Source: Bacteroidota bacterium (GTDB lineage: Bacteria; Bacteroidota; Rhodothermia; Rhodothermales; Bin80). From it: a stretch of DNA of 32,268 nucleotides. Of the stretch, positions 1 to 32,268 are shown in pieces (position 1 is the stretch's first letter; the number at the start of each line of letters is the position of its first letter). The notes under the pieces are model-generated. The model searched no databases. It was given only the letters and a program-made list of their open reading frames with translations, and was not told the DNA's origin. A program made the position numbers and the translations under genes. The stretch covers positions 66,584-98,851 of the forward strand of contig JAPOTE010000006.1 of the NCBI GenBank assembly GCA_026709335.1. The letters are read 5' to 3'.

Positions 1-1299
1 GGTACACGCCAAAGCTCAGCCAACAATGTCGGCGTACTTGATGAGTCCGGAGACGTAAATGTTCACTACAGTTTATACGACGCCTTGATTAATGGTGAAG
101 GGCCATCCCTGAGATATCGACTGGGATTAGATCGAACGATTACTCCTGAAGATGGACGTGTAATCAATGATCGATTTCAGGTCACGGATGCGCTCAGCGA
201 TGCGGATCGATGGTCTGGTCGAGCTTCCCTGACCCTATCCCAACAACTGCGGGTGACCTTCAACTGGCGGATGGAGGAGAGTCAGCAGGAAAATCTTACG
301 TATCGCATTCTTGAAACAGGTCAGCCGGGGGCAGATACTACCCGGACAGGTGACATCTCTGTGTCTGCCTGGTCTTTTTCTGCCTCTTACATAGATTTAT
401 TCAGATCGCAACTTGATCAGTATCGTCTGGATTGTGGGGAAGCATGTTCTTCCGGTATCTTACTTCCTGATACCTTGCAATCCACAGTTCTGACTAACCG
501 TCAGGTATATTCCAGCTTCCAATCCAGCTACCTTGTGCTTGGAGCTCGTGGCCGAATGCCCATCCCCCTCCCCAGTTGGAACATAAGCTATACAGGGATA
601 TCAAAGTGGCCCTTAATTCGATTGCTTTTCCAAAATGCCACTTTGCGCCATGGCTACTCCAGTACTTTTTCAGCTGATTTCAGGTCAAACCTCCGTGGTG
701 GAGAGCTGGATAATTTCAGTTTGGGAGGAGGCCAGGTGATTTCTTTTGTCGTTCCCGGAGAGGAAGTAGATGCCGTACGTATCAATGAACGGTTTCAACC
801 ATTGATTGCTGTGGATCTCACGCTTAAAGGAAATATCCAGACAAGCATAGCCTGGAACAAGACAAACTCCTACTCATTGAGTACAACGAACAATGTGGTC
901 AACGAAAACCGAAGTAATGAAATCTCTATTACGGCATCTTGGGCCAAATCAGGTTTGAGGCTTCCATTTTTTCGGCGCACGCTCAACAATCGTATCAATT
1001 TCTCACTTTCACTATCTCGAATTGCAAACGATGACAGGAGTTTCTACATTCGTCGAGCTATGGAAGTAGCTGCGCTTGATCCAGACTTTGATGTGTCATT
1101 GGTACTTGAAGAGCCCTACGTAGATGTGCTCACCAGTACATCTCGAATTCAGATACAACCAAAGATTGCCTACCAGTTCAGTAATGTTGTTTCAGCAGAT
1201 ATGTTTGTTCAGTATGAAGACTTCATTGGAGACAGTCGAAGACTCCCTTACACTACCATTAACGGCGGATTTAATTTTCGCGTGAATTTCTCTCACTAA
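1..1299 (+). CDS. sprA: Cell-surface translocon protein SprA, C-terminal part (5' truncated)
   Basis: SprA is the very large outer-membrane beta-barrel that forms the type IX secretion channel and is needed for gliding in Bacteroidota and relatives. The frame is open from base 1, so the gene starts outside the window; 432 C-terminal residues are visible. The segment is rich in beta-strand-like alternation with no soluble enzyme motifs. It contains a pattern I recognise from SprA C-termini: a 'W-N-I-S-Y-T-G-I-S-K' segment near visible residues 193-202, followed about 15 residues on by 'L-R-H-G-Y-S-S-T-F-S'. An early 'DRFQVTDALSDADR' segment also fits the family, and the protein ends on short barrel-like strands (GGFNFRVNF). 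The stop lies one base before lipB, so the two are probably co-transcribed. The C-terminal sorting domain protein at 2303-5638 would be a plausible cargo. Family assignment is from memory of the family and not a search. Confidence 0.85.
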   Translation, partial: GTRQSSANNVGVLDESGDVNVHYSLYDALINGEGPSLRYRLGLDRTITPEDGRVINDRFQVTDALSDADRWSGRASLTLSQQLRVTFNWRMEESQQENLTYRILETGQPGADTTRTGDISVSAWSFSASYIDLFRSQLDQYRLDCGEACSSGILLPDTLQSTVLTNRQVYSSFQSSYLVLGARGRMPIPLPSWNISYTGISKWPLIRLLFQNATLRHGYSSTFSADFRSNLRGGELDNFSLGGGQVISFVVPGEEVDAVRINERFQPLIAVDLTLKGNIQTSIAWNKTNSYSLSTTNNVVNENRSNEISITASWAKSGLRLPFFRRTLNNRINFSLSLSRIANDDRSFYIRRAMEVAALDPDFDVSLVLEEPYVDVLTSTSRIQIQPKIAYQFSNVVSADMFVQYEDFIGDSRRLPYTTINGGFNFRVNFSH

Positions 1300-1300
1300 G

Positions 1301-2053
1301 GTGTTGCATCTGGAGCATGTTGTAGCCTGTCATCTGGGGTGTGTGGCTTATCGGCCAACCTGGGAACTTCAGGAGGCAATCAAACGACGCCTGATTCAGG
1401 CGAAAAAAGACGATAAGCGCCTTCCTCATATACTACTTTTGCTTGAGCATCCGCCAGTGTTCACAATGGGAAAAAGTGGAGACGACACACATTTGCTCGC
1501 ACCTGGCAATGCCGAGGTCGTATATATTGACCGAGGTGGGGATGTTACCTATCACGGGCCCGGTCAACTAGTCGTATACTTCCTGCTGGATCTCGCTCGA
1601 TTCTACCGAGATCTCCACCGATTTATGCGTAACCTTGAGGAAATCATCCTCCGCACCCTTGTCGAATACAACCTGACAGGATTCCGTGTGCCAGGGCGTA
1701 CGGGAGTTTGGGTTGGTCCAGAGGGTTTTGAAAGAAAAATTTGTGCTTTCGGCATTCATGCGAGTCGCTGGGTGACAACGCATGGCTTAGCATTGAACGT
1801 GAACCCGGATCTGAATTACTTCAGTCGAATCATGCCATGCGGGATTACCGACCGGGGGGTCACTTCTATGGTCCAGGAGTTGAGTAAGCCATGCAACACC
1901 GAGACGATCTCCGATGATATCGTCCGTCACTTTGATGAAGTATTTGGAGCTGTGTCCCGGGTGCTTCATAACAACGAAGCATACATATACTTGGAGCAAC
2001 TGACCGGCCACGAACATCTCGAGGAATTCCTGAGAAACTCAACGACGCAATAA
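1301..2053 (+). CDS. lipB: Octanoyl-[acyl-carrier-protein]-protein N-octanoyltransferase LipB
   Basis: LipB moves the octanoyl group from octanoyl-ACP to the lipoyl domains of 2-oxoacid dehydrogenases and the glycine cleavage H protein, the first step of endogenous lipoate synthesis in the cytoplasm. The 250-residue protein has the family signature RGGDVTYHGPGQLVVY at 78-93, the catalytic lysine K146 in 'RKICAFGIHASRW', and the acyl-accepting cysteine C180 in 'MPCGITDRGVTSM'. It starts at GTG 1301, one base after the sprA stop; TTG 1304 is an alternative and no ATG is available. Its length is slightly above the usual 210-230 because of a C-terminal tail. The tight spacing suggests translation coupled to sprA, although the two functions are unrelated. 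Confidence 0.95.
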   Translation: MLHLEHVVACHLGCVAYRPTWELQEAIKRRLIQAKKDDKRLPHILLLLEHPPVFTMGKSGDDTHLLAPGNAEVVYIDRGGDVTYHGPGQLVVYFLLDLARFYRDLHRFMRNLEEIILRTLVEYNLTGFRVPGRTGVWVGPEGFERKICAFGIHASRWVTTHGLALNVNPDLNYFSRIMPCGITDRGVTSMVQELSKPCNTETISDDIVRHFDEVFGAVSRVLHNNEAYIYLEQLTGHEHLEEFLRNSTTQ

Positions 2054-2119
2054 ATTCAAATCCGTGGAATTCGTACATTGAGGCGGTGTCGCGTCGAGCT
2101 CTAAAATTCCTTGTTCCTT

Positions 2120-2159
2120 TTGTACTTCCCCCAAAAACTTCAGCTCAGGGGAAGTACAA
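2120..2159. terminator. Perfect 12-bp inverted repeat between convergent lipB and propeller gene
   Basis: TTGTACTTCCCC at 2120-2131 is exactly complementary to GGGGAAGTACAA at 2148-2159, with a 16-nt loop. It lies in the 249-bp gap between two convergent genes, the normal place for a bidirectional terminator, but no T-run follows either arm. It could instead be a protein-binding palindrome or an mRNA 3' stabiliser. The rest of the gap holds no convincing gene. Confidence 0.4.
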
Positions 2160-2302
2160 TTCTGACATCAAAGTCAGCTCATTCCTAAACGCTTTCCACA
2201 ATCTTTTGGCATACGTCGATGGATCTCAAATCGGAACAAAGAAACCCGATAATATGAAAACGCAGAAAGATACAATTAGGAGACATCATACTTTCTGTGA
2301 GA

Positions 2303-5300
2303 TCATTTGACCAAAGCCATAGATTTTGCACCAACTATCTTCCCATCGGCTTCCATCCTGTAAATATATTGGCCGCTACTTAATGCCGATGCATCCCATT
2401 GAATTTGATGTGTCCCTCTTGCGTAAGGCTGATCCGTCAATGTAGCCACTTTACGGCCCAATACATCAAATACTGTGACCCGAATGTGGCTGTTGTCTCC
2501 AACTTTGAAGTTGATGTTTGTAGTCGGATTGAAGGGATTCGGATAATTTCCAGTTAATTCAAAGGATTCAGGTAAAGCCGCAAAATCCTGTTCTATATCT
2601 GTTTGTACCTCTGCAATATCGAGGCTCCAGACTCCGCGTCCATGGGTGGCAACAATAACCTGATCATCAACAATACGGAGGCGCCAGACACTGACTGCGG
2701 GTAATCCATTATCCGCATATGACCAAGTTTCGCCATGATCGCGAGATTCAAAAATACCCATATCGGTCCCAACCCACATGATTCTTGGACTTTCCGGAAA
2801 AACCTCAATATCATAAACCCTCGCATTGGGAAAGCCATTGCTGCTCTGACAATTTGTGCTCCCGGCAAATCCTGAAAGATCCTCCCAAGTCTGCCCCATA
2901 TCCTCTGTCCGAATCAACTTGGGCCAACAGTATGCTGAAAACATTACATAAGCGGTGGCGCGAGCAGAGGGATGGGTGGCTAGACCGGAGATTGTTACAT
3001 TCGGCGGTGCAAAAGTTGCTTCATTCACCGGTCGCATCTTCACTGGATTCGTAACGCCAAGTGCTGCCTGGGGCGCCAAAGCGTTTTCAGATACATGAAG
3101 CAAACCCTGGTTCTCATTACCACGGACGTTTAATCTATGGCCTCCCCAGACAACCGATGGATCTGCAAGAGAAACGCGTATTTTACCACTTAATTTCTTA
3201 AATGGTATCCAAGGCCGATGCATTCTGTGCCATGTAGCCCCAAAATCAAGAGATCGAAGAGGCCCTCCTTTAGGTGATATAGAGAAAACTGCCTCACCTG
3301 ATTTGGGTGTCCATGAAAGGGAGGTTAAAAACTGCCCTCCCTTATCCCCTGCACCGCGCCAGTTATCTATGCCAGCTTGTGCACGACTTTTCCAACCATC
3401 AGTGGAGCGCCACACATTATTATATTGACTGGATACGAGCAAAGAATCTCTCCCTTTCCATATTACATCAAGGCCATCCCCCGCTAATAAGAATCTCCAT
3501 CCTCTACGACTATTTGCCATATTGTAAGACCTCCAAACACCATTGTCCTGCATGCCACCCATATACACGTCAAAGCCTTGACGCTTGGTTGCATCGTAAA
3601 ATTGGGAAGTATTAAACCCAGGCGAGGCGTCTCCCTCTCTCCAATTCTCTCCACCGTTCCGCGAATAAGCGATCCCACCATCATTTCCGTTCAGAATATA
3701 AAACTCATTGGCAGATCTGTCAATAGGCAGTGCAATCATAGCGTGATGATCAACATGAACTACATCATTCTCCCAAGTCTCAATGTCATACGTCTCCTTT
3801 ACTATCGTTTCATTGACGAAATTGATATCAAGAGTTCCTGTCGATGGAGCACTTGGATCCCATGTGGTACCTCCACGCAAATATGGCCAATAAAAATACA
3901 TTAAACCTTTTCTGAATCCCCCATTCTCCATAAATTCAGGTTTCGGGGCAGAGGCATTGTAGTCATATTTAGAAATGAATATATACTCTCTGCTGTGCGT
4001 GCTTCCAGGACCACTTGTGTTACTTCGAATAAGGCTCCATGCCCCATCCGCTGCTTGATCCCGAAACGAAACCATCAATTGACGATTATTGTCGGTATCC
4101 CAGACTTGAAAGGGCACCTCCACATAATCTGCATAGATATACTCCAGAAAGGAAACTCCTGTACCTCTATTAGAGGGGACCGTGTAACGATGTGCCATTT
4201 GCGTCAATCCAGGGCCAAACCGCATCTCCACGGATACCATATCTTCCACAGCGATGTCCTGCACGTCATCATCTGCATCACTATTCAGATAACCTAGATT
4301 GAGCCTCCCGCCTGCTGTGTTCGCATCAAAATTGAAGAAACCCATGAAGCGCACCGAATTATTAAATGAGTTGACTCCCGTGACCTGTACCGTAGTGGGC
4401 GCTCTATCACCATCTACCCAAGCTTTGAAACGATTAACACCACCAATATAAACCGTATCTGGTGAGAATGGATGAACCAAGATGGTGTTATCATACCACC
4501 CCTGGGTCTTGAGAAAAGTTGATAAAGTATTCACGGTGCGATCAAGGAATCGCCAAGTATCTCCGCCATCCGTGGAGCGATAGAGATCCGCTACGGGAAT
4601 AGGGGTTTTTCCTTTCTTAAAATTTCTGCTCCCTGAACCTTCAACGGATGCCCAGATCACCTCTGGATTTGATGCTGAAATCGCCAATTCAATTCGCTTT
4701 CCTCCATGCACCAGCAGTGAAAAAGATTTCTCCCATGTCTTGCCACCATCTGTTGAGCGAAGAATGGGCCCACCATTGACTGCAGCAAACTGTGTGTTAA
4801 AGTTTGTCGGATTTACCTTTAAGTCCTGTACTCTCGCACTATAGACTTTCTCGAATGATTGTCCACCATCCTCAGTACGAAAAATTCCCCCATTCGTTAC
4901 CGCTACCACAATATCTGGGTTGTCAGGATGTATCACCAAGCGATTGATATAGCGCCAGTTCGAATAGCCTTTTACTGCGGTGGCTTCCAGAAGAACCCAA
5001 TTTAGCCCCTTATCGGTCGTCTTAAACATACCCAACCCACCAGCAGCATCAATATTATAAAACCCCTCACCTGTCCCCAGATACATAATATCAGGGTTGC
5101 TTTGGGAGATATCAAGTGTCGTTGCAGCAAGTGTCGGCAGTTTATCCGTAAGAGGAGTCCATTCAATTCTCTCTTGATCATTATCGCCAATGATACGCTG
5201 TCCTCTCCATACGCCGCCACCGACCGAAGCGACATACCATGTATTGGCGAGCGGGTCCTCTGGATCAAGTACAACCGCACGGGTTCTCCCTCCAACATTC

Positions 5301-5638
5301 CCTGGACCACGTTCCTTCCAATCTAGCCCGATTGAGCTTTTGCCGAGCCTGGCATTTCGTAAAAGTGCTCTCTGAAATTCTCGCATTCTGGAACCATGCG
5401 GATATGGCTGATATCCTTCGTTAAGCCCCTCAATCTCCGCGAAATACTCTATAAACTTGTCAGGATACCCGTATGGATCCTTGACGTGTTGTGATTTTTC
5501 AGATCTGACCAATTCTGGATCTATCTGGCTGGAGATTTCAGGAAGGTATAAGACGGCACCAATTACAGATGCAATCAGAAAAAAACCTCCTATCCCAATA
5601 AAAGCGATCTCTTGACGAAGTAGCGATTTCATATTCAT
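2303..5638 (-). CDS. Secreted VPS10/BNR-type beta-propeller protein with type IX sorting domain
   Basis: The product is 1111 residues. A hydrophobic N-terminal segment (about residues 11-31) looks like a Sec signal or anchor. The body is a sortilin/VPS10-like propeller with many Asp-box (BNR) motifs: 'TTDKGLNW' near 207, 'TEDGGQSF' near 255, 'STDGGKTW' near 295, 'STDGGDTW' near 355, then 'SRNGGENW', 'TEDMGQTW' and 'SRDHGETW' further on. The last ~85 residues form a type A sorting domain with 'GNYPNPFNPTTNINFKV', 'VFDVLGRKVATL' and 'SGQYIYRMEADGK', which directs export through the type IX system and cell-surface attachment or release. Between about residues 415 and 640 an insert without Asp boxes interrupts the propeller. 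ATG 5638 is used; ATG at codon 3 is an alternative. Such proteins may bind or cleave glycans or proteins, but I see no catalytic residues to decide, so the substrate is unknown. Confidence 0.85.
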   Translation of the reverse strand: MNMKSLLRQEIAFIGIGGFFLIASVIGAVLYLPEISSQIDPELVRSEKSQHVKDPYGYPDKFIEYFAEIEGLNEGYQPYPHGSRMREFQRALLRNARLGKSSIGLDWKERGPGNVGGRTRAVVLDPEDPLANTWYVASVGGGVWRGQRIIGDNDQERIEWTPLTDKLPTLAATTLDISQSNPDIMYLGTGEGFYNIDAAGGLGMFKTTDKGLNWVLLEATAVKGYSNWRYINRLVIHPDNPDIVVAVTNGGIFRTEDGGQSFEKVYSARVQDLKVNPTNFNTQFAAVNGGPILRSTDGGKTWEKSFSLLVHGGKRIELAISASNPEVIWASVEGSGSRNFKKGKTPIPVADLYRSTDGGDTWRFLDRTVNTLSTFLKTQGWYDNTILVHPFSPDTVYIGGVNRFKAWVDGDRAPTTVQVTGVNSFNNSVRFMGFFNFDANTAGGRLNLGYLNSDADDDVQDIAVEDMVSVEMRFGPGLTQMAHRYTVPSNRGTGVSFLEYIYADYVEVPFQVWDTDNNRQLMVSFRDQAADGAWSLIRSNTSGPGSTHSREYIFISKYDYNASAPKPEFMENGGFRKGLMYFYWPYLRGGTTWDPSAPSTGTLDINFVNETIVKETYDIETWENDVVHVDHHAMIALPIDRSANEFYILNGNDGGIAYSRNGGENWREGDASPGFNTSQFYDATKRQGFDVYMGGMQDNGVWRSYNMANSRRGWRFLLAGDGLDVIWKGRDSLLVSSQYNNVWRSTDGWKSRAQAGIDNWRGAGDKGGQFLTSLSWTPKSGEAVFSISPKGGPLRSLDFGATWHRMHRPWIPFKKLSGKIRVSLADPSVVWGGHRLNVRGNENQGLLHVSENALAPQAALGVTNPVKMRPVNEATFAPPNVTISGLATHPSARATAYVMFSAYCWPKLIRTEDMGQTWEDLSGFAGSTNCQSSNGFPNARVYDIEVFPESPRIMWVGTDMGIFESRDHGETWSYADNGLPAVSVWRLRIVDDQVIVATHGRGVWSLDIAEVQTDIEQDFAALPESFELTGNYPNPFNPTTNINFKVGDNSHIRVTVFDVLGRKVATLTDQPYARGTHQIQWDASALSSGQYIYRMEADGKIVGAKSMALVK

Positions 5639-6060
5639 TAGTTATTTATGGCTGTCTATGGTTGGACAATAACTGGTAATATAAAGCGAGAAAAATTAAG
5701 ATGCACGCATAAACATTCCGGCGATTTCCGTTCAATTCATCGTGGAGTTTATCATGAAAAATCTTGATCATTCAGATCGTAACGAACCAAATCCTTCTCA
5801 CAGTGAGAAGCTCAACCAATATTGGAGGAAACCTGTTCTATTCATTCTGTCCGGCTGTGAGAGATTCAATGTAAAAACTGTACCCAAATGTTGTCCGCAT
5901 TTTTTGACGTCATACATAAGGTGGCAGTTTTCATCTTTTCCAACTTGTACTCCGTTTGCATCAATACAAAAAGATGGCATGACCAGAGTGATCCCCGGCC
6001 TCGCGAAAGAGATTGATCATATACTGATTTGTTATATCCCGCAAACGACTAACTTCTTCC
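5639..6060. other. 422-bp gap with fragmentary open frames, no supported gene
   Basis: No RNA gene or known protein is recognisable. On the + strand a 113-codon frame from ATG 5754 has a GGAG ten bases upstream but runs 32 bases into the 3' end of the convergent lipoprotein gene and has no domain I know. On the - strand, just past the lipoprotein stop, two overlapping frames read like pieces of one protein: a charged helical piece ('GRLKRKHEEEVSRLRD', in the +1 frame relative to the lipoprotein) that stops near 5962, and a piece at 5798-5980 ('FCIDANGVQVGKDENCHLMY'). This could be a decayed gene or chance. The promoter of the propeller gene should lie near 5640-5740, but I cannot point to clear boxes. 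Confidence 0.4.
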
Positions 6061-6570
6061 TCATGCTTCCGTTTCAGCCTGCCGAACCCTAAATGGCACG
6101 ACCGTATCATTGAGTCGAAGTGAGTAATGCCCCTGCTTAAATCCGCCTTCCAACATCAAATAGAGCCGATACGGGTGTAGTACCGTTGCGCATACACTTG
6201 ATTGAAGACGTCGCATTTCTAATGTTGCAGTGATAATATTTTCCGTCTTTTTTTGATTGAACGCATGCAGTTCCATGCATGCATCTGGTAACCTGCCCTT
6301 GACCAAAATCTCTACCGCGACCGTATCCTGCTCCAATGGAATCAGATTAGACCGAACAATTACATGATCAAATGTAGCCGGAAAATACATAAAATCCGCC
6401 TCCACATCCGGTTTATTGATCTTGACGGTGGTATACCCATCCGGCGCGATTCCTTCATAACGATGCCCATACTGCATATCTGGATCCGTCGAAACCACAG
6501 ATCTTGGTGCACTGCATGCAGCTAGAAATAGCAGAAAAAGTACAGTAGTTGAAACATACTTGATCGTCAT
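6061..6570 (-). CDS. Putative lipoprotein of unknown function
   Basis: The 169-residue product begins with a typical lipoprotein signal: hydrophobic residues 5-18 and the lipobox L-A-A-C, with C19 as the lipidated cysteine. The mature part is predicted to be mostly beta, about 150 residues, with no motif I recognise; it contains two further cysteines. It is the last gene of a - strand run with rsfS and the LytR_C protein, and its start overlaps the rsfS stop by 4 bases (ATGA type), so it is probably translationally coupled. It is likely in the outer or inner membrane facing the periplasm. No function is proposed. Confidence 0.75.
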   Translation of the reverse strand: MTIKYVSTTVLFLLFLAACSAPRSVVSTDPDMQYGHRYEGIAPDGYTTVKINKPDVEADFMYFPATFDHVIVRSNLIPLEQDTVAVEILVKGRLPDACMELHAFNQKKTENIITATLEMRRLQSSVCATVLHPYRLYLMLEGGFKQGHYSLRLNDTVVPFRVRQAETEA

Positions 6571-7004
6571 GGATCAAGCATTTTAACGGGCTCCTCCCCA
6601 ACCTTTTCTATCGGCGCATCACTCCATAGCCGCTCAAGGTCATAAAATTCACGCCTCTCTAGAGTAAATATATGGACGACTACATCAACATAATCAATTA
6701 ATACCCACTGACGATGTTCTGCACCCTCGATGTGCCAGGGACTCTCTCTGCATTCAAGTTTGAGTCGCTTTTCAACGGACTCTGCGATCGCTTTGACCTG
6801 TATATCAGAGGTTCCCGAACACAGGATGAAATAATCTGCCAAACCGCTGATCTCCTGCATATCCATAATAACTACATCCACCGCTTTCTTTTCCTGAACG
6901 GCTATCAGAGCTTCGCAAGCAAGAGTTTTTGAGGGCAAGGCCCCCAAGCGCTGTTTATCAGAGGTATCCTTAGACGTATAAAATGGAGATTCAGTTGATA
7001 ACAT
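6567..7004 (-). CDS. rsfS: Ribosome silencing factor RsfS
   Basis: RsfS (Iojap/DUF143 family) binds ribosomal protein uL14 on the 50S subunit and blocks joining to the 30S, lowering translation under starvation. From ATG 7004 the product is 145 residues; the family core starts at 'SKTLACEALIAVQEKKAVDV' and includes 'MDMQEISGLADYFILCSGTS', 'QVKAIAESVEKRL', 'WVLIDYVDVVVHIF' and 'REFYDLERLW', all typical. The frame is open up to 7073, but that would add 23 residues lying inside the upstream gene, so I prefer 7004, which overlaps that gene by 14 bases. The upstream neighbour encodes a LytR_C protein and the downstream one a lipoprotein. The extra C-terminal ~20 residues relative to E. coli RsfS are unremarkable. 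Confidence 0.9.
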   Translation of the reverse strand: MLSTESPFYTSKDTSDKQRLGALPSKTLACEALIAVQEKKAVDVVIMDMQEISGLADYFILCSGTSDIQVKAIAESVEKRLKLECRESPWHIEGAEHRQWVLIDYVDVVVHIFTLERREFYDLERLWSDAPIEKVGEEPVKMLDP

Positions 7005-7509
7005 CCAAATCTGAACTGATTGTGGTGTCACTGGGAGCCGAAAACGGAGGAATAATTCCATAATCTTTCCCAAGAATTACAGAAACATCCAGATGAAATT
7101 CAGTTCGAACATCCTGTTGGATACGCTCAGGCGGCAAACCAAGTGAGGCGGCAACTTGTTCAGCAATTTCGTGACGGCCTATCCGGTCCACGATGATTGT
7201 CTGTTCAACATCAAACGATACGTGGTTCCCCACAGCCACAACATCATATCCTTTTGAACGCAGATAGGATCTCATTTGCTCTGCTACCCCTTGAACCCCC
7301 ACACCATTACGAACCTCAACCTGATATACATCACTGGCATCAGGGTACTCTATCTCGGGGGAAAATTCCACAGTGGAAGCCACCTGATTGGGTAAAACAG
7401 CATCCCTTATAGCAGGAATGTTCACTAGGGAAGAGACAATCAAGACGGTGATTGCGACAGCCAAAATGGCTAGGAAAATATCAAGACTGAAGGCCTTTAA
7501 TCGGCTCAT
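6991..7509 (-). CDS. Membrane-anchored LytR C-terminal (LytR_C) domain protein
   Basis: The 172-residue protein has a single N-terminal membrane segment (about 9-31) after a short positive cytoplasmic tip, then a periplasmic domain at about 60-155. The domain matches the LytR_C pattern: 'VEVRNGVGVQGVAEQMRSYL', 'GYDVVAVG', 'TIIVDRIGRHEIAEQVAASLGL', with a closing beta strand 'DVSVILGKDYG'. There is no LCP catalytic domain, so it is a stand-alone LytR_C protein rather than a cell-wall ligase. These stand-alone forms are frequent next to rsfS in this phylum as far as I recall; the role is unknown, possibly envelope-related. Its 3' end overlaps the rsfS start by 14 bases. Confidence 0.8.
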   Translation of the reverse strand: MSRLKAFSLDIFLAILAVAITVLIVSSLVNIPAIRDAVLPNQVASTVEFSPEIEYPDASDVYQVEVRNGVGVQGVAEQMRSYLRSKGYDVVAVGNHVSFDVEQTIIVDRIGRHEIAEQVAASLGLPPERIQQDVRTEFHLDVSVILGKDYGIIPPFSAPSDTTISSDLDVIN

Positions 7510-7536
7510 AAGTACTCCGATCGCCTCCTGCTAGAA

Positions 7537-8046
7537 TCAATAATTTCTTCCAAAATACCCGGGATGTCGATACCCATAGTAGCCGTACCCCATCATCCCG
7601 CGATAGGCGTAGGGATCCTGTCTGACCTGGAAATTTAATTGAACTCGTTCAGATGGTTTCCAGGTTACTTCGGCATTACGCAAGAAGACTTGGGGAGCCT
7701 GCTGTGCAAAGCCCGAATTCCTTGCAATCTGATTCTGAGGAGAATATGCAACGGCAACATCCATCCGGGCAGCCAGTTTTGAGCTAAATTGCCACGCCAT
7801 TGTATTGGTATACATTCCCATTGAATATCCATTACCTCCAAAGGAACCTGTTGTCATTTCAAAGCTATGGCTCATTTGGAAGACACTCGGGTTAAAGATT
7901 CTATTCAAGAATGCACCAACTTTATTGGATGTGTCATACAGCCTGGTTTTCGGGAATTCACTTGGAACTTCTCCTCTGAACTGAGCTTCGGCGGGTAATG
8001 TCAGAAAGACTGAAACAATAATAAAAAGTAAATTCCTGTGCATCAT
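7537..8046 (-). CDS. Small secreted protein of unknown function with Gly/Tyr-rich tail
   Basis: Translation probably starts at ATG 8046 or 8043 (the frame extends one codon further to a TTG). The product is about 169 residues, with a clear signal peptide ending near 'LPAEA|QF'. The mature part contains 'MSHSFEMTTGSFGGNGYSMG', a 'AWQFSSKLAARMDVAVAYSP' segment, and a strand with 'VQLNFQVRQDPYAY', followed by a tail of repeated Gly, Tyr and Arg. The alternating hydrophobic strands suggest an outer-membrane or periplasmic beta protein. It is 27 bases upstream of the LytR_C gene on the same strand and may lead that operon. I do not recognise the family. Confidence 0.75.
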   Translation of the reverse strand: MMHRNLLFIIVSVFLTLPAEAQFRGEVPSEFPKTRLYDTSNKVGAFLNRIFNPSVFQMSHSFEMTTGSFGGNGYSMGMYTNTMAWQFSSKLAARMDVAVAYSPQNQIARNSGFAQQAPQVFLRNAEVTWKPSERVQLNFQVRQDPYAYRGMMGYGYYGYRHPGYFGRNY

Positions 8047-8169
8047 CAAGAAATATCTTCAGTTGAGAGACGGGGAAATGTAAGATAGATTGCTATTATT
8101 GTCAATACCCATTAACTCTTTGATTGTTCACTAAACACTTGAGTATAGAGCTCGCATACAACTACACCA

Positions 8170-8478
8170 ATGAAGCCGACATCGTCGTCGCAAAAAGTTT
8201 CCGAAAAAGACATTGAGCCCTACAGGGCGCAAATTGACAAAATAGATCAAACGCTGGTAAGGCTTTTGAATGAGCGTTCCTCCCTGGCGAATAAAATTGG
8301 TCGGGTCAAGCAACAACTGGGGCTCCCCATCTATATGCCTGCTCGAGAAAAAAAGGTCATAGAGAACGTAATTCGCGCGAACCCCGGACCACTCTCCCCT
8401 GAAGCTGTACGAAGATTGTTTGAGCGTATTATTGATGAAACCCGTGCACTTGAGCGCCAGAAATATCAATCGAAATAG
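8170..8478 (+). CDS. Chorismate mutase, AroQ type
   Basis: The all-helical 102-residue protein matches the AroQ (chorismate mutase type II) fold, which rearranges chorismate to prephenate for Phe and Tyr synthesis. Aligned by eye to the E. coli P-protein domain, R19, R36, K47 and E60 fall on the active-site residues R11, R28, K39 and E52. The E. coli D48 position is Met here and the Q88 position is probably Glu; Glu is common at the latter in other AroQ enzymes. It stands alone, without a dehydratase or dehydrogenase domain. ATG 8170 opens the gene and the stop lies 6 bases before mltG, so the two are probably one transcript. It is divergent from the secreted-protein gene across about 120 bp. 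Confidence 0.85.
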   Translation: MKPTSSSQKVSEKDIEPYRAQIDKIDQTLVRLLNERSSLANKIGRVKQQLGLPIYMPAREKKVIENVIRANPGPLSPEAVRRLFERIIDETRALERQKYQSK

Positions 8479-8484
8479 CTGTTC

Positions 8485-9516
8485 ATGCGAAAATTTTTGG
8501 TGCTCATATTCAGTACTGCCATTTTGGTCGGAGTCGGATCGTCAATCGTTTGGTTGTTATGGCTTCCAAATACACCTTCTTTTGATGAAAATCACTCTTT
8601 GCATATTCCACGGGGGAGTTCCTTTACGGATATAGTTGATTCACTTGAAAGCAGAAAACTCATCAATAATCTTTGGTCTTTCCGCTTTGTGGCGTCTACA
8701 ACCGGATGGAATGATCAGATCAAGGCGGGGCACTATGCCTTCTCTTCAAAGCAATCAAATGTGAGCCTTTTGCAGACGCTGCGCAAGGGCTTACAGACCC
8801 CTGTCTCAGTAAGAATTCCTTCCGGATCCCGCCGCCATAGAATGGCCCGTATTGCAGCCTCTAATATGGCATTTGAGCCCGAAGACTTTCTCGCCGCTCT
8901 TGGTGACACCGCTCTAGCTTCGTCACTTAATACAGATACACTCCGCTTATTCAGTTATATGCTACCGGAAACCTATCAATTTTACTGGTTGACTGAAGCA
9001 AAGGATGTGGTACGACGTATTAAAAATGAATTTGACGCATTCTATGAACATGAATTAGCTTCAGAAGCTGCCAAGCGGGGACTGACACATGAAGAGGTGG
9101 TGAGCTTGGCTGCAATTGTTGAATGGGAAACCAATGTGGATGCTGAAAAATCCCGGGTAGCAGGAGTGTATCTAAACCGCCTGAGAAAGCGCTGGCCCTT
9201 GCAGGCGGATCCCACTGTGCAATATGCTCTGATTGAAATGGAAGGACATACCCGTCGCCTTTTCTATCGCGACTATCGGATCCGCCATCTATACAATACC
9301 TACCTGTATCAAGGGCTACCACCCAGTCCTATTACCAACCCTTCTCCCTCATCCTTGAGAGCAACCGCAGCAGCCGAAGAACACAACTATATGTTTTTTG
9401 TAGCAAATCCTGAGGGTGGCCATTCGTTTAATGTAGACCTTCGCAGCCATAACCAGGATGCGGCTACCCTGAGGCGTCATGTAGCCGAACAGCGGCGCAA
9501 ACGTGCGAGCCTATAA
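8485..9516 (+). CDS. mltG: Endolytic murein transglycosylase MltG
   Basis: MltG cuts nascent peptidoglycan glycan strands at the inner membrane and so sets strand length. The 343-residue product has one N-terminal membrane anchor (about 4-26), a LysM-like region with 'HIPRGSSFTDIVDSLESRKLI' (40-60), and the YceG catalytic domain. The catalytic glutamate is E213 in 'AAIVEWET' (E. coli motif 'ASIVEKET'). Other family landmarks are 'YMLPETYQF' (158-166), 'LQADPTVQYAL' (239-249) and 'YNTYLYQGLPPSPITNPS' (270-287). Length is normal. It follows the chorismate mutase gene by 6 bases. Confidence 0.95.
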   Translation: MRKFLVLIFSTAILVGVGSSIVWLLWLPNTPSFDENHSLHIPRGSSFTDIVDSLESRKLINNLWSFRFVASTTGWNDQIKAGHYAFSSKQSNVSLLQTLRKGLQTPVSVRIPSGSRRHRMARIAASNMAFEPEDFLAALGDTALASSLNTDTLRLFSYMLPETYQFYWLTEAKDVVRRIKNEFDAFYEHELASEAAKRGLTHEEVVSLAAIVEWETNVDAEKSRVAGVYLNRLRKRWPLQADPTVQYALIEMEGHTRRLFYRDYRIRHLYNTYLYQGLPPSPITNPSPSSLRATAAAEEHNYMFFVANPEGGHSFNVDLRSHNQDAATLRRHVAEQRRKRASL

Positions 9517-9534
9517 CGACAATTATATGAATCT

Positions 9535-9567
9535 GCTCAAATCGCGGTATTGAGCGAACTTTTATTT
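9535..9567 (+). terminator. Weak intrinsic terminator after mltG
   Basis: GCTCAA (9535-9540) and TTGAGC (9550-9555) form a 6-bp stem with a 9-nt loop, followed after four bases by TTTTATTT. It is 18 bases beyond the mltG stop, in the 65-bp gap to the convergent SDR gene. The stem is short, so this is a tentative call. Confidence 0.4.
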
Positions 9568-9581
9568 GAACGGGAACGCAG

Positions 9582-10340
9582 TTAATGAACGTAACTGCCA
9601 GCATTGATGTCGATTGAGGTACCCGTTGCATGATCCGCTAAACCACTGGCTAAAAGCGTAACCATCGGAGCAATATCCTCCGGTTCTGTCAAACGACTAA
9701 GAGCAAGATCATTCACAACAAATTCTTCTCCATATGCATCGATTGAATCTTGTGCCATGTCGGTTCGGACGAAGCCTGGTGCCACTACAAACGCCTTGAT
9801 TCCATCCCTTCCATAAGCGCGGGCAATACTGCGTGTCAGCGAAACCACCGCACCCTTTGATGCAGCATAGATCATATACTCCGCTGTGTCTCCACGAAAA
9901 GCAGCACGTGATGCGATATTGATAATACAGCCTCCGCCTTGAGTTTGATACTGCTCAATTGCAAAACGACATAAAAGTGCAGTCGCCCGAGCATTAACCG
10001 CCATGGTTTTTTCCCATGCTTCAAGCCAGCTGCTCATGGATTCCGAATCATCAACAAATTGAGCGATTCCCGCATTGTTGACCAGAATATCTATTCGTCC
10101 ATATCTGCTGATTACGTCTTGCAGAAGTATGTTACACGCACGAGCTTCGGATAAATCTGCCTGAAATATATCAGCATGCTCTCCAAGCTCTATAACAATT
10201 TGATCAGCCAGAACAGTATTCCTGTTACAATGCACAGCAACCCGAGCACCAGCCTGAGCCAAACTGACCGCAATGGCCTTCCCAATACCGCGACTCGCAC
10301 CGGTTACCAATGCAACCTTGCCTTTGAGGTCGATATTCAT
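9582..10340 (-). CDS. Short-chain dehydrogenase/reductase, FabG-like
   Basis: The 252-residue product is a classical SDR oxidoreductase using NAD(P)H. The cofactor loop TGASRGIG is at 13-20, 'NNAG' at 88-91, and the catalytic tetrad reads N116, S144, Y158 and K162 (Y-A-A-S-K). The C-terminal 'APGFVRTDMA' and 'TGTSIDINAGSYVH' segments are those of 3-oxoacyl-ACP reductase-like members. The substrate cannot be fixed from sequence: FabG-type beta-ketoacyl reduction, acetoacetyl-CoA reduction or another carbonyl are all possible, and no fatty-acid genes are nearby. It sits 74 bases downstream of the DUF2480 gene on the same strand, separated by a small hairpin, so it may be only partly co-transcribed. 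Confidence 0.85.
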   Translation of the reverse strand: MNIDLKGKVALVTGASRGIGKAIAVSLAQAGARVAVHCNRNTVLADQIVIELGEHADIFQADLSEARACNILLQDVISRYGRIDILVNNAGIAQFVDDSESMSSWLEAWEKTMAVNARATALLCRFAIEQYQTQGGGCIINIASRAAFRGDTAEYMIYAASKGAVVSLTRSIARAYGRDGIKAFVVAPGFVRTDMAQDSIDAYGEEFVVNDLALSRLTEPEDIAPMVTLLASGLADHATGTSIDINAGSYVH

Positions 10341-10396
10341 TTTACAAATTGGGTTAAATCATTCCCCTGAATTCCATCCACACATATACGAAAGCA

Positions 10397-10417
10397 TAAG
10401 CCTCTTGATGGGGCTTA
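10397..10417 (-). terminator. Small hairpin at the DUF2480 stop codon
   Basis: On the - strand TAAGCC and GGCTTA form a 6-bp stem around a 9-nt loop; the first arm includes the TAA stop of the DUF2480 gene. The sequence after it (TGCTTTCG) has only a weak T-run. It may be an inefficient terminator or processing site between the DUF2480 gene and the SDR gene. Confidence 0.3.
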
Positions 10418-10936
10418 ATCAACAGTTTCTCCTGAACGGCGCCAAACCGGTACACTTGAACATGGCTCCCCAAACATTACCTTGCGGGCCGTCTTCTGCA
10501 ATTCGTACATAGCCCGAATATATGCGCTCTCAGGTACAATCCCTGAACCACACCCCTTCACCACAACAATTCTGTTGGAAAATTTTGTCCAATCTTCCGC
10601 ATCCAGAGCTCGGGAAAATTGTTCTCGTAACACATCAAATTTTCTTCCCATTGTAATTGTCCTTGCACCATCAATACGGGAGGCAATAAGCATATAGGCC
10701 CACACAGGTACCAATGCATCCGAGCTGCAATAAAGAGCAACATGGATCCCGTTGAAAACTCCCCAATCATAAGTATTTACCTGTGACCGGAAAGACTTTT
10801 CCCTCAAAAGAATTCCATGCTCAAGAAAAGAAGCTATGTCCATTTCTCGAACTTCATGTCCATCCCAGAGCAACTCCAAATCGTAAACTTGTATCCCGCT
10901 TCGGGTAACACGATTAACTATTTCTGTCTGACTCAT
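10415..10936 (-). CDS. DUF2480 family protein
   Basis: The 173-residue soluble protein matches the DUF2480 family, which I know from Bacteroidota: 'IVNRVTRSGIQVYDLELLW' at the start, 'GILLREKSFR' (41-50), 'ALYCSSDALVPVWAYMLIAS' (67-86), 'GCGSGIVPESAYI' (128-140) and 'MFGEPCSSVPVWRR' (154-167). Three cysteines, C70, C129 and C159, sit in these conserved motifs. No biochemical function is established to my knowledge. The start codon overlaps the stop of the cysteine desulfurase gene by 4 bases (ATGA), so translation is probably coupled. From memory, family members also occur near suf-type iron-sulfur genes in flavobacteria. A role in sulfur or Fe-S metabolism is inference. Confidence 0.85.
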   Translation of the reverse strand: MSQTEIVNRVTRSGIQVYDLELLWDGHEVREMDIASFLEHGILLREKSFRSQVNTYDWGVFNGIHVALYCSSDALVPVWAYMLIASRIDGARTITMGRKFDVLREQFSRALDAEDWTKFSNRIVVVKGCGSGIVPESAYIRAMYELQKTARKVMFGEPCSSVPVWRRSGETVD

Positions 10937-12078
10937 GCAGCTTTAGTGTATAATCTGTTGACGGCATTGATGATCAATTCGGATGCCTCGATTATTTCTT
11001 CTTGGGTCGTAGGACGCCCTAGACTGATTCGCAAAGTTTGCCCCGCAACCTCTGCTTCTACCCCCATAGCCGAGAGTACTGAACTGGGCATTCGCTGCCC
11101 CGCTCCACATGCGCTTCCGGTGCCTACTGCCAATGTTCGGATGGAAAGAAGAAGTCGTTCGATGTTCAAATTTGGGAATGAAATGCTACTTGTTTGGGGA
11201 AGCCTTTTGGCCTCAATACCATGAATTCGCACCTCAATGCCCGCTTCAATTAAACTTTGCTCAAATCTGTCACGTAACACTGAAAGATGAAAATTATCTC
11301 GTTCAATCTCTAGTTTCGCGAGTCGAAAAGCCTCGCCCATTCCGACAATCCCTGGAACATTGTGGGTACCACTACGCTGTCCTCGCTCTTGTCCCCCTCC
11401 ATCTATTAATGGACTGTATCGCATTCGACCACGAACGAACATTGCACCGATCCCCTTCGGACCATAGACCTTGTGACCACTGCAAACTAGGACATCTATA
11501 CCTTCTACCGACACTGGCAGTTTCCCGATTGCTTGGGTAGCATCCGTCATGAAGGGAATCCCTCGCTCTTGAACCAATTCAGAAACCTCTGTGATCGGCT
11601 GAATTACCCCTGTCTCATTATTAGCCCACATGACGCAAACCAGTACTGTCTCTTCTGTCAGACTATTTTTCAGTTCGTCGAGACACAAGATCCCATTTGA
11701 ATCAACGGGCAAATAGGTGACACGCCAGCCCCGCCTCTCCAGATACTGGCATACATGGGTTACGGCGCTGTGCTCCGTTTGTACGGTCACAATGTGATGT
11801 CCCCGCCGGGAATAGGCCTCAGCCACACCCTTGATTGCTGTATTGATCCCTTCCGTAGCACCACTTGTAAATATAATTTCATTTGGTCGAGAGGCACCAA
11901 TACACTCCGCAACTTCTGAGCGGGCTCTTTCTACCGCAGCATTTGCCACCCATCCATACATATGGGCGTGGCTAGAGGGATTCCCATAATGCTCCGTGAA
12001 ATAGGGCAACATCTTTTCCATGACGCGAGGGTCAACCGGCGTCGTAGCATTATAATCCAAGTAGATTGCAGCTGACAT
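10933..12078 (-). CDS. Cysteine desulfurase, NifS/IscS class
   Basis: This PLP enzyme takes sulfur from L-cysteine as an enzyme persulfide for Fe-S clusters, tRNA thiolation or other acceptors. The 381-residue product starts with the typical 'YLDYNATTPVDPRV'. It has 'TSGATEGIN' (71-79), 'TEHSAV' (101-106), 'WANNETG' (151-157), the PLP lysine K203 in 'SGHKVYGPKG', 'GGGQERGQRSGTHN' (227-240) and the persulfide cysteine C324 in 'GSACGAGQRMPSSVL'. The short active-site loop and length put it in group I (IscS/NifS) rather than SufS. No iscU, iscR or ferredoxin follows, so it is not in a standard isc operon; the coupled partner is DUF2480. It could serve tRNA thiolation or Fe-S assembly. The 5' gap of 115 bp to tRNA-Glu should hold its promoter. 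Confidence 0.93.
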   Translation of the reverse strand: MSAAIYLDYNATTPVDPRVMEKMLPYFTEHYGNPSSHAHMYGWVANAAVERARSEVAECIGASRPNEIIFTSGATEGINTAIKGVAEAYSRRGHHIVTVQTEHSAVTHVCQYLERRGWRVTYLPVDSNGILCLDELKNSLTEETVLVCVMWANNETGVIQPITEVSELVQERGIPFMTDATQAIGKLPVSVEGIDVLVCSGHKVYGPKGIGAMFVRGRMRYSPLIDGGGQERGQRSGTHNVPGIVGMGEAFRLAKLEIERDNFHLSVLRDRFEQSLIEAGIEVRIHGIEAKRLPQTSSISFPNLNIERLLLSIRTLAVGTGSACGAGQRMPSSVLSAMGVEAEVAGQTLRISLGRPTTQEEIIEASELIINAVNRLYTKAA

Positions 12079-12193
12079 GATATCAAAAGCCTGTGAATCC
12101 TACCCTCACTGAAAATATGAGGTTCCGAGAAAATTTGAACAATCATAGTCCGTTGGCAACCCGCGAAGGTAATCGCAGGTAAAAGATCACTCT

Positions 12194-12266
12194 GCCGCGT
12201 TCGTCTAGGGGTCTAGGACGCCGGCCTCTCACGCCGGTAACACGGGTTCAAATCCCGTACGCGGTA
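12194..12266 (+). tRNA. tRNA-Glu (anticodon CTC)
   Basis: A complete cloverleaf is visible. The acceptor stem is 12194-12200 with 12259-12265 (7 bp, first pair G-U). The D-arm starts at 12203 with the tRNA-Glu-like GTCTAGGGGTCTAGGAC. The anticodon stem CCGGC/GCCGG (12221-12225 and 12233-12237) frames the loop CTCTCAC with anticodon CTC at 12228-12230. The T-arm is ACGGG-TTCAAAT-CCCGT (12242-12258), and the discriminator is A. CCA is not encoded (ACA follows). It reads GAG glutamate codons. It lies convergent to clpP, whose stop codon is only two bases beyond its 3' end. Confidence 0.97.
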
Positions 12267-12268
12267 CA

Positions 12269-12952
12269 TCACTTCTTGCCCGGAAGTGTCTGCGATTCCA
12301 GGACGTTGTCAATCAACCCGTAGTCTTTAGCCTCCTGTGAACTGAGCCAGTAATCTCGATCCGCGTCCTTCGCAATTGTGTCTGTGCTCTGCCCAGTATG
12401 CTGTGCTAAAATCTCATATAGACGTTGTTTCAACCAGAGAATTTCCCGAGCCTGTATTTCAATATCAGATGCCTGTCCTTGCGCCCCACCCAGAGGCTGA
12501 TGCAACATGATTCGGGAATTGGGAAGAGCAGCTCGATGATCTTTTGTTCCTGCTGCCAGCAGCACGGATCCCAAAGATGCCGCCAATCCGACGCAGATGG
12601 TGGCAACCGGACATGATACATACTGAATCGTGTCATATACTCCCAGCCCACTATATACCATCCCACCTGGCGAATTGATGTATATATTCATATCTCGCTC
12701 CGGATCCTCACTGGTCAGATACAGGATTTGAGCAATTGCCAAATTTGCAACAACGTCATTGATAGGAGTACCAATAATGATGATTCTATCCTTGAGTAGA
12801 CGACTGAATATATCATATGCCCGTTCTCCACGGGATGTCTTCTCAACCACAATAGGAACCAAGTTCCCAATAGGCTGATCTCCCAATCCTACCTTGGAAA
12901 TACTCTCAGGTAACTGGAGACTTTTGGAAAATTTCACAAAATCATTTACCAT
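12269..12952 (-). CDS. clpP: ATP-dependent Clp protease proteolytic subunit ClpP
   Basis: ClpP forms the 14-subunit serine-protease chamber fed by ClpX or ClpA-type unfoldases. The 227-residue product carries the triad S126 ('[14 protein letters not shown]'), H151 ('MLHQPLGG') and D200 ('DADRDYWLS'), plus 'YINSPGG' (91-97). The loop before the serine reads Gly-Leu-Ala-Ala-Ser-Leu-Gly rather than the usual Gly-Gln-Ala-Ala-Ser-Met-Gly. The N-terminal ~33 residues are longer than mature ClpP and are probably a propeptide. It follows tig by 23 bases, the common tig-clpP order, but clpX is not next; instead tRNA-Glu lies on the other strand. The single copy here does not tell whether other clpP genes exist. 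Confidence 0.95.
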
Positions 12953-12975
12953 TCTGAATCAGTATGTTATCGTTA

Positions 12976-14265
12976 TTAAGCGGTTAGTCCAGACTCCTCT
13001 GCTACCTCATCCAGGGGGTAAGCTGCTTCTCGCACAAGGATTTCCATCGAAACCTTCTCTGAAACAGGAATGTATCGAACCTCAAATAGCTTTAGCAACG
13101 AATCCATCATGCCCCTTTGGGCGGATTCTTCGTCCAGATTGTTCTGATCACTGGATTCGGATTCGAGAGATTTCTGCTGTAATAAATCATCTAGCTGTCC
13201 TTGAATCGCAGACATCAGTATATTAAATTGAAGATGCTTTGCGACTATCTCTCTTTGAATTGGATCTTGCGTTAGGCCCATATTATTGCAAGTCTGATCC
13301 ACAATTTCCGAGGGAATCGAAAAAGGATGCAACTCAAGCATTCGCCCCTTCAATGTGTTGATAGCGCGTGCACTACTTTCACGCTTAAACCGGAAATCCA
13401 AATAACCTTCTACCCATTGATTCAACTCCTCGCTTGAGTCACAGCATTTGTCTGTAATTTTACTTGCCCACCCATCGTCAATTTCTGGCCAATCAAACCG
13501 ATAGGCCTCTTTGATCTTAACCCGACAATTTGATCCTGGGGGCTCAACCTGGACAAGTGAATCATCTCGGGGAGGATCGATTAGCAATTCATCTCCAACT
13601 GTACTTCCGGTAAATGCATCTCCGAGTTTATCGTACTCTGGTTCCATTTCCATAGAGAATCCATAATCAAAGAACTCGCCTTCGGGGTTGATTTTTTTTC
13701 CAATCAGTAGATGGCCAGTTTCGTGATCTACTTCAACCATTTCATACTTTACACGATCTAACACTCCAACATTCTTTTCTCCTATTCTTTCTCCTTCTTT
13801 CAGCGGTCTACGCTCCAAATGCTGTGCAAGTCGCGTCTTGATAAAGAAATTGACTGCTTGATCAGTCACCTCGCAAGAAGGAACTTCGAGAATCTGTGTC
13901 GACAAATCCTTCAACTCTATCTCTGGAATGACATAAAATTCAATCTTAACTGACAAATCTCCATCCAGCTTATAGTCGCGAGAGATTTCGTGGCTTGGTC
14001 CCACTGTATCATACGAGTCACTTCCATCAATAAGGTCTTCGTAGACTTCTTCAACTAGGTCCTGAACGATAATATCTTCTGTTTCTTTCCTGAATATGCG
14101 GCGAATCATCTCGATCGGAACATGCCCCGGGCGAAAGCCCCGAAGCGTAACCTTAGACCTTAGTCGTTTCAGAGCCAGCCGAACATCTGTTTCGAGATCC
14201 GAGGCATCTGCCTGAATTTCCAAGACACGAACCATATCTCCTGTCTCTCGCACAGTGGTTTCCAT
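12976..14265 (-). CDS. tig: Trigger factor, ribosome-bound chaperone
   Basis: Trigger factor docks at uL23 near the ribosomal tunnel and shields nascent chains. The 429-residue product has the ribosome-binding signature 'LRGFRPGHVP' at 41-50 (E. coli GFRKGKVP), a middle region of about 150-250 where the FKBP-type prolyl isomerase domain is expected, and a C-terminal helical SurA-like chaperone domain from about 260. The middle region shows little resemblance to a catalytic FKBP domain; it lacks the familiar 'D.V.idy.G..dG..f.gg' spacing, so isomerase activity is doubtful. The acidic tail and overall length are within the family range. clpP follows on the same strand; the divergent alkyltransferase gene is 57 bp away. 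Confidence 0.9.
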   Translation of the reverse strand: METTVRETGDMVRVLEIQADASDLETDVRLALKRLRSKVTLRGFRPGHVPIEMIRRIFRKETEDIIVQDLVEEVYEDLIDGSDSYDTVGPSHEISRDYKLDGDLSVKIEFYVIPEIELKDLSTQILEVPSCEVTDQAVNFFIKTRLAQHLERRPLKEGERIGEKNVGVLDRVKYEMVEVDHETGHLLIGKKINPEGEFFDYGFSMEMEPEYDKLGDAFTGSTVGDELLIDPPRDDSLVQVEPPGSNCRVKIKEAYRFDWPEIDDGWASKITDKCCDSSEELNQWVEGYLDFRFKRESSARAINTLKGRMLELHPFSIPSEIVDQTCNNMGLTQDPIQREIVAKHLQFNILMSAIQGQLDDLLQQKSLESESSDQNNLDEESAQRGMMDSLLKLFEVRYIPVSEKVSMEILVREAAYPLDEVAEESGLTA

Positions 14266-14322
14266 AATGATATAAGTAGTAATTTAGTAATCTAACTGCT
14301 GAATCCCTGAAACGCTCTACTC

Positions 14323-14820
14323 ATGCCAATTGTCCCATTATCAACCAAATGCGGGGTGATTCCAGAAACACCAGTAGGTCCGCTTACACTCATATTCTCA
14401 GATGTTGGTCTTCGGGAAATTCAGTTTGGCCACACTTTGGACTATGAACCTGCAGGCTCTGCTTTTGAGCAGGTCGCAGCACAACTTGAAAAGTATTTTT
14501 CTGGTGATCTAACATCTTTTTCTGTAAATCTTGACCCGCATGGAACAGTGTTTCAAAAACGGGTTTGGGAGCTCTTGGAAACAATTCCCTACGGTGAGAC
14601 ACGCACATATGGCCAACTCGCCCGAATGCTGGGCGATGTGAATCTCACGCGTTCGGTCGGGCGTGCTAATGGCGCGAACCCGATTCCAATCTTGTACCCT
14701 TGCCATCGCGTAATCGGGGCAAATGGGCATCTAACAGGGTATCGCGGGGGAATCCATCGCAAGGGTACTCTCTTACAGCTGGAAGCTCAGCAAACAAGGC
14801 CAATGCTATTCAACTATTGA
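14323..14820 (+). CDS. ogt: Methylated-DNA--[protein]-cysteine S-methyltransferase
   Basis: This suicide repair enzyme transfers alkyl groups from O6-alkylguanine (and O4-alkylthymine) in DNA to its own cysteine. The 165-residue product has the helix-turn-helix region 'YGETRTYGQLARML' (90-103) and the arginine-finger helix 'SVGRANGANPIPILYPCHRVIG' region (111-132), with acceptor C127 in P-C-H-R-V. A Tyr precedes the Pro where Val or Ile is usual. The C-terminal 'LTGYRGGIHRKGTLLQLE' (136-153) is the normal substrate-loop region. There is no Ada regulatory domain, so it is the Ogt/MGT type. Its last 11 bases overlap the 3' end of the convergent ABC permease gene. Confidence 0.93.
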   Translation: MPIVPLSTKCGVIPETPVGPLTLIFSDVGLREIQFGHTLDYEPAGSAFEQVAAQLEKYFSGDLTSFSVNLDPHGTVFQKRVWELLETIPYGETRTYGQLARMLGDVNLTRSVGRANGANPIPILYPCHRVIGANGHLTGYRGGIHRKGTLLQLEAQQTRPMLFNY

Positions 14821-16135
14821 TAAAATACCCGAAAATTTTCTTGAGTGATGCTTTCTTGCCGTACGTCAATATATTTGCACGATAAATTCTGGCGCTAATC
14901 CAGATAGATCCCAAAAAAGAAAAGACAAGTAGTCCATATGATAACAGTAATTGCCAAATGGGGACATCTCCAACCGCTAAACGTAATGTCATGGGAACCG
15001 GAGATGTCATAGGAAAGAGTGAGAGTCCCAAAGCAATACCACTGTCTGGATTCAGTATGATTGGAGACAAGAATATGACTTGAATGATCAGTGGCGTAAT
15101 CAGTGGTAATAACAGAGTCTGCGCTTCTTCTGGAGAATCAACCAAAGCCCCTACTGTCGCAAATAATCCTCCATAAAATAGATAGCCCGCAATAAAGTAC
15201 AGAATATACCAGATCACCAACGCCCCCGAAATATGAGGTAACGAAATATTTGCGACCGATAGAATGTCCTGATTGTTCACAGTTGTTGATAAATCATACA
15301 TTCCAGGATCCATCAACATACCGATGATGGGACCGGCCAGTATCAGTCCACCGAACATCATCATTATCCAGATCGTCATTTGTACTAACCCAACCAAGCC
15401 AACCCCCAATACCTTTCCCATGAGTAAATCAAAGGGGCTGACAGAAGAAATGATTACTTCAACAACCCTCGTAGTTCGCTCCTCAATTGTTCCATACATA
15501 ATCAACGACCCATAGATTATTAGTGCCATATACATGATCATGCCTAGTACGCCTCCAAGGACGGCATAGCTATAAGAGGATCTATCTTCTTCTTCCGGGT
15601 TGCTTAATCTGACCGTATCTAGCCAAACTGAACGATCCAAGATCGCTCGAACCTCTGCGGAAATCGTCATATTGTGCTGAGATAGCAAATGATCTTGCAA
15701 AGATTTCTCAATGATTCCTGCAAGTTCCTCCTGATCCACCAATCTTCCCCCACGCCGAACATAGAGAACCGGCTGAGAAACTCCGGAAATCGACTCATCA
15801 GAAATATGAACGTATGCATCAAGTGCCCCACTTAGAACATCATCATGTGCGGAGTTATCCTCTGACTTCACGAATACATACCTCCCGACATCCTGATTCA
15901 TGATCCGATCTCCCAGTACGTCTGTTTCATCTACGATGGCAACACGCCGGGGTACATCGTCCAACTCGGCCCGTTCACCGGGAATATCCTCAATCATATA
16001 CGTTGCCGCGAAGCCGATAATGGCAAAAAAACCTATAAGCAGTACAGGAGCCAGTAGCGTCGTCAGAATAAATGTCTTTGAGGTGGCCCTGCGCATAAAC
16101 TCGCCCCGCATGATCACCAAGCTCTTCCGAGTCAT
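14810..16135 (-). CDS. ABC-2 type export permease (NatB-like)
   Basis: The 441-residue membrane protein has one N-terminal helix (about 22-48), a periplasmic domain of roughly 130 residues, and five to six C-terminal helices (about 190-420), the layout of ABC2_membrane_3/NatB permeases. 'GTIEERTTRVVEVIISSVSP' after the second helix and 'LMGKVLGVGLVGLVQMTIW' are typical family segments. It is preceded by the ATPase gene with a 4-base ATGA overlap, so the two subunits are made together. NatAB-type systems export Na+ or are linked to multidrug export; the substrate here is not predictable from sequence. Confidence 0.88.
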   Translation of the reverse strand: MTRKSLVIMRGEFMRRATSKTFILTTLLAPVLLIGFFAIIGFAATYMIEDIPGERAELDDVPRRVAIVDETDVLGDRIMNQDVGRYVFVKSEDNSAHDDVLSGALDAYVHISDESISGVSQPVLYVRRGGRLVDQEELAGIIEKSLQDHLLSQHNMTISAEVRAILDRSVWLDTVRLSNPEEEDRSSYSYAVLGGVLGMIMYMALIIYGSLIMYGTIEERTTRVVEVIISSVSPFDLLMGKVLGVGLVGLVQMTIWIMMMFGGLILAGPIIGMLMDPGMYDLSTTVNNQDILSVANISLPHISGALVIWYILYFIAGYLFYGGLFATVGALVDSPEEAQTLLLPLITPLIIQVIFLSPIILNPDSGIALGLSLFPMTSPVPMTLRLAVGDVPIWQLLLSYGLLVFSFLGSIWISARIYRANILTYGKKASLKKIFGYFINS

Positions 16136-17046
16136 ACTTCACCTCCAACTGTCTTGATAAAAATCTCATTTAGAGATGGCTGGAGGAGTTCAAAGCGATA
16201 TAGCTCTAGATCTGGAACCGAGAGTAATTGATCAAGCAATGCCCTCGGATTACAGTTATCGGAGATTCGCAGGGTGCACCCACCCTCATAACGTTCCAGA
16301 AATTGTATTTCGCCCATTTTTTCCATGGTGTCCAGAAACGGAGCCATTCCTTTGTAGTCCAAGGCCAGTTTATCCCGCTTAAATCTTTGCTTAACCTCCT
16401 TTAAATCTCCGCTCAAAACGAGTCGACCCTCTGCAATCAGACAGATATCATCACAGAGCCTCTCCACCTGTTCCATGCGATGGCTGGCAAACAGAATGAT
16501 TCGTCCTGCCTGCTTCATTTCGGCTATAATCTCAAGCAATACTTCACTGTTGACCGGATCTAATCCACTGAATGGCTCATCCAGAATAATCAATTGAGGC
16601 TCTGCAAGTACTGTAGCGATGAATTGAACCTTCTGCTGCATCCCTTTTGAAAGATCTTGCGCTTTTCGCATCCCCCACTCTTTCAATCCCAAACGGCTCA
16701 TCCAATACTGTATTCTATCAGTCGAATCCTCTGGGTGAACACCCTTTAGTGCCGCCAGATAACGAAGTTGTCGGTTAACTTCAATCTTCTTGTAGAGTCC
16801 TCGTTCTTCTGGAAGGTATCCCATTCGCTCCTGACTCCACGCCCCAACTGTTCGCCCATCAAGTGTGATTGCACCCTCATCCGGAGTAAGAATGTTGGCA
16901 ATCATGCGAATCGTTGTGGTTTTTCCAGCACCATTCGGTCCTAGAAGCCCAAGAATCCGCCCTGGCGTAGCTCTGAATGAAATTTCCGAAGCGGCAGTAA
17001 TTCTGCCGAACCTCTTGGTCACATCATGCAGGATCAAAGAACCCAT
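16132..17046 (-). CDS. ABC transporter ATP-binding protein (NatA-like)
   Basis: The 304-residue cytoplasmic ATPase has Walker A GPNGAGKT at 36-43, Q-loop region near 'MGYLPEERGLYKK' (75-87), signature LSKGMQQ at 132-138, Walker B 'LIILDEP' at 152-158, D-loop 'SGLDP' and the switch H189 in 'FASHRMEQ'. A C-terminal ~80-residue extension resembles the DUF4162 domain found on ATPases of ABC-2 exporters. It pairs with the following permease gene. Seventy-five bases separate it from the upstream small gene. Confidence 0.92.
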   Translation of the reverse strand: MGSLILHDVTKRFGRITAASEISFRATPGRILGLLGPNGAGKTTTIRMIANILTPDEGAITLDGRTVGAWSQERMGYLPEERGLYKKIEVNRQLRYLAALKGVHPEDSTDRIQYWMSRLGLKEWGMRKAQDLSKGMQQKVQFIATVLAEPQLIILDEPFSGLDPVNSEVLLEIIAEMKQAGRIILFASHRMEQVERLCDDICLIAEGRLVLSGDLKEVKQRFKRDKLALDYKGMAPFLDTMEKMGEIQFLERYEGGCTLRISDNCNPRALLDQLLSVPDLELYRFELLQPSLNEIFIKTVGGEV

Positions 17047-17101
17047 CCGAGCAAGGTCGTGGGAGGCATATTCCTACTAAGAAATTAGAGTATTAAGATG
17101 A

Positions 17102-17118
17102 TCCTCCTGAGTGGAGGA
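17102..17118 (-). terminator. Short hairpin after the small SH3-like gene
   Basis: TCCTCC (17102-17107) and GGAGGA (17113-17118) form a 6-bp stem with a 5-nt loop, starting 3 bases after the stop codon of the upstream - strand gene. No strong T-run follows, so it could be a weak terminator before the ABC operon or a chance palindrome. Confidence 0.3.
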
Positions 17119-17121
17119 CTT

Positions 17122-17394
17122 CTATAGGGCAGCTTCCTTCAGCGGAACAAGGTAACGTTCATGGATGACGTCCTCATGTACGCGAGCACTTCCAGTACCG
17201 CGAAAATCAACTGCCACTAAACCTTTAGCCACATGCTGAACCTCACCAATCCCGTAGGATGTAGGATAGGGGCCATAATAGACAAGCTGCCCTTTTTTTA
17301 GCTTGGGTTTGGATCTGCTTTTCCAGTGAAAAACCTGGACGACAGGGAGTCGCTCCAGTTGATACTTACTTCCTCGTTTAGTTTCTTTTGGCAC
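17122..17394 (-). CDS. Small protein with SH3/Tudor-like beta-barrel segment, function unknown
   Basis: The 90-residue product has a basic N-terminal third (residues 1-35, rich in Lys and Arg) and a C-terminal segment (34-85) with 'KKGQLVYYGPYPTSYGIGEV' and 'VAVDFRGTG' followed by 'ERYLVPL'. The pattern 'G..V.y......G.G.V......VaVdF.g.g...l....L.p' resembles small beta-barrels such as DUF3553 or the C-terminal Tudor domain of UvrD/CarD-like proteins, which bind nucleic acid or polymerase. This is a pattern-level similarity only. It is a single gene with its own upstream region. Confidence 0.7.
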   Translation of the reverse strand: MPKETKRGSKYQLERLPVVQVFHWKSRSKPKLKKGQLVYYGPYPTSYGIGEVQHVAKGLVAVDFRGTGSARVHEDVIHERYLVPLKEAAL

Positions 17395-17587
17395 GATTTA
17401 AAAGAATTTGGTGTAGATCATGTTAACGCAGATCAATCAATCATGTTCAAATTTGACTGATTATTTACCCTTTTTCCTTGTTGTATGGATTTTCCGAAAA
17501 ACAAAGATTATTTCAGATGTTCTTCGAATGACACAAATAAAATGCGTAAAAATCAGATTTTGCTGGAAATATGCAGGCCTACGAGCA

Positions 17588-17677
17588 TCTTGCAAAACCC
17601 TCCTGTTCCAGTTACAAACATATCACTGGGAGTATTCAGAGGCGTGATTTATAGGCTCCACATGGGGTTTTGTAAGA
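17588..17677. repeat. Palindrome-ended repeat element, copy A
   Basis: TCTTGCAAAACCC (17588-17600) faces GGGTTTTGTAAGA (17665-17677); 12 of 13 positions are complementary. The 64-bp interior has no open frame of note. A related copy lies at 24431-24506: both share the exact 14-mer GGGGTTTTGTAAGA at the right end, TCTTGCAAA at the left end and patches in between. The pattern fits a small non-autonomous transposon (MITE) or an IS terminus; no target-site duplication could be assigned with confidence. Confidence 0.55.
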
Positions 17678-17710
17678 ACTTCCTACATCTATGAAAAGAT
17701 ACATGATACA

Positions 17711-17877
17711 TCACAGATGCTGCTGGAAGGATCAAGGCTTTTCGTAGCTGGCGAAGCGAAGAGCAAACACGAGAGGATGGGCCAGGAATTTGACGAGAAA
17801 CGGCAAATCATCGATCAGCAGATCTAGAACTCAAGCCAAAAGCCGAGAACGAGATCACTCAAATTTCAAAATGCTGA
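17711..17877 (+). pseudogene. Decayed IS3-family OrfA (transposase subunit) fragment
   Basis: Reading + from 17711 gives 38 codons, 'SQMLLEGSRLFVAGEAKSKH' then 'ERMGQEFDEKRQIIDQQI', ended by TAG 17825-17827. A +2 shift then gives 'ELKPKAENEITQISKC' to TGA 17875. This is the layout of the OrfA region between the helix-turn-helix and the leucine zipper in IS3-family elements ('...QWKKQLLEGA..LF......K......E...L...IG.L..EN.'). The upstream 'IHDTS' fits the 'vHPTQIS' just before it, with a small deletion. The helix-turn-helix start, OrfB and IS ends are missing, so it is an inactive relic. Its end lies 19 bases from ruvC. Similarity is judged by eye. Confidence 0.5.
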
Positions 17878-17896
17878 CGTGAGGCGTATACAACTA

Positions 17897-18439
17897 CTAT
17901 CCGATCACTCGATCCGGATTTTCCTTGACAAAAGCCGCCCACCCACTGTATTGAGGCTCGCTTGATTTCTTTCCGGTCAATTCCCGTTCCTTATGACAGA
18001 ATGCAACGGCTAGAGCATCTGTGGCATCTTCGGATATTTCCTGATCCGATTTCTTGAATTTCATCAGGCTGGTAACCATATAAGCAACCTGCTCCTTGCT
18101 CGCATTTCCATTCCCCGTCATTGCTCGCTTGACCATTTTTGGAGTGTATTGAGCCACGGATATGCCCTGATTCAAAATTGCCAGTATTGCGGCCGCTTGG
18201 GCACGCCCCAGCTTAAGCATCGACTGGGGATTGTTGCCATAGATCGGCATCTCGATTGCACAGGTGCTGGGATGGTATTGTGTGACAAGTTTGGTCACCT
18301 CGTGATAGATCGTCTGGATACGAAGCATATGGTCACCCATGAGCGCAACAACCCCATATCCATGGACTTGATTGGATTCATCAATGATCCCGTAACCGGT
18401 TTGAGATGAACCAGGGTCAATACCCAATACCTTCATCAT
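17897..18439 (-). CDS. ruvC: Crossover junction endodeoxyribonuclease RuvC
   Basis: RuvC resolves Holliday junctions with RuvAB during recombination and repair. The 180-residue product shows the four acidic catalytic residues of the RNase H fold: D8 ('GIDPGS'), E63 ('AIEMPIYGNN'), D138 and D141 ('ISEDATDALAVAFCH'). 'KLGRAQAAA' (77-84) and 'TPKMVKRAMTGNGNASKEQV' (99-118) are family motifs. ATG 18439 overlaps the yebC stop by 4 bases; a second ATG follows directly. It is the last gene of the carA-carB-yebC-ruvC run. The yebC-ruvC order is widespread in bacteria. Confidence 0.95.
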   Translation of the reverse strand: MMKVLGIDPGSSQTGYGIIDESNQVHGYGVVALMGDHMLRIQTIYHEVTKLVTQYHPSTCAIEMPIYGNNPQSMLKLGRAQAAAILAILNQGISVAQYTPKMVKRAMTGNGNASKEQVAYMVTSLMKFKKSDQEISEDATDALAVAFCHKERELTGKKSSEPQYSGWAAFVKENPDRVIG

Positions 18440-19155
18440 TGCTCAAGATTGGTAAAGACCTCCTGCACATCTTGCAGGTCATCTAGTTTCGCGACCAATG
18501 CTTCCGTCTGGCGTACCTGATCAGGGGTTTTTTGAACAGTTGTAGTTGGGATACGAATCAGGCGAGATTCTTCAATCGGAATTTCCGAACTAGAAATGGC
18601 CGTCTGAACTGCTTCAAAGGTTTCAATCGACGTGATTACTATATGCATTCCATCTTCCTCCTCCACATCCTCCGCACCGACATCTGCAACGAGTTCCAGG
18701 AGTTCCAGTTCATCAATAGCATTTGAGCGAATCTGAATAAATCCCTTTCGTTCAAACAAATATGCAACACTCCCCGATTTCGACAAATTTCCTCCATTTT
18801 TGGAAAACACGCTGCGAACATCTGCAACTGTTCGATTCGTATTGTCGGTCAGTGCATCTACTATCATGGCAACACCATGTGCACTATACCCTTCATAAGT
18901 ACATTCCTTGTAATCCTGGCCTTCAATTTCACCAGCTCCACGCTTGATTGCCCGTTCAATGTTCTCTTTAGGCATATTCTTGGCCTTGGCCTTTTGAATT
19001 GCAAGAGAAAGCCTAGCATTCATAAGAGGATCTTTGCCTCCTTCTCGAGCTGCGACCATAATATCACGGGTAATCACCGCCCATACCTTGGAGCGACGAC
19101 TGTCTGTAACCGCCTTTTGCCTCTTTACTTTTGACCACTTATTATGCCCGGCCAT
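18436..19155 (-). CDS. yebC: YebC/PmpR (TACO1) family protein
   Basis: The 239-residue product begins 'MAGHNKWSKVKRQKAVTDSR', the family hallmark, and contains 'NARLSLAIQKAKAKNMPKEN' and 'YEGYSAHGVAMIVDALTDNT', followed by 'NRTVADVRSVFSKNGGNL'. Three-domain YebC proteins were long annotated as transcription regulators; the mitochondrial homologue TACO1 and bacterial YebC act in translation of polyproline stretches. It lies 3 bases after carB and overlaps ruvC by 4 bases, so it is very probably part of the car transcript. Confidence 0.95.
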   Translation of the reverse strand: MAGHNKWSKVKRQKAVTDSRRSKVWAVITRDIMVAAREGGKDPLMNARLSLAIQKAKAKNMPKENIERAIKRGAGEIEGQDYKECTYEGYSAHGVAMIVDALTDNTNRTVADVRSVFSKNGGNLSKSGSVAYLFERKGFIQIRSNAIDELELLELVADVGAEDVEEEDGMHIVITSIETFEAVQTAISSSEIPIEESRLIRIPTTTVQKTPDQVRQTEALVAKLDDLQDVQEVFTNLEQ

Positions 19156-19158
19156 CCA

Positions 19159-21990
19159 CTAACGTGAGAGATAGAGGTTTCGCATTTCGTACGGACGTTT
19201 ATAGTGCTTATCCGTAAGAGCATCTACAAACGCTATTGTTTCTCCTGTGGATTTCATTTCCGGACCCAGTTCTTTTCGAACCTCTGGAAACTTGGACCAT
19301 GAAAACACGGGTTCTTTGATTGCGTATCCTTCCAGTTTGGAATCCAACAACCCTTGACTTCGAAAATCTTTGAGTTTCGCTCCCAGAATCACTTTACTGG
19401 CAATTCGTGCAACGGGGATACCGGTTGCCTTTGCAACAAATGGGACCGTACGTGATGCACGCGGATTCGCTTCAATTACATAAACCGAGTCATTTTGTAC
19501 GACCATTTGCACATTCATCAACCCAAGTACATCCAGGCGATTGGCAATCGCAATGGCATGCTTTCTGATTAACTCAAGAGCAGATTCACTTAGGGAGTGG
19601 GGAGGCAGAACTGCCGTGGAATCCCCTGAATGTACTCCTGCAGGCTCAATGTGCTGCATGATTCCGGTGATCCATACCTCTCCGTCTGAATCACGTACTA
19701 TATCCACATCAATTTCGATTCCATTATTTAAGAACAGGTCAAGTAAAATTTCATTATCGGGCAACAATTTATAAATATCTGTCACGTAATGCTCCACCTC
19801 TTCCTTGTTAATCGCAATTCTCATGCCTTGACCTCCCAAAACATAACTGGGACGAACTAAAATAGGATATCCGATGGATTCTGCTACGCGGACGGCATCG
19901 TACACCGTACGAGCCATACCATATGGCGGGAAAGGTATGTCCAGCTCCTTAAGAATCTCAGAAAATTTGCCACGATTTTCTGCCAAATCCATCCGATCAT
20001 AGGGAGTACCAAAGATTTGAATTCCTCTCTCCGACAGCTTACCTGCCAATTTTAATGCAGTCTGCCCCCCAAGTTGAACAATGATACCCTCTGGATTTTC
20101 ATGTTCAATAATGTCTAAAACCCGTTCCCAGAATACCGGCTCGAAATAAAGTTTATCTGCAATATCAAAATCTGTAGAAACAGTTTCTGGATTGCAGTTG
20201 ACCATAATGGCCTCATACCCCATTTCCTGAACTGCCTGTACTCCATGAACACACGAGTAATCAAACTCAATTCCTTGCCCAATCCGATTGGGTCCGCTGC
20301 CAAGAATAATGATTTTATCCTTATCCGAGACCGGGCTCTCCGTCGCACTTTCATATGAGGAGTAGAAATAGGGGGTAATTGCCGGAAATTCACCAGCACA
20401 CGTATCAACCAGTAAAAACTTGGACCGAATATTTTGTGATAACCGATACTCCCGCACTTCTTCTTCGGTGACTTCATCCGCGACGAGCCAAGCAATCTGT
20501 ACATCTGAATAACCGTGTCGCTTTAGTTGCAAAAGCTTTTCCGGTGTGAGATCCTGTAGACGTAGCTTACAGATTTCATGCTCTATATCAACGAGCATCT
20601 TGATCTGCTGCAGGAACCAGTAATCCACTCGGGTAATATCATACACTTCATCCATGGATGCCCCGTGAATAAAGGCATGTTTGATCTGCAGCGTTCGATC
20701 CCAATAGGATTTTCGCAGACGCTCTCGAACATGCGGTCTTTTGGGATTATCCCGATCTCCACCCAAACCAGCATAGCCGATCTCCAAGCTCTGCCATGCT
20801 TTCTGTATGCTTTCTGTGAAAGTTCTTCCGATAGACATGACTTCCCCAACTGCCTTCATCTGGGTGGTCAGCTCTTCATCTACACCTTCAAATTTCTCGA
20901 AATTCCAGCGAGGAATTTTAGTCACTACATAGTCAATAGCTGGTTCAAAACAAGCGCTCGTGGTTGCTGTAACATCATTTTTAAGTTCATCCAGGGTATA
21001 TCCGACAGCGAGTCGAGCCGCAACTTTTGCAATCGGATATCCAGTAGCCTTTGAGGCCAGGGCTGAAGAGCGAGAAACTCTCGGATTAATTTCAATTGCG
21101 ATCATGCGTCCATCTTCCGGATTAATTCCGAACTGCACATTACAACCACCCGCAAAAGTCCCAATAGAGCGCATCATCCGAATTGCTGTATCCCGCATGT
21201 GCTGGAACTGCTTATCTGTAAGCGTCTGAGAGGGGGCAACTGTGACCGAGTCTCCTGTGTGCACTCCCATAGGATCTACATTTTCAATTGTACAGATAAT
21301 GATCACATTATCATTGGAATCCCGGAGTAATTCAAGCTCAAATTCCTTCCATCCATACACCGATTCTTCCACCAGAACTTCATGAACTGGTGAGAGCTCC
21401 AGCCCACGCATAATTTTCCGTTCAAGTTCTTTTGAACTCCATATGATTCCGCCTCCTGCACCACCTAGTGTAAAAGAAGGGCGAATTACTACAGGTAATC
21501 CGCCCAAAGACTGAATTACTTCTTTAGCCTCCAGCAAGCTCTTGGCAACCCGACTTCTCGCCTGGTCTACCCCAATCTTTTCCATCAAATCACGGAATTG
21601 TTGCCGATCTTCCGTGATATGAATCGCATCAATGTCTACACCAATAACTTTTACATTCTGTTCTTCCCAGTATCCCTGCCGTTGCAACTCATCGGCCAAG
21701 TTCAATCCAGTTTGCCCTCCCATAGTCGGTAAAACTGCATCCGGGCGCTCTTTTTCAACGATATTTCGGATTGAATCTGCGGTCAATTCGTCCAAATAAA
21801 TTCGATCCGCAGTAATCGGATCGGTCATAATCGTAGCAGGGTTGGAATTGACCAAAATAACCTCATACCCCTCCTTTCGAAGGGCTCTGCATGCCTGGGT
21901 CCCGGAATAGTCAAATTCACAGGCCTGACCAATTACAATTGGGCCTGATCCAATCAATAATATTTTTTGAATATCTGTACGCCGTGGCAT
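19159..21990 (-). CDS. carB: Carbamoyl-phosphate synthase large subunit lacking the allosteric domain
   Basis: CarB makes carbamoyl phosphate from bicarbonate, two ATP and ammonia passed from CarA, feeding pyrimidine and arginine synthesis. The 943-residue product has two ATP-grasp halves: '[20 protein letters not shown]' at about 10-29 and the matching '[19 protein letters not shown]' near 560, with a helical middle region (about 400-545). It ends at '[20 protein letters not shown]' plus 19 residues, precisely where E. coli CarB (1073 residues) goes on into the ~130-residue MGS-like domain that binds UMP, IMP and ornithine. No frameshift is seen, and yebC starts 3 bases later, so the short form is genuine. 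To my memory CarB of about 940-950 residues is also usual in Bacteroidota. Confidence 0.95.
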
Positions 21991-21993
21991 TAA

Positions 21994-23091
21994 TCAGGAA
22001 TTAGAGGACATTAAGCGAATATATTCTTCAAACAGATAGCGACTGTCGTGTGGGCCTGGCGACGCTTCTGGATGGTACTGGACACTGAATCCCCGAAACT
22101 TCTTGAATCGCAAGCCTTCAACAGTCTGATCATTGAGATTCACATGAGACACATCGGCCATCTCATGAGAAATGGATTTCGGATCAACTGTGAAACCGTG
22201 GTTCTGGGTTGTCACTTCAACTTTTCCGGTTTCGAGGTTTTTAACGGGCTGATTTGCTCCTCGATGTCCCACATACATCTTGAATACATCAATCCCTTGT
22301 GCAAGGGCCATCAACTGATGACCGAGGCAAATACCAAAGATCGGTAACCCCATATTCATTGCCTCCCGCGCACAATTTACCGCTTCCGGCATAGCGCGAG
22401 GATCTCCGGGGCCATTAGAGAAGAACAAACCATTAGGAGACCAGGAGAGTGCCTCTTTTAGGGGAGTTCCACCAGGATACACCCTCACATGACAGTTTAA
22501 TGCCGCAAACGTACGAAGAATATTCTGCTTCACGCCGAAGTCATACACGGCAATGCGGTGGCTACCTGTATCCGTATAAGCATATGGTTCACTGCATGTC
22601 ACCTTCGAGGCCAGCTCCAATCCTTCCATACTGGGCCATGCCTGTGCCTTTCCTACTAAAGAGGCGTCGTCCAAGTCCGTAGAAGAGATCACCGCGTTCA
22701 TGACTCCGCGCTCGCGAATATGTAAGACGAGTTTGCGGGTATCGATACCAGTGATTCCAACTAATCCATGTCGCTCCATATAATTGTGGAGCGATTCTTG
22801 AGCAAGCAGGTTTGAGTACTCTCGCGAAAACGCTCGAACAACCAATCCAGAGACCATGGGGCATGCCGCTTCTGTGTCTTCATCATGCGCTCCATAGTTG
22901 CCTATGTGGGGGTAGGTCATCATCATGATCTGCCCATGATATGAGGGATCTGTAAGAATTTCTTGATACCCCGTCATACTTGTATTAAAACAGAGTTCCC
23001 CCCCACTTTCACCATTTGCACCAATGGGTGTACCCGATACTACGGTACCATCAGCGAGTGCGAGTTTTGCTGGTGATGACGAAAAACTCAT
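21994..23091 (-). CDS. carA: Carbamoyl-phosphate synthase small (glutaminase) subunit
   Basis: CarA splits glutamine and channels ammonia to CarB. I place the start at ATG 23091 (first residues MSFSSSPAKLALADG), where the family homology begins and GGA lies about 6 bases upstream; the frame is open 37 codons further to 23202, but that part crosses a terminator-like hairpin. The 365-residue product has the N-terminal small-subunit domain ('FNTSMTGYQEILTDPSYHGQ') and a class I amidotransferase domain with nucleophile C255 in 'FGICLGHQ' and the H340/E342 pair in 'YHPEASPGPHD'. The carB start follows 3 bases after its stop. Regulation by the leader hairpin at 23115-23139 is possible. Confidence 0.93.
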   Translation of the reverse strand: MSFSSSPAKLALADGTVVSGTPIGANGESGGELCFNTSMTGYQEILTDPSYHGQIMMMTYPHIGNYGAHDEDTEAACPMVSGLVVRAFSREYSNLLAQESLHNYMERHGLVGITGIDTRKLVLHIRERGVMNAVISSTDLDDASLVGKAQAWPSMEGLELASKVTCSEPYAYTDTGSHRIAVYDFGVKQNILRTFAALNCHVRVYPGGTPLKEALSWSPNGLFFSNGPGDPRAMPEAVNCAREAMNMGLPIFGICLGHQLMALAQGIDVFKMYVGHRGANQPVKNLETGKVEVTTQNHGFTVDPKSISHEMADVSHVNLNDQTVEGLRFKKFRGFSVQYHPEASPGPHDSRYLFEEYIRLMSSNS

Positions 23092-23114
23092 TGGATTCCA
23101 GTTTTCGAGGGCAT

Positions 23115-23139
23115 AAAAAAACCCTCTCAGATGAGAAGG
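23115..23139 (-). promoter_or_regulatory. Terminator-like hairpin in the carA leader (candidate attenuator)
   Basis: On the - strand CCTTCTC, a 4-nt loop ATCT and GAGAGGG pair over 7 bp (one G-U), directly followed by seven T (23121 down to 23115). This is a textbook intrinsic terminator, yet it lies 24 bases upstream of the carA ATG with no - strand gene before it for about 1 kb. The second arm can also pair with CCCTC just downstream (23106-23110), giving an alternative fold. A translated leader of up to 37 codons in the carA frame runs through it. Position and form suggest attenuation by nucleotides, but the mechanism is inferred. Confidence 0.5.
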
Positions 23140-23282
23140 CACGATAGCACTAAATGTGACACAAAGATAAGAGTCCTGAGCGGACATTCCAAACTCAACC
23201 ATACTTTCAAGATCGAATCATAGCAATCGTTCGTCAGAAACGAATAGAAACAGATTAACCTTGGACCTTTTGCACACTGGTT

Positions 23283-23312
23283 GGTATACTGCGTATCAGC
23301 TTATGTGTACAA
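23283..23312 (-). promoter_or_regulatory. Possible promoter for the carA operon
   Basis: On the - strand TTGTAC (23312-23307), an 18-base spacer and TATACC (23288-23283) resemble -35 and -10 boxes. Transcription would start near 23276 and give a leader of about 185 bases that includes the hairpin. Both boxes deviate from consensus and the phylum often uses different promoter sequences, so this is weak. No other feature is evident in the 23203-23442 gap between carA and tonB. Confidence 0.25.
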
Positions 23313-23442
23313 TTAATTCACGTGATCTGCGATAGAGACAGATGGATCGATCAGAAGTTCAGGCTTCCGGTACGGTGGGAAATCTTCGCTGTCACCATAA
23401 ATGAGGCTAAGCTGGACCTGCTGAATTTATACATATTGGCGA

Positions 23443-24105
23443 ATGCGGCGCCATTTTGACAGAGACAATTACACCACACACATACTTGCTGGGATAATTT
23501 TTGCGCAAGTATTGGTCCTGCTATGTATCAAGCTCTGGCCTCCCATCCTGACCCTAGAGCCTCTGGATATAGTCTTTTCGAATTCGGAGACGATTCAAAT
23601 GGAAGAGATAGTTCCTACTCGCCAAATTCGTCGAACACCACCTCCTCCTCCGCCTTTGCCACCTGTCATCCGGCCAGAAGATGTCATTCTTGAGGACGAA
23701 TTAATCCTTGACTTCGATCCGCTTGCATTGACTGGTCCCCCTACAGATACCCCTTCTCTGGACCCCATAGGCCCCTCAACCACGGGAATCAATACATCCG
23801 AGCCACCAAAACCAATTCGTGTGGTGACCCCCGAATATCCTCGGTCTGCACAGCGTCGGAAAATACGTGCGGAAATTATTATTGCATTCGTAGTTGATAA
23901 ACACGGGCAAGTACAATCCCCTGAAATTCTTGAACGATACCTATTGAAAGAGGGCGAAAGTTCACGGACCTTGGTGGATGAACTGGGATATGGACTTGAA
24001 GAAGCAGCAGTTAATGCTGCTCTACGATCGCTTTTTCGTCCTGCCAGAAAAAATGGGACTGCTGTTGATAGTAATCACAAACTCTCGTTCAAATTCGGAA
24101 TCTAA
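23443..24105 (+). CDS. TonB-family energy transducer
   Basis: TonB proteins link the proton-motive force at the inner membrane to outer-membrane receptors. The 220-residue product has a short cytoplasmic tip, one membrane helix (about 13-33), a proline-rich stretch with 'RRTPPPPPPLPP' at 63-74 and acidic linker, and a C-terminal TonB domain from about 125: 'VTPEYPRSAQRRKIRAEIII', 'FVVDKHGQVQSPEILE', 'LEEAAVNAALRSLFRPARKN'. ExbB/ExbD and receptors are not adjacent. It is divergent from carA; its final 4 bases overlap the 3' end of the small membrane-protein gene on the other strand. Confidence 0.9.
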   Translation: MRRHFDRDNYTTHILAGIIFAQVLVLLCIKLWPPILTLEPLDIVFSNSETIQMEEIVPTRQIRRTPPPPPPLPPVIRPEDVILEDELILDFDPLALTGPPTDTPSLDPIGPSTTGINTSEPPKPIRVVTPEYPRSAQRRKIRAEIIIAFVVDKHGQVQSPEILERYLLKEGESSRTLVDELGYGLEEAAVNAALRSLFRPARKNGTAVDSNHKLSFKFGI

Positions 24106-24296
24106 TTCTGTGGAAGGTCACGCCAGCGAGCATTTTCGATATTTTGCTCCCGTCCAAAATCATCTATGAATGACGGACGCTTAGGTTTTGAATCTCGCTT
24201 TGGCTGATCAGCTTCTACAACTCTATACAGTCGCCAGCCTGCTTTCAAAATAAAATATCCAATCAATGTCAGTAAAATCGCTGTTCCCAATCCCAT
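24102..24296 (-). CDS. Small single-pass membrane protein, function unknown
   Basis: From ATG 24296 the product is 64 residues: one membrane helix (about 3-22, 'GTAILLTLIGYFILKAGWRL') followed by a charged cytoplasmic tail with 'DQPKRDSKPKRPSFIDDFG'. The layout recalls small DUF4834-like proteins of Bacteroidota, but the match is too weak to name. It converges on tonB and overlaps it by 4 bases. Codon use and a clean helix-tail pattern support a real gene, with moderate confidence. Confidence 0.5.
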   Translation of the reverse strand: MGLGTAILLTLIGYFILKAGWRLYRVVEADQPKRDSKPKRPSFIDDFGREQNIENARWRDLPQN

Positions 24297-24855
24297 CAAT
24301 GCAATTGTTAATGCAAGCGGCTATGAAAGAACTCAATTTCCCTATCCGAATGTTGAATGTAAGAGAATTTCAATAGATCTATTGGTTATGTCATGTACCC
24401 TAGGTAAGAAAAAAACCTATCATCAGAAGCTCTTGCAAACCTCTGTTTTCAGATAAAAAGCCCTCTCAGAGTAATGTTTATGCTCAATTTCGGGGGTTTT
24501 GTAAGAGATTCATCTATTTAAGTCTAATCCTTTACTGTTGATACGGAAAAGCTTTGAGGTAGATTCAGATCTTGACTTTACTGTTCCTTGATCTAGGAAT
24601 ATTATTTGTTTCGGAGAGAGCCGGGAGATGAAATTCTTCTCGGTAACTATCGTTATCAAGATAATACATATTTCCCGATTTTGAGAAGCTGTATTGGGGG
24701 GGGTAGGTTTCTCCTGAAAAAAACAACTATAAATTTCTTAATCTATAAAGCTTTTGAATCCAATATTCCCAATGAATAATTGCTATCAGCTGCTTTCCTC
24801 GCTGCCTCTGGATTCAATATTGTCAATCAAGGCCAAAAAAAAAATGTCTGGAAGG
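24297..24855. other. 559-bp gap with a palindromic element and no supported gene
   Basis: The stretch is AT-rich and holds a palindrome-ended repeat (24431-24506), a run of eight G (24696-24703) and a run of ten A (24835-24844), the latter being the T-run of the folK terminator on the - strand. A 60-codon frame without ATG at 24597-24779 reads somewhat like protein ('REPGDEILLGNYRYQDNTYF') and may be a gene relic. The promoter of the small membrane-protein gene should lie just upstream of 24296. Nothing else is recognisable. Confidence 0.5.
24431..24506. repeat. Palindrome-ended repeat element, copy B
   Basis: TCTTGCAAACCTC at 24431-24443 faces GGGGTTTTGTAAGA at 24493-24506; the arms pair apart from a one-base gap and a G-U. 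The right end is identical over 14 bases, and the left end over 9 bases, to copy A at 17588-17677. The interior aligns in patches, including TTTAT and CTC before the right arm, so the two copies are diverged relatives. Both lie in gene-poor gaps. Confidence 0.5.
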
Positions 24856-24882
24856 TTATCTCCCCGCTCCACCAACCCTTCC
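24835..24882 (-). terminator. Intrinsic terminator at the end of folK
   Basis: On the - strand GGAAGG (24882-24877) pairs with CCTTCC (24855-24850), extended by two A-T pairs past a bulged G; five bases later ten T follow (24844-24835). The folK stop codon (24858-24856) lies in the second arm. This probably ends the long nuo-rpe-tRNA-folK transcript. Confidence 0.55.
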
Positions 24883-25389
24883 TTCAATCGTCAGTTTCCA
24901 AGAGCTTTTTATCAGATCAGCTTGGTCTTTACACCGCGCCAATACCTCTGATACAATTGCATTCACCGGGCTTGGGATATAGCTATTGGGAGCCAAGTCA
25001 TGCCACGGCTGAAGCACAAATCGACGTTCCTGCAGCCTTGGATGCGGCAAGATAATGCGATCCGTACTACAGGTGATTCTCCCCAGTGTGAGAATATCTA
25101 TATCTAGAGTCCTGGGAGCATAGGGACGTTGCCTCTGACGCTTCGCTTTTCGCTCAAGTTTCTGACAATAATCCAATAAATCATTCTTCCCCAAACGAGT
25201 GTGAACCTCAACCACCGCATTCAGAAAATCAGGAAATACATCTTCGGGATAAAGTGTATGCGCCGCTCCCTCATATACAGGCGAGCAGCGAAGATGTCCA
25301 GAAATTTTCTGTAAACCATCCACCGCCTGCTGTAACCTTGCCAAGCGATTTCCCAGATTTGACCCCAGAGCTATAAATGCTATCTCCAT
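24856..25389 (-). CDS. folK: 2-amino-4-hydroxy-6-hydroxymethyldihydropteridine pyrophosphokinase (HPPK)
   Basis: HPPK transfers pyrophosphate from ATP to 6-hydroxymethyl-dihydropterin in folate synthesis. The 177-residue product starts with 'IALGSNLGNR' (6-15), has the signature 'APRTLDIDILTLG' (91-103) with Mg-binding D96 and D98 and R93, and 'LPHPRLQERRFVLQPWHDLAP' region (114-134). Length is normal with a short basic tail. ATG 25389 lies 8 bases after the end of the encoded CCA of tRNA-Arg, so folK is likely released from a longer transcript by tRNA processing. No other folate genes are adjacent. Confidence 0.94.
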   Translation of the reverse strand: MEIAFIALGSNLGNRLARLQQAVDGLQKISGHLRCSPVYEGAAHTLYPEDVFPDFLNAVVEVHTRLGKNDLLDYCQKLERKAKRQRQRPYAPRTLDIDILTLGRITCSTDRIILPHPRLQERRFVLQPWHDLAPNSYIPSPVNAIVSEVLARCKDQADLIKSSWKLTIEGRVGGAGR

Positions 25390-25396
25390 ATACCTT

Positions 25397-25472
25397 TGGT
25401 ACCCCCGCCAGGACTCGAACCCGGATATACGGCTTAGGAGGCCGTCGCTCTATCCTGTTGAGCTACAGGGGC
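25397..25472 (-). tRNA. tRNA-Arg (anticodon CCT)
   Basis: The - strand folds as a full cloverleaf: acceptor GCCCCTG (25472-25466) with CGGGGGT (25407-25401), including G-U pairs; D-arm GCTC...GAGC; anticodon stem ACGGC/GCCGT with loop CTCCTAA, giving anticodon CCT; T-arm CCGGG-TTCGAGT-CCTGG; discriminator A at 25400, with CCA encoded at 25399-25397. It reads AGG arginine codons. The rpe frame runs into it and stops in its anticodon loop, and folK starts just after it, so it is embedded in the nuo-rpe-folK transcription unit. Confidence 0.96.
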
Positions 25473-26123
25473 TGATTGGCTACGAAACTGGGCTATTCGT
25501 TCAGAAACGTTTCCTCCAAATATAGCACTTCCAGCCACGATCACATCTGCACCATTCCCAATGACCTCGCATACGTTATCTGGACCAATCCCTCCATCAA
25601 CTTCCAATAATACGTTGCTTTTACTATAATCTATCATGGATCTGAGTTGACGTACACGTTGACTTGATTGGGGGATATATGATTGACCTGCAAACCCCGG
25701 GTATACCGACATGATCATCGCTACATCAATTTCATTGAGCCAGGGAATGAACTGATCCAGAGGAGTATCCGGATTCATTGTTAATCCAGGGCGACAGCCG
25801 AGTTTACGAATCCTGCGAAACGTATCGCCAAGCGCTTGACAAGCTTCTACATGCACGGTGACAATATCTGCCCCTGCCTCTATGAATTCATCAACATATC
25901 GTTCGGGCTTGGTAATCATCAAGTGAACATCTAGTATAACACCACTCTTCTGCTTTAGAGGTTCGAGTGCTGCAACCGCGAGTGGTCCAAATGTGATGTT
26001 TGGCACAAAATGTCCATCCATCACATCAATATGTAACCAATCTGCCCCCGCATCAACCGCTTCCTCTGCGTGTGCTTCCAGCCTCGCAAAATCAGCCGAG
26101 AGAATTGAGGGTGCAATCAGCAT
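25434..26123 (-). CDS. rpe: Ribulose-phosphate 3-epimerase, 3' end running into tRNA-Arg
   Basis: Rpe interconverts ribulose 5-phosphate and xylulose 5-phosphate in the pentose phosphate pathway. The TIM-barrel protein has 'IAPSILSADFARL' (3-15), metal ligands H31, D33 ('HIDVMDGHFVPN'), H67 ('DVHLM') and D176 ('EVDGGIG'), with D33 and D176 as acid-base pair, and 'MSVYPGFAGQ' (138-147; usually GFGGQ). The phosphate site 'GADVIVAGSAIF' is at 191-202. Homologues normally end about where residue 216-217 lies here. The last 12 residues, APVAQQDRATAS, are translated from the first half of tRNA-Arg, and the TAA stop is anticodon-loop bases 36-38. nuoH ends 3 bases upstream. Confidence 0.95.
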   Translation of the reverse strand: MLIAPSILSADFARLEAHAEEAVDAGADWLHIDVMDGHFVPNITFGPLAVAALEPLKQKSGVILDVHLMITKPERYVDEFIEAGADIVTVHVEACQALGDTFRRIRKLGCRPGLTMNPDTPLDQFIPWLNEIDVAMIMSVYPGFAGQSYIPQSSQRVRQLRSMIDYSKSNVLLEVDGGIGPDNVCEVIGNGADVIVAGSAIFGGNVSERIAQFRSQSAPVAQQDRATAS

Positions 26124-26126
26124 GAT

Positions 26127-27152
26127 TTACGAAAAAACTGCAACACCGATCGCCATCACAAGCACGTTCACTAGTGCCACCGGTAGCAGTACTTTCCAGC
26201 CAATCTGCATCAGTTGATTATACTTGAAGCGAGGAAGAGTCCAACGTACCCATAAGAACAGGAATCCAAAGAAAGCCACCTTAACAAGTAAACTTCCAAC
26301 CTGTAACAAGGAAAACCATATCGATCCGTCAAGAACAGGGAAAGCTGCAAGCAACTGAGGTTCAAACGGAATGAGATATCCCCCGAAGAAAAGTGTGGCA
26401 ATCACAAATGAAGCTACGAACCAGTTTACGTATTCAGCAAGAAAGAACATACCAAACTTCATGCCGCTGTACTCAGTATGGTATCCACCTACCAATTCCT
26501 GCTCGGCTTCTGGCAAATCGAACGGGGCGCGGTTGGTCTCTGCAAAAGCAGTGATAATAAACAGGAGTGCACCAATTGGATTCCGGAAAAAATTCCATCC
26601 CAGAATCGCACTTCCCATCGCCTGATCCTCTACGATCTCCACAACACTTAGAGAGCCTGCAGTTATTACAACACTGACCACAGCCAACCCCATTGAGAGT
26701 TCATATGAGATCATCTGGGCACTAGACCGTAATCCTCCCAAAAGTGAAAATTTGCTGTTACTGCTCCATCCCGCCAAAGTGACCCCATAAACCGAAACAC
26801 TAGTCAATGCCAGAATAATGAGTACGCCCACAGCACTATCTACGATCACAAAACCGCGGGCATATGGAATTAAGGCAGGAACAGTCATGGCAATCACCAC
26901 CATGACCACCGGCGCAAGAGAATGCACAAATTTACTTGCACCTTCCGGAACCGTATCCTCCTTGAAGACAAGCTTGAATACATCCGCAAATGGCTGAAAG
27001 AACCCTCCCGGGCCAACCCGATTCGGTCCGGGTCTATTCTGTATGAATGCGGACACTTTTCGTTCGGCATACACCAAACAGGATGCCGATATAAGCATGA
27101 AGTTGATAATTCCAAAGCCAACCAAGGCCAATAATCCCGGGGATAGATCCAT
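26127..27152 (-). CDS. nuoH: NADH-quinone oxidoreductase subunit H
   Basis: NuoH is the membrane subunit of complex I that forms the quinone-entry cavity against NuoB and NuoD. The 341-residue product has about eight membrane helices and the conserved loops 'AERKVSAFIQNRPGPNRVGP' (29-48), 'FKLVFKEDTVPEGASKF' (58-74), 'SYELSMGLA' in mid-protein, and 'AFAETNRAPFDLPEAEQELV' followed by 'GGYHTEYSGMKFGMFFLAEY'. Length is normal. It follows nuoG by 3 bases. In most genomes nuoI comes next; here rpe follows instead. Confidence 0.96.
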   Translation of the reverse strand: MDLSPGLLALVGFGIINFMLISASCLVYAERKVSAFIQNRPGPNRVGPGGFFQPFADVFKLVFKEDTVPEGASKFVHSLAPVVMVVIAMTVPALIPYARGFVIVDSAVGVLIILALTSVSVYGVTLAGWSSNSKFSLLGGLRSSAQMISYELSMGLAVVSVVITAGSLSVVEIVEDQAMGSAILGWNFFRNPIGALLFIITAFAETNRAPFDLPEAEQELVGGYHTEYSGMKFGMFFLAEYVNWFVASFVIATLFFGGYLIPFEPQLLAAFPVLDGSIWFSLLQVGSLLVKVAFFGFLFLWVRWTLPRFKYNQLMQIGWKVLLPVALVNVLVMAIGVAVFS

Positions 27153-27155
27153 TTT

Positions 27156-28883
27156 TTAGCTGATAACCTCGGTCTCAATGGCTGGAAGCGCAACCCCGCT
27201 CAAATCCATGGCACCATAGGTAGCTCCCTTAAATGCCGGAATGGTATCACTGATGAGTCGCATGATTTTTCTGGGGCCTAGGGGGCCAGTTTTAGCTCCC
27301 AATGCTTTTAGAAGGATCGGTATGATTTCCCAACTGGGCTTGCAATCAATATAATGAGATTCATTATGCCAGCGGTCAAAAGGGGTCCCGTGACGATCCG
27401 CACGACTAAGTCCCATCTGCATCATGAGAGTACGATTCATCCCCTTGATCACTTTGGCTGGGACTACCCGCTGTGCACGCCCGGATTCATTCACATAGGT
27501 GCCAATCGTTTCGGCAACCATTGCTGCCGGCAACGCTACATCCGCTGTGGGCAATGTTTGATTCGTCGTGCTATAGTAGTGTAATATGACCTGAATATCC
27601 TCCAGAGACTCAATACTGCAGAGTTCCGAGGCAACGGGATCGTCCTCTAAAATGTAGATTGCCTGAAATTCTCCAGATTCTATTCGTGCCTGCCAGAGCG
27701 GAAAATCAATTGGGGCTAATCCCAGGCGTTCACATCCTTGAGCATTGGGAGTTCGATCATCTGTACGCAACCACCCATCACCATGCCCTGGCTCAATATG
27801 AGAAATATAACCTGCAACCTGTCCGCCAACTGCCTCCGCAAGCTGTATCAACATCCAGTTATCCTCAACCGTTGCATATGCAGAGGCTATAAATACCGTT
27901 TGTGTACCCGAGTTCTTCAGAATTTCCGTAACCCTCTGAAGAGAAGAATCCCATGAGGCTGATTCGGTTTCACCATGGAGTGACGGTCCAAGCGGGCGAT
28001 TCTCATTGAATCGATGATACGTCAAGCGATCTTCATCCGGAAGCCAGAATTCATTGACCTCCGGATTGGCCCGCGGTGTGATCCGTAAAACCAGATTGTC
28101 CCGTACCCATAGATCACAATTTGATCCTTTCGCATTGGTAGTCGTGATGGACGGTGTACTAGCCATCTCCCAAATCCTCGCCTGAAATCTGAAATCAACA
28201 GAGGTGAGTGCTCCTACCGGGCACAAATCAATCACATTCATGGAATAGGGTTCATCAAACGAACCCCCTGGGGGTGTGATGGGGTAATTTTTGACACCCC
28301 GTTCAATAATCGTTAGCTGTCCACTCCCGGAAATCTCATCTGTGAAACGAACACATCGTGTACAATTAATGCAACGCTCAGCATCAAGCACAACACGGGG
28401 GCCAAGCTTCACCTTTTTTGGCTTGTGAACCTTTCGGAATTCAAATCGCGATCCCTCCGGACCATACTTGTAGGCCTGAATTTGAAGCGGACAATGACCC
28501 GCCTGATCACAGATTGGACAATCCAGTGGATGATTGATCAGCAAAAATTCCAGAGTATCACGCTGGGCCTCTTCAACTTTCTTGCTTGAACGTGCGGTAT
28601 GGACAACCTGTCCGTCTGATATGATATGGCTACAACTGGTCTGCAACTTTGGGAAATATTGAATCACCGGTTTTCCCTGTTCATCCAACCGAATCTCACC
28701 CGTTTCCCGATCACGGACAGGAGCACCAATATCCACAAGGCATTGCCGGCAGTTTGCCGGAACAGACATCGAGGGATGGTAGCAAAAGTGAGGAAGTTCT
28801 ATTTCATGATCCAAACAAAACTGAAGCAAGCTCTGTGGGCCTTCAAATTCGTACTCCCTACCGTCTATTGTGACGTGTGACAT
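27156..28883 (-). CDS. nuoG: NADH-quinone oxidoreductase subunit G, short form
   Basis: NuoG carries the electron path between NuoF and NuoI. I start at ATG 28883 (MSHVTIDGREYEFEG), one base after the upstream lipoprotein stop; 11 extra codons upstream would lie in that gene. The 575-residue product has the 2Fe-2S ligands C34, C45, C48 and C84, the His-Cys3 4Fe-4S site H118, C122, C125 and C131, and the second 4Fe-4S site C171, C174, C177 and C221. The molybdopterin-oxidoreductase-like C-terminal part (from about 240) is much shorter than the E. coli protein (~900 residues) and poorly conserved. The cluster-binding half is complete. Neighbours nuoF and nuoH confirm its place in complex I. Confidence 0.93.
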   Translation of the reverse strand: MSHVTIDGREYEFEGPQSLLQFCLDHEIELPHFCYHPSMSVPANCRQCLVDIGAPVRDRETGEIRLDEQGKPVIQYFPKLQTSCSHIISDGQVVHTARSSKKVEEAQRDTLEFLLINHPLDCPICDQAGHCPLQIQAYKYGPEGSRFEFRKVHKPKKVKLGPRVVLDAERCINCTRCVRFTDEISGSGQLTIIERGVKNYPITPPGGSFDEPYSMNVIDLCPVGALTSVDFRFQARIWEMASTPSITTTNAKGSNCDLWVRDNLVLRITPRANPEVNEFWLPDEDRLTYHRFNENRPLGPSLHGETESASWDSSLQRVTEILKNSGTQTVFIASAYATVEDNWMLIQLAEAVGGQVAGYISHIEPGHGDGWLRTDDRTPNAQGCERLGLAPIDFPLWQARIESGEFQAIYILEDDPVASELCSIESLEDIQVILHYYSTTNQTLPTADVALPAAMVAETIGTYVNESGRAQRVVPAKVIKGMNRTLMMQMGLSRADRHGTPFDRWHNESHYIDCKPSWEIIPILLKALGAKTGPLGPRKIMRLISDTIPAFKGATYGAMDLSGVALPAIETEVIS

Positions 28884-28884
28884 C

Positions 28885-29343
28885 TTATCTGGTTTCTTCC
28901 GGGGACACGCGAACACCGGACGCTATCATGGTCAGCGCCGGATCCTTTCCTGGAGCATCCTCTTGGAAATGTGCTTCCATATCCTCCTCAGTAACAGAGA
29001 GCGTTCCAAAGACTACAGCATGTCGGCCACTGATGTCAGTTGGTACAGTATATACATATTCGCCGCTCTCTTCAATCTCTGTGTGGACACGAAGGCCATC
29101 TCCTGTCTCCAAACTTCGAAGCATAAGCCAACATCCATTCACTTGGCATACTTCATGCACGGTACCTGCAACGGCCATAATTCGGTCCGTATAATTGGCA
29201 GGTTCAGCCAGGACCGCCTCCACTGGAATGGAATCAATACCATCCCCAGGATCCCCATATACAGAATCGCTCATGATTTCTGTACGATTACAGGCCGCTA
29301 AAAAAAACCAACTGATGATCAGGATATAATTTATTCGAAACAT
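28885..29343 (-). CDS. DUF4920-like lipoprotein within the nuo operon
   Basis: Starting at ATG 29343 (the frame extends 13 codons upstream into nuoF), the product is 152 residues with a lipoprotein signal: hydrophobic 6-17 and lipobox L-A-A-C18. The mature domain has 'AGTVHEVCQVNGCWLMLRSL' at 59-78 with C66 and C71, then 'EYVYTVPTDISGRHAVVFGT', an OB-fold-like beta pattern that matches DUF4920 proteins ('v.G.v..vC...GCWm.l'). Members are periplasmic or envelope proteins of unknown function. It lies between nuoF (5-base gap) and nuoG (1-base gap), so it is surely co-expressed with complex I. The Cys pair could bind a metal or form a disulfide; this is inference. Confidence 0.8.
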   Translation of the reverse strand: MFRINYILIISWFFLAACNRTEIMSDSVYGDPGDGIDSIPVEAVLAEPANYTDRIMAVAGTVHEVCQVNGCWLMLRSLETGDGLRVHTEIEESGEYVYTVPTDISGRHAVVFGTLSVTEEDMEAHFQEDAPGKDPALTMIASGVRVSPEETR

Positions 29344-29348
29344 TTTAC

Positions 29349-30647
29349 TTAGGCATTTACCGCCCAGACCGCTGGACGGCATCGACGTTCAAAATCTTCG
29401 CGGAATCGCTTGATTGTGTTTCGTACGGGCCACGCAGCAGCATCTGCTAACGCGCAAACTGTGCGCCCTTCCATCTGATCACAGAGGTCAAGTAGGAGAT
29501 CCAAATCTCGCAAATTTCCTTCTCCATCGTCAATCCTGGTAATCAAATTCTCCATCCAACCGGTTCCTTCTCGGCATGGAGTGCACTGTCCACAGCTTTC
29601 ATGGTGATAGAAATGGGCAACTCGCCTCAGAAATGCAACCATATCCGTGTCTTCATCCAAAAACAGCATCCCAGCTGTGCCGAGCATAGATCCTGCCTCA
29701 CGCAAGCTTTCTATATCCATAGTGACACCTTCAATCATATCAGCACGAAGGACCGGGACGGACGCCCCGCCGGGGATCAGTGCTTTCAGTTTCTTACCTC
29801 CACGCATCCCACCGGCAATTTCCAAGAGATCTGTAATCAGCATACCCGTTGGATACTCATATACACCTGGCCGATTTACATGCCCCGAAATCCCATACAG
29901 AAGCGGGCCAGGGTTCTTCTCTGCACCAATGCTGGCAAACCAGTCGGCCCCGCGCCCTAAAATTAGAGGTGCACAGGCCAGTGTCTCTACATTATTGATT
30001 GTCGTCGGGCATTTCCATATGCCGGACTGTGCGGGAAATGGAGGCTTGATTCGGGGATAGGCGCGTTTCCCTTCCAGGGATTCCATCAAACTGGTTTCTT
30101 CTCCGCATATATAAGCCCCTGCCCCCTTATGAATAATGATGTCCATGTTGTGTTTCGTCCCCAACATGTTCTTTCCCACCAACTTTGAATCATATGCATT
30201 CGCCAGTTCCTTTTGCATATGTGTGATCCAATCTGCATACTCTCCCCGAACATACAAGTAGCATGCTTTCAGGGACATGCCGTCCCCTGCAACCAGGCTC
30301 CCTTCAAATAAAACATGCGGGTTATATTCCCTGAGCTGCCGATCCTTGAAGGTTCCGGGCTCACTCTCGTCCGCATTGCAACAGAGGTAGCGGGGAACGT
30401 CCGGCTTGACAGGCGGCATAAAGCTCCATTTGAGTCCAGTAGGAAACCCTGCTCCCCCCCTACCTCGGAGGCTGCTACGCTTCATCTCCGCAGTCACATC
30501 CTGAGGTTCCATTTCTGTGAGAACCTTCTTTAATGTCTCGTATCCACCATGCTCCCGATACACATGCAACTGATGTAGGTTTTTAACCGGGGGGAGAAGC
30601 ACTCGTTGATAGGATTTCCAGTCGCCTGCTTTTGTCATAACAGCCAT
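29349..30647 (-). CDS. nuoF: NADH-quinone oxidoreductase subunit F
   Basis: NuoF oxidises NADH, using FMN and a 4Fe-4S cluster (N3), at the tip of the peripheral arm. The 432-residue product has the NADH/FMN loop GRGGAGFPTGLKW at 62-74, 'CNADESEPGTFKDR' (90-103) near the flavin, 'GAGAYICGEETSLMESLEG' (175-193), and cluster ligands C352, C355, C358 and C398 ('ESCGQCTPCREG' and 'TVCAL'). Length is normal. nuoE lies 58 bases upstream and the lipoprotein gene 5 bases downstream. Confidence 0.96.
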   Translation of the reverse strand: MAVMTKAGDWKSYQRVLLPPVKNLHQLHVYREHGGYETLKKVLTEMEPQDVTAEMKRSSLRGRGGAGFPTGLKWSFMPPVKPDVPRYLCCNADESEPGTFKDRQLREYNPHVLFEGSLVAGDGMSLKACYLYVRGEYADWITHMQKELANAYDSKLVGKNMLGTKHNMDIIIHKGAGAYICGEETSLMESLEGKRAYPRIKPPFPAQSGIWKCPTTINNVETLACAPLILGRGADWFASIGAEKNPGPLLYGISGHVNRPGVYEYPTGMLITDLLEIAGGMRGGKKLKALIPGGASVPVLRADMIEGVTMDIESLREAGSMLGTAGMLFLDEDTDMVAFLRRVAHFYHHESCGQCTPCREGTGWMENLITRIDDGEGNLRDLDLLLDLCDQMEGRTVCALADAAAWPVRNTIKRFREDFERRCRPAVWAVNA

Positions 30648-30705
30648 GAATGTCTGATTCTGAACTGATTTAATACCTTTGACTGCATGCGATCGAGGGA
30701 GCCAA

Positions 30706-31380
30706 TTATTGGGTTTGTCGGGGTCTTGGGGGTGTCAAATAACGTTCCTCTGCATCTGCATCAGTCCGACGGTTCCCCCCCATTTCATCTTCGTCCTGTG
30801 GTAGGGTGATCGAGACGAAAGGCAAGGACTGTCCGGCCTCTAATGAGGCGAGCACTGTATCAATTTTTTCAGGTGTTAGATTGTGCATGTAGGGTCCATT
30901 GTCAACCTGCATCATGGGAGCGGAACCACATGCCCCCAAGCACTCCACTTCCTGTAACGTATATCGTCCGCATGCTGACGTATGTCCGCGCTTAACGTCC
31001 AGTTTTTCTTCCAGATAAGCAAGGATATCGTACCCACCACAGAACTGACATGAAAAGCATGTACAGACATCAAAAACAATCTGCCCCTTCTTCTCTTTAT
31101 AGTATTGGGTATAAAAGGTTGCAACTCCATAGACCTGTGCATAGGGTAGTGAAAGTTCGGTCGCGACCAACTGTAACACCTCAGGAGGAAGAAAACCGAA
31201 TTTTTCTTGGGCAAGCCAAAGGGTCCACATTACGGCTCCGTCTGAAGTAGGATACTGGTTGACCCAATCGGTAATTCTGGATTTTTCGTCCTCCGTAAAT
31301 ACGAGATCCTCCTCGGAGAAATGAGCTTCCGGATTTGGATCCGGAAGCTCTACAACGGGATTACGTATAAACTCTGCCAT
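30706..31380 (-). CDS. nuoE: NADH-quinone oxidoreductase subunit E
   Basis: NuoE binds the N1a 2Fe-2S cluster beside NuoF. The 224-residue product has a helical N-terminal part with 'LPPEVLQLVATELSLPYAQV' (64-83) and 'GVATFYTQYY' (85-94), and a thioredoxin-like domain whose cluster ligands are C106, C111, C147 and C151 ('CTCFSC' and 'CLGACGSAPMMQV'). Two extra cysteines, C108 and C114, lie in and beside the first motif, where other NuoE have residues such as 'CTNISCMLRGG'. The C-terminal ~30 residues form a charged, proline-ended tail not usual in the family. It starts one base after nuoD. Confidence 0.94.
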   Translation of the reverse strand: MAEFIRNPVVELPDPNPEAHFSEEDLVFTEDEKSRITDWVNQYPTSDGAVMWTLWLAQEKFGFLPPEVLQLVATELSLPYAQVYGVATFYTQYYKEKKGQIVFDVCTCFSCQFCGGYDILAYLEEKLDVKRGHTSACGRYTLQEVECLGACGSAPMMQVDNGPYMHNLTPEKIDTVLASLEAGQSLPFVSITLPQDEDEMGGNRRTDADAEERYLTPPRPRQTQ

Positions 31381-31381
31381 G

Positions 31382-32268
31382 CTACCTGTCAGCCTCGCCC
31401 ATTACTGGATCAATTGAACCAATCAATACCACAATATCAGCAACCGGATGGCCTTCCATCATGGATTCCAATCCCTGCAGATTCGTGAACGATGGAGCAT
31501 TTAGTCTTGCACGCCATGGACATCCCGTCCCGTCACTCTCAAGATAAAACCCTAATTCACCTTTTGGCGATTCGATGGCATGATAGGAGGTTGCTCCTTT
31601 CGGCGGGGCGACCCCTGTCTCCGTATACATGAAATCATGAATCATTCCCTCCATGGAATAATACACTTCATCCTTGGATGGATACGCCTTCTTGGCATCA
31701 TCTGTGCGAATGGGGCCATCCGGAAGGCGCTCTAGACATTGTTTGATGATCTTGATACTCTCAAGTATTTCTTCCACACGAATATGATATCGTGCAAGAC
31801 AATCCCCTTCCTCGCGTAATGGGATGATAAAATCAACCTCGTCGTATTTCAGATAGGGTTCAAAGGTTCGGATATCATAGGGGATGCCGCTACCTCGAAG
31901 GTTCGGACCAGTGAGCCCAAGCTGAATAGCTTCGTCTGCATCAATAACCCCAATATCCTTGTTCCTGTCAATCCAGATCCGGTTACGGTTCAGCAGTTTC
32001 TGCCATCCTTTGACAATTTCTTCGTAACGCGTTGCAAAATCCTGGATCATAGCGATTGCTTTGGGGCTCAGATCGGTTGCCAATCCACCAATACGACTAT
32101 GGGATACCGTAAAGCGTGCGCCAGAAACTTCATCAAAAATATTGTAGAGATCCTCTCTTCCCTGAAATGTCCATAAAAAAACACTGACGGCCCCGGCGTC
32201 CATTAATCCAACTCCCAGCCAAAGGAAATGTGAGGAAATTCGGGCTAATTCACACATAATCATCCGTA
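31382..32268 (-). CDS. nuoD: NADH-quinone oxidoreductase subunit D (5' truncated by window)
   Basis: NuoD is the 49-kDa-type subunit that forms the quinone-reduction site with NuoB. The frame is open to the window end; 'R' then 'MIMCELARISSHFLWLG' corresponds to an internal position (about a third into the family), so the true start is outside. Visible landmarks are 'GARFTVSHSRIGGLATDL', 'IGVIDADEAIQLGLTGPNLR' followed by 'GSGIPYDIR', 'DCLARYHIRVEEI', 'APPKGATSYHAIESPKGELG', 'YRARLNAPSF'-type segment (here WRARLNAPSF) and the C-terminal 'VVLIGSIDPVMGEADR'. It is a stand-alone D as far as visible; fusion with NuoC cannot be judged. nuoE begins one base after its stop. Confidence 0.95.
   Translation of the reverse strand, partial: RMIMCELARISSHFLWLGVGLMDAGAVSVFLWTFQGREDLYNIFDEVSGARFTVSHSRIGGLATDLSPKAIAMIQDFATRYEEIVKGWQKLLNRNRIWIDRNKDIGVIDADEAIQLGLTGPNLRGSGIPYDIRTFEPYLKYDEVDFIIPLREEGDCLARYHIRVEEILESIKIIKQCLERLPDGPIRTDDAKKAYPSKDEVYYSMEGMIHDFMYTETGVAPPKGATSYHAIESPKGELGFYLESDGTGCPWRARLNAPSFTNLQGLESMMEGHPVADIVVLIGSIDPVMGEADR

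Follow-up and report, generated by a model that had tools for sequence, protein, structure and literature searches.

The rpe gene of a Rhodothermales bacterium ends inside the adjacent tRNA-Arg(CCT) gene: a conserved overlap that is probably tolerated rather than regulatory

In the window (the entire analysed stretch of 32,268 nucleotides) rpe is without any stop codon ahead of the tRNA-Arg(CCT) gene lying downstream of it, which raises the question of how such an overlap came about and whether the cell makes use of it or simply tolerates it. The following features are concerned:

27156..28916, minus strand: nuoG, upstream; the order nuoG-nuoH-rpe is widely kept across the order
26127..27152, minus strand: nuoH, the upstream operon partner, whose stop lies 3 nt ahead of the rpe ATG
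25434..26123, minus strand: rpe, ribulose-phosphate 3-epimerase, 229 amino acids, with the conserved fold in residues 1-217 and the stop inside the tRNA
25437..25472, minus strand: rpe/tRNA overlap of 12 codons (APVAQQDRATAS), corresponding to the acceptor 5' strand, the D arm and the anticodon stem/loop
25434..25436, minus strand: the rpe stop TAA, Sprinzl positions 36-38 in the anticodon loop of the tRNA
25397..25472, minus strand: tRNA-Arg(CCT), with CCA encoded at 25397-25399; the sole close match in the source genome
24856..25389, minus strand: folK, whose ATG lies 7 nt past the encoded CCA, so that cutting of the tRNA 3' end would leave it almost without a leader

The genes nuoG, nuoH and rpe are arranged head to tail, with 3 nt separating nuoH from rpe. 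The assignment of the latter as the ribulose-phosphate 3-epimerase gene is certain, its product matching TIGR01163 over residues 2-213 with 265.8 bits in the profile search and having 1tqj as its closest solved chain. According to the listing of open reading frames, the 229-residue translation of 25434-26123 (minus strand) ends with ...FRSQS-APVAQQDRATAS, followed by TAA. The tRNA gene is placed at 25397-25472 (minus strand) by ARAGORN and matches the Rfam family RF00005 over 25400-25472 with 64.1 bits. Minimum free energy folding of the junction, which says little for tRNAs in general, yields no perfect cloverleaf and a stability not above that of shuffled sequences. The first base of the tRNA is at the same time the first base of rpe codon 218, and 12 sense codons (APVAQQDRATAS) are read inside the tRNA until the frame meets a TAA made up of the third anticodon base and the two loop bases after it (raw tRNA nucleotides 37-39, Sprinzl 36-38). 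The initial annotation had described precisely this, a frame which enters the tRNA at its very first base and terminates 12 sense codons later in the anticodon loop, and both statements are borne out by the sequence.

The comparison with the rpe 3' ends of related genomes, proposed at that time, comprises 16 genomes of the family (ten of the genus and six others), all sequences being assemblies, many of them metagenomic. In all 16 of them rpe and tRNA-Arg(CCT) are adjacent, and 15 lack an rpe stop ahead of the tRNA, the overlap thus spanning 15 species of five genera. Within the genus, tRNA-Arg(CCT) is single in ten out of ten genomes and adjoins the rpe 3' end without an intervening stop in all of them. 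The missing stop is common to nearly the whole family; G015 possesses one, a TAG 11 nt ahead of the tRNA, and the tail differs with the frame. Nine genomes (six in the genus including that of the window, three elsewhere in the family) terminate rpe at the TAA of tRNA nucleotides 37-39; G012 uses the same frame, its contig ending inside the tRNA so that the stop itself is not seen. In four genomes, all belonging to the genus, one nucleotide fewer ahead of the tRNA shifts the rpe frame, and translation terminates at a TAG formed by tRNA nucleotides 8-10 upon addition of two residues (PL). Finally, rpe of G011 enters the tRNA in the third frame and ends at a TAG at nucleotides 21-23. The tRNA, which is 95-100% identical across the 15 family genomes having it in full, closes all three frames at nucleotides 8, 21 and 37, all within 39 nt, and the overlap accordingly measures 10, 23 or 39 nt among species. 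Since other species enter the tRNA in the other two frames, the match between codon phase and first tRNA base seen in the window is not special.

A sequencing or assembly error which conceals an rpe stop ahead of the tRNA had been named as a finding that would undo the observation. The assembly from which the window derives is indeed fragmented (125 contigs), but the stop is equally missing from the separate assemblies of nine more congeners and of five genomes elsewhere in the family. With 14 relatives lacking it, such an error is ruled out for all practical purposes, and the overlap is real and conserved.

Within the structure model of Rpe (mean pLDDT 89.9) the last helix comprises residues 206-217 and ends at the tRNA boundary, whereas residues 220-229 show pLDDT values below 50 and are predicted to be disordered. 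This agrees well with the earlier view that the conserved fold ends about where the tRNA begins. One might consider the tRNA-encoded tail a selected C-terminal extension of Rpe, as the 12-residue tail is identical in the nine species in which it can be read. This identity, however, is explained by the tRNA. In addition, five species carry other tails (PL or RPRSSTG), G015 has no tRNA-derived tail, the peptide is not conserved between frames and, by prediction, it is disordered. As frames and tails differ among species, we rejected a selected tail peptide, which appears very improbable. Because four species carry two extra residues and one a different tail, the tail peptide as such is apparently not needed.

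With respect to the origin of the arrangement, the comparison was extended to the order (114 genomes, part of whose loci were inspected). Among the loci examined, tRNA-Arg(CCT) was not found beside rpe outside the family. At the outgroup rpe loci nuoH still precedes rpe, and nuoG is mostly nearby as well; folK is not adjacent to rpe in them, and no tRNA is present in the stretches scanned. Rpe of these other families of the order ends at a normal stop and is mostly 219-224 amino acids long. In a tree calculated from Rpe residues 1-212 the 15 overlap species split from G015 and the outgroups with a support of 95/94, G015 forming the earliest supported branch of the family. The species terminating at nucleotides 8-10 constitute one clade (support 99/98), and four changes of state suffice over the five labels. 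The notion that the tail was acquired thus holds, it being a derived state in view of the outgroup lengths and the upstream stop of G015. The simplest history would be that tRNA and folK arrived behind an rpe with its own stop, that this stop was lost once and that the frame changed twice. The family ancestor would then have carried the tRNA-Arg(CCT)-folK block close behind an rpe gene still bearing its stop, as G015 does today; the line from which the 15 overlap species descend would have lost this stop together with the last residues and shifted termination to the stops within the tRNA, while indels at the junction would later have switched the frame without apparent harm. A weak G1-U72 pair of the tRNA, considered as a special adaptation of the family, was dismissed since outgroup tRNA-Arg(CCT) genes have the same pair.

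Fourfold degenerate sites are saturated along rpe, with an identity of about 0.3 that jumps to about 0.8-1.0 at the tRNA. In the genus set the last 24 rpe codons ahead of the tRNA exhibit a fourfold identity of 0.26-0.36 compared with 0.82-1.0 within the tRNA; conservation does not rise over these codons, so that nothing points to a promoter or processing signal being conserved within rpe. About three to six codons per lineage are free from the end of the fold up to the tRNA. The probability of finding at most one stop among 16 genomes amounts to 0.09-0.40 if the species are treated as independent and to 0.35-0.70 for nine independent lineages. The missing stop is therefore not evidence for selection; it fits neutral drift, and selection would not be required. 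None of the 15 overlap species has reverted to a stop upstream of the tRNA despite the saturation of synonymous sites, which leaves room for selection.

The reading we prefer, with moderate confidence, is that the overlap is tolerated and has long persisted within a polycistronic operon, nuoG-nuoH-rpe-tRNA-Arg(CCT)-folK. The rpe gene and the tRNA would reside on shared transcripts, on which ribosomes closely trailing RNA polymerase would complete rpe at the stop within the tRNA before any cutting; the tRNA would fold afterwards and be excised by RNase P and 3' nucleases. That RNase P cleavage at 25472/25473 leaves an rpe RNA without a stop, as stated in the initial annotation, is a necessary consequence of the mapped 5' end. 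Ribosomes left on such cut RNA would presumably be rescued by tmRNA, which is general in bacteria and present in all 16 family genomes. The cut at the tRNA 3' end, in turn, reduces the folK leader to a few nucleotides: in the 14 genomes in which the overlap is present and both ends are readable, folK starts 4-10 nt past the discriminator base, and this is the leader it would keep after excision. Only four of the 30 long open reading frames in the window are preceded by a Shine-Dalgarno motif, so that the near-loss of its leader would not have to silence folK. For the same reason it is possible but unlikely that the GGGGG of the tRNA acceptor acts as Shine-Dalgarno sequence for folK.

Conflict between the two genes would be small if the tRNA were transcribed from a promoter of its own inside rpe and seldom cut from the rpe mRNA. 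Bacterial tRNAs commonly possess their own promoters, and diverged promoters could slip past a conservation test. Yet synonymous change is not suppressed in the last 24 rpe codons ahead of the tRNA, for which reason we discarded an embedded promoter, and the rpe mRNA would in any case still contain the tRNA and remain a substrate of RNase P. Separate transcripts are hence unlikely to account for the arrangement. A certain competition between tRNA and Rpe would follow from the anatomy of the genes alone. It might also be put to use by the cell, each transcript yielding either the tRNA, along with non-stop rpe and leaderless folK, or Rpe and FolK, as Mukai proposed for selB/selC; ribosomes translating rpe into the tRNA would, moreover, open up the tRNA structure and lay bare the start of folK. 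The maintenance of the overlap in 15 species and five genera, the position of folK 4-10 nt past the tRNA in 14 genomes and the published model of a like anatomy (PMC8124441) speak in favour of such regulation. Against it, overlap length and frame vary (10, 23 or 39 nt), the missing stop fits drift, rpe, tRNA-Arg(CCT) and folK are without evident link and, with Shine-Dalgarno motifs as rare as 4/30, acceptor guanines exposed by the ribosome would provide a weak handle. We consider a regulatory choice of this kind quite unlikely, and a tolerated overlap is probably the better description. Still more doubtful is the farther-reaching idea that a single kinetic race between ribosome and RNase P on the shared RNA sets the output of elongator tRNA, Rpe and FolK, is kept by selection across the family and renders rpe routinely reliant on ribosome rescue.

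One published bacterial parallel is already known. selC is nested in or partly overlaps selB, the selB stop of Dyella and Luteibacter being located at nucleotides 46-48 of tRNA-Sec; some relatives have the selB stop ahead of the tRNA, a downstream open reading frame follows closely, and processing is proposed to yield non-stop selB and a leaderless downstream mRNA (Mukai 2021, PMC8124441). The present locus resembles it in that a protein gene enters a downstream tRNA on the same strand and stops inside, in the existence of relatives whose stop precedes the tRNA, in the close downstream gene and in the non-stop and leaderless products proposed. As in this partial type of overlap, rpe is a genuine protein gene with its conserved domain intact, tRNA-Arg(CCT) is a genuine tRNA gene on the same strand, and the overlap is conserved in relatives, one of which (G015) carries the stop ahead of the tRNA. 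It is not the selB/selC system proper, though, in which the regulatory connection between tRNA-Sec and its own elongation factor SelB is obvious: the present locus combines an ordinary elongator tRNA, tRNA-Arg(CCT), with an unrelated metabolic gene, and, unlike in selB/selC, stops in all three frames are used. A second bacterial precedent was not found in the literature searched. In mitochondria, as summarised in the passages of PMC9674279 and PMC8124441 which cite Ojala et al. (1981) and Doublet et al. (2015), the mRNA 3' end is fixed when a tRNA that borders on a coding region, or overlaps with it, is excised, and mRNAs may lack a fully encoded stop. Excision of tRNA-Arg(CCT) would likewise set the rpe mRNA 3' end; in the mitochondrial case as described there, however, polyadenylation completes the stop, whereas the uncut rpe RNA encodes a full UAA or UAG, which separates the locus from this type of punctuation. 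Trans-translation by tmRNA would deal with rpe RNA once the tRNA 5' end has been cleaved, but it is a general housekeeping system and there is no sign of a coupling specific to rpe.

An overlap of the selB/selC sort is thus not bound to selenocysteine biology, and a core metabolic gene appears able to persist for long without its own stop by virtue of a tRNA offering stops in every frame. With one sister that terminates rpe separately and three lengths of overlap, the family offers a natural series for the study of the sharing of one RNA by RNase P, translation and rescue. Gene finders which forbid overlaps between coding sequences and tRNAs would truncate or mis-call such genes.

In the near-complete genome of the congener G002, 25 of the 41 tRNAs contain a stop at nucleotides 8-10 and six close all three frames. 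In G000 and G002 alike, two tRNAs each end an upstream open reading frame seen in relatives too, namely tRNA-Arg(CCT), which terminates rpe, and tRNA-Val(CAC), which terminates a gene located behind an open reading frame we take, from the look of its translation, to be holA-like; frames that stay open across tRNAs in relatives rich in G+C were left out, as homology did not support them. The gene behind the holA-like frame encodes cysteines and one hydrophobic stretch, has no Pfam match and ends inside tRNA-Val(CAC) at a TAG of nucleotides 21-23 or 8-10. This overlap occurs in five of the ten congeners (loci L125, that is G000:C99 around 19581-19654, L142, L146, L147 and L153), and several others stop at or ahead of the tRNA edge, which implies gain and loss within the genus. 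A presumably frr-like open reading frame, likewise named from its translation, ends 5 nt ahead of tRNA-Ser(GGA) in G000 (L139), and in G002 (L246) the last base of its stop is the first base of this tRNA. Considering the gain and loss at tRNA-Val(CAC) and the near abutment of the frr-like gene on tRNA-Ser(GGA), overlap between tRNA and coding sequence is a recurring outcome in these genomes. A further very tight junction is found in the window itself, where tRNA-Glu(CTC) (12194-12271, plus strand) ends 1 nt from the stop codon of an open reading frame on the minus strand (12269-12952).

No tRNA-Lys is among the 41 tRNAs detected with RF00005 in G002, a genome which is 99% complete; it may be split by an intron or absent from the assembly. 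On contig C3 of the same genome (L230:1605-1883), a group I intron (matching RF00028 with 60.7 bits) splits the anticodon loop of tRNA-Arg(TCT), and RF00005 searches miss this tRNA.
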